Source of the DNA: a virus
DNA: 33,138 nucleotides
Strand: one strand, 5' to 3'
IMG/VR virus record: IMGVR_UViG_3300033145_003427
Coordinates: 1 to 33,138 of that record
Made by a program: the position numbers and the translations under genes. Positions 1 through 33,138 of this stretch are shown here, one piece after another. The notes beneath the pieces were generated by a model. It was not told where the DNA came from. It saw nothing but the letters and a program-made list of their open reading frames with translations, and did not search any database. The first letter of the stretch is position 1, and each line of letters starts with the position of its first letter.

Positions 1-909
1 TGCTCCTACAGCCTGGCTTGTTTTTAGCGTAGCTGAGAACTGTCCAGAAGTTAGATAGAGTTTGTCATCTGTGTAGCCGCACCAAGGGGTGTTTGTGCCA
101 TCGTATGAAATACCAGTAGGATTAATATCTACTGCTCCTACAGCCTGGCTCGTTTTTAGCACTGCTGAAAACTGTCCAGAAGTTAGGTACAGTTTATTGT
201 CTGCATCACCACACCAAGGGGTGTTTGTGCCATCGTATGAAATGCCATAAGGAGCAGTCTCTACTGTTCCTATTGCCTGACTAGTTTTTAGCACTGCTGA
301 AAACTGTCCAGAAGTTAGATAGAGTTTGTCTGCTCCACTACCACACCAAGGGGTGTCATAATCACCTACCTGGACTGAGATTCCGAGACGAGAATAGTAA
401 CGATTAGTCGAAATACCAGTAGGGATATTATCTACTGTTCCTATTCCCTGGCTCGTTTTTAGCACTGCTGAAAACTGTCCAGAAGTTAGATAGAGTTTGT
501 CTGCTTCATTTCCACACCAGGGGGTGTTCGTACCATCGTATGAAATGCCACGAGGTGTTGCATCCACTGCTCCTACGGCCTGAGAAGTTTTCAGCGTAGC
601 TGAGAACTGTCCAGAAGTTAGGTAGAGTTTGTCATCTGCTATTCCACACCAAGGAGTGTTTGTACCATCGTATGAAATACCTGTAGGGGTAATATCTACT
701 GTTCCTACAGCCTGGCTTGTTTTTAGCGTGGCTGAAAACTGTCCAGAAGTTAGGTAGAGTTTGTCTGCTTCATCTCCACTCCAAGGAGTATTTGTACCAT
801 CGTATGAAATACCAATAGGAGTCGTATCCACTGCTCCTACAGCCTGGCTTGTTTTTAGCGTAGCTGAGAACTGTCCAGAAGTTAGATAGAGTTTGTCATC
901 TGTGTAGCC
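1..909 (-). CDS. Tandem-repeat tail fibre/adhesin, partial (runs off left edge)
   Basis: The minus-strand frame is open without a stop from 909 to base 1 (303 codons). It encodes about seven copies of a 44-residue repeat with consensus DKLYLTSGQFSATLKTSQ, then AVGxVDxxPxGISYDGTN, then TPWCG. One copy is 13 residues longer. Repeats of this Gly/Thr/Trp-rich kind occur in phage tail fibres and adhesins, and the gene follows the tail-tip and fibre genes, so a receptor-binding role is inferred. No start codon is visible in this frame. The ATG that overlaps the upstream glycosyltransferase stop reads a different frame and stops at 882, apparently because about 73 bases are missing from the first repeat near 910. 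The gene is therefore either broken or mis-assembled. The C-terminus is outside the window. Confidence 0.7.
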
Positions 910-965
910 GTTTTTAGCGTAGCTGAAAACTGACCAGAGGTCAGGTACAGCTTGTCTGCTTCTGT
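1..965 (-). repeat. 132-bp tandem repeat array (44 aa per unit)
   Basis: The block that encodes LTSGQ recurs at 40, 172, 304, 475, 607, 739, 871 and, diverged, at 930. Spacings are 132, 132, 171, 132, 132, 132 and 59 bases. The 171-base unit carries 39 extra bases (in frame). The 59-base unit lacks 73 bases (out of frame). Bases 1-79 are identical to 832-910. Confidence 0.9.
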
Positions 966-995
966 TCCGCACCAAGGGGTGTCCGCACTCGCCAT
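882..995 (-). pseudogene. 37-codon N-terminal fragment of the repeat fibre gene
   Basis: The ATG at 995 overlaps the glycosyltransferase stop (TAATG) and reads MASADTPWCGTEADKLYLTS followed by GQFSATLKT. That is one good copy of the fibre repeat. It then leaves frame at about 910 and stops at 882. The repeat continues in another frame from 909 to the window edge. Spacing between conserved blocks here is 59 bases instead of 132, so 73 bases (not a multiple of three) are missing. I read this as the true N-terminus of the repeat fibre, cut off by an out-of-frame deletion or an assembly collapse. Confidence 0.55.
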
Positions 996-1651
996 TAGTT
1001 GTCTCCATAAAGATTTTTAAATGCTTTCACTATTTCATTTAACTCTAGTCCTACAAAATGCATACAAGGATAGTCATAGTGGCAGAATATTTTAAATCCT
1101 TGTTCTCTTGCTCTTTCACAAAACGAATGATCGTTGCCTTTGTTCACGGTTCCATCAGGATATAGTTTTCTTGAAAAACAGTCTTTCATCATTTCGGGAT
1201 TTTTAAACACCCTTTTTGAAATTAAAAAACAGCCGGTTCCTACTGCATCAACCATTTGTAGTCCTTCCTCCGGTTTATGCTCTTTATAAGCATCTTGTTC
1301 GGGAACATAGTCATACGCATTCCAGTAAATTGGTTTTTCTCCTTTTTTCTCTCCAGTAAAATACCATACAGGTGTAGGTAATCCTATAATATCTCTATCC
1401 AATTCTATCAAATCCAAAGGATTGTTCATAGGAGGATTATCAGAATCAATATTCAGCCAAAAGTCATGTCCTTCTCGCACAAACTGATTTCTTATATAAT
1501 GTAAATTATTCTCGTAAGGTTTGTGAGAAGGAATAATCATTTTAACTTTATAACGTCTGTCCATCATCAGTTTCCAAGATACAAATACAACCCCCTTGTG
1601 CAAATATGGACAAGAAGGAGAAGTTGGAAATGATACAAGCACGCTTTTCAT
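995..1651 (-). CDS. Glycosyltransferase (GT-A fold, GT2-like)
   Basis: This 218-aa protein most likely transfers a sugar from a nucleotide-sugar donor. The N-terminus VLVSFPTSPSCPYL and the metal-binding DxD-type motif in DFWLNIDSDNPP (D69-S-D71) are typical of GT-A enzymes. So are the later GTGCFLISKRVF and GNDHSFCERAREQGFKIF blocks, which resemble the acceptor-side regions of GT2-like proteins. No membrane segment is seen, so it should be cytoplasmic. Its start overlaps the stop of the upstream gene (ATGA), which indicates translational coupling. It is part of a three-gene set with a sulfotransferase and a hypothetical protein, placed between fibre genes. The acceptor could be a virion fibre or a host surface glycan, and the sequence does not decide between them. 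Confidence 0.75.
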   Translation of the reverse strand: MKSVLVSFPTSPSCPYLHKGVVFVSWKLMMDRRYKVKMIIPSHKPYENNLHYIRNQFVREGHDFWLNIDSDNPPMNNPLDLIELDRDIIGLPTPVWYFTGEKKGEKPIYWNAYDYVPEQDAYKEHKPEEGLQMVDAVGTGCFLISKRVFKNPEMMKDCFSRKLYPDGTVNKGNDHSFCERAREQGFKIFCHYDYPCMHFVGLELNEIVKAFKNLYGDN

Positions 1652-2169
1652 TTTATATAGTCTTTATGTATTTTAATCTTGAAATTCGGTTTTGCATCAG
1701 ACCATTTCTTCTGTTTGTTTTTTCTTATCCCTCTCACTTCCGTGTTTGGGTCAATTGCCTTTTCTTGATTTGTAGTTAAAGCAATACCAAGGCTTTTCTT
1801 TAGTTGGATTCCTTTCAAAATTTCAAGGTCCATATGTTCATCTGGTTCGTGCGCATGAGCTTTGTTATCATAAAAATCTTGAAACTCTAATTCGGTCATA
1901 GTTGAAACTCTATCAGGAAAAAGTTTCACAGCTTCTTCTGCAAAATCTAAAGGAACACAGGAACATGCCTCACCATTATCTGCTCCAGTACCGAGATTTT
2001 CTACTTTGTTATAGTGCCAGCTAATACCAATTACATCAATATAGTGAGACCATTTCATTCCCTGTCTTATATGTTCTGATATTCTGTTAAAATCAGGCCA
2101 GTCAACAAGATTTCCTCCAGGCTTTCTTTTTAAAATAACCTTTATTGGCACAAAATTTTCTCTAGCCAT
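1648..2169 (-). CDS. Hypothetical protein between sulfotransferase and glycosyltransferase
   Basis: This is a 173-aa soluble protein that I do not recognise. It has an acidic centre (YDNKAHAHEPDEHMDLE) and a Lys-rich C-terminus (GIRKNKQKKW). A short CSC motif lies near residue 70. There is no signal peptide or membrane segment. The start is supported by GGAGG seven bases upstream of the ATG, placed inside the end of the sulfotransferase gene, with a 28-base overlap. Its stop overlaps the glycosyltransferase start. This tight coupling suggests that it works with its two enzyme neighbours, perhaps as an accessory or acceptor-handling factor, but that is only context. Confidence 0.7.
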   Translation of the reverse strand: MARENFVPIKVILKRKPGGNLVDWPDFNRISEHIRQGMKWSHYIDVIGISWHYNKVENLGTGADNGEACSCVPLDFAEEAVKLFPDRVSTMTELEFQDFYDNKAHAHEPDEHMDLEILKGIQLKKSLGIALTTNQEKAIDPNTEVRGIRKNKQKKWSDAKPNFKIKIHKDYIK

Positions 2170-2672
2170 TTTACTACCTCCTCTTCGTTTTTGTGTTCTG
2201 TAAAATAGATATCATAAACTTTTTTCCCTTGAAGCAAGTTGTCTAATCTTCTATTCCTATCTTTGTATACATTTTCTGACTCTTCTTTAGTCCAGCCATA
2301 GGCTTTTTGCATACTCTTTGTAACCAATTCTATATCTCTACGACACCTGATAATTGTCGGTAAATCTACAAATGATAGATACAATCCTAATAGATAACAT
2401 AATCTCGGATCTTTTAATCCCCAATTATGCCAGTATGTTTTCCGTCTTACGTTTACTAATTTCCTCGTTTCTGTTTCCCATTGTCCTAAACTCACCTCTC
2501 CGGTAATAAAACGTTCGTTTAGATTCTTGAACTCTAGATCTTCGTAGTACCCATCCTGATTGTCTTCATCTGCTTCTCTGAATTTATGTCCCATACAGAC
2601 GTTTAAATTCTCATGTAACAACCTTGCTACTGTGCTTGTTCCGCTTCTACCTGGTCCTACTACAAAAATCAT
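2142..2672 (-). CDS. Sulfotransferase-family P-loop protein
   Basis: This 176-aa protein matches the PAPS-dependent sulfotransferase fold. It has an N-terminal phosphosulfate-binding loop GPGRSGTSTVARLL (residues 6-19), a WGLKDPRLCYL segment (84-94) like the conserved KDPR block, and IIRCRRDIELVTKSM (107-121) like the 3'-phosphate-binding R...S motif. The expected role is transfer of sulfate from PAPS to a hydroxyl or amine, often on a glycan. It is shorter than many bacterial members (roughly 200-300 aa). It starts within the stop of the fibre-like gene (ATGA overlap). The neighbouring glycosyltransferase suggests a sulfated sugar product. A kinase is less likely because the KDPR and R...S blocks are present. 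Confidence 0.75.
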   Translation of the reverse strand: MIFVVGPGRSGTSTVARLLHENLNVCMGHKFREADEDNQDGYYEDLEFKNLNERFITGEVSLGQWETETRKLVNVRRKTYWHNWGLKDPRLCYLLGLYLSFVDLPTIIRCRRDIELVTKSMQKAYGWTKEESENVYKDRNRRLDNLLQGKKVYDIYFTEHKNEEEVVKWLEKILCQ

Positions 2673-3571
2673 TTTATCTCTACTAACGTATAGTTTGGAT
2701 TAAAAAACATTCTGTCTGCATGGGTAGCTACTCCAACAACCTGCACTTGATCTTCACTTCCAGAAGGTGGGGTTTGGGTAATACTACCAGCAGTAGTATC
2801 AGCAAATATTAATCCACTGCTTGTTCCACCAAGAGTCCAATTCCAAGTATCATCTCTCAAAAATCCATGCAATAAAACTTTCCCTTCACTATTTGCAGTA
2901 ATACTCTCTAAAGCTATAGCTATCACAGGCATACTAACAGCACTGTCAGCATCAGATAGCCACAACTTCCCGTCAGTATGTTGAAATAAGGAGTTGCCAA
3001 AAACTAAATTTTCTCCAGCGGTCATCCTTACTGGAATACCACTATAAGAATGATCATTTATAGACGAATCTTCTACCATAAAAGAACCAGGAAAAGTATT
3101 TCTTCCTAACACTTGTTCAATGTCGCTTTGGGCAATCCCGTTGATCGTGCCAGCAGCAGCATTTCCATCATCCTGTACAGTCACGATTCCCAGCGGGTAA
3201 TAGTTGGCAGGCAAATCAGCTACTGTAGTTCCTGAAGTTGTTACTCCAGAAGTACCTTCAAGTCTGGTAACTCCTCCGGTATCATCCATGCAGATAAGGA
3301 TTTTATTATACCAACTGGCAGTTATTGGACTCAGTTGCCATGAACCTCCTGTACCAAGATCAATATTTGTAGTGCCACTATACTCAACTTTTGATACTCC
3401 TGACCAAACGCTACAAGAGTCTATTCCGATAGAAGTGCCAGAATTATCTTGAGCCCAAACATATCCACCTGCTGCTGATTGCAATCCAGTAAAGTTTTCC
3501 CTAGTATACTTAAAAGAATCATCTATATCGTCACTTATTAGTGGCTTGAATTTCTGAAATTTGTCAGCCAT
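2669..3571 (-). CDS. Tail fibre/appendage-like structural protein
   Basis: This 300-aa protein is rich in Gly, Ser and Thr, with low charge and beta-strand character. The C-terminal stretch (LLHGFLRDDTWNWTLGG, then ITQTPPSGSEDQVQVVGVA, ending MFFNPNYTLVEIK) is a module I know from phage fibre and appendage proteins in environmental phages, where it forms a terminal beta domain. A GGGG motif lies 8 bases before the ATG. It sits directly downstream of another fibre-like gene and is coupled to the sulfotransferase. An exposed virion component at the tail tip is inferred. The exact attachment site is not determined. Confidence 0.65.
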   Translation of the reverse strand: MADKFQKFKPLISDDIDDSFKYTRENFTGLQSAAGGYVWAQDNSGTSIGIDSCSVWSGVSKVEYSGTTNIDLGTGGSWQLSPITASWYNKILICMDDTGGVTRLEGTSGVTTSGTTVADLPANYYPLGIVTVQDDGNAAAGTINGIAQSDIEQVLGRNTFPGSFMVEDSSINDHSYSGIPVRMTAGENLVFGNSLFQHTDGKLWLSDADSAVSMPVIAIALESITANSEGKVLLHGFLRDDTWNWTLGGTSSGLIFADTTAGSITQTPPSGSEDQVQVVGVATHADRMFFNPNYTLVEIK

Positions 3572-3574
3572 AAT

Positions 3575-4063
3575 TTAAACCCCAAATGCTAAGTAATTAA
3601 TTGTTCCTCCGCTTGCTTTTAAAGCAGATCCACCCCCATCACCTTCTACATACATAGCAGCAGAAACTCCTCCTGCTACTCCCTTGTCTTCATAGACACA
3701 AGAGGGAACAGAAGTCCCACTTGCTCCCTCATAAGTTAAAGATAAAGAGGTGAGGGTGGTTAATCCATGAGTAATACTAATTGACACCCCCGCCCAGGCA
3801 GTTTGTCCTGCAACAAACTTGTAACCTTGAGTTCCATACCCCACAGTAAAACCAGCAGGAATTTGAATGCCTCCTTTGTCTATCGTTACTCCAGAGGGAG
3901 AAGTTGTTATTGTGACTCCACTAACAGACACTCCTGACTGAAGCAACTGACCAAGAGTTATTCTTCTGGTTGTGGTTGTCCCAGTTGTATCATCCAATGT
4001 TATGATGTCAGTAACTCCTGCTGATGTTGCTACAGGAAGTTCTGAAATTTTCTTATCTGCCAT
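3575..4063 (-). CDS. Small fibre-like virion protein
   Basis: This is a 162-aa protein. The N-terminus (MADKKISELPVAT, followed by DIITLDDTTGTTTTRRITLG) resembles the capsid- or tail-anchoring start of many phage spikes and fibres. The C-terminal half is Gly/Ser-rich and ends TINYLAFGV. The block ITHGLTTLTSLSLTYEG and the ending resemble those of the 162-aa protein at 21278-21766, so the two probably share a beta-structured module. The start has AGGAG seven bases upstream. It follows the gpJ-like gene, which fits a tail-tip accessory. Confidence 0.65.
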   Translation of the reverse strand: MADKKISELPVATSAGVTDIITLDDTTGTTTTRRITLGQLLQSGVSVSGVTITTSPSGVTIDKGGIQIPAGFTVGYGTQGYKFVAGQTAWAGVSISITHGLTTLTSLSLTYEGASGTSVPSCVYEDKGVAGGVSAAMYVEGDGGGSALKASGGTINYLAFGV

Positions 4064-4072
4064 TATTTTCTC

Positions 4073-7000
4073 CTAATATCCGACAGCCATCCAATCGATT
4101 ATTCCTGTAACACCTGCCGGAACAGTATCATATACTTTTGAAAAGAACCCTGTAGTAATTTTCCTTACTACTATAGGCAACTTCGCTGCATCTTCAACCA
4201 GAGTGAGTCTGATAGATAATGACGAAGCTGAGTTGAACGCCCGAGCAAAAGTAATTGTAGTCCCACCAATTGCAATATCTACATTTTGTCCAGATTCTGA
4301 TCTGTCTGGTACATCAATTGTTACAATGAAGTCCCCTAATTCTATTCCATTGTATGGAAAACTAGATGGAGTTACTCCAAGTGTGAGCCTAAACTTCAAA
4401 TATCTAAAAGTATATTCTCCTTCTTGAAACGCTGACCAACCATTCCATGTAATATTATCATCTGAAATATTTATTTCAGTAGTGAGAGAAGTTCCATCTT
4501 CAGAGGTGACTTCTGTAGAAACATGAACTGAGCAAGACAGGATTGATGAAATATCTAAAACCTCAGTGACGAATGTCCCGGCAGTAATCTCTGTTGGGGG
4601 TTTCCATGCTTTAGTTTCTGTATCGTACCAAGCTTGTCCAGTAGTGTATGTATTAAATATATCAGTTCCTGTTCTCTTTGTAGCAACATGACATTTCAAA
4701 ATATCATAATCTACAAAGATATCACTTCTTTCTGGAACTAAATAATCTCCTGCCTCTGTCGTTAAATAATCACCTGCTTCTGTCGTCAGAGCATTGATTC
4801 CAGGGCCAAAATAATCAGCATACGCATATCTTCTATGCTGATTAGAAGTTTCAATTACATTTCTCTGAGTAGAAGCTTGAAGAGTGATAGCTTTGCTGGC
4901 ATAGTTATCGCTTTTATTCCCACTTGTATCTACTGTCTTTACAAAATAAAGCTTTGCTCCCTCACTGTATGACATTAAGATATACTTTGTATGGGTTAAC
5001 TGAACTACTAAAGTTGATGAGTTCCATGAGGACCCTTCTCTAATCTCAAAATGACTAAAATCAGCATCAGTCAATCCAGAGGGCCTATCTATAGTGAAGA
5101 TAACAGCGTCTCCTGACTGTACTACATTAAAGTTTTCTGGATCACTTGGCAAAGCCGTCTTTCCAAGGATTGTAGCAGTTACAGCAGAAACATCATCAAT
5201 AGGCTGAAGAACCCCCTGATCATATTCTGATCGCACCTTTACATATAAAGTATCTCCTTCTTCAAAATCTGCTCCTCCAGATTCAATCCTAAAACCAGGA
5301 GTAGTACCAGATGCTGCATTTCCATAATGATCATAAGTTGTTCCGCTTGTGCTTGTCCAGATTTGCCCTCTGTTCCAGAAGGTAGAATCACTAGGCTTGT
5401 CAAAGTATACCAGGACGTAAGGAACATAAGTCCCATCTCCTGCCACAAACCCTCCTTCCGATAATCTTACGTTCTCTACAGAGTTTATCTCAAAAGGATT
5501 AGAAAACTTAGGAGAATAGTTTTCCTGTTCTATGAAACCATCATCGTGGTAGATACCTGAATAGTACGCTTCAAGTTCAAACCTTGGTCGTCCCCACTCA
5601 TCTTCGTCCTTTCTTCTAACAAGAAAATTCTTTTGTGACCAGGAAGGCAAAGTGTGGGTAATCTGTACTCTATCATATACTTCTAAGTCACTTGAATCAG
5701 GAAATCCTGTAAGTCTACAAACATAGTCAGTATACTTAGCCTTGTCGAATTTGTATCTTGCTCTACGTTTTGCTACATCTGTTTCTGTTATATACCAACA
5801 ATTCTCCTCATACAGAACTTCTCCTCTATTTGTTATGTCTCTCTCGTCTTTTATTTCTACTACACTCTTTTTAAACTCATCACTAGAATCTATGTAATGA
5901 ACCCTGACTATATTGGGCCTTTTTACTTTGCCCCAGGTGATAGAATCCTTTACTATGTTATCCTGTGTAAAACTGTGCTTGGATGTTTTTGTTTGAAGGG
6001 CTCCAGCACCATCATGTTCCTCAGCAGCATCCCAGACAGGCTTAATCTGTCCCTGGTCCATGATGCACATACCATTGAACGACTTCCAGATGAGTTTCTT
6101 AGCGTCGTTTATGGTGGTTTTAGTATCAAAGTTGTAGTCAAACGTATACCTCTGGGATCTGCCAAATAGTTTAACATCTCTAATCCCCATATAAGCCCCA
6201 CCATAGTTATCACTGACCTTAAGACTATAGTACCGATAAGCAGTGGAATTTGTGAAAGTGAAAGTTTGAGGATCTGATTGGTCATTAGCAGTATGCTTAG
6301 CAGCAGTCTGACTTACTCCGATATTCGTCCACCCTGAAGCTGTCCAGGAAGTATCATTAAAAGCAGAAGAAGAATTAGAGCCTTGTAAAGTAAAATTTTT
6401 GATCCCTTGTATAAGAGTTCCTCCGTTGTGATGACCATTCTCAAGGACTAACTTATCAACAACGTAACTAACTCCCATGTCAATGTTGACTCGTTGATTT
6501 GTATTGGTCCCATTTGCTGATAGCCACTGCCTCTTTGCATGAGAACCAGTCAAAGATAATCTTTTATTCAGAGCATTCTGAGCTTTGTAACCAGTATTAT
6601 TGTACTGAGAAGTAGCTTTGACAGTACTGTCGCCTGGTCCTGGAGGTCTTATAGGAACAGAGTCTGCTGTAGTGGGCACTGTTGTACAGTAGGTATCAAG
6701 AGCAGTAAACGCATTCTGGTTCAACTCACTCGTGGGTCTTCCTTCAACATTTACATACCAGTCCCACATCACCTGTCCAGGACTTCTTGTAAAAGATTCT
6801 GTACCTCCAACTGCTTGTCCTATATCAAGCTGTTTAGTTCTAAGAACAGTATTGAAATTAGGAGTCCCCCTTATTTCATCTCCCTTACGGAGTTTTAATT
6901 CCGTAACAGCTGTTTCTCTGTACGGGCAGGTTTTGTTGTCCGTAAAGAGATTAGTAACTCCTGATTGGATAGTTGTTCCGCTATGAGACCATTTTGCATG

Positions 7001-7453
7001 ATCCGTATTTTTAAGATTTGACCACTCTACATCATTGATGTAATGAATAAGAAATGCATCAACAGTCCCTTCACAATGAGCAACGATCATTTTAATCCAA
7101 TCTGCTTCGTCTTTATCATTGATTCGGATTATATTTCCTGCTGTTCTACACCGACCAACACATTTAGAAATGATTATACCTTCTTTAGAAGTCAGGAGAG
7201 GAAGTTCTTTACCATAAGTACTTGAGTCATACCCAACGGAAGGATATTCGATGTCGAAATCCATAGTGAGGACATCAAACACAGAACCAGCAGCATATCC
7301 ACCAATGGCTCCTACCATTAAACCAGCAGCGACTGTTCCATATAGACCCAAAGGCATGAGGGCTAAAGCAGCCCCACCAGTGACAACTAGAAGAGCAGCT
7401 GCAGCTGCAGCTCCTAAGATTGCTCCTATAGTTCCGCCACCACCGCCGCCCAT
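4073..7453 (-). CDS. gpJ-like central tail tip / host-specificity protein with discoidin domain
   Basis: This 1126-aa protein lies at the position of lambda gpJ. Residues 1-60 are Gly/Ala-rich and hydrophobic. Residues 65-270 and 430-660 look like the tail-tip hub region (for example EGIIISKCVGRCRTAGNIIR and YTFDYNFDTKTTINDAKKL). Between them, about 273-432, is an inserted F5/8 type C (discoidin)-like domain: KATSQYNNTGYKAQNALN, WLSANGTNTNQRVNIDMG, then YYSLKVSDNYGGAYMGIRD. Residues about 690-860 look like fibronectin-III-type strands. A duplicated LTTEAGDYL occurs near residue 905. The role is to close the tail tip and bind the host surface. The start overlaps the upstream stop by one base (TAATG). 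An internal 69-codon minus-strand frame at 5239-5448 is a shadow. Confidence 0.8.
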   Translation of the reverse strand: MGGGGGGTIGAILGAAAAAALLVVTGGAALALMPLGLYGTVAAGLMVGAIGGYAAGSVFDVLTMDFDIEYPSVGYDSSTYGKELPLLTSKEGIIISKCVGRCRTAGNIIRINDKDEADWIKMIVAHCEGTVDAFLIHYINDVEWSNLKNTDHAKWSHSGTTIQSGVTNLFTDNKTCPYRETAVTELKLRKGDEIRGTPNFNTVLRTKQLDIGQAVGGTESFTRSPGQVMWDWYVNVEGRPTSELNQNAFTALDTYCTTVPTTADSVPIRPPGPGDSTVKATSQYNNTGYKAQNALNKRLSLTGSHAKRQWLSANGTNTNQRVNIDMGVSYVVDKLVLENGHHNGGTLIQGIKNFTLQGSNSSSAFNDTSWTASGWTNIGVSQTAAKHTANDQSDPQTFTFTNSTAYRYYSLKVSDNYGGAYMGIRDVKLFGRSQRYTFDYNFDTKTTINDAKKLIWKSFNGMCIMDQGQIKPVWDAAEEHDGAGALQTKTSKHSFTQDNIVKDSITWGKVKRPNIVRVHYIDSSDEFKKSVVEIKDERDITNRGEVLYEENCWYITETDVAKRRARYKFDKAKYTDYVCRLTGFPDSSDLEVYDRVQITHTLPSWSQKNFLVRRKDEDEWGRPRFELEAYYSGIYHDDGFIEQENYSPKFSNPFEINSVENVRLSEGGFVAGDGTYVPYVLVYFDKPSDSTFWNRGQIWTSTSGTTYDHYGNAASGTTPGFRIESGGADFEEGDTLYVKVRSEYDQGVLQPIDDVSAVTATILGKTALPSDPENFNVVQSGDAVIFTIDRPSGLTDADFSHFEIREGSSWNSSTLVVQLTHTKYILMSYSEGAKLYFVKTVDTSGNKSDNYASKAITLQASTQRNVIETSNQHRRYAYADYFGPGINALTTEAGDYLTTEAGDYLVPERSDIFVDYDILKCHVATKRTGTDIFNTYTTGQAWYDTETKAWKPPTEITAGTFVTEVLDISSILSCSVHVSTEVTSEDGTSLTTEINISDDNITWNGWSAFQEGEYTFRYLKFRLTLGVTPSSFPYNGIELGDFIVTIDVPDRSESGQNVDIAIGGTTITFARAFNSASSLSIRLTLVEDAAKLPIVVRKITTGFFSKVYDTVPAGVTGIIDWMAVGY

Positions 7454-7878
7454 TAGTTAATTTCCTTTATCATTGAAACAGTTTTTTCTTCCTTCCTAAA
7501 TCCATAATGGACAAACACCTCAGGCATGTTGGTATTTATAGAAACTGAAGTTGCTCCTCTTGTTTTTGCCCACTGCTCTATTAGTTCCAATCCTTTTCTA
7601 TTGTCTTTGATACCAAGAGAAGACCAGGTGTAAAAAACAAATACAGAAGCAGCCAAAGGAAGATTTACTGCATCTATAACTACAGAATACCCAGCCAACT
7701 CTTCGTCTTTGTAAGCAAACCATATGGCTACTTTGTCATTCTCACTTTCTATCTGAGAAACAAGCCATTGGATCCACTCTCCACGAGAGCCAGGGATGTA
7801 TAATTCTATATCATCTTCAAGAGACATAACTTTCACAACTTCTGCTACAGTCTCTACTTTTCTAATTTCTATTCCCAC
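7453..7878 (-). CDS. GNAT-like acetyltransferase in the tail-tip operon
   Basis: This 141-aa protein has a GNAT layout: an N-terminal IEIRKVETVAEVVKVM strand-helix, a central strand pair around ELAGYSVVIDAV and SVFVFYTWSS, then a helix GLELIEQWAKTRGATSVSI and a final VFVHYGFRKEEKTVSMIKEI. This matches the last strands of the acetyl-CoA-binding fold. A textbook Q/R-x-x-G-x-A loop is not obvious, so activity is uncertain. The start is GTG, overlapping the upstream stop (TAGTG). It sits between the gpL-like and gpJ-like genes, where lambda-like phages usually carry the NlpC/P60 peptidase gpK. It may modify a tail protein or be a structural exaptation. Confidence 0.6.
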   Translation of the reverse strand: MGIEIRKVETVAEVVKVMSLEDDIELYIPGSRGEWIQWLVSQIESENDKVAIWFAYKDEELAGYSVVIDAVNLPLAASVFVFYTWSSLGIKDNRKGLELIEQWAKTRGATSVSINTNMPEVFVHYGFRKEEKTVSMIKEIN

Positions 7879-8759
7879 TATTGTCCCTCTGTCCTTCCAC
7901 CTATGTGGAGAAAACCTTTGAAATTATCTTGATTGTCACTGCTCGGTCCCCAAGCATCTGTAGCACTACAAGCATTCCAAGTACCAGGACAGCCTTTCCT
8001 TAAAGTATAAGAAGTTATACTTGTATCAATCGTAAATGGTAAAGCCACATCTACCTGAATTTCATTAGAGGTTCCACTAAAATCATTAACGATTCTACTA
8101 TGGGTGACCCCGCTCTTTACGATCTCAATACTACCAAAGTTCCAATAGTCGTTAGCTTGAGTTAAGTTGCCTGCATCTGCAAATGTAGTAGCACTATTTC
8201 CTACTACACTAACAGCACTCGTAACAGTAAGTTTCATTGTGGTGCTGCTCAAATCAGAATAGCCATTTCTGTTACAACCTACATCTCCAAAAATTCTATT
8301 GCACTTTCTCTGGAAGATGTCGTGTAAAGAATGTTTCTCTAACGGCTTCCCAGCAGTAGCAGAAACTGTTAGCCATTGAGGGCCTATGTTTTCTGGCTCC
8401 TCCATGTAGCCATTAAACAACTCAATGTAGTTTGCAGCAACTCCTAAAGTTCCTAAATATACTCGCATGATCTTTAAAGACTTTCCATAGAAATCTTCAG
8501 TAGCAAGATATGCAGACATGTCACCTGTGACATTGTCAAGCTTAACTGTCACTCGGCCTATTTGTCCCTCCATAGACTGAGATATACGAGAAATCTGCAT
8601 AGCCTTCGCTGTATAGACATTGCCATCAAAAGTAATATTGCCTTTTGCTCCAGCATTCCGTAAGGTAGCACCATACAATCCTAACTCTACAAGAATTATA
8701 GGTTGTTGTTGTGCTGCATCTATCTTTGCTACAACAGCTGCTGGGATATTCTTAGCCAA
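7878..8759 (-). CDS. gpL-like tail tip protein with four-cysteine (Fe-S type) site
   Basis: This 293-aa protein is related to the lambda gpL / DUF2163 tail-tip group. The N-terminal half (ITFDGNVYTAKAMQISRIS, then LFNGYMEEPENIGPQWLTV) is the hub-like part. The C-terminal half carries C153, C162, C257 and C264, in KCNRIFGDVGCNRNGY and KGCPGTWNACSATDAW, and ends with DNFKGFLHIGG. The spacings of nine and seven match my recollection of the four cysteines that bind a 4Fe-4S cluster in lambda gpL. The start is TTG (MAKN) directly after the upstream TAA, with GAGG eight bases before it. It lies between a short distal tail protein and the GNAT gene, as expected for tail-tip assembly. Confidence 0.8.
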   Translation of the reverse strand: MAKNIPAAVVAKIDAAQQQPIILVELGLYGATLRNAGAKGNITFDGNVYTAKAMQISRISQSMEGQIGRVTVKLDNVTGDMSAYLATEDFYGKSLKIMRVYLGTLGVAANYIELFNGYMEEPENIGPQWLTVSATAGKPLEKHSLHDIFQRKCNRIFGDVGCNRNGYSDLSSTTMKLTVTSAVSVVGNSATTFADAGNLTQANDYWNFGSIEIVKSGVTHSRIVNDFSGTSNEIQVDVALPFTIDTSITSYTLRKGCPGTWNACSATDAWGPSSDNQDNFKGFLHIGGRTEGQ

Positions 8760-9137
8760 TTACGCAACCTCTTTTTCAAATTCTATTTCTGCTTCCCAGG
8801 AGTTGGCTTTAGGTTTGAACCGAAAAGAGCCCGTTACCCACCTTCCAGTAATGTTACTACCATCGGGAGTTCCGTCCTGATCAGTATCAATATAGGAAGG
8901 AACAGAAGACCAAACAAAAGAATCATATCCTCCTTTAGCTGAATAGTAATGATTGTAGAGAGTCCAAAAATCTGTATCTGACAATCCTTCAAACAAGAGT
9001 TTATACTTCAATACGGGGGTACTGCCAGAAAGGTCTATATAGTTTTTCTTTTGGTTCTCTGACAGTGTTGTAATCGTGTGAAACTCAGGCTCTGTTGGAT
9101 GTACCCATGTGGGAGTAACTGTAAACGCTGCCGCCAT
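8760..9137 (-). CDS. Minor/distal tail protein
   Basis: This 125-aa protein is directly downstream of the tape measure gene, the gpM-like slot of lambda-type tails. The sequence FTVTPTWVHPTEPEFHTITT and the motif LSDTDFWTLYNHYYSAKGG, followed by GRWVTGSFRFKPKANSWEAE, look like a small beta-barrel distal tail component. The ending EIEFEKEV resembles tail-adaptor proteins that read out a fitted strand. AGGAG lies 11 bases before the ATG. The role as a connector between tail tube end and tip is inferred mainly from position. Confidence 0.65.
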   Translation of the reverse strand: MAAAFTVTPTWVHPTEPEFHTITTLSENQKKNYIDLSGSTPVLKYKLLFEGLSDTDFWTLYNHYYSAKGGYDSFVWSSVPSYIDTDQDGTPDGSNITGRWVTGSFRFKPKANSWEAEIEFEKEVA

Positions 9138-9138
9138 A

Positions 9139-11484
9139 CTATGATCTACTCCTTATAAGTTTTCTTATTCTCTCATCGTTTTCATAACTGGCAACTACAG
9201 CCTGGGGAGCTAGTTCAGTAGTCACAACTGCTGCTATTTGTTCCATATAAGTTCTTTGTGTATCTAAATCCTGAAAGACAGGATTCTCCATATGAATAAT
9301 TACAGTTTGTCCTGCTCCTGTCATCTCTACCGGGATCTTGCCTCCAGCAGATAAAGGAACATGGGCTTCAGGCACGCCAGCATAGTATATGCCTGGCTCT
9401 CTTGAAATACCTCCTGCGTCATAACTTGGAGGCTTCTGAGCTTTGATTGCTGCTACTTGAGCAAAGCCCATAGCTCCTACGGTAGCTGCTACAGCGAAAT
9501 TAAATGGAGGAGGAATAGTTGCTAATGCTTTCGTAATTGCCTCATAGGTGTTTATGGTAGCCTGAATAATTGAAAATACTTTATTCATTCTAAATGCTTC
9601 TTTACTACTCACCATACCAGCTTCACCTAACATTTGAAACGTTTGGGCCATATTGCTAGCTGCTTGGGATGCATACCCCATTTTAGCTGATGCTTCTTGT
9701 CGTGCTATTTTCTTCCTTTCTTCTGCTGCCCAAGCTTCGAGTTTTATTCTATCTACTCCAGCTTTTTCATAAAGTTTTCGTTCTCTTTCTACATTTAGTC
9801 TGGCTACTTCGAACTCAGTTTTTCCTAACTCTTGATATTTTTCCAGAAACTCTTGTTTTCTTGCAAACTTCTCTGATTCCCCCATAGCAATATCAGTAAG
9901 AGGAGATGGAGGAACTCCAGGTAACTTGGGTTTTCCCTTTGCAACAACTCCAGGAAGAAGACCTTTTTCTGCCCTCTCTTTTGCTGCTTTTTCCATGACA
10001 TTTGTTATTTCTTTTTCCAGTTTATCTTGAAGTCCTTTTAATTTTTCACCATAACCTTCGAAGTCTTTTAATCTCTCTTCATAGGCTTTTCTTGCTTGCT
10101 CTGTTCCAGTTTCTAGATAGAACTTCCCTGCTTGTGGAACAACCCCTTGTGGCCCAAAATAATATTCCCAAGCAACACCAAATTTGTCTTTTATCCATCT
10201 ATAACTAATTTTTAGCGGTTCAATGATATGTTCATTAAACCACTGATATCCAAAAGTAGTCTTTATATTCTCCCACATGTAAGCCCATATAGCAGAAATA
10301 TTAGCAATCACAGGAAGAAAAGAAATCCTAATAACTTTAACAATACCAAGGAATAAATCTAAAATCCAAATCATTATTTTATCTTTGTTTCTTTTTATCA
10401 TTTCTGCTAAAGAGACGACACTATTTGCTAACCAAGTAAAAATCTTTTTTCCTTGATCTTTATAGACATCAAAAACAGAAATTCCTAATTCTTGTATGGC
10501 AGACCAAAGGATTTTCCACTGACCTCGGAATGTATCCATCATACGACTATACATTTCAGATGTTCTGCCGGCTTCCTTTTGAGAATCCCTTAACATTTGA
10601 ACAAAATTAGAAAATGCTCCTACAGAATTTGCCGCTTGTTCTGCTAATCTTTTCATATTAAGACCAGCACGAGCACCAAAAATGTCTACTGCCTGCTTTG
10701 TAGTCATAGATCTCTTACCGATTGTTTCTAATATCTCTCCAAATGTATAGGTCTCTGGGTTGACATCTTGAAAAGTCAATCCCATCTGAGCTAATGCTTG
10801 TTGAGCTTTAGTAGTTTGTTTAGACAGTTGGATCATAGACATTCTTAAGTTAGTACCAGCCATACTACCTTCTAAACCAAGATTAGCAAACTGGGCTACC
10901 GCTGCAGTGGTTTCTTCAATAGTCCATCCTAAAGCCGCTCCAGTAGTGCCAGCAAACTTCATTGCCTCGGTAAGTCGTTCCATTGTCAACTGAGAACTTG
11001 TAATAGCAGCAGCATATGTATCAGTTATTCTCCTCGATTCCTCTGCTCTAAGACCAAACTGTTTCATAGAAGCTGCAAGAATTCTTGTGCCTTGTTCCAT
11101 CTGAGAACCGGTAGCTCCTGCCAATTTCATAGCATCTTCTACAGAAACCACTATTTGTCTTGTATTCATACCAGCAGAAGCTAGATCGTACATACCTCTT
11201 GCTGCCTGAGTTGCTGTAAAAGCGGTGGTTTTGCCCAACTCTCTAGCCTTATCCTCAAGAGCTTTTAACTCTTTTCCAAAGGCTTGTGCCACTGTAGCCG
11301 TTTCAGTAAGCACTTGTTCAAATTTTGATCCAACGAGAGCAGAGGTAGCAATCACCCCTGCAAAAGCAAGAGTGAGTCTTTTAGCAGTTCGTTTAGCTGA
11401 GGAGACAGCCTGTCTCATTCCTCGTTTAAAACCAGCTAGGTCAGCTCCTACTCTTACTACCAACTTTTCAGTACCAGCGACCAT
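9139..11484 (-). CDS. Tail tape measure protein (TP901 family core)
   Basis: This 781-aa protein sets tail length and helps DNA enter the cell. Residues about 60-270 match the TP901-type core: ARELGKTTAFTATQAARGMY, LAGATGSQMEQGTRILAASM, then ITSSQLTMERLTEAMKFAGT. Hydrophobic segments lie at about 370-405 (IMIWILDLFLGIVKVIRISF) and near 660-690. A Lys/Glu-rich helical stretch separates them. At roughly 1.5 angstrom per residue, a tail of about 115-120 nm is predicted. The start overlaps the frameshifted chaperone gene (TAATG) with AAGGGA upstream. It follows the chaperones as in lambda. Confidence 0.92.
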   Translation of the reverse strand: MVAGTEKLVVRVGADLAGFKRGMRQAVSSAKRTAKRLTLAFAGVIATSALVGSKFEQVLTETATVAQAFGKELKALEDKARELGKTTAFTATQAARGMYDLASAGMNTRQIVVSVEDAMKLAGATGSQMEQGTRILAASMKQFGLRAEESRRITDTYAAAITSSQLTMERLTEAMKFAGTTGAALGWTIEETTAAVAQFANLGLEGSMAGTNLRMSMIQLSKQTTKAQQALAQMGLTFQDVNPETYTFGEILETIGKRSMTTKQAVDIFGARAGLNMKRLAEQAANSVGAFSNFVQMLRDSQKEAGRTSEMYSRMMDTFRGQWKILWSAIQELGISVFDVYKDQGKKIFTWLANSVVSLAEMIKRNKDKIMIWILDLFLGIVKVIRISFLPVIANISAIWAYMWENIKTTFGYQWFNEHIIEPLKISYRWIKDKFGVAWEYYFGPQGVVPQAGKFYLETGTEQARKAYEERLKDFEGYGEKLKGLQDKLEKEITNVMEKAAKERAEKGLLPGVVAKGKPKLPGVPPSPLTDIAMGESEKFARKQEFLEKYQELGKTEFEVARLNVERERKLYEKAGVDRIKLEAWAAEERKKIARQEASAKMGYASQAASNMAQTFQMLGEAGMVSSKEAFRMNKVFSIIQATINTYEAITKALATIPPPFNFAVAATVGAMGFAQVAAIKAQKPPSYDAGGISREPGIYYAGVPEAHVPLSAGGKIPVEMTGAGQTVIIHMENPVFQDLDTQRTYMEQIAAVVTTELAPQAVVASYENDERIRKLIRSRS

Positions 11485-11711
11485 TACTTCCCTTTATCCT
11501 TTAATTCTTCTAACTGTTTCTTGACAAAATAAGTTTCTCGTTCTCTCTCAATCTGTTCAAACAAAAGGAGTTTTACTCTCTCTATTTTAGACAACTCTAA
11601 AAACTCTCTATGTGAACAATGTAAATACTCGGTGCATATTTTCATTTCACGCCAGAAAAGAGTTACGACCTCATACTTGTCCTTCGGGGCGAGTTTGGGA
11701 TCCAACCCCAC
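11484..11711 (-). CDS. Tail assembly chaperone, frameshifted part (gpT-like)
   Basis: This 75-codon segment is mostly helical and charged (EQIERERETYFVKKQLEELK). It corresponds to the T part of lambda gpG-gpT. Its only candidate start, GTG at 11711, has no properly spaced ribosome binding site. The reading frame is instead entered by -1 slippage at the TTTTTTC heptamer at 11726-11720, just before the upstream stop. The fusion from the revised GTG start at 12220 would be 245 aa. The T part is expected to contact the tape measure protein during tail assembly. It overlaps the tape measure start by one base. Confidence 0.75.
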   Translation of the reverse strand: MGLDPKLAPKDKYEVVTLFWREMKICTEYLHCSHREFLELSKIERVKLLLFEQIERERETYFVKKQLEELKDKGK

Positions 11712-11726
11712 CCTTAGTCGAAAAAA
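11686..11726 (-). promoter_or_regulatory. Programmed -1 ribosomal frameshift site with downstream stem-loop
   Basis: The zero frame reads CAT TTT TTC GAC TAA. The heptamer T TTT TTC at 11726-11720 fits the X XXY YYZ slip rule. After a -1 slip the ribosome reads CGA CTA AGG GTG GGG TTG GAT and continues through the 75-codon frame to 11484. Six bases after the heptamer, 11713-11686 can fold: GTTGG pairs with CCAAAC (one bulge), closed by GGG-T-G with CCCC. Position and gene order match the lambda G-GT frameshift. Confidence 0.8.
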
Positions 11727-12220
11727 TGGGTCTGTTCCTCCTCACTCCACTTGGTCAGAGCTTGAATATCTTCAACGATCTGCGAAAATTGATCACCACT
11801 CAACCCCATACCTTTTAAGATCTCAATCTTCTCTTGATCATTCTCAACTACAACACCTTTTTCATTTTTTATTTCTACATTTATTCCCTTGAGAACAATC
11901 GCAAGCCCCAGGTTAGTTTCATGGTCCTCTTTTTGTTTAATGTAAGTAGGATCTGAAGTATCAAGAACCTTTACCCAAGTCTTTTTTGATAACCCCATCT
12001 CTCTTCCCATATCATCATCAGGATTAACGAGTTTGTTACTCATTGGGGGTTGAGGGGCTTTCTCCTGAAGAGCATCTATCAACTCAGCCACTCCAGTAGA
12101 GGTAATTGGAATTTCAAGACACTCAACTTTATCGTCCTTTGTTACCTTAACACGACTGATTCCTGTACTGGTAAAAAGATCTTGTCCCTTGACAAACTCA
12201 TTTACTCTTTTAGTTTTCAC
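11714..12220 (-). CDS. Tail assembly chaperone (gpG-like), start revised to GTG at 12220
   Basis: This is a 168-aa protein in the slot between tail tube and tape measure genes, with a beta-containing N-terminus and acidic helical C-terminus (SEEEQTHFFD). The frame is open from a GTG at 12247, but the first nine codons there include the ribosome binding site. AGGAGG at 12235-12230 lies nine bases before a GTG at 12220, so I place the start there. The last codons contain the slippery sequence CAT TTT TTC that permits a -1 shift into the downstream 75-codon frame. Chaperones of this type coat the tape measure before tube polymerisation and are absent from the finished virion. Confidence 0.78.
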   Translation of the reverse strand: MKTKRVNEFVKGQDLFTSTGISRVKVTKDDKVECLEIPITSTGVAELIDALQEKAPQPPMSNKLVNPDDDMGREMGLSKKTWVKVLDTSDPTYIKQKEDHETNLGLAIVLKGINVEIKNEKGVVVENDQEKIEILKGMGLSGDQFSQIVEDIQALTKWSEEEQTHFFD

Positions 12221-12246
12221 GATAATCTGCCTCCTTTCATTTTTCA

Positions 12247-12846
12247 CTATACAAACTGTGAAGTACCACTTGTGAAATCTCTAATTCTAGTCACTCCACC
12301 ATATACTTGACCATTACAACTAAGAACTACTTCATTCTCAGCTTCAGCTATAGTCTGTTGATCAGGTGGAAAATACACTTCATCGTATCTTAATCCATAA
12401 CTAACTCCGCTTGTTCCTTTACCAGCCCAGATTATTTCCACTCTATAAGCATTCTTGCCACTACCGGCAAAAGAAGGTAAGGTGTTACCATCGATAGTAG
12501 TAAGACCTTTGCGTGAATAAATGGTGCTCGTGCCTCCTGCTGCATTAGGAATACTAGTAGAACCACTCAACCAATTATGGAGAGCAATTGTATCAGTAGT
12601 TCCTGCTTTTCTACACGAAAATGTTATAGGTATAGGTTCATATCTTGGAGCATCTGAGCCCTCAATGTAATGAGCACCAGTATCAAACTTGTTTCTATTC
12701 ATTATAAGAGTTTCTTCAGGATAGGGTCGAGCAATTGGTCCTGAAAAATCCATTCCAGTGAACAGAACTTCTAGATAGTATGTAGTCCCAGAAAGACCAT
12801 GTTCTGTAATCCTTAGTTCTCCATCTTGTCCTTGCACTAAAGCCAT
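12247..12846 (-). CDS. Tail tube protein paralog 2
   Basis: This 199-aa protein is a close relative of the next gene upstream. Shared blocks include QGQDGELRI, MDFSGP, HYIEG, TSGVSYGLRY, DQQTI and TRIRDFTSGTS. The conserved core lacks the inserted domain of its neighbour. Position just before the chaperone/tape-measure genes is where siphoviruses encode the major tail tube protein. The strong AGGAGG before the ATG predicts high expression. I take it as the main tube subunit or one of two, since it is the minimal version, but which paralog polymerises cannot be decided from sequence. Confidence 0.75.
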   Translation of the reverse strand: MALVQGQDGELRITEHGLSGTTYYLEVLFTGMDFSGPIARPYPEETLIMNRNKFDTGAHYIEGSDAPRYEPIPITFSCRKAGTTDTIALHNWLSGSTSIPNAAGGTSTIYSRKGLTTIDGNTLPSFAGSGKNAYRVEIIWAGKGTSGVSYGLRYDEVYFPPDQQTIAEAENEVVLSCNGQVYGGVTRIRDFTSGTSQFV

Positions 12847-12858
12847 TTTTCTATCCTC

Positions 12859-13830
12859 CTACGTAAATTGTACTATGCTTGTGCCACTTGTAAAATCTCG
12901 TATTCGTGTTACATCCCCATAAACCAATCCATTACAGGTTAGATCAAATTCTCCTTCAGCCTCAGTAATCGTTTGTTGATCTGGAGCAAAGTAAACTTCT
13001 TCATATCTTAGTCCGTAACTAACTCCACTTGTTGTATTTGCGGCCCAGATTATTTCTGTTCTGTATGTGTTTTTTCCTTGCCCAGCAAAATCTTTTAGTG
13101 TCTTTCCATCTATCGACGTTGAACCATCATAGGAATAAACTTCAGTAGTCCCTCCCACAGCATTTGGCACTTCTGTCACTCCTGAAAGCCAATCTCTAAG
13201 GCTTAAGGAATCGGTTGTCCCTGCCACCTTACAAGAAAAACTAATTGGAACAGGAGCAAATCTTGGTTCATCAGGGCCTTCAATATAGTGAGCATCAGTT
13301 GTATATTTACCCCTATTCATAATCAATCTTTCTTCTGTCCTTGGCCTTGCAGTAGGACCAGAGAAGTCCATGTTGCAGAATAGAACTTCCATATAATGAG
13401 TACACCCACTGCCTAATCTGTACAGAAAAATATTGTCAATATTTCCATTGAAGGCTGTGTCTGCCCTAAAACCAATGTGATTTGTAGTAGAAGAAATAGT
13501 CACCCGCTCTGTGAATGTAGCTGCTGTGGTTCTTGTAGTCCCTGCTACTCCTGCTACCACAGGAGCAATTCCTCCACCAGCAGCAGTCACGGCAGAAATA
13601 GTAAATGTCACTTTATATGTTCTGTTCGGCATAAGAGTAGTAAGAGCTTGTACTATACTAGTGCCGGATCCAGCGGGACCACTACATGTAGCAACTCCAT
13701 TCGCAATCGTCCATCCAGTTTCTTTAGTCCAACCCGAATCAGAAGCAAAAGTACCGTTGGTTATAAAATCGGTATTTTGCATCCCTCGATCATATATTCT
13801 TAACTCTCCGTCTTGTCCTTGTATTAACAT
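12859..13830 (-). CDS. Tail tube protein paralog 1 with inserted carbohydrate-binding-like domain
   Basis: This 323-aa protein shares N-terminal QGQDGELRI and the whole C-terminal part (about 145-323) with the 199-aa paralog. Between them, residues about 22-139 form an extra domain: ITNGTFASDSGWTKETGWTI, VQALTTLMPNRTYKVTFTIS and ending FNGNIDNIFLYRLG. This is the pattern of CBM4/9-like carbohydrate-binding beta-sandwiches. A decorated tube subunit displaying a sugar-binding domain outside the tail is inferred. GAGG lies at the end of the preceding 47-aa gene, eight bases before the ATG. Confidence 0.75.
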   Translation of the reverse strand: MLIQGQDGELRIYDRGMQNTDFITNGTFASDSGWTKETGWTIANGVATCSGPAGSGTSIVQALTTLMPNRTYKVTFTISAVTAAGGGIAPVVAGVAGTTRTTAATFTERVTISSTTNHIGFRADTAFNGNIDNIFLYRLGSGCTHYMEVLFCNMDFSGPTARPRTEERLIMNRGKYTTDAHYIEGPDEPRFAPVPISFSCKVAGTTDSLSLRDWLSGVTEVPNAVGGTTEVYSYDGSTSIDGKTLKDFAGQGKNTYRTEIIWAANTTSGVSYGLRYEEVYFAPDQQTITEAEGEFDLTCNGLVYGDVTRIRDFTSGTSIVQFT

Positions 13831-13833
13831 TTT

Positions 13834-13977
13834 TTATTCCTCAATATCTTTGTAGTCGTTTCTAGGTTCTGTAATATCTTTTGTTTCTGTAACTTCAGCC
13901 TTGTTTAGCCTTCTTCCACAGTGAGGACAAAAAGTGTATTCCTCTTTTGTTTCTTTTTTACAATCCAAACACTTCAT
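13834..13977 (-). CDS. 47-aa zinc-ribbon protein
   Basis: This short gene reads MKCLDCKKETKEEYTFCPHC followed by GRRLNKAEVTETKDITEPRN and a short acidic tail. C3-x2-C6 and C17-x2-C20 form a classic zinc ribbon. AGGAG lies nine bases before the ATG, and the gene fills the gap between the tail terminator and the tail tube with its own end providing the next ribosome binding site, so it is very likely translated. A role as a small adaptor or nucleic-acid/protein-binding factor is possible. No family name is assigned. Confidence 0.75.
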   Translation of the reverse strand: MKCLDCKKETKEEYTFCPHCGRRLNKAEVTETKDITEPRNDYKDIEE

Positions 13978-13989
13978 TCCATTTCTCCT

Positions 13990-14466
13990 TTAACGATTCA
14001 GGGTGAATTCTGTAAAACTACATTCCACAGTTAAATTATAAGATAGTAACTCATTAGTTTCTGGTAGAGGAGTATCAGTTAAAATCCTTCTTACTATCAT
14101 TTCGCATAACGTAGTGCCTGAACCCACATAGTCGTACATAGTAATTCCTTTGCCTACTTTGAAATAGTTTGAAATGGTATCTCGCATCATGTAATGTTTA
14201 TCTGTAAGAGTCACTCCTGACTTTTTCACAAATGTATTAAAATTCAGCATGAGACTATTCGTATGGGCATACTCTGTAGTAGAGCCCTGTCTATGAAACT
14301 CTCTTGTAGCTGTAAGGATGCGGAATTGTATCCACTCATCTACAGAGGTATCATCAAAGGCCAATCCCTCAAAATCAACTGCATAGCCTTCAGTCGTATA
14401 GAGATTATCCCTTACATACTTGTTAAGGGATCTATATACATTGGCCATTTTGGCGTTAGCTCCCAA
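13990..14466 (-). CDS. Tail terminator protein (candidate)
   Basis: This 158-aa protein lies between the gp10-like gene and the tail tube genes, the usual place of the tail terminator that caps the tube and joins it to the head connector. The layout (N-terminal helix VYRSLNKYVRDNLY, then strands such as VDEWIQFRILTATREFHRQG, and a final NLTVECSFTEFTLNR) fits the alpha/beta fold of that family. The start is TTG (MGAN), because AGGAGG stands eight bases before it, whereas the later ATG has no good site. Assignment is by position and fold impression. Confidence 0.6.
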   Translation of the reverse strand: MGANAKMANVYRSLNKYVRDNLYTTEGYAVDFEGLAFDDTSVDEWIQFRILTATREFHRQGSTTEYAHTNSLMLNFNTFVKKSGVTLTDKHYMMRDTISNYFKVGKGITMYDYVGSGTTLCEMIVRRILTDTPLPETNELLSYNLTVECSFTEFTLNR

Positions 14467-14494
14467 TAAAATTTCCTCCTAACTCGACTTTTTT

Positions 14495-14692
14495 TCAGCA
14501 ATGAAATCCAGGGCCATGAATCATCTCCTGTCTACGTTGTTCCTGACCTATTGTTTGGTTTGTCTCAGCAACTTTTGTCGCAATGAATTCTCGGATAGCC
14601 TGACCACCAGCAAGCCGGAGTTTCAAGGCGTTCCAGAAACTAATATCTGTTTCCACTTTAATAATTACTTTAACCTGTATCGAATTATCCAT
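14495..14692 (-). CDS. Small hypothetical protein (65 aa)
   Basis: This 65-aa protein (MDNSIQVKVIIKVETDISFW start) has one beta-rich N-terminus and a helical C-terminal half (GGQAIREFIATKVAETNQTI). It is translated from an ATG with GGAG six bases upstream, 18 bases after the gp10-like gene. Placement among neck genes suggests a minor neck or assembly factor. I do not recognise a family. Confidence 0.6.
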   Translation of the reverse strand: MDNSIQVKVIIKVETDISFWNALKLRLAGGQAIREFIATKVAETNQTIGQEQRRQEMIHGPGFHC

Positions 14693-14710
14693 TCTGTCTC
14701 CTTTCTAATG

Positions 14711-15217
14711 TTACGGGTAAAAGATCTTATTCCATTCAAATTTGATACTCTTCCCAAATTCCTTCGCCGGGGGCTTCTGTCCAGAAAGCTCCCGCATACT
14801 GATACGAACGCAGCCATAGGGAGCAGTTTTTGAATGTCCATATTCTAGGAATATCGAGTAATGTACCCCATTCACAATTTCCACGAATTTTTCCGTATGT
14901 TGGGGGCCAGTATGATCTATAAATTCTCCCTTCGCTCTTCCTTCTTCCTCGGCCCCAGGAGAAGGAGTTTTGACAGGTTTACCTGTTATAGTTACTTCTC
15001 CTGGCATTCCTCCTGTTTTAGATGCTAAAGCTTCTATCGAAACATGCCAAGCACTACGACTACGACCGGTGTCTACAGGCCATTTCTTTATAATCCTTGC
15101 TAATAAATCAAAAGCAAATTTCTTTATAACTTTATCAGCAGCCAGACTAGATCTTTTTATAAATCGAGTAATATGAGCATTGAAGGCCCGAGTCTCCATC
15201 TCCAAAGAAAATCTCAT
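14711..15217 (-). CDS. HK97 gp10-like neck/tail completion protein
   Basis: This 168-aa protein carries the hallmark of the HK97 gp10-like family: an N-terminal helical segment, then WPVDTGRSRSAWHVSIE (46-62) and VEIVNGVHYSIFLEYGHSKT with a following YGCVRISMREL helix. These proteins act at the head-tail interface or as tail completion factors. The ATG follows directly after the upstream TAG. An insert rich in Pro/Gly/Glu (KTPSPGAEEEGRAKGE) forms a loop. The family match is good and the exact structural role is by analogy. Confidence 0.85.
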   Translation of the reverse strand: MRFSLEMETRAFNAHITRFIKRSSLAADKVIKKFAFDLLARIIKKWPVDTGRSRSAWHVSIEALASKTGGMPGEVTITGKPVKTPSPGAEEEGRAKGEFIDHTGPQHTEKFVEIVNGVHYSIFLEYGHSKTAPYGCVRISMRELSGQKPPAKEFGKSIKFEWNKIFYP

Positions 15218-15625
15218 CTATAAAGCCCTTGCCTGTAAAAAATATGCCACACTCAGCGGATCCTTACTAATAGAAATAATCTGGTACGTTGTTGCAGATT
15301 GATAGTTTGTCCCTGCCTCAGCAACTCGATCATCTACTGACAAAACCCCTGACACCGCCCCCCGCACAATTATAAACTTTACGTCCGATATTTCAATAAG
15401 TCCTCCAGACTGAGAAACTTCGTCCAAAGTGAAACTGCTTTTAAACGCACTGACGCTGGATACAGCATACATATTGGGTATCTCAGGATCGCTTGGATCA
15501 AAGTAATTAGTCCCTGTTGTCCCTGACTTACTATATCTAATCGTAGTTCCAATAGTAGAATCTCCAATGATGTCAGAAACATCACTTACAATACTATCTA
15601 CTTCACTAGAACTAAGCAAGGCCAT
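15218..15625 (-). CDS. Head-closure/stopper-like protein
   Basis: This 135-aa protein starts MALLSSSEVDSIVSDVSDII and continues with beta-strand-like, Ser/Gly-rich sequence, including a YQIISISKDPLSVAYFLQAR ending. It sits between the head-tail adaptor and the gp10-like gene, where head-closure (stopper) proteins are usually found. Its start overlaps the upstream stop (TAATG). A second minus-strand frame across 15379-15585 is a shadow. The call rests on position plus overall size and fold. Confidence 0.6.
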   Translation of the reverse strand: MALLSSSEVDSIVSDVSDIIGDSTIGTTIRYSKSGTTGTNYFDPSDPEIPNMYAVSSVSAFKSSFTLDEVSQSGGLIEISDVKFIIVRGAVSGVLSVDDRVAEAGTNYQSATTYQIISISKDPLSVAYFLQARAL

Positions 15626-16023
15626 TAATCATCTCCAACGTATTCTGTATTATCACTTCCGTCCACGTCTATGTTATAAGCAATTGAATCCAAATATTCC
15701 ACAACATCGCTACCAGACCGGGCCATGTAACTTTGGGCCAAGTTAGTATAGAACTGTGATTTTTTAGTCTTGTCTATCTTGATATCTCCTCTACCTAGGC
15801 CAAGATTAATTGCTTCATCAGCATATTTGGCAGCCATACTTCGGCACAAATCGGCACAACAGTGCCACAAATCATCTGCATTTAAATCGAGAGCACCATC
15901 AATCTCGGCATCCTCAAAGAAGTAATTCGTTCCTATTACCGCCGAGGTTCCACTAGGGACTTTATCAAAGATAAGAACTCTAACTCTTCCCCGGTCAGTA
16001 GTTGGATCACAAGTATAAGACAT
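15625..16023 (-). CDS. Head-tail adaptor (connector) protein
   Basis: This 132-aa protein opens with CDPTTDRGRVRVLIFDKVP and NYFFEDAEIDGALDLNADDL, followed by helices (CADLCRSMAAKYADEAINLG, then KSQFYTNLAQSYMARSGSD). That order (RVR-L-I-D, F-D-A-E-I, three to four helices with an A-x-K-x-A-x-E pattern) is typical of gp6-like adaptors that bind the portal ring. It is followed by stopper, gp10-like and terminator genes, as in siphovirus neck modules. AGGA precedes the ATG. Confidence 0.75.
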   Translation of the reverse strand: MSYTCDPTTDRGRVRVLIFDKVPSGTSAVIGTNYFFEDAEIDGALDLNADDLWHCCADLCRSMAAKYADEAINLGLGRGDIKIDKTKKSQFYTNLAQSYMARSGSDVVEYLDSIAYNIDVDGSDNTEYVGDD

Positions 16024-16025
16024 TA

Positions 16026-16433
16026 TTATTTCCTACCTCTTGTTCCTTTCTGTTTTTTGGGCTCTGTCCTCTCAATTTCATCTGTTTCAAACATAGTCTC
16101 TTTCATTTCTTCTAGAAGTTTTTTAACTTCTCTCAACTCTTTCAAGATTGCTAAACTAGATAGAGAGGATACTATTTCAAGAGCGTTAGATCGAGATAGT
16201 CCTCTTGTTGTGGCTTTTGAAACAAGAGTTCTAAAACTTTCTTTCTCTAAGAGCCCATCAAGAGTTGGAACAACTATTGCCTCCAAAGGAGGAGTGGATT
16301 CTGTTTCTTCTTCCTTTTTTAAAAATCTACCCTTGTTCATGAACTCATGCTCTTCATCCGAAAGAGATTCTCCTCCAGCTATTTTCCTATAAATCCTCTC
16401 CAGTTCTTTCCTCTTCTCTTCAAAATTTGCCAT
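16026..16433 (-). CDS. Hypothetical charged protein
   Basis: This 135-aa, strongly charged, mostly helical protein has a likely coiled coil at the N-terminus (FEEKRKELERIYRKI) and another at about 95-115 (LKELREVKKLLEEMKETM). It ends in a basic tail (KKQKGTRGRK). AGGAGG lies eight bases before the ATG. It sits between the O-antigen-ligase-like gene and the head-tail adaptor, at the border of the accessory cassette. A virion or assembly role is plausible but not shown. Confidence 0.65.
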   Translation of the reverse strand: MANFEEKRKELERIYRKIAGGESLSDEEHEFMNKGRFLKKEEETESTPPLEAIVVPTLDGLLEKESFRTLVSKATTRGLSRSNALEIVSSLSSLAILKELREVKKLLEEMKETMFETDEIERTEPKKQKGTRGRK

Positions 16434-16456
16434 TTCGCTGCCTCCTTATGTTTTTG

Positions 16457-18565
16457 TTATTTCACCACTCCTAAAGGACCTGTAGATCCTTGTAGTTGTT
16501 TCTTTTCTTGCTGTTTTCTAAACTCCTCGGCCTCACGAGGAGACATAAAAGTTCCCATCTCTACATTGTACGGCCACTCCAGCGGTATGTTTAGTTTTAT
16601 CTTTTCCGCCAATACTACATTTTGAATAAGTGCATGATGTTTTTCGATCTCTACTTGATGAACCTTGATTGATGCTGCTCCTTCTTGACTAATTTGTTTC
16701 ACTACAAGCCTCCTTTTCGGTAATGGGATAAGTGCATAGATCTCCTGCATCCTTTGTAATGCAGACTCAAACCTTGGATAGTAGTAAAGTGAATGATTAA
16801 AGAATTCAAAAGCTTCTGCCCATTTCTTGTTCAGTAGTTTAGCTATTCCGACATTATAGTACATTTGCCAAGCAGGAGTCATCCCATCGTAGAAGCGGTA
16901 CATAATCTCAGCATGTCTTTCTGCTTGATCAGGATACGTATCAAAGTAACCAATAGCAAAATGGGTTCTAAAAATGGTTTCTTTTGGACAAATCTTTGTT
17001 GCTTCAAGTAGATACTTTTCCTTTTTCTCTACATCCTTTGCAAATATATACTTAAGAAAGTAATAGTTACCGACATTAGGTTTAACACAACCTTCCCAAA
17101 TCAAAGCACACAGCCCCGCAAATAATATTATTGAGATGAACACATTAGGAGTAAAAGTTACAACCTTAGAAGATACAGAAAGAGATTCAATCATAGCCAA
17201 AGATATCCAGAAAAGCATCGCTGATGGCCCTAACCTTAGAGGAAAGAAGAAAAAAGTATGCAACAAAACTACTACTAATCCAGAAAGTATGACCGCTCCT
17301 AACAAGAATTCCTGACCTGAAACGTCTCCAATTAGAAGAGAACTTCCATGATATATAACTAAGCCAAGAATCAAAAGAAAACTCAATCCTCCAATAACCC
17401 CTCCTTCCACAAAGTTTTCAAGATAATCATTGTGTACTTCTCGTGGTTGAGGGGTTTGATATTCCTCATTCAGAAACTTACTATCTTTATCATGTAGTTT
17501 GGCTTGAGCTTGATATACTTCTTTTCTGTATGTTCGTAGACCAAAACCATGTAATGGTTTCTGCCGAATCAATTCTAAAGCAGCCTTCCAGTATCTTATT
17601 CTATACCTAAGATGTGCAATTGGATCTTCTTGATCTGTTCCTTTAAGAGAAAAAGAGTTGCTAAAAGAATTATTTTTATCATGAAGCCTTTTCAACTGTT
17701 TGATTACAGAAGGATTATCCAATATTCTAACTACAACCACATTTATAATTGCTGATAGAATCACTAACTTAACAACAAATAACCATTTTATATTCCAACT
17801 AAAAGCGAAAAGAAGAAAATCAAATACCCACCCTTTCCATGAAACTATAAGAAGAAAGAATAATGCTCCTACCAAGAGACCCAAAACCGCCCCTCTACAC
17901 CTTGTAGCAACAATTGTCGCCACTACAAGTAGTATAGAAAGCAGAAACCACTTATTCACCTCTACAGATAGAAAAAGAAGGAACGGCAAACAAGTAACAA
18001 GAAATCCTGCAAAAAAATTAGTATTGCCAGAAGGACCAATCACTCGTGTGTCTGTGAGTTTTCCGTTGATCCTTTTCGCCCATACAGGTGTTAATCCCTC
18101 AGGTCTGCCTTCAAGTTCCTTCATCTCCAAACCTAATCTTTGTTTAAACAGAATGTCAAACGCAAACTTTTGTCCTAATCCGTACAAAGACGAAGCAGTT
18201 GCTACGAAGAATACTCCTAATGAGATAACTGTCATGTTTACTAGATTGTTATTAAATAGAGTTGCGCATACAATGAAAGCACATAGGTAGGCAAACACTA
18301 AGGGAAGATCCCTTAAAGAATTGTGAGGAACTGTTGACCAAAAAGAAGTCATAAACAAATACACCAAATAGAGGCATGATAAAACTACAACTGGACTAAG
18401 AACAATCCTCCCAAGTTGAGAAAAAACAACTACAACAAGAGCCATTCCCCCTGCTACGGCAGCTATTTGAGGTAGTATGTACCCATCCAATAACTTCATT
18501 GGACAGAAAACAAATGGAGAACCTATAATAGTTACCAACAGAAGTAATAGAATCCACGCCTCCAC
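16457..18565 (-). CDS. O-antigen ligase/polymerase-like membrane protein (Wzy_C) with TPR-like tail
   Basis: This 702-aa protein has about ten hydrophobic segments from residues 1-490. It carries three blocks typical of the Wzy_C family: GNTNFFAGFL (180-189), RYWKAALELIRQKPLHGFG (324-342), and HNDYLENFVEGGVIGGLSF (378-396). The large loop between about 280 and 385 would be periplasmic. Residues about 510-610 look TPR-like (AWQMYYNVGIAKLLNKKWAE). The expected role is joining or polymerising surface polysaccharide, or in some relatives glycosylating protein, at the inner membrane. The start is GTG with AGGAGG seven bases upstream. It is read in the same direction as the virion genes around it, which is unusual, so lysogenic conversion, superinfection exclusion or virion glycosylation are all possible. 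Confidence 0.85.
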   Translation of the reverse strand: MEAWILLLLLVTIIGSPFVFCPMKLLDGYILPQIAAVAGGMALVVVVFSQLGRIVLSPVVVLSCLYLVYLFMTSFWSTVPHNSLRDLPLVFAYLCAFIVCATLFNNNLVNMTVISLGVFFVATASSLYGLGQKFAFDILFKQRLGLEMKELEGRPEGLTPVWAKRINGKLTDTRVIGPSGNTNFFAGFLVTCLPFLLFLSVEVNKWFLLSILLVVATIVATRCRGAVLGLLVGALFFLLIVSWKGWVFDFLLFAFSWNIKWLFVVKLVILSAIINVVVVRILDNPSVIKQLKRLHDKNNSFSNSFSLKGTDQEDPIAHLRYRIRYWKAALELIRQKPLHGFGLRTYRKEVYQAQAKLHDKDSKFLNEEYQTPQPREVHNDYLENFVEGGVIGGLSFLLILGLVIYHGSSLLIGDVSGQEFLLGAVILSGLVVVLLHTFFFFPLRLGPSAMLFWISLAMIESLSVSSKVVTFTPNVFISIILFAGLCALIWEGCVKPNVGNYYFLKYIFAKDVEKKEKYLLEATKICPKETIFRTHFAIGYFDTYPDQAERHAEIMYRFYDGMTPAWQMYYNVGIAKLLNKKWAEAFEFFNHSLYYYPRFESALQRMQEIYALIPLPKRRLVVKQISQEGAASIKVHQVEIEKHHALIQNVVLAEKIKLNIPLEWPYNVEMGTFMSPREAEEFRKQQEKKQLQGSTGPLGVVK

Positions 18566-18592
18566 CTTTTCGCCTCCTTTTTATAGTAAAAC

Positions 18593-19006
18593 TTATCCAG
18601 TTATCAGATTCGCAACAAAACTTACATTATTGGTCTGTGCTCTATAATCAAAAGTTATGTAAGGAACGCCTTTCAATAGTGTTAGATGCTCTGTTGAGCC
18701 ACTTCCAGTAATCGATGTAAAAAGAGGAAGCCAATATCTACCATTGTCCCCAGGTCCTCCTACACTTGTTCCTGTAGTTAGAATACTTGTTCCTGATGCA
18801 TTAGTTATCAAACAAGTATTTCCACTCTGAGTAGAATGCACAGCAGTCCTGATTGCTAAACTTCCTCCTGAAGTAATTTGTAATTCAAGAGCAAGATTTC
18901 TTTGATCGAAATACTTTTGACCTATCTTCGCAATATCTAATTGGGACCAAGCCAACCCCGTAGTAGCGGAAACTGACGTTCCAGAATGTAATGGTATTAC
19001 AAACAT
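18593..19006 (-). CDS. Small beta-rich appendage protein
   Basis: This 137-aa protein is rich in Ser, Thr and Gly (MFVIPLHSGTSVSATTGLAW) with no membrane segment. Late residues GVPYITFDYRAQTNNVSFVA suggest beta strands. AGGAG lies seven bases before the ATG. It precedes the O-antigen-ligase-like gene inside the accessory cassette of probable head or tail decorations. No family is recognised. A virion decoration role is inferred from composition and neighbours. Confidence 0.6.
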   Translation of the reverse strand: MFVIPLHSGTSVSATTGLAWSQLDIAKIGQKYFDQRNLALELQITSGGSLAIRTAVHSTQSGNTCLITNASGTSILTTGTSVGGPGDNGRYWLPLFTSITGSGSTEHLTLLKGVPYITFDYRAQTNNVSFVANLITG

Positions 19007-19073
19007 TTCTCTTCTCCTTGTCTAAAATTTTGTAGGGTAGTAGTTCAGAAGAAGAGCAAACTACCTACCACCT

Positions 19074-19373
19074 CTACTCAAAACGTGCGTAAACTAAAAA
19101 CCTGGCTGTCTTCCCTCTTCCACTCCAACCTCCGGTAAAACTCACTCCTGATTGGACCTCGTATTCGCCTTCTTCATCAAAATCTCCTACTACATTAGTA
19201 TATGCTATGTAGTTAGTTGCTCCACTTATTGTATAGGTAGCTCCTGACCAGGTTCCTGTTGTTCCTCCTGGTTTCTCGTAAAAGATTCTGCAACTTGCGC
19301 AGGTGGAAATATCTTCTCCACAGTTGAGAATAATACTTACCCCAGAATCATTTACATAGTACTTGTCAGCCAT
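19074..19373 (-). CDS. BppU-like/appendage beta-sandwich protein
   Basis: This 99-aa protein begins MADKYYVNDSGVSIILNCGE and contains DISTCASCRIFYEKPGGTTG and YTNVVGDFDEEGEYEVQSG. This series (I-x-L-D-I, then KPGGTTGTW, then a GD-x-D-x-G-x-Y-x-x-Q strand) is common to short phage proteins related to the N-terminal domain of baseplate or fibre upper proteins. It starts on TAATG overlap with its neighbour. A small decoration or adaptor role for fibre attachment is inferred. Confidence 0.65.
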   Translation of the reverse strand: MADKYYVNDSGVSIILNCGEDISTCASCRIFYEKPGGTTGTWSGATYTISGATNYIAYTNVVGDFDEEGEYEVQSGVSFTGGWSGRGKTARFLVYARFE

Positions 19374-19654
19374 TAAACAAAATCCATAGTCGAATTAAGA
19401 GATATCCTTTTTGCAATCTCAGAATCTGCTGATAGATTCCTCGTTATATTTGAATCAACATTGACTGTCCTTGCTATCTTAGAGCTTTTCGTTAAACTTT
19501 TCGCTATATTTGAATTAAGAGATATCCTTTTTGCAACCTCAGAATCTAGTAAAATACGTTCATAGTAAACTAATGGAATACTAATCCATTCTACTTCTAA
19601 AGTGTTAAAAAAATTGACACTGTTGATATTAGTATATTCTACAGAATATGCCAA
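19373..19654 (-). CDS. Decapeptide-repeat appendage protein
   Basis: This 93-aa protein has a normal N-terminal 36 residues followed by five decapeptide repeats (residues 37-86): DSEVAKRISL, NSNIAKSLTK, SSKIARTVNV, DSNITRNLSA, DSEIAKRISL. The consensus is x-S-x-I-A-K-x-L/I-x-x. The first and last repeats are nearly identical at DNA level, which indicates duplication. A thin beta-type solenoid is likely. The start is TTG with GGAGG eight bases upstream. It sits between two small virion-type proteins and probably forms part of an appendage. Confidence 0.65.
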   Translation of the reverse strand: MAYSVEYTNINSVNFFNTLEVEWISIPLVYYERILLDSEVAKRISLNSNIAKSLTKSSKIARTVNVDSNITRNLSADSEIAKRISLNSTMDFV

Positions 19655-19954
19655 TTAAATATCCTCCGGAACCGGAGTAGACGGAACAGTCAATGCCTCG
19701 TAATCTGCTAAAAAAGCGTTTACACCGACTATTTGTTTTTGAACCTGTGCAATTTGTGTCTCCATTTGTGTTTTTTGATTGTTTAGTGATTCTACTGTTT
19801 GCTGGTTTGCAATAGTGGTTTCACTAGCAAGGACAACACCGGTATCGGCATCCCACTTTTTCTTGATAATCAAAATTTCTTTTGAACCTTCTGTAACCTG
19901 CCTCAGTTCAATTATTCCTTTTCCTTTTAGTTCTAGATAGCGTGTGAAATCCAT
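19655..19954 (-). CDS. Coiled-coil structural protein
   Basis: This 99-aa protein has an N-terminal strand region (LELKGKGIIELRQVTEGSKE) and a C-terminal coiled coil (NNQKTQMETQIAQVQKQIVG). GGGAGG lies nine bases before the ATG. It is the first member of a run of small proteins after the putative promoter at 20085-20093. Proteins of this shape often link fibre subunits. No specific family is recognised. Confidence 0.6.
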   Translation of the reverse strand: MDFTRYLELKGKGIIELRQVTEGSKEILIIKKKWDADTGVVLASETTIANQQTVESLNNQKTQMETQIAQVQKQIVGVNAFLADYEALTVPSTPVPEDI

Positions 19955-20016
19955 GTTTTATTTCCTCCCTGCTGTTCCAATAAAAAGTCTTCCTGTTCAG
20001 TTGTTAATTCTTCCAT
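19933..20016 (-). CDS. Possible 27-aa leader peptide
   Basis: The reading frame MEELTTEQEDFLLEQQGGNK plus seven residues begins at an ATG at 20016 and overlaps the start of the 99-aa gene out of frame. It contains that gene's ribosome binding site in its own coding sequence. It has no strong binding site of its own. It could be a real small protein or a coupling leader, but chance is possible. Confidence 0.3.
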   Translation of the reverse strand: MEELTTEQEDFLLEQQGGNKTWISHAI

Positions 20017-20084
20017 GATATATAGAGCCCGCACACCTTTATATATTTATCCTACCACTGACGGATAGGAACAACTATTAGAGA

Positions 20085-20093
20085 ATTATAACA
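20085..20093 (-). promoter_or_regulatory. Extended -10 promoter candidate
   Basis: TGTTATAAT on the minus strand is a perfect extended -10 element in the 164-bp gap before the 99-aa gene, pointing in the direction of transcription. No good -35 is seen. The upstream GTGTGCGGTCT (20103-20093) recurs in near-identical form at 20036-20026 in front of a TATATA. Two tandem start sites may supply the appendage cassette. Confidence 0.45.
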
Positions 20094-20118
20094 GACCGCA
20101 CACATTATACTTCTGTCA

Positions 20119-21192
20119 TTATATCACTGATGCCCAAGCCCCGCCCTCATAAACCTGAACTTTATTTAAAGTTGTATTATATAAAATCATTCCATTAACA
20201 GCAGTTAAAGCATCTCTCTGGGCTGTTGTCATTCTTGTTAAAAGTAATGCTCCTGTTGTTGAAGAAATATCTAATTTGGCAGAAGTTGCCGGACTCGTCG
20301 TGCCAATGCCGACGTTGCCGTTTCGGTCAATCAAAATATTATCACTATCTCCTCCAGCACCCAAATATAACTTTCCTAAACTATTGCTTGCTGAGACTTC
20401 AATATCATCAGAATTAGACCTCATACCCACAAAACCTAATTGCGTTTCATCACTATCTTGAAATATTATTCTTGCCGAACTCCTTAAACTCTCAGAGTCT
20501 GCATCTGTTAAAGTAAAGGTTGGTACATTTTTAGAAATATGTAAAGCAGTATCTGGGCTCGTCGTGCCGATGCCGACGTTGCCATCATTTGTTAATCTTA
20601 TACCTTCGTTACCTCCAGCAAATAAACGAAGACATATAAAACCACCTCCATAATCACCAATATTAAGCGAATTATCCCCTCCTGCAAACATTACATATCT
20701 TGCTACACCTCCTGTATCCTTTAATTGATATGCTTTATTGTTATCTAATAATATTGCCCCCCCAGAAACATGTAAAAGTGCGTTTGGTGTTGTTGTCCCA
20801 ATCCCAACATTACATCCAGTTATCTCCAAATAATTACTCGTATCATCAAACGCCAACAACGGCCCTGCGGCCTGACCGATTGTGCCGCCGTCCGGCATGG
20901 TGATGTTTCCAGTAAGGGTGAGGCTTGCTGCTGTAAGCCCCTGAAGAATCCAACGACCATTTCCAGCATTAGCATCTGGCTGAATTACATCAGGAGAGCT
21001 TTCCGCCGCTCCGGAATCATCATCATAAGTATATGGGAACATATCACTAAGAGGAACCATTACCAGAGCCATATCTTTATCTGCTAATGCTACACCGCTT
21101 CCATCACCCTTCGTATCAGTAGCGTCTATAGAATCAAGATCTCCTACAGCCCCACCAGTTAATCCATACGCACCATATATTCTCTTAGGCAT
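20119..21192 (-). CDS. Tail fibre-like/head appendage protein with NVGIGTTxP repeats
   Basis: This 357-aa protein carries three copies of a repeat centred on NVGIGTTTPNALLHVS (127-143), GNVGIGTTSPDTALHIS (204-220) and GNVGIGTTSPATSAKLDIS (292-310). The repeat is widespread in phage fibres and bacterial surface proteins. Between copies are Gly/Asn-rich beta stretches. The N-terminus (MPKRIYGAYGLTGGAVGDLD, then LVMVPLSDMFPYTYDDDSGA) looks like a fibre anchor, and the end (TTLNKVQVYEGGAWASVI) is a common fibre tip. GGAGG precedes the ATG. It is placed after the major capsid gene, so a head fibre is possible. Confidence 0.7.
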   Translation of the reverse strand: MPKRIYGAYGLTGGAVGDLDSIDATDTKGDGSGVALADKDMALVMVPLSDMFPYTYDDDSGAAESSPDVIQPDANAGNGRWILQGLTAASLTLTGNITMPDGGTIGQAAGPLLAFDDTSNYLEITGCNVGIGTTTPNALLHVSGGAILLDNNKAYQLKDTGGVARYVMFAGGDNSLNIGDYGGGFICLRLFAGGNEGIRLTNDGNVGIGTTSPDTALHISKNVPTFTLTDADSESLRSSARIIFQDSDETQLGFVGMRSNSDDIEVSASNSLGKLYLGAGGDSDNILIDRNGNVGIGTTSPATSAKLDISSTTGALLLTRMTTAQRDALTAVNGMILYNTTLNKVQVYEGGAWASVI

Positions 21193-21258
21193 TCTATCTC
21201 CTCCAAAAAAATGAGGGAGCCAATAGTTTGTAGACCAAAGGCCATAGAACCATCAACT

Positions 21259-21268
21259 CCCCCCCCCC
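21259..21268 (-). repeat. Homopolymer tract of ten G (minus strand)
   Basis: A run of ten G lies ten bases after the stop codon of the 162-aa gene and about 67 bases before the fibre start. It is exceptional in this AT-rich sequence. G-tracts of this length slip during replication. A weak GGGAG/CTCCC stem with a trailing T7 run (21211-21205) could also form here. Function is unknown. Confidence 0.5.
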
Positions 21269-21277
21269 ACACTTTGT

Positions 21278-21766
21278 TTAGATACCAAATGCTACCCACT
21301 GGACAGTAGTGCTATGTACTTGTTTAGTCGTAGCTGACAAACCAAATGCAGTGGGACTTGTGCTACTACGAGTACAAGTAATTGTGACCCCTTTGTTAGT
21401 AGCGTCATAAGCTGAGATATAAGCAGTGGAGACTCCTCCTCCTGCATGGTTCAGATTAAAAGTTAATCCATACAGGGTTGTAAAACCATGGATAAGAAAC
21501 AAAGTCTGACTTGCCGATCTATAGATATCAGCACATGAAGAAACTCCGCCCTTTATCCACATTCCCGCAGAGGCTTTATGGCCCATTGCATATCCTACCA
21601 CCCCATCCAGCTTACCAAACTCAGTTAAGGTAACATAACTACCGCTTGAATATCCAATACCACTTCTGGCAAGAGTAACCCCTCCAGCAGGTACAGTAAT
21701 TGTAGTTCCTGATATAGAACCTCGTTGCCACCTAGTTCCTCTTCCTGTTCCTCTTCGTCTTGGCAC
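21278..21766 (-). CDS. Small beta-rich virion/appendage protein
   Basis: This 162-aa protein has a basic N-terminus (MPRRRGTGRGTRWQRG) and then Gly/Ser/Thr-rich beta sequence. The block IHGFTTLYGLTFNLNHAGGG and the ending TTVQWVAFGI resemble the C-terminal half of the 162-aa fibre-like protein at 3575-4063. The start is GTG with AGGAGG eight bases upstream. It is the first gene after the structured region behind the capsid gene. A head decoration or appendage base is likely, but not proven. Confidence 0.65.
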   Translation of the reverse strand: MPRRRGTGRGTRWQRGSISGTTITVPAGGVTLARSGIGYSSGSYVTLTEFGKLDGVVGYAMGHKASAGMWIKGGVSSCADIYRSASQTLFLIHGFTTLYGLTFNLNHAGGGVSTAYISAYDATNKGVTITCTRSSTSPTAFGLSATTKQVHSTTVQWVAFGI

Positions 21767-21797
21767 GTTAAATTCCTCCTATTATTTTTTTATTTAG

Positions 21798-21836
21798 AGA
21801 TGGGGCGAGAAATTTTAGCCAGCCTCACCATCATCT
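21798..21836 (-). ncRNA. Structured hairpin R2, copy of R1
   Basis: On the minus strand the core GGTGAG...CTCGCC forms a six-pair stem (one G-U) with a 14-base loop. The outer stem is AGATG/CATCT. The core and loop are nearly identical to those of R1 at 21930-21971, while the outer stem differs but still pairs, which supports RNA structure. It could act as a terminator, processing site or protein-binding hairpin. Confidence 0.55.
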
Positions 21837-21849
21837 ATTATGAAATTCA

Positions 21850-21914
21850 GTGACTACTCCGTCAGCTAAAGCAGACGGCTTCTAAGCTTGCGCTAAGCTC
21901 TGTAGCCCCAGAAC
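21850..21914 (-). ncRNA. IS200/IS605 right-end-like / omega-RNA-like element, copy 2
   Basis: On the minus strand this reads CTGGGGCTACAG, a short hairpin, TTAGAAGC, the stem CCGTC-T-GC / GC-T-GACGG with a TTTA loop, then GAGTAGTCAC. This order (GGGCTACAG, TAGAAGC, hairpin, GTAGT-CAC) is what I associate with the 3' end of IS605-family tnpB transposons and their omega RNAs. It matches copy 1 at 25675-25743. No tnpA or tnpB gene is in the window. It is flanked on both sides by R1 and R2. Confidence 0.5.
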
Positions 21915-21929
21915 TAAAATTAAATTTTA

Positions 21930-21971
21930 GGATGGTGGGGCGAGAAATGTTAACCAGCCTCACCACCATCC
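21930..21971 (-). ncRNA. Structured hairpin R1 downstream of the capsid gene
   Basis: The 42 bases fold as GGATGGT/ACCATCC, a CC bulge, GGTGAG/CTCGCC and a 14-base loop GCTGGTTAACATTT. The capsid gene stop is 41 bases upstream. It is followed by an A/T-rich stretch, so a transcription terminator or attenuator after the capsid gene is one reading. The repeated copy R2 suggests a specific recognition role instead. Confidence 0.6.
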
Positions 21972-22012
21972 TTTTCGTTTCAACCTAAGAAATCCTCAAC
22001 AATTCCAAAGGT

Positions 22013-23119
22013 TTAAGCAGTACTTTTGTAAGCATATCGATAATCTACAGCGCCAATACCCCCAAACATACGGACTTTAAATTTACTCTTTATGTCTCTT
22101 GAAAACTCATCCTCATGTCCGGGCTTCATCGACATCGTCTGTAATGGCCAAACTTCTTCCCACCAGAACGACCGTTTAAAATTGCCCCAATACCAAGTAG
22201 TAGCGCTTTGTTTAGTAATATAAGGACTAGTCCTCACTTTAAACTTTCCTTTGAAGATATTAACTGCATTCTCAGCCGACTCTGGTACTAATGTAGAATT
22301 AGCCATCTGCAAAGCTTCAATCTGCAAATCCTTTGGGACAAGAACAATTACATCATCATCAGCAATGAAGATGTAATCTGTATCATGAGTTCCTGTAGAA
22401 TCATCCCTCATCTGATGAGCCAATTTTTCTACTTCTTCAAGACCTGACTCACCAAAAGGATTAGAAGTTTTTAAATTACCATTACCTGTAGAATAAATAG
22501 CAGTTCCCGTTCCTTCAGGTCTATATACAACATATTGACCAGCCTTCTGGACATCCTGAACACCCTCAACAATAAGTCTCTCTTTATACTGAGCAGCCTT
22601 GTCTCCTATTCCTTGAGCTCGAGTAAGGATCTGACCAGTCTGGTCGAAAAAGATCATCTCCTCTGTAACAGATATAATACGTCCATATTTCTTGTTATGG
22701 ATTGTAACATGTTTTTCTGTCAGAGTTGAATCATCATAAGGATGTCCCTCTGGAACCTCGTCCACTCCTTCTGAAGCAGTAAACCCAGCCACAGTGTCAA
22801 TCTTCTGCTTGATCCCAGGTACAGTAGTAACTAGTTCATCTCCTATCGTAGGGGCTGACTCAAAGGCTTCGATGATTCTCGAATTGATCAACTCCCCCGT
22901 AATCTTAGGAAAAGAATCTGAGGAGACTGCCTCATGGATACTCCTAACGGAGCCATCCTCGTTTCTTTCACAAGCCTCCCAGATCTCTCGAATAGAAAAG
23001 TCATCCGGTCTCAGCTTTCCGCTCTCAAGTGCTTTTTGAATCACTCGACGAGCTCCTTCGCTACCTTTTGACTCCAATAGATCTCGGAGAGCAGTTCCTG
23101 TAGTATCTCTAAAAGCCAT
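22013..23119 (-). CDS. Major capsid protein (HK97-fold)
   Basis: This 368-aa protein forms the icosahedral shell. It follows the protease/scaffold and decoration genes, as usual. The N-terminal 60 or so residues are helical and charged. Then comes a capsid-like core: VTIHNKKYGRIISVTEEMIF, FDQTGQILTRAQGIGDKAAQ, TDYIFIADDDVIVLVPKDLQ, IKSKFKVRMFGGIGAVDYRY. These are arranged as E-loop, P-domain and A-domain of HK97-like proteins. There is no obvious long cleaved delta domain, since the protein is helical from residue 8. AGGAGG lies nine bases before the ATG. Assignment is by position, size and pattern. Confidence 0.85.
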   Translation of the reverse strand: MAFRDTTGTALRDLLESKGSEGARRVIQKALESGKLRPDDFSIREIWEACERNEDGSVRSIHEAVSSDSFPKITGELINSRIIEAFESAPTIGDELVTTVPGIKQKIDTVAGFTASEGVDEVPEGHPYDDSTLTEKHVTIHNKKYGRIISVTEEMIFFDQTGQILTRAQGIGDKAAQYKERLIVEGVQDVQKAGQYVVYRPEGTGTAIYSTGNGNLKTSNPFGESGLEEVEKLAHQMRDDSTGTHDTDYIFIADDDVIVLVPKDLQIEALQMANSTLVPESAENAVNIFKGKFKVRTSPYITKQSATTWYWGNFKRSFWWEEVWPLQTMSMKPGHEDEFSRDIKSKFKVRMFGGIGAVDYRYAYKSTA

Positions 23120-23145
23120 CTTTCAAATCCTCCTTAATCTCTCTT

Positions 23146-23661
23146 TTAACTTATCACTCCCAAGCCGTAGGTGCTATGAATTATCACCTGGGCTGTTTTA
23201 GCATGTACTTTTCTTTCAGCAAAATAGCCGATGGCCTTTGCTGTTTGTGTGGTTAACATAACTTTCTGATCAAACATATCAGAAGCACTTGAGGTTCCAG
23301 ATACCCCAGCAATCTTTCCTACATCGACAGTGGTAGCAGGACTAAGGTCAAACTCAAAAACTCCTTCCCTAGCCACCGCAATATTCTCTGCTGGTTTATC
23401 TAATCCGCCATCCTTATCACTCAATGCAACACCAAGAAAACGGCTAGGAACAGCGGCTTTGTTAATCTCCAAAGAGGCTCCTGATTTCCTTAGCCAACTA
23501 ATAGGATAACCAGTATGACTTGCTGTAGATGAGCCATTGTTTCTCAGGTTGTCTTCATTATCGAAGAAGATAAGATCCCCCATTTCCACAGTTGTTCCAC
23601 TTGAGAACTTTACTGTGATGGGATTCTTACGACCTGAATGCCAACGATTTACATTAGCCAT
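23146..23661 (-). CDS. Capsid decoration-like protein, paralog B
   Basis: This 171-aa protein resembles the next gene upstream: both have a start of about 25 residues ending T-V-E-x-G-D-L (TVEMGDLIFFDNEDNL here), a central FLGVALSDKDGGL with A-x-D-G-V-F/E-F, and an ending H-T/S-x-Y-G-L/R-G. This is the layout of small capsid-binding or decoration proteins. Its ribosome binding site is weaker (AGG with a second AGG close to the ATG). It lies between paralog A and the capsid gene. Confidence 0.7.
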   Translation of the reverse strand: MANVNRWHSGRKNPITVKFSSGTTVEMGDLIFFDNEDNLRNNGSSTASHTGYPISWLRKSGASLEINKAAVPSRFLGVALSDKDGGLDKPAENIAVAREGVFEFDLSPATTVDVGKIAGVSGTSSASDMFDQKVMLTTQTAKAIGYFAERKVHAKTAQVIIHSTYGLGVIS

Positions 23662-23678
23662 AACCTACATATCCTAGT

Positions 23679-24230
23679 TTAGGTTATTAATCCACGACCA
23701 TACTTAGTATGGATTTGGAAATCCACATAAGTGGTCCCTGCTTCATTATTCAACACACAATAACCCAGGTATGCTGTAGTTCCCCCAACTGTAGCATTGT
23801 CAATAAGGGATACGTTCTGTGGGGAAACCCCTACTCCTGTAGTTAAAGTAGGTGGGGTTACTGCAGAAACTTTCAACCCAATCGTGGTTCCTGTAACGTC
23901 CGCCGTTGCCTTTTTATGATAAGGATAACGGAAGACTCCGTCAGTGGCCACAGTGATGTTGTTTGATACTCCACTTGCGGAGCCGCTCATAGCTACTCCT
24001 ACAAACCACTGTTTGCAAACATTAGCAGCATTACTGACCCCACCTTTTACAACGTCACCAGAAACAGAACTAAAAGAGTAGCCGTAGTAATCCGCTGTTC
24101 TACCTGACTGATCTACCTTTGCTACACCACCAATAACCATAAGATCACCTGGTTCAACAGTGACATCGCTGTGGACAGGAACAGTTATTTCGTTCAAATC
24201 ACCTCTAAGGTGTCTATTATGTCCAGCCAT
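23679..24230 (-). CDS. Capsid decoration-like protein, paralog A
   Basis: This 183-aa protein has TVEPGDLMVIGGVAKVDQSG near residue 24, WFVGVAMSGSASGVSNNITV with ATDGVFRYPYHKKATADVTG in the middle, and an ending QIHTKYGRGLIT. It is a diverged duplicate of the 171-aa protein. Such proteins stabilise capsids by covering capsomer junctions. AGGAGG lies nine bases before the ATG. It is placed between the protease/scaffold gene and the capsid gene, as usual for decoration genes. Confidence 0.7.
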   Translation of the reverse strand: MAGHNRHLRGDLNEITVPVHSDVTVEPGDLMVIGGVAKVDQSGRTADYYGYSFSSVSGDVVKGGVSNAANVCKQWFVGVAMSGSASGVSNNITVATDGVFRYPYHKKATADVTGTTIGLKVSAVTPPTLTTGVGVSPQNVSLIDNATVGGTTAYLGYCVLNNEAGTTYVDFQIHTKYGRGLIT

Positions 24231-24244
24231 TTATCAAATCCTCC

Positions 24245-24799
24245 TTACTTTCCTAATTTCTTATCGACAAAGTCGTCTATATCTTCATCTGTTACTTTTT
24301 GCTTAGACTCAGTAGTTTCTTTGTCGGGGTTGTAATGGTCACCAGAGCCTTTAACCTTACCAGAATCAGAAGCCAATAAAGCCTTTCGATCTTCAACCAA
24401 TTGCTTGGCTTGCTCTTCAACCGTAATCACTTTGTCGTCTTCTTTCTTTTCCTGAAGAGCCATAAGACTCTCTGTAAAGACTTCAGTGATAGCTTCTTTC
24501 GGAAGATCCTTAGTCAACTCAGCGATCATCGTTTTCTTCTCAGCAATTTTCTCAGAAAGCTCTTTCTCGTCGAGCTTGACCTTAAGATCCTGATTCTGAC
24601 TTTTAAGTTCGTCTCGTTCCTTCTTCAGTTCCTCAATCTCTTTGTCTTTTGTTTTAGTTGTTTCTTCCAAGTTATCCTCCAACTTCTTGATCTCAGCCTT
24701 TGCTTCGGTAAGATCAGCCCCTGCCTTTTTTGCTTCCTCAGACTTTTTATACTCTTCTACAGCCTGATTTTTGATTTGCTCAATCTGATCCTTGTCCAT
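24245..24799 (-). CDS. Nested scaffold protein (in-frame internal start)
   Basis: M284 of the protease-scaffold fusion is preceded by GGAGG (24812-24808) with an eight-base spacer AAGAAAAC, a near-ideal start site. The product would be 184 aa: the acidic/basic coiled-coil scaffold without the protease. This mirrors lambda, where Nu3 is made from inside gene C. Expected role: abundant internal scaffold for prohead assembly, later degraded by the protease. The length fits phage scaffolds (roughly 130-200 aa). Confidence 0.75.
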   Translation of the reverse strand: MDKDQIEQIKNQAVEEYKKSEEAKKAGADLTEAKAEIKKLEDNLEETTKTKDKEIEELKKERDELKSQNQDLKVKLDEKELSEKIAEKKTMIAELTKDLPKEAITEVFTESLMALQEKKEDDKVITVEEQAKQLVEDRKALLASDSGKVKGSGDHYNPDKETTESKQKVTDEDIDDFVDKKLGK

Positions 24800-25648
24800 G
24801 TTTTCTTCCTCCGTTATTGATTCTTTTATGGCTGACAGTTTCTTTTTGACTTCCTTATCGAGATCGTCAAACACTGCCATAACCTTTTTCCGTTTATCTG
24901 TGACGGACATCTTCTCATCATAGAGAGTCTTTTCAATCAAACCATTAGCGATATATGTAATATCACTAATCTCTCTACGAATTTTGTCGTTGTCCAGTTT
25001 ATCCTGAATCATCCCCTCTTCAGCGAAGAGAGCTTCAACTTTATCTTCTACAAGGTCTTTCAAGATTTCGATCTCGGGGTTGGCATTTTGTTCGACTTTC
25101 TGCCCTAGGCCCTCCCAGAGGTTAGAAATCGTAGCTCCCTCGCTCACGCAGTCGAAACTACGCACTTTATCAATATCTACAACATTCTCTCTACCCTTAC
25201 TATCCGAAAATACTTTAACTCTACAATTAACGCTCATCCCCATTCCATGAGGTTGGATAGTAGCAATATCTCTCATCAAATCAAAGTAAGCCTCTCTACA
25301 GCGAAGATTAGCATAGATTTTATCCCCATTCTGTCTTGCTCCTTCGAATGCTCCAATCCAGTCCCGAATTGATCTAACCCCCGATTTTTGTTTCATCTCA
25401 TCAACCGAGGGATGATCAGCATAGCACTTAGCTCCTTCTGCTAAAGCAGTCAAAGTAGCAATTGCTTTCGTACTATAGATTCGATCATTCGCAGAATTCC
25501 GAGTTCCAAAAAGACACACCCCTTGGATAGTATGATTATCTAGATCGATTCCAGCTTCAGTTACTTCAGAAAACACATTGCCAATATTTTCAATCACATC
25601 TTTCGGTTTTACCACATGACATATTGCTGTTCGTTTCTTTTCAGCCAT
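24245..25648 (-). CDS. Capsid maturation protease fused to scaffold domain
   Basis: This 467-aa protein has an N-terminal head-maturation serine protease (about 20-185). H79 in YADHPS and S139 in PHGMGMSVN are the likely catalytic residues, with D166 in RSFDCVSEGA a third candidate. The LFGTRNSANDRIYS segment is typical of the family's first strand. Residues 200-283 are a linker, and 284-400 a Lys/Glu-rich coiled coil (LKKERDELKSQNQDLKVKLD). The C-terminus ends VTDEDIDDFVDKKLGK. The protease cleaves scaffold and other head proteins after prohead assembly; the coiled coil scaffolds the shell. AGGAG precedes the ATG. An internal start yields the scaffold alone, as described next. Confidence 0.88.
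   Translation of the reverse strand: MAEKKRTAICHVVKPKDVIENIGNVFSEVTEAGIDLDNHTIQGVCLFGTRNSANDRIYSTKAIATLTALAEGAKCYADHPSVDEMKQKSGVRSIRDWIGAFEGARQNGDKIYANLRCREAYFDLMRDIATIQPHGMGMSVNCRVKVFSDSKGRENVVDIDKVRSFDCVSEGATISNLWEGLGQKVEQNANPEIEILKDLVEDKVEALFAEEGMIQDKLDNDKIRREISDITYIANGLIEKTLYDEKMSVTDKRKKVMAVFDDLDKEVKKKLSAIKESITEEENMDKDQIEQIKNQAVEEYKKSEEAKKAGADLTEAKAEIKKLEDNLEETTKTKDKEIEELKKERDELKSQNQDLKVKLDEKELSEKIAEKKTMIAELTKDLPKEAITEVFTESLMALQEKKEDDKVITVEEQAKQLVEDRKALLASDSGKVKGSGDHYNPDKETTESKQKVTDEDIDDFVDKKLGK
24808..24812 (-). promoter_or_regulatory. Internal ribosome binding site for nested scaffold
   Basis: GGAGG followed by AAGAAAAC and ATG lies within the protease-scaffold gene at the junction of protease-linker and coiled-coil regions. 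The coding need there is only for Glu-Glu-Asn, so the strong site appears selected rather than incidental. Confidence 0.75.
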
Positions 25649-25674
25649 TTATCCTAACTCCTAGGTCTATGTTC

Positions 25675-25743
25675 GTGACTACTCTGTCAGCTTTAGCTGA
25701 CAGCTTCTACGAATACACCGAAGGACTGTAGCTCCAGTCCTAA
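25675..25743 (-). ncRNA. IS200/IS605 right-end-like / omega-RNA-like element, copy 1
   Basis: On the minus strand: TTAGGACTGGAGCTACAGTC (with a six-pair GGACTG/CAGTCC stem), a linker, GTAGAAGC, then a perfect eight-pair stem CTGTCAGC-TAAA-GCTGACAG and GAGTAGTCAC. The arrangement is shared with copy 2 behind the capsid gene and resembles the right end/omega RNA of tnpB-type transposons. A ten-base direct repeat, ACGAACATAG, flanks it (25676-25667 and 25779-25770), the second copy lying in the final codons of the 190-aa gene. No transposon protein is seen. Confidence 0.5.
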
Positions 25744-25765
25744 TATGTTTAATGCTGCATTGGGG

Positions 25766-26338
25766 TCACCTATGTTCGTAAATTCCGTCAATCTTAGCTT
25801 CTTTAAAACAATCGTCCATAAAATTATCAACATCTGTTTCGCTTACGCCCTTCTTTTTCTTGCAAGCCGGAAGTGTGGGCCAGTTTCTGCAAACACAAGT
25901 CCGAATGCCAGAAGGATTAGGTGCGTTTCTTGCATAAGCCAAAGCTGCTATTGCCCTCTTCCTGGTATTAACCGGAAACGAACCTTTAGGAGCTCCACCA
26001 GACGGTCCGCAAAACTTCTTCACTCCAGGATACTGGCCAACATTACTGCCTCCAGGCTTGTCCTGAGGCCTTTTGCCTTGCTCTAGATACTGATTTGTTT
26101 CTCCTGACTCAATCAGTTCCTTCCAATAGTCGTCAAGATCCTGGTCCTCTTTACCTTTTAACCACTCAGCAACTTCTTCCTTCATCGTGCCACCAGTCGC
26201 TGCAGCGCCCTGGAGAAATGCCTTCTGTTTGGCTTTCTTTCTCGCTGTCTCATTACCAGGACTATAAATATAGCACCTACCACCACTCCCCCAACGATAC
26301 CCTGGTTTCCCCTTTTCACTACAAGACTGTACCGGCAC
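25766..26338 (-). CDS. Small Cys-containing virion/head-assembly protein
   Basis: This 190-aa protein has two modules. The first (residues 6-45: C6, GYRWGSGGRCYIYSPG, then KAKQKAFLQGAA) is a motif I know from small domains attached to phage head-assembly and protease proteins. The second (121-152: FPVNTRKRAIAALAYARNAP followed by SGIRTCVCRNW) resembles the F-P-I/V...A-A-L-x-Y segment seen near phage prohead proteases. A helical linker joins them. The start is GTG with GAGG six bases upstream. It lies between the minor head protein and the protease. A head-assembly role is likely, but its exact function is unknown. Confidence 0.6.
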   Translation of the reverse strand: MPVQSCSEKGKPGYRWGSGGRCYIYSPGNETARKKAKQKAFLQGAAATGGTMKEEVAEWLKGKEDQDLDDYWKELIESGETNQYLEQGKRPQDKPGGSNVGQYPGVKKFCGPSGGAPKGSFPVNTRKRAIAALAYARNAPNPSGIRTCVCRNWPTLPACKKKKGVSETDVDNFMDDCFKEAKIDGIYEHR

Positions 26339-26355
26339 TTTCTACCTCTTTTTAT

Positions 26356-26388
26356 ATATTAGTAAAAAAGGAAGATACATAATATTAG
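26356..26388 (-). promoter_or_regulatory. 33-bp conserved motif, copy B (upstream of 190-aa gene)
   Basis: On the minus strand AATATTATGTA and CTAATATAT are separated by 13 bases (T, CTTCC, TTTTTTA). The 33 bases match copy A at 30774-30806 at 28 positions without gaps. It ends 17 bases before the GTG start of the 190-aa gene. TATTAT within the left block could serve as a -10. A phage promoter or processing site is inferred. Confidence 0.5.
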
Positions 26389-26431
26389 ATCCTTTTTAGA
26401 AACAAAAAGAAACTGTGTTTATCTTTCTTGA

Positions 26432-29194
26432 TTAAGTGGTTTTGGTCTTCTTTTTCTTAGTAATCTGCTTAGCTTTTCTTTTCAACTTATCAATTGTAAG
26501 GATTCTTCTATCCGTTGCCATTTGATTGAGTTTTAACTTCCCCTTCTTCCAAAGACCATACCGAGTCGGGCCTAGAATATCTTCTGCCCTTCCTGCTTCG
26601 TAGATTGCAGAGGCGGGATCATCTAATTGTTTCAACCACATCGGGTAAGCAAGAGTTGAAGGAACTGGACCGGCAAAGGAGGCCCGTGTAGAAGGAGGAA
26701 CTTCCTTTGTCACTTTGTCTCCTAATTCTTTCCAGGATTTTGAGATGGGGGCTAGGACGCATCGGCAATTATGAGAAACAAATCCATTAGCTATATAAGA
26801 CTCATCATCCTCAACAGAAAAGTTATAAAGAGTAGTAGACGTCACTGTAGGAGTTTTCCCTCCTTTCTTAGTCGAAATCCAATGTTTCACAGAAACAACT
26901 TTTAATTCTATATACTTATATTCACCATTATGATTTGCCATAACTCTACACAACTCGTCCACACAAGAACCAACATCTGAATTTACTTCACTCTCAGAAT
27001 ATCGTAAAACAAGCCACCCTTGATCTTCTATCTCTTTTTGTCTTTTTTGATCTTTTTCTTTATTCTGATGCCAATAATCGCCATCTACCTCGATAGCAAT
27101 CTTAAGTTTAGGAATTGCAAAATCTACAAAATATCCAACTATAGGGTGTTGTTTTGTAAAAGTGAGCCCTCTTGCTTCCATCATTTCTCTGAACTTCTTT
27201 TCTAAACTAGATTCAAATCCCTTTCTAGCCATAACTCTATTAGGATGTTTATCAGGATTCTCTTTAAAAAATTTCCTCATCTTACGACCATAAACTAATC
27301 TTAGATGAGGATACTTCACCATGCAATTCTTATCGCCTTTTTTCGATTCAGAAATTTGAATCCTAACTTCTGGTCGTTTAGAAGGATTTCTCTCTCCAAT
27401 TTGTGGATTAGTTTGGAAAGGATGAATTCCATCATAAAACATTTTTGCAACTGCTCTTCTGGCTGGGACTGTGGCTGAATATCTATTTCTTTCTCCAGAA
27501 GCATATTGTTCTATATTTTTAGCACTAATTTTCTCTGACATATTCTTTCGATGTTCAGGATCTGTCCACTGTTTATCTGTAACATCTTTACTCAAACAAC
27601 TCTGAGAACAATGTTTTCTATTATAAGGAATCAATTTCCCACATCTCTTACATTCTGCAGCCAGATATCTCAACATATCACCAACTTTAATTTCTTTAGC
27701 AGGCTGCCATTCACCATCAATCATGAGAGGATGATCTGTAGTAACGGTCAGTTTTCTTGTGCCTGGTCTAAACACCTTACTTGTATTAAATCTAGGAAAT
27801 TCAACTTCTACAGTTACAACTTCTGGGCCTTTCACCTTATGTCGAATTATGTCCGTTACTTTTCTAAACCTCCCTTTGTGAGTCAGAACTCTATCTCCAA
27901 CTTCAATCTTACCTATAGATTTCATTCCTCTTGAAGTAAATATAGGAATTTGGTGGTCGATAAAACAATAAGGATGCAAAGGAATTATCGGAGCGTTGAT
28001 AACTCCTTCTTTATATTGATAAATCTTCCCGTCAAGAGATCCACAACGGATGCAATTGTGAACAAAAACCCCTTCAGCTAGAAAAGAATGGTCCTCTTCA
28101 ACAGCAATATCATAAACCTCCACTTCTTCTATCACTTCTTCAACTGATAATATTTCAATTTCCTCAAAAGTCATCTTATTTTTGCCATCGATTGCATCCC
28201 CTAGTTTTAAATTTCTAACCTCAATCCATCTTTCTTCTTTTAAAACTAAATGATCGGAAGTTATCTTCAAAATTTTTCCATTTGATAGTTTGACTTTTAA
28301 GTATCTATCCCTCTTAGTTTTCATCTTACCCAAAATCCGTCTCCAATTTCCTTTATGAGATAAAACCAAATCCCCTACTTTTACATCTTTTATTCTCTTC
28401 TCTCCTTCTTTGGTATTTACAATAGTTTCTGGAAGTAAACATGTTCTCGAATCAAGCGTACTCACGAATTGCACTCCACGCAGCACATCCTGATTCTCAT
28501 TATAGATCCCTCTTGCTACTCGATTACTAACATGTTGAATCTCTGTCCGAGCAACAATCTGAGCCTTATTCCATATCAACTTTTCTGCTTCTCCAGCTGT
28601 AAGTTTTACTGTAAGTTTTAATTCTTCTATTCTTGGAATCAAGGCAGGGGCTACAGGTTTAACCAACCTTTTAGCAGCCCTGGCCATGTCTTCCCCTTGA
28701 ATAATAGACTGAGTTAGTTCTCGTTTCATCAAACCGATAGCTTTCTGGTTTGTCCAGAGCAGTTCGTCAGCTATCTTTCTCTCACCAAGTAAAGGATTAG
28801 AAAGGATATGATCAATATGCCTATAAGGTAATCGGACTATATCTATTCCAAGCGGGCCGTAAGCCTTGTCTAACATGTTATGATAGACCTGAGAATCTAA
28901 TAGGGCTATCTCTTTCATTCCATCTTCTAAGATGCCAGCCGACTGAAGCGCAGCAGCATTTAAAACCCCTTGAACCTCAGCCAACTGTGCCTTTAATCGA
29001 GCCACTCGGAAATCAAGACTGAATCCAGTACCGTATTTTTCCAGAGAAACAAGCCGATCATAGATTTGGTTTTTGGCCCTCCTGTAAGGCTTGAGCATAC
29101 TATGAATGGTTTTGGTTTCAAACCTATACTGATAATGTGGCCATTTCAGTAGAAATTCTCGGAAGGAAAGAGAAACATTTTTCTTAGCAGGCAT
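26432..29194 (-). CDS. MuF-type minor head protein (SPP1 gp7-like) interrupted by two inteins
   Basis: The 920-aa precursor contains an extein of 391 aa (residues 1-251, 381-409, 810-920) after two splicing events. Joined, the extein reads STLDSRT-CIRCGSLDGKIY, then IIPLHPY-CRCVLAPISK, which is the signature T-C-x-x-C-x-x-L-D-G-K-x-Y...L-H-P-x-C-R-C of the MuF/SPP1 gp7 family. The N-terminal part is helical (long segments around 60-100 and 140-230) and binds the portal in related phages. It acts in head morphogenesis or is carried into the cell with DNA. The ATG follows the portal stop directly (TAG ATG). Both inteins sit before conserved cysteines. Confidence 0.9.
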   Translation of the reverse strand: MPAKKNVSLSFREFLLKWPHYQYRFETKTIHSMLKPYRRAKNQIYDRLVSLEKYGTGFSLDFRVARLKAQLAEVQGVLNAAALQSAGILEDGMKEIALLDSQVYHNMLDKAYGPLGIDIVRLPYRHIDHILSNPLLGERKIADELLWTNQKAIGLMKRELTQSIIQGEDMARAAKRLVKPVAPALIPRIEELKLTVKLTAGEAEKLIWNKAQIVARTEIQHVSNRVARGIYNENQDVLRGVQFVSTLDSRTCLLPETIVNTKEGEKRIKDVKVGDLVLSHKGNWRRILGKMKTKRDRYLKVKLSNGKILKITSDHLVLKEERWIEVRNLKLGDAIDGKNKMTFEEIEILSVEEVIEEVEVYDIAVEEDHSFLAEGVFVHNCIRCGSLDGKIYQYKEGVINAPIIPLHPYCFIDHQIPIFTSRGMKSIGKIEVGDRVLTHKGRFRKVTDIIRHKVKGPEVVTVEVEFPRFNTSKVFRPGTRKLTVTTDHPLMIDGEWQPAKEIKVGDMLRYLAAECKRCGKLIPYNRKHCSQSCLSKDVTDKQWTDPEHRKNMSEKISAKNIEQYASGERNRYSATVPARRAVAKMFYDGIHPFQTNPQIGERNPSKRPEVRIQISESKKGDKNCMVKYPHLRLVYGRKMRKFFKENPDKHPNRVMARKGFESSLEKKFREMMEARGLTFTKQHPIVGYFVDFAIPKLKIAIEVDGDYWHQNKEKDQKRQKEIEDQGWLVLRYSESEVNSDVGSCVDELCRVMANHNGEYKYIELKVVSVKHWISTKKGGKTPTVTSTTLYNFSVEDDESYIANGFVSHNCRCVLAPISKSWKELGDKVTKEVPPSTRASFAGPVPSTLAYPMWLKQLDDPASAIYEAGRAEDILGPTRYGLWKKGKLKLNQMATDRRILTIDKLKRKAKQITKKKKTKTT
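26768..27967 (-). mobile_element. Intein 2 with Vsr-like/EDxHD-type homing endonuclease (400 aa)
   Basis: The intein runs from C410 to N809, with C810 as the first extein residue (SHN|C). Block A is CFIDHQIPIF with IGKIEVGDRVLTHKG; block B is LTVTTDHPLM with T486 and H488; block F/G is YNFSVEDDESYIANGFVSHN. Between them is a four-cysteine zinc-finger-like unit (C515, C518, C529, C533), NUMOD3-like stretches (DPEHRKNMSEKISAKN at 546-561; GERNPSKRPEVRIQISESKK at 600-619), and a nuclease: FESSLEKKFREMMEARG, YFVDFAIPKLKIAIEVDGDY with D691, E702, D704 and H709. This is the Vsr/DUF559-like PD-(D/E)XK fold seen in some homing endonucleases. Cleavage of inteinless copies of the gene is the expected role. 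Confidence 0.85.
28055..28441 (-). other. Intein 1, mini-intein without endonuclease (129 aa)
   Basis: The intein runs from C252 to N380, with C381 as the first extein residue. Block A is CLLPETIVNTKEGEKRIKDV with KVGDLVLSHKG; block B is ITSDHLVL with H315; block F/G is VYDIAVEEDHSFLAEGVFVH ending in N380. All needed splicing residues (C1, block B His, terminal His-Asn, C+1) are present. There is no room for a homing nuclease, so it is a mini-intein that probably lost one. Splicing restores SRT-CIRCGSLDGKIY. Confidence 0.88.
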
Positions 29195-30730
29195 CTACTT
29201 ATCGCCTTCTATAGCTACATCTAATATCTTATCAGCTAAAGAATTAGCTTCTTCCCAATTAGCTTCTTTGACAGCTTTTATCAACTCCGCACCGAACTGA
29301 TTTATAGGGCTCATGGGAAGATTAAACGGTGATTGTCCTCCTGGGGTTCCTGGAGGATAAACTTCATCTCCTTCTTCACCATCAAGGTTGCCTTTTTCAA
29401 TTTCATCATCTAATCCCATCTTACCCCGCCAAGTTTTCTTACTCACAATTTTATACTTAAACAGAATTTCAAAAGCCTTAGCCAACTTGTCAATATCAGC
29501 AGCAATCATCGGAGGAAACTCTACCCGACAGGTTGTTTCTGTTTCTTTAGGCAAGTCTCCATGGTCAATCTTATTCTGAATAACTATCTCAAATAGATCC
29601 TCATAGAAGCCAGTAAAATAGTCCTGCCACTCTTCTATCTCTCTCACAAAAGGATTCTGAGCAATGAGACTACTCGCGTAATTAGCATTACTATAGTCAC
29701 CAGTAAAGATCATCTCAGGCATCCCCACTCCAGCCGCAATCGATAACAACATAGATCTACCATCTTCTGCGACATCGCTTGCATTTATGTTAGGACTAAG
29801 CATATTGTACTCTATTCCTTTACTTGCAGTAATAATTGTTCCTCTTGGAGGAGCCTTTACCTTCTTTTTACTAGATGATAAGTTATCACTGAGATTTTCA
29901 TTCCGAATCTCTTTTACTTTAGAAGCCGAACCTTCTACTGTTCTAACTAGAGCAATAGCGCTGCGAACTTTATTCAATACTATCCGGTCTTCAAGCCACT
30001 CATCATATTGTTTCAACCGTTTGCTACAAACTCGCAGAACAGACACACCTCGTTTTTGGTCTGAATCCGAGAAAACTTTCAGGTGAATGATTTCCTCTGC
30101 CTTAATCTCTTCTTTAAAGTTCCCATCAGAGTCGCAACGAGTATAGGAAACAGGAGTTTCTACATCTTCTGGTTCTGTCTTAATACCAAAGCTATATTCA
30201 TTTCCAAACTTCTTGCCCCCACCAACTCCACGAGTTGGCTTACTAATTTGAGTTGCCCTAATAAATCTTATTTTTACATCACCATTCTGGTTTGGGCTCT
30301 TTTCCCTGAATAAACGTAGAAAGACTTCTCCATCCCTAAACAGTCTTGTAGCAATTTCTTTCTCTCTCCAATTAAACTTGTTCTGACGACGGAAATCTTC
30401 CCACACTTCATTTACCTTCTCATTTTCAGCATCAGGATCTATCTTAGGCCCTTTTCCAAGAGTGAACTTAACAAGACTTCTAACAATAGCTCTTGCATGA
30501 GTATTGTCGTGATAGAGCTTGAATACCCCCCTAAGTATGGTATTATGATCAGCCTCTTCGACAATTCCTCTTCCTGCTTGGCCAAGAAGATTCCAATCAT
30601 TCTCGTCCTCATCTCGTATGATACTATTTCGAGCTTCAGTTAGCATCTTAGTAGCAGTTTCTAATTCGATTAGCTCATACTTAAGCGAAGCCGCTCTCAA
30701 CTTTCTTTTTGTCTTTATTATCTCAAACAT
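29195..30730 (-). CDS. Portal protein (lambda-type family)
   Basis: This 511-aa protein forms the dodecameric DNA channel at one capsid vertex. Motifs include an early helical stem around FKLYHDNTHARAIVRSLVKF, KEIATRLFRDGEVFLRLFRE, IIHLKVFSDSDQKRGVSVLR and the late segment IAAGVGMPEMIFTGDYSNAN followed by YASSLIAQNPFVREIEEWQD. These are typical of lambda gpB-type portals. The C-terminus is acidic with a Pro/Gly-rich PPGTPGG turn. GAGG lies eight bases upstream of the ATG. It is followed directly by the MuF gene, and preceded by a sigma-like gene and a 33-bp motif. Confidence 0.9.
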   Translation of the reverse strand: MFEIIKTKRKLRAASLKYELIELETATKMLTEARNSIIRDEDENDWNLLGQAGRGIVEEADHNTILRGVFKLYHDNTHARAIVRSLVKFTLGKGPKIDPDAENEKVNEVWEDFRRQNKFNWREKEIATRLFRDGEVFLRLFREKSPNQNGDVKIRFIRATQISKPTRGVGGGKKFGNEYSFGIKTEPEDVETPVSYTRCDSDGNFKEEIKAEEIIHLKVFSDSDQKRGVSVLRVCSKRLKQYDEWLEDRIVLNKVRSAIALVRTVEGSASKVKEIRNENLSDNLSSSKKKVKAPPRGTIITASKGIEYNMLSPNINASDVAEDGRSMLLSIAAGVGMPEMIFTGDYSNANYASSLIAQNPFVREIEEWQDYFTGFYEDLFEIVIQNKIDHGDLPKETETTCRVEFPPMIAADIDKLAKAFEILFKYKIVSKKTWRGKMGLDDEIEKGNLDGEEGDEVYPPGTPGGQSPFNLPMSPINQFGAELIKAVKEANWEEANSLADKILDVAIEGDK

Positions 30731-30773
30731 AATTTATATCCTCAAAGTCTCCAATCAAAGCCACCCTTATATC

Positions 30774-30806
30774 ATATATTAGCATAAAAGTAGGCTACAT
30801 AATATT
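30774..30806 (-). promoter_or_regulatory. 33-bp conserved motif, copy A (upstream of portal)
   Basis: On the minus strand AATATTATGTA and CTAATATAT are separated by 13 bases (G, CCTAC, TTTTATG). The motif begins one base after the stop of the sigma-like gene and lies 43 bases before the portal start. It is the partner of copy B at 26356-26388. ATATTA and TAATAT are inverted, so a hairpin or a dimeric binding site is also possible. Confidence 0.5.
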
Positions 30807-30807
30807 T

Positions 30808-31386
30808 TCAACGGGGACCTAAAATTAATTCTATCATCGGTTTAAAAGCCTTTTTCAACGCACAATAAACATTACGATTCATTCCATGTTTACTTTCCTT
30901 TCTATCAGGAATATGAGAACATAAAGATTCAAACGCATCATCAAAAGCAATTCTATACTTATCAGGAACAACCTCTCTGAATTGCTGTAATGTAAGTAAT
31001 CTATCAAACATTACATTTTCCGAGCAAGGGTTTAAATGCAAGGTTTCCTTCAGCTCTTCAAGAGGAAGAACAACATGTTTATCCTTTGTTGCATACTCCA
31101 TAAGTAAAAAATACCGTGTAAAATCATAGATATACTTTGCAAGATGAGGGTTTGCCCCATCATACTTTTTCAAACAAAAATAAAAAGCTTCCCAACTTAG
31201 GCTGAGAAGTTTTTCTTTAGATTCGAACTTTCCCCACTTCTGTAAAATAGATTTTACCCAACGGATCATCCAAGGCTTCATTCTAAGGTATACTTCATTA
31301 CGAACTTTCGCTCTTCTCCATTCTTGCTTATATTGTTGATACTTTACAATCAACTCTCTACACTCAGCTTGAAGCTTTTGATTCAT
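30808..31386 (-). CDS. Sigma-factor-like protein (region 2-like)
   Basis: This 192-aa helical protein has a segment resembling sigma-70 region 2: VYLRMKPWMIRWVKSILQKW, then LSLSWEAFYFCLKKYD and LAKYIYDFTRYFLLMEYAT, that is, the helical bundle with aromatic residues that melts the -10 element. The last 70 residues may form a region-4-like helix-turn-helix (LTLQQFREVVPDKYRIAFDD, later CALKKAFKPMIELILG), but this part is weak. GGGG precedes the ATG at 31386, three bases after the terminase stop. A phage late transcription factor is inferred. A small terminase-type DNA-binding protein is an alternative. Confidence 0.5.
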   Translation of the reverse strand: MNQKLQAECRELIVKYQQYKQEWRRAKVRNEVYLRMKPWMIRWVKSILQKWGKFESKEKLLSLSWEAFYFCLKKYDGANPHLAKYIYDFTRYFLLMEYATKDKHVVLPLEELKETLHLNPCSENVMFDRLLTLQQFREVVPDKYRIAFDDAFESLCSHIPDRKESKHGMNRNVYCALKKAFKPMIELILGPR

Positions 31387-31389
31387 TCT

Positions 31390-33138
31390 CTATCCCCACC
31401 AGCCATCACCTTCAATATCTTCAAATACAGGAGCAAATAATTCCCGAAAGTAAGAAATAGAAGACTGTACTATGTACCGAGCACAGTCCATTCCATGATT
31501 ATACATATCAAGTGGTTCTTTAGGATTCGGTTTCCCTTGTTTGGTCACTTTATACTTGTAAAGCTCAAATTCACGAGTAGTATCTATCAATTCTACAGAA
31601 TCGCAGTCAAAATAATTATCAAATACATAGAAATGCGCTTTTCTATTCCCTTCCCCATCTTTATATGTTTGAAGATGTGCTCTCAATGTACTAATTCCTG
31701 CTTCTTTTGATGTCTCTGCTCCGAGAGTGGGAATACCATGAGTTTCTTCCAAATCAATCCGTTCCTGCTTTGCAGAGGGATCAGCAAAGATTATCTCCCC
31801 AGGACTATATCCAGGGCTGGACTTTATCCTCGAAGCGTGCTCTTCTATTGTCCTTCCTCCAGTACGATACTCATAAAATAAGTAGTAGGTAATCTTAGCT
31901 CGGATAGCTTCGCCCAAAGGAGTATTTTCTGCTTCACTTCGAAAGTCAGTCACATCAAGATAGTATTTCTGATATACAAAATCGTGTCCAGGACTGGTCC
32001 CAAAGTCGATAGCAGAAGCAATAATAAAATCTCTCTCATCACCAGGCTCAAAAGGAGGAATGATATGGAACCTCTCATTCCAGTAGCCTCCATATACAAA
32101 AACAGAACCAGAAGGACGTTTGTTAAACCACTCGACATTGAGAGTCTCACGGTCAAGGCGAAGAACCTTGTCAAGAATGAAGTCCTCTACTTTGTAGTAA
32201 CCCACACATTTACGGGCTCTTTGACCACAAACCTGCTTTATAGGACAATCTCCCCAGTAAGGATCTCCTTTACATTGATGAGTACAACGCTCAAGCACCT
32301 CCCAAACACACCAGCAATAGGTCCTCATGCCTCCTACTACATCTTTTTCAAGCTTGGCTTGGTCAAGGAGTTGTTGCATAGGTCCAGATTCTCGCTGTCT
32401 TGTAGAAGTATACACTGTCTGAGCAGTAATTGTATGGCCTGTACTTACAGACTCTCCAGACATCGCCATACTCATACCAGCTTGAAGAACACCCCAATCC
32501 ATTTCTTCCACTTCGTCGAAGCGGGCCTTATGAGGATGAGGACCCCGCACCCCTTTCTCTGTGCCGGAGATGACTTGTAGCTGACTCTCGTTTTTGTACA
32601 CAAACAGAGTCTTTGTAGGTTCTCTTGCGAACAACTCACCTAGAAACTCGTTACTACTATGAAATTCTTTAAAGTATCCACACATTTTATCTGCTTGAGT
32701 TAGGACAGCACCAGCAGATACTATCTCGCACCCAGGCTTGAAAAGCATGTCAAGATGATTCAGGATAGCAAGGTTTAATGTTTTCCCTCCTGTACGGTTG
32801 GCAAATCCTATAGCATTCCTAACTCGTTCAAAAAACATATCTGAGATAAAAGAGAATGGAGCCTTATGGTGTCGGCAAACCCGATCATGCCCCCGTGGAA
32901 TGGAGTACCCTAGAAATGCTCGTATGTAGAAATGGAGCATATCATCATGTCGAGGTCCTCCTTGGTCTATAAGACCTTCGAGAAGTTGGGAATAGTAATT
33001 TTCATTATCTTCTTTTTTAAGAAACTCATCTGCGATACGAGAAAACAATTTTTTGTTTTTGCTCTTTCTCGCATCTGTAGTCGGTAAGTCGTTAAATCTT
33101 AAAATCGCTTCTGTAAGTTCTTGCGTATCGTTTCTCAT
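31390..33138 (-). CDS. Terminase large subunit
   Basis: This 582-aa protein packages DNA. The ATPase part has a Walker A-like GFANRTGGKT (111-120, K119) and Walker B-like KARFDEVEEM (204-213, D208/E209). The nuclease part has D378 in IASAIDFG, D453 in IIFADPSAK and D551 in MYNHGMDCARYI. Between them, residues 275-311 hold seven cysteines (C275, C277, C285, C289, C298, C304, C311), probably a zinc site. The ATG is at the last base of the window, so the upstream ribosome binding site and any earlier start are not visible. Length is normal for the family. Confidence 0.92.
   Translation of the reverse strand: MRNDTQELTEAILRFNDLPTTDARKSKNKKLFSRIADEFLKKEDNENYYSQLLEGLIDQGGPRHDDMLHFYIRAFLGYSIPRGHDRVCRHHKAPFSFISDMFFERVRNAIGFANRTGGKTLNLAILNHLDMLFKPGCEIVSAGAVLTQADKMCGYFKEFHSSNEFLGELFAREPTKTLFVYKNESQLQVISGTEKGVRGPHPHKARFDEVEEMDWGVLQAGMSMAMSGESVSTGHTITAQTVYTSTRQRESGPMQQLLDQAKLEKDVVGGMRTYCWCVWEVLERCTHQCKGDPYWGDCPIKQVCGQRARKCVGYYKVEDFILDKVLRLDRETLNVEWFNKRPSGSVFVYGGYWNERFHIIPPFEPGDERDFIIASAIDFGTSPGHDFVYQKYYLDVTDFRSEAENTPLGEAIRAKITYYLFYEYRTGGRTIEEHASRIKSSPGYSPGEIIFADPSAKQERIDLEETHGIPTLGAETSKEAGISTLRAHLQTYKDGEGNRKAHFYVFDNYFDCDSVELIDTTREFELYKYKVTKQGKPNPKEPLDMYNHGMDCARYIVQSSISYFRELFAPVFEDIEGDGWWG

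Follow-up and report, generated by a model that had tools for sequence, protein, structure and literature searches.

Capsid maturation proteases and scaffolds are encoded in several known arrangements. In phage T4, the protease gp21 and the scaffold gp22 are products of separate genes, and herpesviruses produce the scaffold from a dedicated transcript that overlaps the one for the protease-scaffold. The lambda protease, gpC, is of the S49 type. The gpO protein of phage P2 cleaves itself, and we know of no separate nested scaffold start within its gene. The model of a nested protease and scaffold is lambda C/Nu3 (Shaw and Murialdo 1980, cited in PMC8508860). A single gene encodes both protease and scaffold in the case of P2 gpO, and protease, scaffold and major capsid protein (MCP) in that of gp5 of Pseudomonas phage MD8 (PMC8508860).

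The locus described here lies in a stretch of viral DNA of 33,138 nucleotides, hereafter the window (IMG/VR record IMGVR_UViG_3300033145_003427, positions 1 to 33,138). It resembles lambda C/Nu3 in that the 3' part of a protease gene forms an in-frame, putative scaffold gene with its own start, in the corresponding position among the head genes, and differs from it in that the protease models as T4 gp21. Protease and scaffold occupy a single gene, as in P2 gpO, and the protease is fused to the scaffold, as in MD8 gp5; in MD8, however, the MCP is fused too and the protease is lambda-like. The likeness to herpesvirus UL26/UL26.5 is that of an assembly protease joined at its C-terminal end to a scaffold which is produced on its own as well, as the scaffold of the window probably is. 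Unlike the herpesvirus scaffold with its dedicated transcript, that of the window is proposed to arise from an internal ribosome-binding site. In a literature search of partial coverage, no description emerged of a scaffold start nested within a T4 gp21-like protease.

Gene layout and the internal start

The gene is located between the portal/minor head protein block and the decoration/major capsid genes, the usual location of protease and scaffold. The features of the locus are as follows.

24245..25648 (-), full-length capsid maturation protease-scaffold fusion, 467 aa/codons; homologs found
25658..25662 (-), AGGAG of the full-length start, 9 nt before the ATG at 25646-25648; duplex -6.8 kcal/mol
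25115..25561 (-), protease domain, residues ~30-178, predicted T4 gp21-like fold
24803..25066 (-), helical linker, residues ~195-282, from AlphaFold2 and the alignment
24808..24812 (-), internal Shine-Dalgarno (SD) sequence GGAGG, 8-nt spacer; duplex -9.5 kcal/mol
24797..24799 (-), internal start codon ATG, Met284, with Asp next; M-D or M-E in most relatives
24245..24799 (-), putative nested scaffold CDS, 184 aa, MDKDQIEQ...; a stand-alone gene in the relative L003
24515..24781 (-), long coiled-coil helix, residues 290-378, from AlphaFold2
22013..23119 (-), MCP (Pfam PF25209, 1.2e-20; phrog_133), presumed scaffold client

The nested start is in the same frame as the protease ORF, has its own ribosome-binding site and leads to a stop common to both; the spacer between GGAGG and the ATG of Met284, AAGAAAAC, spans 24807-24800. 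AlphaFold2, given 14 aligned relatives, models residues ~30-178 as a confident domain and 195-282 as helices, followed by a low-confidence break at 278-297 and a single long helix at 290-378. The first-pass annotation had assigned M284 a GGAGG with an eight-base spacer and had predicted a 184-aa product starting MDKDQIEQ in addition to the 467-aa ORF, and every one of these numbers is correct. Its placement of the site at the very point where the coiled coil begins holds to within about 6 residues, as the helix begins at 290.

Taken from the window sequence alone, the internal site is only suggestive. When synonymous codons were drawn for the upstream residues ITEEEN, an equal or stronger duplex was obtained in about a quarter of draws (p = 0.24-0.25). 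Among the window's genes, 2/187 internal in-frame ATGs, M284 included, reach this strength. The internal SD and start are locally open (0.81 unpaired vs a mean of 0.48 for controls in the window). A further ATG that lies within a gene and in its frame, at 1255 (-), codon 133 of the gene at 995-1651, also follows a strong GGAGG (-9.5 kcal/mol).

The surrounding head genes have features of their own. Two to three similar decoration-like genes stand in tandem between the scaffold and major capsid genes, both in the window (23146-24230) and in the relative L002 (6119-7757), and the second of those in the window has a weak match to Phage_cement_2. The Mu F-like minor head protein of the window (26432-29194 (-), 920 aa) appears to be interrupted at conserved cysteines by two inteins, the smaller at residues ~253-381 and the larger, which has a Vsr/DUF559-type endonuclease domain, at ~421-809. 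Both are absent from the corresponding proteins of L002 (360 aa) and L003 (357 aa).

The protease domain

No family was named for the window protein by Pfam, NCBIfam or PDB sequence searches, and the Peptidase_S77 profile (PF03420), searched at E up to 10, matched neither the window nor G002 nor G003. Matches in viral model libraries are capsid maturation proteases, and four members of the relatives' alignment match the head maturation protease phrog_15531 (best E 2e-10). Structurally, the domain at residues 28-170 models as a T4 gp21-like/assembly-protease fold: three chains of 5jbl, the T4 gp21 prohead protease, are the top Foldseek matches (best E 1e-3, probability 1.00), and VIA-align superposes the domain on 5jbl with Z 9.6 over 132 residues. 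Lower scores, VIA Z 5.0-6.2, were obtained with several herpesvirus assembly proteases, among them pUL26N and the HCMV protease; a shared arrangement alone can produce such values, and this likeness, at Z below 8, is only suggestive. Residues H79, S139 and D166 are invariant in all aligned relatives, and H79 and S139 are candidate catalytic residues.

Two other assignments were rejected. A tape-measure identity, raised by PHROG matches, was attributed to coiled-coil noise. Membership of the lambda gpC family was set aside, as the window protein has no S49 Pfam match at E up to 1 and its domain is T4 gp21-like. Consequently, the lambda C/Nu3 comparison drawn in the first-pass annotation is apt for the logic of the layout and does not extend to the gene family: with a T4 gp21-like fold, unlike the lambda S49 type, the window protease belongs to a different one.

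Conservation of the internal start across relatives

Used as a single query, the 467-aa protein had no matches among viral contigs and annotated phages, and two scans of bacterial and archaeal genomes gave none either; relatives were reached via the MCP and portal genes and later via protease alignments. The comparative set comprises 27 non-redundant genes, 17 close (window included) and 10 remoter. In 25/27 genes, no other internal in-frame ATG is preceded by as strong a duplex as the one at the protease-scaffold boundary. This first rank is held in 17/17 close relatives, among 7-16 ATGs each, and in 8/10 of the remoter genes; in the two weakest remote homologs, L055 and L061, the boundary site ranks second. 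In the remotest genes, the boundary ATG was picked partly by eye. Boundary duplexes average -10.4 kcal/mol, and those of the 227 remaining internal ATGs -2.5 kcal/mol (p = 3e-17, which is no strict probability because the sequences are related and hence not statistically independent). The SD at the boundary is mostly rank 2-6 among all 285-510 codons of the genes tested, and the distance from SD to ATG is 4-13 nt in every homolog scored. Across the set, the internal SD is also stronger than the gene's own start (-10.4 vs -6.8, Wilcoxon p = 2e-5).

The protein sequence at this point is poorly conserved, with a mean pairwise identity of 19% over the seven residues that precede the Met. From gene to gene, the residues that encode the SD vary (TEEEN, NKGGKK, QEGIET, EGEKK, KENKQ, VEDEE and KGGDEGA) and more than one codon phase is used, so the SD is not carried by protein conservation. 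Combined over genes, synonymous shuffling gives p = 7e-4 (Fisher) and 2e-5 (Stouffer). It is the start signal, and not the peptide, that is conserved. We regard this comparative test as decisive; chance is excluded across the relatives. The first-pass annotation had proposed to check whether related phages keep the internal site despite divergence of the coding sequence, and they do.

No clear internal site was seen in the very remote genes L020, L022, L023, L065 and L067, which were left unscored as too remote or fused to the MCP. In L020 (7236-9974) and L065 (3779-6196), the protease, an intervening region and the MCP constitute a single ORF of ~800-900 aa, a three-part fusion similar to that of MD8 gp5. 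Four remoter relatives (L013, L015, L016 and L017) are without the helical linker that spans residues ~195-282 in the window, and in L013, L015 and L016 the SD and ATG are kept immediately after the protease domain.

The cultured Arthrobacter phages Molivia and Thunderclap (Amigovirus) are weak relatives of the remoter branch, with ~31% identity over part of the protease. They have the same gene order as the window, and Met-Glu stands at the same boundary after EEEDD; in Molivia, this Met is codon 176 of gene 28. Their boundary SD is the best internal SD of the gene; it is weak at -6.0 kcal/mol, weaker than that of the window, and the scaffold part is shorter. Their deposited records give one protease gene and no scaffold, as the first-pass annotation had foreseen for standard annotation.

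A relative with a split gene

In L003, the two parts of the gene are separate, in a layout that resembles the distinct protease and scaffold genes of T4. An in-frame TAA, its first base 30 nt ahead of the scaffold ATG at 6398, closes the protease ORF (5126-6370), and a separate 169-aa scaffold ORF has its own start, TAGGAGGAACCAAAAG-ATG (AGGAGG). This ORF aligns with the nested parts of other relatives. In the protease tree, L003 stands beside six fused relatives, inside the fused clade (support 100/98); therefore, the fused gene is the older state there, and fission came later with the scaffold start kept. The split is known from one metagenomic contig. It shows that the scaffold is able to survive as an independent gene with a start of this kind, and it lends support to the reading of the nested part as a separate scaffold.

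The head gene cluster of L003 also contains cargo that is out of the ordinary for such a cluster. A radical-SAM-like ORF (78-944) precedes the portal gene, and a sugar-epimerase-like ORF (2370-3365) lies between the portal and minor head protein genes; both names were given by eye, on the basis of the translations.

Two probable products from one mRNA

On this evidence, the gene at 24245-25648 (-) very probably encodes an N-terminal protease, a linker and a coiled-coil scaffold, with two starts on one mRNA from which both products are made. Initiation at 25648 would yield the 467-aa protease-scaffold in small amount, and initiation at 24799, directed by the strong internal SD, would yield the 184-aa scaffold alone in excess. 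Because the internal site is stronger than the first start and is locally open, more free scaffold than fusion is expected per mRNA. The free scaffold and the MCP would then co-assemble into a procapsid. Since the fusion has the scaffold tail too, it would be carried inside by this common part, a few protease molecules entering in this way, and the protease would later digest the scaffold within the procapsid. The sequences and models show that the internal site is conserved and stronger than the first start, that the gene is split in L003 and that the protease matches the T4 gp21 fold; we infer the expression of both products, their ratio, the scaffold function and the targeting of the protease by the common tail.

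Of the other routes to a free scaffold, self-cleavage of the fusion, comparable to the processing of P2 gpO and with the internal start minor, is the least improbable, though unlikely. Self-processing is common among proteases of this fold, and the low-confidence stretch at 278-297 may be exposed to it. Such cleavage nevertheless leaves unexplained why SD and ATG are conserved, why the internal site exceeds the first start in strength, and why L003 has a separate scaffold gene; both routes can also coexist. A separate short transcript from inside the protease part, as for herpesvirus UL26.5, would yield the same product, but this appears improbable: a scan of 24240-25760 for promoters of the sigma-70-like type found none, against 2.3 expected by chance, a result that favours nesting by translation over nesting by transcription.

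It is more doubtful still that the SD merely reflects the Glu/Lys/Gly-rich codons of a flexible linker, with an incidental Met. The duplex strength attainable by 25% of synonymous draws in the window, and the presence elsewhere in it of comparably strong internal ATGs, would fit such an origin. However, the site recurs in all close and most remote relatives with different residues and an ATG suitably spaced from it, no such SD precedes an ATG in the other parts of these genes that are rich in Glu/Lys, and L012, L025 and L029 keep both SD and ATG with a less Glu/Lys-rich linker. Least credible is a translational pause that aids folding between the protease and scaffold domains without initiation, which would suit the position of the SD at the domain boundary but would need no start codon, whereas every homolog scored has the ATG within reach of the SD and the L003 site is the sole start of a separate gene. 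The nested-scaffold interpretation is thus the one supported by the comparison of these genes.

Implications for phage head assembly

Given the layouts known in lambda, P2, MD8, T4 and the herpesviruses, the window case is therefore a known trick, lambda-type nesting, applied to a different protease fold in a lineage without a recorded scaffold. The lambda-type solution, in which one gene has two starts, a common tail and a favoured scaffold, is here seen with a protease of T4/herpesvirus fold, and in L003 natural gene fission separates the protease and scaffold parts. For annotation, gene callers list a single protein although two are very probably made by the phage, and they leave out the scaffold, which is usually abundant among assembly proteins. 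Where cultured weak relatives such as Molivia have no annotated scaffold, the site indicates where to look for it.

More tentatively, the nesting of a scaffold start within T4/herpesvirus-fold protease genes may be ancient and widespread in a large branch of tailed phages, most of them uncultured. If so, it would be a translational counterpart of herpesvirus UL26/UL26.5, and the nested layout would have been reached, or kept, independently of the protease fold.

Follow-up and report, generated by a model that had tools for sequence, protein, structure and literature searches.

How did the gene for a phage head protein come to be interrupted twice within a single cysteine motif? The question is raised by the window, i.e. 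the whole stretch of 33,138 nucleotides analysed here (IMG/VR virus record IMGVR_UViG_3300033145_003427), where a MuF minor head protein is encoded on the minus strand as a precursor of 920 amino acids with two inteins inside (26432..29194). The frame starts with an ATG at 29194 and runs to 26432 with zero internal stops. All its segments lie on the minus strand: an N-extein ending in LDSRT (residues 1-251, 28442..29194), a class-1 mini-intein of 129 residues (intein 1, residues 252-380, 28055..28441), a middle extein of 29 residues that separates both inteins (residues 381-409, 27968..28054, CIRCGSLDGKIYQYKEGVINAPIIPLHPY), a class-1 intein of 400 residues with a homing endonuclease (intein 2, residues 410-809, 26768..27967), and a C-extein starting with CRCVLAPISKSW (residues 810-920, 26435..26767). 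These boundaries agree with an earlier sequence-only reading, which gave no strand and in which two complete inteins of 129 and 400 residues were placed 29 extein residues apart.

Splicing in silico yields a protein of 391 amino acids with the junctions DSRT/CIRCGSLDGK and PLHPY/CRCVLAP (slashes mark the former insertion points). The same reading had placed both inteins right before conserved MuF cysteines and held that the motif is restored in the 391-residue product, which was borne out by the Phage_Mu_F profile (PF04233, curated cutoff 29.6 bits): the unspliced precursor scored 19.8 bits, below the cutoff, and the spliced protein 49.7 bits, above it, covering model positions 4-111 of 112. 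Since both inteins sit immediately before conserved cysteines of the motif, the mature protein would need two splicing events, as had been proposed, with splicing predicted from the intact motifs. The +1 cysteines of MuF may serve as metal ligands. Besides MuF, zero Pfam domains exceeded their cutoffs in the spliced protein, and no C-terminal toxin domain of the kind that defines MuF polymorphic toxins was found in it. The predicted MuF structure (pLDDT 76) had no match among solved structures. The gene occupies a normal place for MuF in an intact terminase-portal-MuF-capsid order, with the portal protein directly upstream (29195..30730, PHROG portal 1.7e-34), the terminase large subunit upstream of the portal (31390..33138, PHROG 2.1e-10), and a protein of the head maturation protease/major head protein family downstream (22013..23119, PHROG 3.5e-22), all on the minus strand.

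Class-1 inteins splice via a thioester at Cys1, transfer to the +1 Cys, and cyclisation of Asn. The precursor matched the Pfam Intein_splicing profile (9e-16) and, twice, the NCBIfam intein_Cterm profile (9e-17). Intein 1 has the complete class-1 set (Cys/Ser1, TxxH, C-terminal HN, and +1 Cys/Ser/Thr) in the form of Cys1 C252 (CLLPET), block B TSDH, block G VHN (H379-N380), and +1 Cys C381, and when taken alone it matched Intein_splicing with 42 bits (1e-10; cutoff 35.8 bits). An endonuclease domain is absent from its 129 residues. The gp41-1 intein, a naturally split helicase intein, was the best solved relative of intein 1 (PDB 6QAZ), with a similar sequence matching along the full length (4.6e-10) and nearly the same size, 128 versus 129 residues. 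Unlike split gp41-1, intein 1 is contiguous, although a relative of intein 1 in contig L014 is split.

Intein 2 likewise has all class-1 residues, i.e. Cys1 C410 (CFIDHQIPIF), block B TTDH, block G SHN (H808-N809), and +1 Cys C810, and its predicted fold matches intein structures, with the modelled splicing domain resembling the gp41-1 and DnaB inteins. Taken alone it scored 30.4 bits against Intein_splicing, just below the cutoff, as the match is interrupted by the endonuclease. The endonuclease is a Vsr-like/DUF559 domain (residues 663-751, 26942..27208, minus strand; DUF559 1e-17, MTES_1575 1.2e-11), and the intein also holds a four-cysteine zinc finger resembling a treble clef (CKRC...CSQSC, 27596..27652, minus strand). 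In an alignment of 34 sequences the splicing residues, all four zinc-finger cysteines, and D282, E293 and D295 of the endonuclease were invariant, E256 and H300 were nearly so, and DUF559 was matched in 31 of the 34. I-Bth0305I is an intron-associated endonuclease. In a Foldseek search with the model built from this alignment (pLDDT 86) it was the closest solved fold to the endonuclease (PDB 3R3P, E 3e-5, TM-score 0.84 when normalised by endonuclease-domain length), and sequence and model both show the Vsr-like (I-Bth0305I/EDxHD-type) fold with its acidic and His residues; the domain in the window differs in lying inside an intein with a zinc finger of its own. Since a homing endonuclease is found in intein 2 and is absent from intein 1, intein 2 would be the mobile one of the pair, a point on which the sequence-only reading was silent.

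When the spliced protein was used as the query, with seed peptides that avoid the intein junctions, approximately 17 distinct close MuF relatives were found. Neither intein was present in 14 of them (L002, L003, L005 and L095-L106 are among the intein-free relatives), whereas L004 has intein 1 only, L011 intein 2 only, and L014 both, so that an intein is carried by about one sixth of the relatives in this small sample. Every combination of empty and occupied sites is represented, and the junctions are the same throughout. Intein-free relatives align gaplessly over both junctions; each insert is absent at the same point in homologs and the exteins are continuous without it, so the inserts are not normal parts of the family, and the homolog comparison that could have refuted the earlier reading came out in its favour. 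The same-site relative of intein 1 in L004 has 132 residues. In L014 (IMGVR_UViG_3300014613_000031, 4272-10567) the MuF gene is fractured inside intein 1 into an N-half, a free-standing zinc-finger ORF, and a C-half, the latter with its own start and a ribosome-site-like sequence and also containing an intein 2 in cis with a partly deleted endonuclease.

The splicing domains of inteins 1 and 2 share only 27% identity; separate arrivals are therefore likelier than a duplication from one site to the other. Taken together, we favour the reading that the MuF gene has undergone two invasions, each by a distinct class-1 intein and each at its own site, with a probability of about 0.88. Each intein would be excised by the Cys1 thioester, +1 Cys and Asn route, as its intact catalytic residues suggest, and excision of both would restore the four-cysteine motif in the 391-residue head protein. 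Intein 2 would be a full mobile element, whose Vsr-like endonuclease cuts intein-free MuF genes at the CRC codons so that the intein is copied in; such homing is suggested by the anatomy of the endonuclease and by the occurrence of one intein family in very divergent MuF proteins. The family resides in portal-MuF fusions as well as in quite different MuF proteins, and in 472 of 666 pairs the intein 2 sequences were closer to each other than the exteins were, a rough comparison as the extein alignments are short. Intein 1 has presumably lost its endonuclease, and would now be inherited vertically or by co-conversion. The motif may be targeted because imprecise removal would destroy a cysteine pattern needed by the head protein. 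An endonuclease-free intein 1 and the existence of single-intein relatives would fit a stepwise invasion.

Another possibility is that splicing serves as a control, in which the inteins delay or gate head assembly, for instance according to the redox or metal state of the cysteines, to the benefit of the phage. Both junctions are indeed cysteines of one motif, and one report (PMC6195587) describes two DnaB inteins of Mycobacterium smegmatis that differ in rate and in stress response. However, most close relatives manage without either intein, and the patchy distribution and the attached endonuclease fit selfish mobility, which makes a control function improbable. We consider it considerably less probable still that one or both inteins are splicing-dead, with MuF dying or its function supplied otherwise. 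Relatives with broken frames or partly deleted endonucleases, such as L014, would suit such decay, but in the window the 920-codon frame is intact, neither intein lacks a splicing residue, and the terminase-portal-MuF-capsid gene order is undisturbed.

MuF proteins are known carriers of polymorphic toxins. The PT-HINT and Hint_2 profiles also matched, as might be expected if the Hint domains, like those of polymorphic toxins and bacterial intein-like domains, were to autocleave and release a C-terminal part with no splicing. On the other hand, both inteins have the full C1...HN/C splicing set, and each is followed by an ordinary MuF continuation and not by a toxin; the toxin or Hint-release reading was thus rejected and is very unlikely.

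A profile scan with intein 2 matched 148 viral contigs, and among the 80 of these that were listed we found, after removal of near-duplicates, approximately 45 junction clusters at HPxCRC (site 2). Most insertions are located at the first Cys of the CRC triplet, which defines site 2, and a few at the second Cys, two codons later; same-family inteins at this second Cys were observed in L012, L013, L022, L042, L044 and in intein 2 of L014. Site 1 is the first Cys of the CxxC pair. A DNA pattern for its junction (VHN followed by CxxC...[D/E]G) found 60 contigs, nearly all of them MuF genes with a site-1 intein, corresponding to 38 junction clusters. Because the contigs were found through their inteins, the cluster counts for both sites do not represent frequencies. 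Site-2 inteins also occur in cultured phages, viz. Gordonia phages Nordenberg and Malisha and Vibrio phages 1.265.O and 1.266.O. Five further MuF genes with two inteins were identified (L014, L127, L131, L156 and L159, in the last of which the second intein is cut by the contig end), and the paired inteins are spaced by 26 to 56 residues in L127, L131, L156 and L159. The cysteine motif of MuF (CxxC...HPxCRC) is thus a recurrent two-site intein target, and the rarity attributed to the pair by the sequence-only reading did not hold, with both sites common in environmental tailed phages, the cultured Gordonia and Vibrio phages carrying inteins too, and five other contigs having both. The window is an IMG/VR record and not a cultured isolate, but an assembly artefact is strongly disfavoured, to the point of being negligible, by independent contigs in which these inteins recur at identical sites, alone or as a pair, and by the site-2 inteins of cultured phages.

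At the DNA level the insertion sites do not stand out by their conservation, ranking approximately 11 to 51 of 260 windows. As they are not in the most conserved DNA stretch, the choice of the exact codons is unexplained by sequence conservation alone. In L012 and L013 the portal and MuF proteins are fused in one ORF with the intein at the MuF motif, and L040, an ORF of 1445 codons with the same intein, is probably a similar fusion. MuF matches in Arthrobacter phages were rejected as inteins, the genes being uninterrupted, and a match in Xanthomonas phage FoX3 is a helicase intein with no antisense endonuclease. A scan of genome contigs gave only distant matches, mostly on the splicing domain.

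Of the 38 site-1 clusters, 20 have an uninterrupted antisense frame of 206-326 codons that is exactly in codon register with the intein, whose own sense frame stays open across it. These antisense frames read as repeated zinc fingers, in most cases followed by a Vsr/DUF559 nuclease; of four analysed with Pfam, all matched DUF559 (6.9e-11 to 2.5e-7). The site-1 inteins concerned are those of L124, L125, L127, L129, L130, L131, L133, L139, L151, L152, L157, L159, L165, L167, L172, L177, L180, L181 and L182, with L126 less certain, and they include three of the two-intein genes (L127, L131 and L159). At site 2, antisense cases were observed in the cultured phages Malisha (gp5, L187), 1.265.O (L186), 1.266.O (L010) and Nordenberg (gp9, L008), and an intein is annotated in none of these, with the Vibrio proteins labelled as hint domain proteins. 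DUF559 was matched by the antisense frames of 1.266.O (1.9e-10) and 1.265.O (7e-13) and weakly by that of Malisha, and the frame in Nordenberg bears a weak LAGLIDADG resemblance (I-MsoI, E 0.0013).

Codon-position statistics support the view that the antisense genes are real. TTA, CTA and TCA codons, which are stops in the intein frame, were observed zero times in every case versus 5.5 to 14 expected, although this follows in part from choosing loci with an open intein frame. Protein identity was higher for antisense than for sense in 153 of 153 pairs, which are not independent but all point in the same direction. Third positions of the antisense frame were the most variable in the antisense region (0.67 versus 0.49 and 0.44), whereas the splicing domains of these inteins varied most at third positions of the sense frame. 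A Shine-Dalgarno-like motif precedes 8 of the 20 antisense starts, compared with 12% at other ATGs, and promoter-like boxes occur at a common distance in several cases (combined p 0.0017). These upstream signals are only suggestive, since the starts were our own choice and a conserved intein segment is encoded by these very bases; the antisense endonuclease gene possibly has its own promoter and ribosome site.

In L144, L147, L158 and L166, C-terminal parts of site-1 inteins have a sense frame starting only about 62-66 residues upstream, and an antisense zinc-finger frame begins at that sense start; these may be split inteins whose halves flank an endonuclease encoded on the opposite strand. 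In the window no antisense endonuclease was found, the longest plus-strand frames being 131 codons in intein 2 and 53 in intein 1, and a plus-strand ORF of 127 amino acids had no family match. More speculatively, intein 1 of the window may be a remnant after loss of an antisense endonuclease gene. It is likely that, throughout the tailed phages, the cysteine motif of MuF acts as a trap with two sites for mobile inteins, with many site-1 inteins having an opposite-strand homing-endonuclease gene overlapping in codon register. The latter inteins would represent a new architecture, where splicing and mobility are read from opposite strands.

A catalogue of mycobacteriophage inteins (Kelley et al. 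2016, PMC5050341) includes six portal-protein inteins, and its Table 1 lists terminase, RecB, RDF, NT, methylase, primase, portal, helicase, ThyX and a hypothetical protein as hosts, with MuF absent; the elements resemble those of the window in class, in insertion at conserved motifs, and in having phage hosts. In Haloferax MCM (PMC10643990) neighbouring inteins occur in one gene, and it was proposed that the double state arises mostly via invasion of single-intein alleles; the paired inteins were found to home poorly together and better into one-intein alleles. The host there is an archaeal helicase and both endonucleases are active, whereas the window has a structural host protein and one intein with no endonuclease. 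We found no description of MuF inteins in the open-access papers searched, and no precedent there for an antisense endonuclease in an intein. Nearest is the ShiLan element (PMC11855218), in which an HNH endonuclease is hidden out of frame within a phage methylase. Like the antisense MuF inteins it has an endonuclease overlapping a frame kept open through the insert, but in ShiLan it is on the same strand and no splicing domain is present, whereas in the MuF inteins it is on the opposite strand and the splicing domain is kept.

The two-intein MuF gene is thus confirmed, and its interest comes from the hotspot and the antisense-endonuclease inteins reached from it. The 129-residue intein 1 and the paired sites could serve as protein-ligation tools. 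With MuF, the gene families repeatedly attacked by inteins gain a structural head protein that is hit at two positions of a single cysteine motif, and every intermediate state is available for studying how a second intein arrives beside a first. The antisense relatives pose the question of how one stretch of DNA can serve both an intein and an opposite-strand endonuclease gene, and the cultured Vibrio and Gordonia phages make this question testable.

Follow-up and report, generated by a model that had tools for sequence, protein, structure and literature searches.

An intein with an in-frame EDxHD-type nuclease in a phage MuF gene, and its relatives as candidate homing elements

Introduction

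An intein that interrupts a phage head gene and encloses a nuclease of an unusual class raises the question of whether it is a working mobile element or a remnant of one. The case considered here is IMG/VR virus record IMGVR_UViG_3300033145_003427 (33 kb), from an uncultured phage, which carries genes for terminase, portal, MuF, head, tape measure and tail; the whole stretch analysed, 33,138 nucleotides, is referred to as the window. Its MuF gene holds two inteins. An earlier note had proposed that the second of these carries a zinc unit, NUMOD3-like segments and a Vsr/DUF559-like nuclease, and that it may be an active mobile element. In this study we compared its sequence, predicted structure and alleles with those of related inteins.

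Architecture of the MuF gene and its inteins

The features of the gene are as follows, with the basis of each in brackets.

26432..29194, minus strand: ORF of a MuF-like minor head protein, 920 aa, with two inteins (PF04233; PHROG head morphogenesis)
28055..28441, minus strand: intein 1, a mini-intein of 129 aa, residues 252-380, at LDSRT^CIRC (intein_Cterm and Intein_splicing matches)
26768..27967, minus strand: intein 2, 400 aa, ORF residues 410-809 (C410 to N809), at HPY^CRC (C1, block B T76/H79, H399-N400 and Cys+1; empty alleles in MuF relatives)
27659..27967, minus strand: N-terminal splicing half of the Hint domain, intein residues 1-103 (AlphaFold model against intein Hint folds)
27596..27652, minus strand: four-cysteine unit, probably a zinc site, C515-x2-C518-x10-C529-x3-C533 (conservation; weak DUF2116 matches)
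27212..27595, minus strand: helical linker, probably a DNA-contacting arm, intein residues 125-252 (model helices, block pLDDT 50-94)
26930..27211, minus strand: EDxHD (Vsr-fold) nuclease core, intein residues 253-346, with E665, D691, E702, D704, H709 and D715 (3r3p superposition; DUF559; conservation)
26768..26929, minus strand: C-terminal splicing half of the Hint domain, intein residues 347-400 (intein_Cterm; AlphaFold model)

The interval 26768-27967 on the minus strand, previously put forward as the nuclease-bearing element, proved to be intein 2 to the base, from C410 to N809 of ORF 26432-29194. Both splicing profiles match it (Intein_splicing, E 9.4e-16; intein_Cterm, E 9.3e-17), the window's copy has Cys at +1, and in the full-length relatives C1, H79 and N400 are present in 42/42 and T76 and H399 in 41/42. 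The AlphaFold model (mean pLDDT 87.1, pTM 0.72) is more certain within the Hint and nuclease parts than in their mutual placement; its Hint part superposes on the Mtu RecA intein with Z up to 17.6 over 130 residues. By sequence criteria and Hint fold, intein 2 is a complete class 1 intein that is predicted to splice; the intact motifs, together with the uninterrupted alleles, suggest that HPY would be joined to CRC.

The host gene itself is recognised fully only when both inteins are removed, its PF04233 score rising from 19.8 bits (cut-off 29.6) to 49.7 bits, which is an independent check of the intein boundaries and also shows why such MuF genes, whose score lies under the cut-off until spliced, are poorly annotated. 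Joining the exteins restores the CxxC and HPxCRC motifs, as seen in an alignment with L002, L095, L096 and L097, and places the insertion point of intein 2 inside the conserved MuF Cys/His cluster (CxxC...HPxCxC). Intein 1 has no nuclease and is separated from intein 2 by an extein of 29 residues (87 bp), an arrangement that had been described beforehand and is borne out by the ORF coordinates. A close search for relatives of intein 1 gave a single weak match.

The nuclease and the probable DNA-binding region

Intein 2 matches DUF559 at E about 1e-17 to 2.7e-17, a level well beyond chance, and 39 of the 42 full-length relatives match this model too. When the intein family profile was compared with the PDB, the best match was I-Bth0305I (3r3p; E 7.7e-13), with Vsr itself at 1e-4, and 3r3p was also the first-ranked Foldseek match of the intein 2 model. 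In a VIA-align superposition, residues 253-348 (ORF 662-757) of the modelled nuclease core lie on the catalytic domain of I-Bth0305I with Z 14.0 and an rmsd of 1.8 A over 94 residues. The absence of a Vsr-like fold around residues 655-740 had been named as an observation that would count against a Vsr-like nuclease; the model does show the fold.

The name of the EDxHD family we take to refer to conserved E, D, H and D residues, and their correspondence to those of I-Bth0305I was taken from the family-profile alignment with 3r3p. In the 42 relatives E665 (E256) is found in 39, D691 (D282) in all and H709 (H300) in 40, while D715 (D306) is Asp in 33 and Glu in the others; E702 (E293) is invariant and D704 (D295) is at least 90% conserved. 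At the positions aligned with D691 and H709 the 3r3p chain carries Ala, which probably marks it as a catalytic mutant. Thus the modelled fold and the residues together place the intein 2 nuclease in the EDxHD homing endonuclease family, and cleavage is predicted.

Much of the initial description of this core therefore stands: D691, E702, D704 and H709 are where they had been placed, within a Vsr-type fold matched by DUF559. The Vsr label does not, since the match to the Vsr mismatch repair enzyme proper (TIGR00632) reaches 26.6 bits against a cut-off of 97.85, and the nuclease should be read as EDxHD instead. The stated lack of a LAGLIDADG or HNH nuclease agrees with the Pfam and NCBIfam results for intein 2, which include neither model. 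One PHROG family named 'HNH endonuclease' does match residues 616-731 (E 6e-8); this stretch, part of which is the EDxHD core, has no HNH motif.

The four-cysteine unit is likewise present as described, at C515, C518, C529 and C533 (C106, C109, C120 and C124 in the intein), and is nearly invariant, the first three residues occurring in 42/42 full-length relatives and the last in 41/42. Weak matches to the treble-clef DUF2116 cover this region in 12/42 relatives. The NUMOD3-like segments, in contrast, were not recovered: up to E 10, PF07460 finds nothing in the window, and only 2/42 relatives match it at E < 0.1. The zinc unit and the helical arm probably bind DNA.

Relatives and their insertion sites

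When IMG/VR was scanned with an initial alignment of five sequences, 148 of 190 candidate stretches proved to encode a related intein; 80 of the 148 were kept and 42 full-length inteins aligned. Most relatives sit at HPx^CxC across many MuF families. Others are found at MuF site 1 (L069, L077) and in a uracil-DNA glycosylase gene (L071, L078; PF03167 E 2.5e-23 for L078). Similarity to the window is 27-60% in the intein and often marginal or undetectable in the extein, a difference that could partly reflect faster MuF evolution. Among annotated phages no relative covers 80% of intein 2, although its Hint part has matches in Gordonia phages and its nuclease part in Rhizobium, Microcystis and one further phage; bacterial and archaeal genomes gave ten weak partial matches and no full relative.

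Several loci show further peculiarities. The uracil-DNA glycosylase superfamily genes of L071 and L078 have a very long C-terminal extension, 740-1102 aa past the intein. From 4001 onwards L066 has a MuF gene that seems to be interrupted by two members of this intein family, of which one has Ser at +1 and the other starts CIVSGKLGIYTNKG. The L002 intein (3986-5332) is enlarged in its C-terminal Hint part by an additional segment of about 50 residues that resembles a helix-turn-helix (MarR_2 E 1.3e-4, below cut-off) and is reminiscent of the DNA recognition region of PI-SceI. Gordonia phage Nordenberg, an isolated phage, has in gp9 (L144, 18-3125) an intein with a different insert at the equivalent MuF site, HEVIN^CRC; the record annotates MuF only.

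Five loci (L005, L012, L023, L032 and L034) have the intein in front of the second Cys (HPxCx^C), 6 bp downstream of the usual HPx^CxC. On the tree of the 42 inteins, a quick tree with SH-aLRT support only and with L067 left ungrouped as its site is ambiguous, the shifted position has to arise five times, once for each of these loci, and supported branches require every one of these changes. Both HPxCxC codons specify cysteine, and either can supply the +1 nucleophile.

Allele states, nuclease loss and selection

The MuF relatives that were aligned, in all allele states, are 42-51% identical to the window, those empty at both sites about 45%. Both sites are empty in L095, L096, L098 and L131-L135; L097 has intein 1 only and L002 intein 2 only, and the site of intein 1 is empty in L002, L095, L096 and L131-L135. 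L005 has both inteins, with intein 1 broken into separate frames and intein 2 lacking the nuclease core. At this locus (4272-10567) the fractured-looking intein 1 shows a stop past the N half, a small cysteine-rich ORF (5206-5712) and the C half in another frame; on inspection the ORF resembles an HNH nuclease, but it matches none of the HNH Pfam models and was not accepted as one. A difference in life stage between inteins 1 and 2 had been proposed from the window, and it holds for the wider set, in which relatives at both sites are empty, mini, fractured, full or deleted.

Inteins with the nuclease deleted or partly deleted occur in L005, L063, L065, L070, L072, L074 and L084. Two collinear pairs show the loss to be in frame: L074 lacks exactly 720 bp that are present in L007, and L063 is 579 bp shorter than L014, the larger blocks of matching flank in these pairs being about 71-80% identical. 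Near-identical empty alleles of the genes of the window and of L014 were also searched for, and the empty ones found were at ~38-52% protein identity; a filled and empty pair with near-identical flanks, and with it a recent homing event, was thus not directly seen.

Where dS could be estimated, the dN/dS of the nuclease is about 0.10-0.33 (L042/L048 0.10, L048/L050 0.11, L028/L031 0.17, L023/L030 0.23, L013/L014 0.28, window/L002 0.32), within the range of the splicing halves, as with the C-terminal half of window/L002 at 0.24; these values are rough because dS is high (0.6 to saturated). Even so, they suggest that the surviving nuclease domains are under purifying selection.

Discussion

The architecture, predicted fold, residue conservation, allele states, deletions and selection observed here are best accommodated if intein 2 is a functional mobile homing intein, which we consider very probable. 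The split Hint domain would excise it from the MuF precursor and ligate HPY to CRC. The zinc unit and helical arm would bind DNA, and in co-infecting phages whose MuF gene lacks the intein the EDxHD nuclease would cut that gene close to the HPxCxC codons. The break would then be repaired off the intein-bearing genome, and the cut allele would acquire the intein along with flanking DNA. In full copies the nuclease would stay under selection, and filled sites might later lose it by in-frame deletion to leave a mini-intein. The earlier suggestion that intein 2 may be an active mobile element in this way gains indirect support from the intact residues for splicing and catalysis, the purifying selection on the nuclease and the patchy distribution among relatives.

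It could be argued instead that intein 2 still splices while its nuclease is already inactive, a recent remnant in an element that no longer moves. The family does contain many inteins in which the nuclease is wholly or partly deleted, and the window's copy has no near-identical relative with which to test very recent decay; yet every EDxHD and zinc residue in the window is intact, the AlphaFold model is confident over the core, and the nuclease dN/dS of window/L002 is similar to that of the C-terminal splicing half, so that we regard this as unlikely. Retention for regulation, with zinc- or redox-controlled splicing timing the head protein and the nuclease mattering less, would fit the insertion in the conserved MuF Cys/His cluster and the near invariance of the four-cysteine unit, and there are known cases of regulatory inteins elsewhere (PMC6195587). 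Most close MuF relatives lack the intein, however, which indicates that it is not needed, and the mini-inteins of L072, L074 and L084 keep the splicing blocks without nuclease or four-cysteine unit; loss of the unit thus tends to accompany loss of the nuclease, L063 and L065, where the unit is retained, being exceptions. We find this explanation very improbable. Least credible of all is a toxin reading, in which the Hint and nuclease parts would be a module of a polymorphic MuF toxin and be set free by autoproteolysis. Such toxins exist (PMC5576092), and the Hint parts do match PT-HINT, but a toxin domain would be expected C-terminal to MuF, while the nuclease here lies within the Hint domain and not C-terminal to it, MuF sequence resumes past the intein, uninterrupted MuF relatives have neither piece, and the His-Asn-Cys splice junction is complete.

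On the homing interpretation, intein 1 is plausibly either a nuclease-less end stage or a passenger in the conversion tract of intein 2, by whose co-conversion it could be carried along. For archaeal neighbouring inteins, each has been found by experiment to influence the homing of the other (PMC10643990). The natural series of empty, full, deleted and fractured alleles at two neighbouring sites of one gene makes both the homing cycle and such neighbour interference directly testable, and the family offers compact phage inteins and unusual site-specific nucleases. It is quite possible, if somewhat less than probable, that the relatives form a large and undescribed lineage of contiguous phage inteins with an in-frame EDxHD nuclease, specialised on the MuF Cys/His cluster, which co-converts its nuclease-less neighbour and has moved repeatedly between HPxCxC cysteine codons 6 bp apart, a degenerate nuclease and two equivalent Cys nucleophiles making both usable.

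Comparison with known systems

The nearest structural counterpart, I-Bth0305I, is encoded by a group I intron in recA (reviewed in PMC3943268), whereas the nuclease of intein 2 lies in frame in a protein-splicing MuF intein and is accompanied by a four-cysteine unit. The EDxHD endonucleases form a recognised family, with members in group I introns (PMC3943268). Related EDxHD/Vsr-outgroup endonucleases with CapR-like domains occur in phage group II introns (PMC12350094); these share with intein 2 a Vsr-type core following DNA-binding modules, in phages, but differ in their RNA intron host and other N-terminal modules. LAGLIDADG inteins such as PI-SceI likewise enclose their nuclease within the Hint domain, past block B and ahead of the C-terminal blocks, and the homing principle is the same, although the nuclease fold is unrelated. 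A further counterpart is formed by fractured split-intein loci in phage genes, in which, as Dassa et al. reportedly described in 2009, a Vsr-like endonuclease is a separate gene between the intein halves. PMC12350094 and PMC10448857 cite Dassa et al. 2009 for these EDxHD/fractured split-intein loci. In one paper on a cyanobacterial genome a single paragraph names both inteins and a DUF559/EDxHD gene but leaves their arrangement ambiguous. In the open literature, at the level of titles, abstracts and selected passages, no in-frame EDxHD nuclease in a contiguous phage intein was found to be described, and priority is therefore uncertain. Intein 2 is best read as a known kind of mechanism in a little-documented variant. 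Like the fractured loci it combines an intein with a Vsr-like homing endonuclease in a phage gene, but in place of their free-standing nuclease gene the window has one uninterrupted frame, a Vsr-type nuclease nested in a whole intein, which is a step that the fractured split-intein loci only hinted at.
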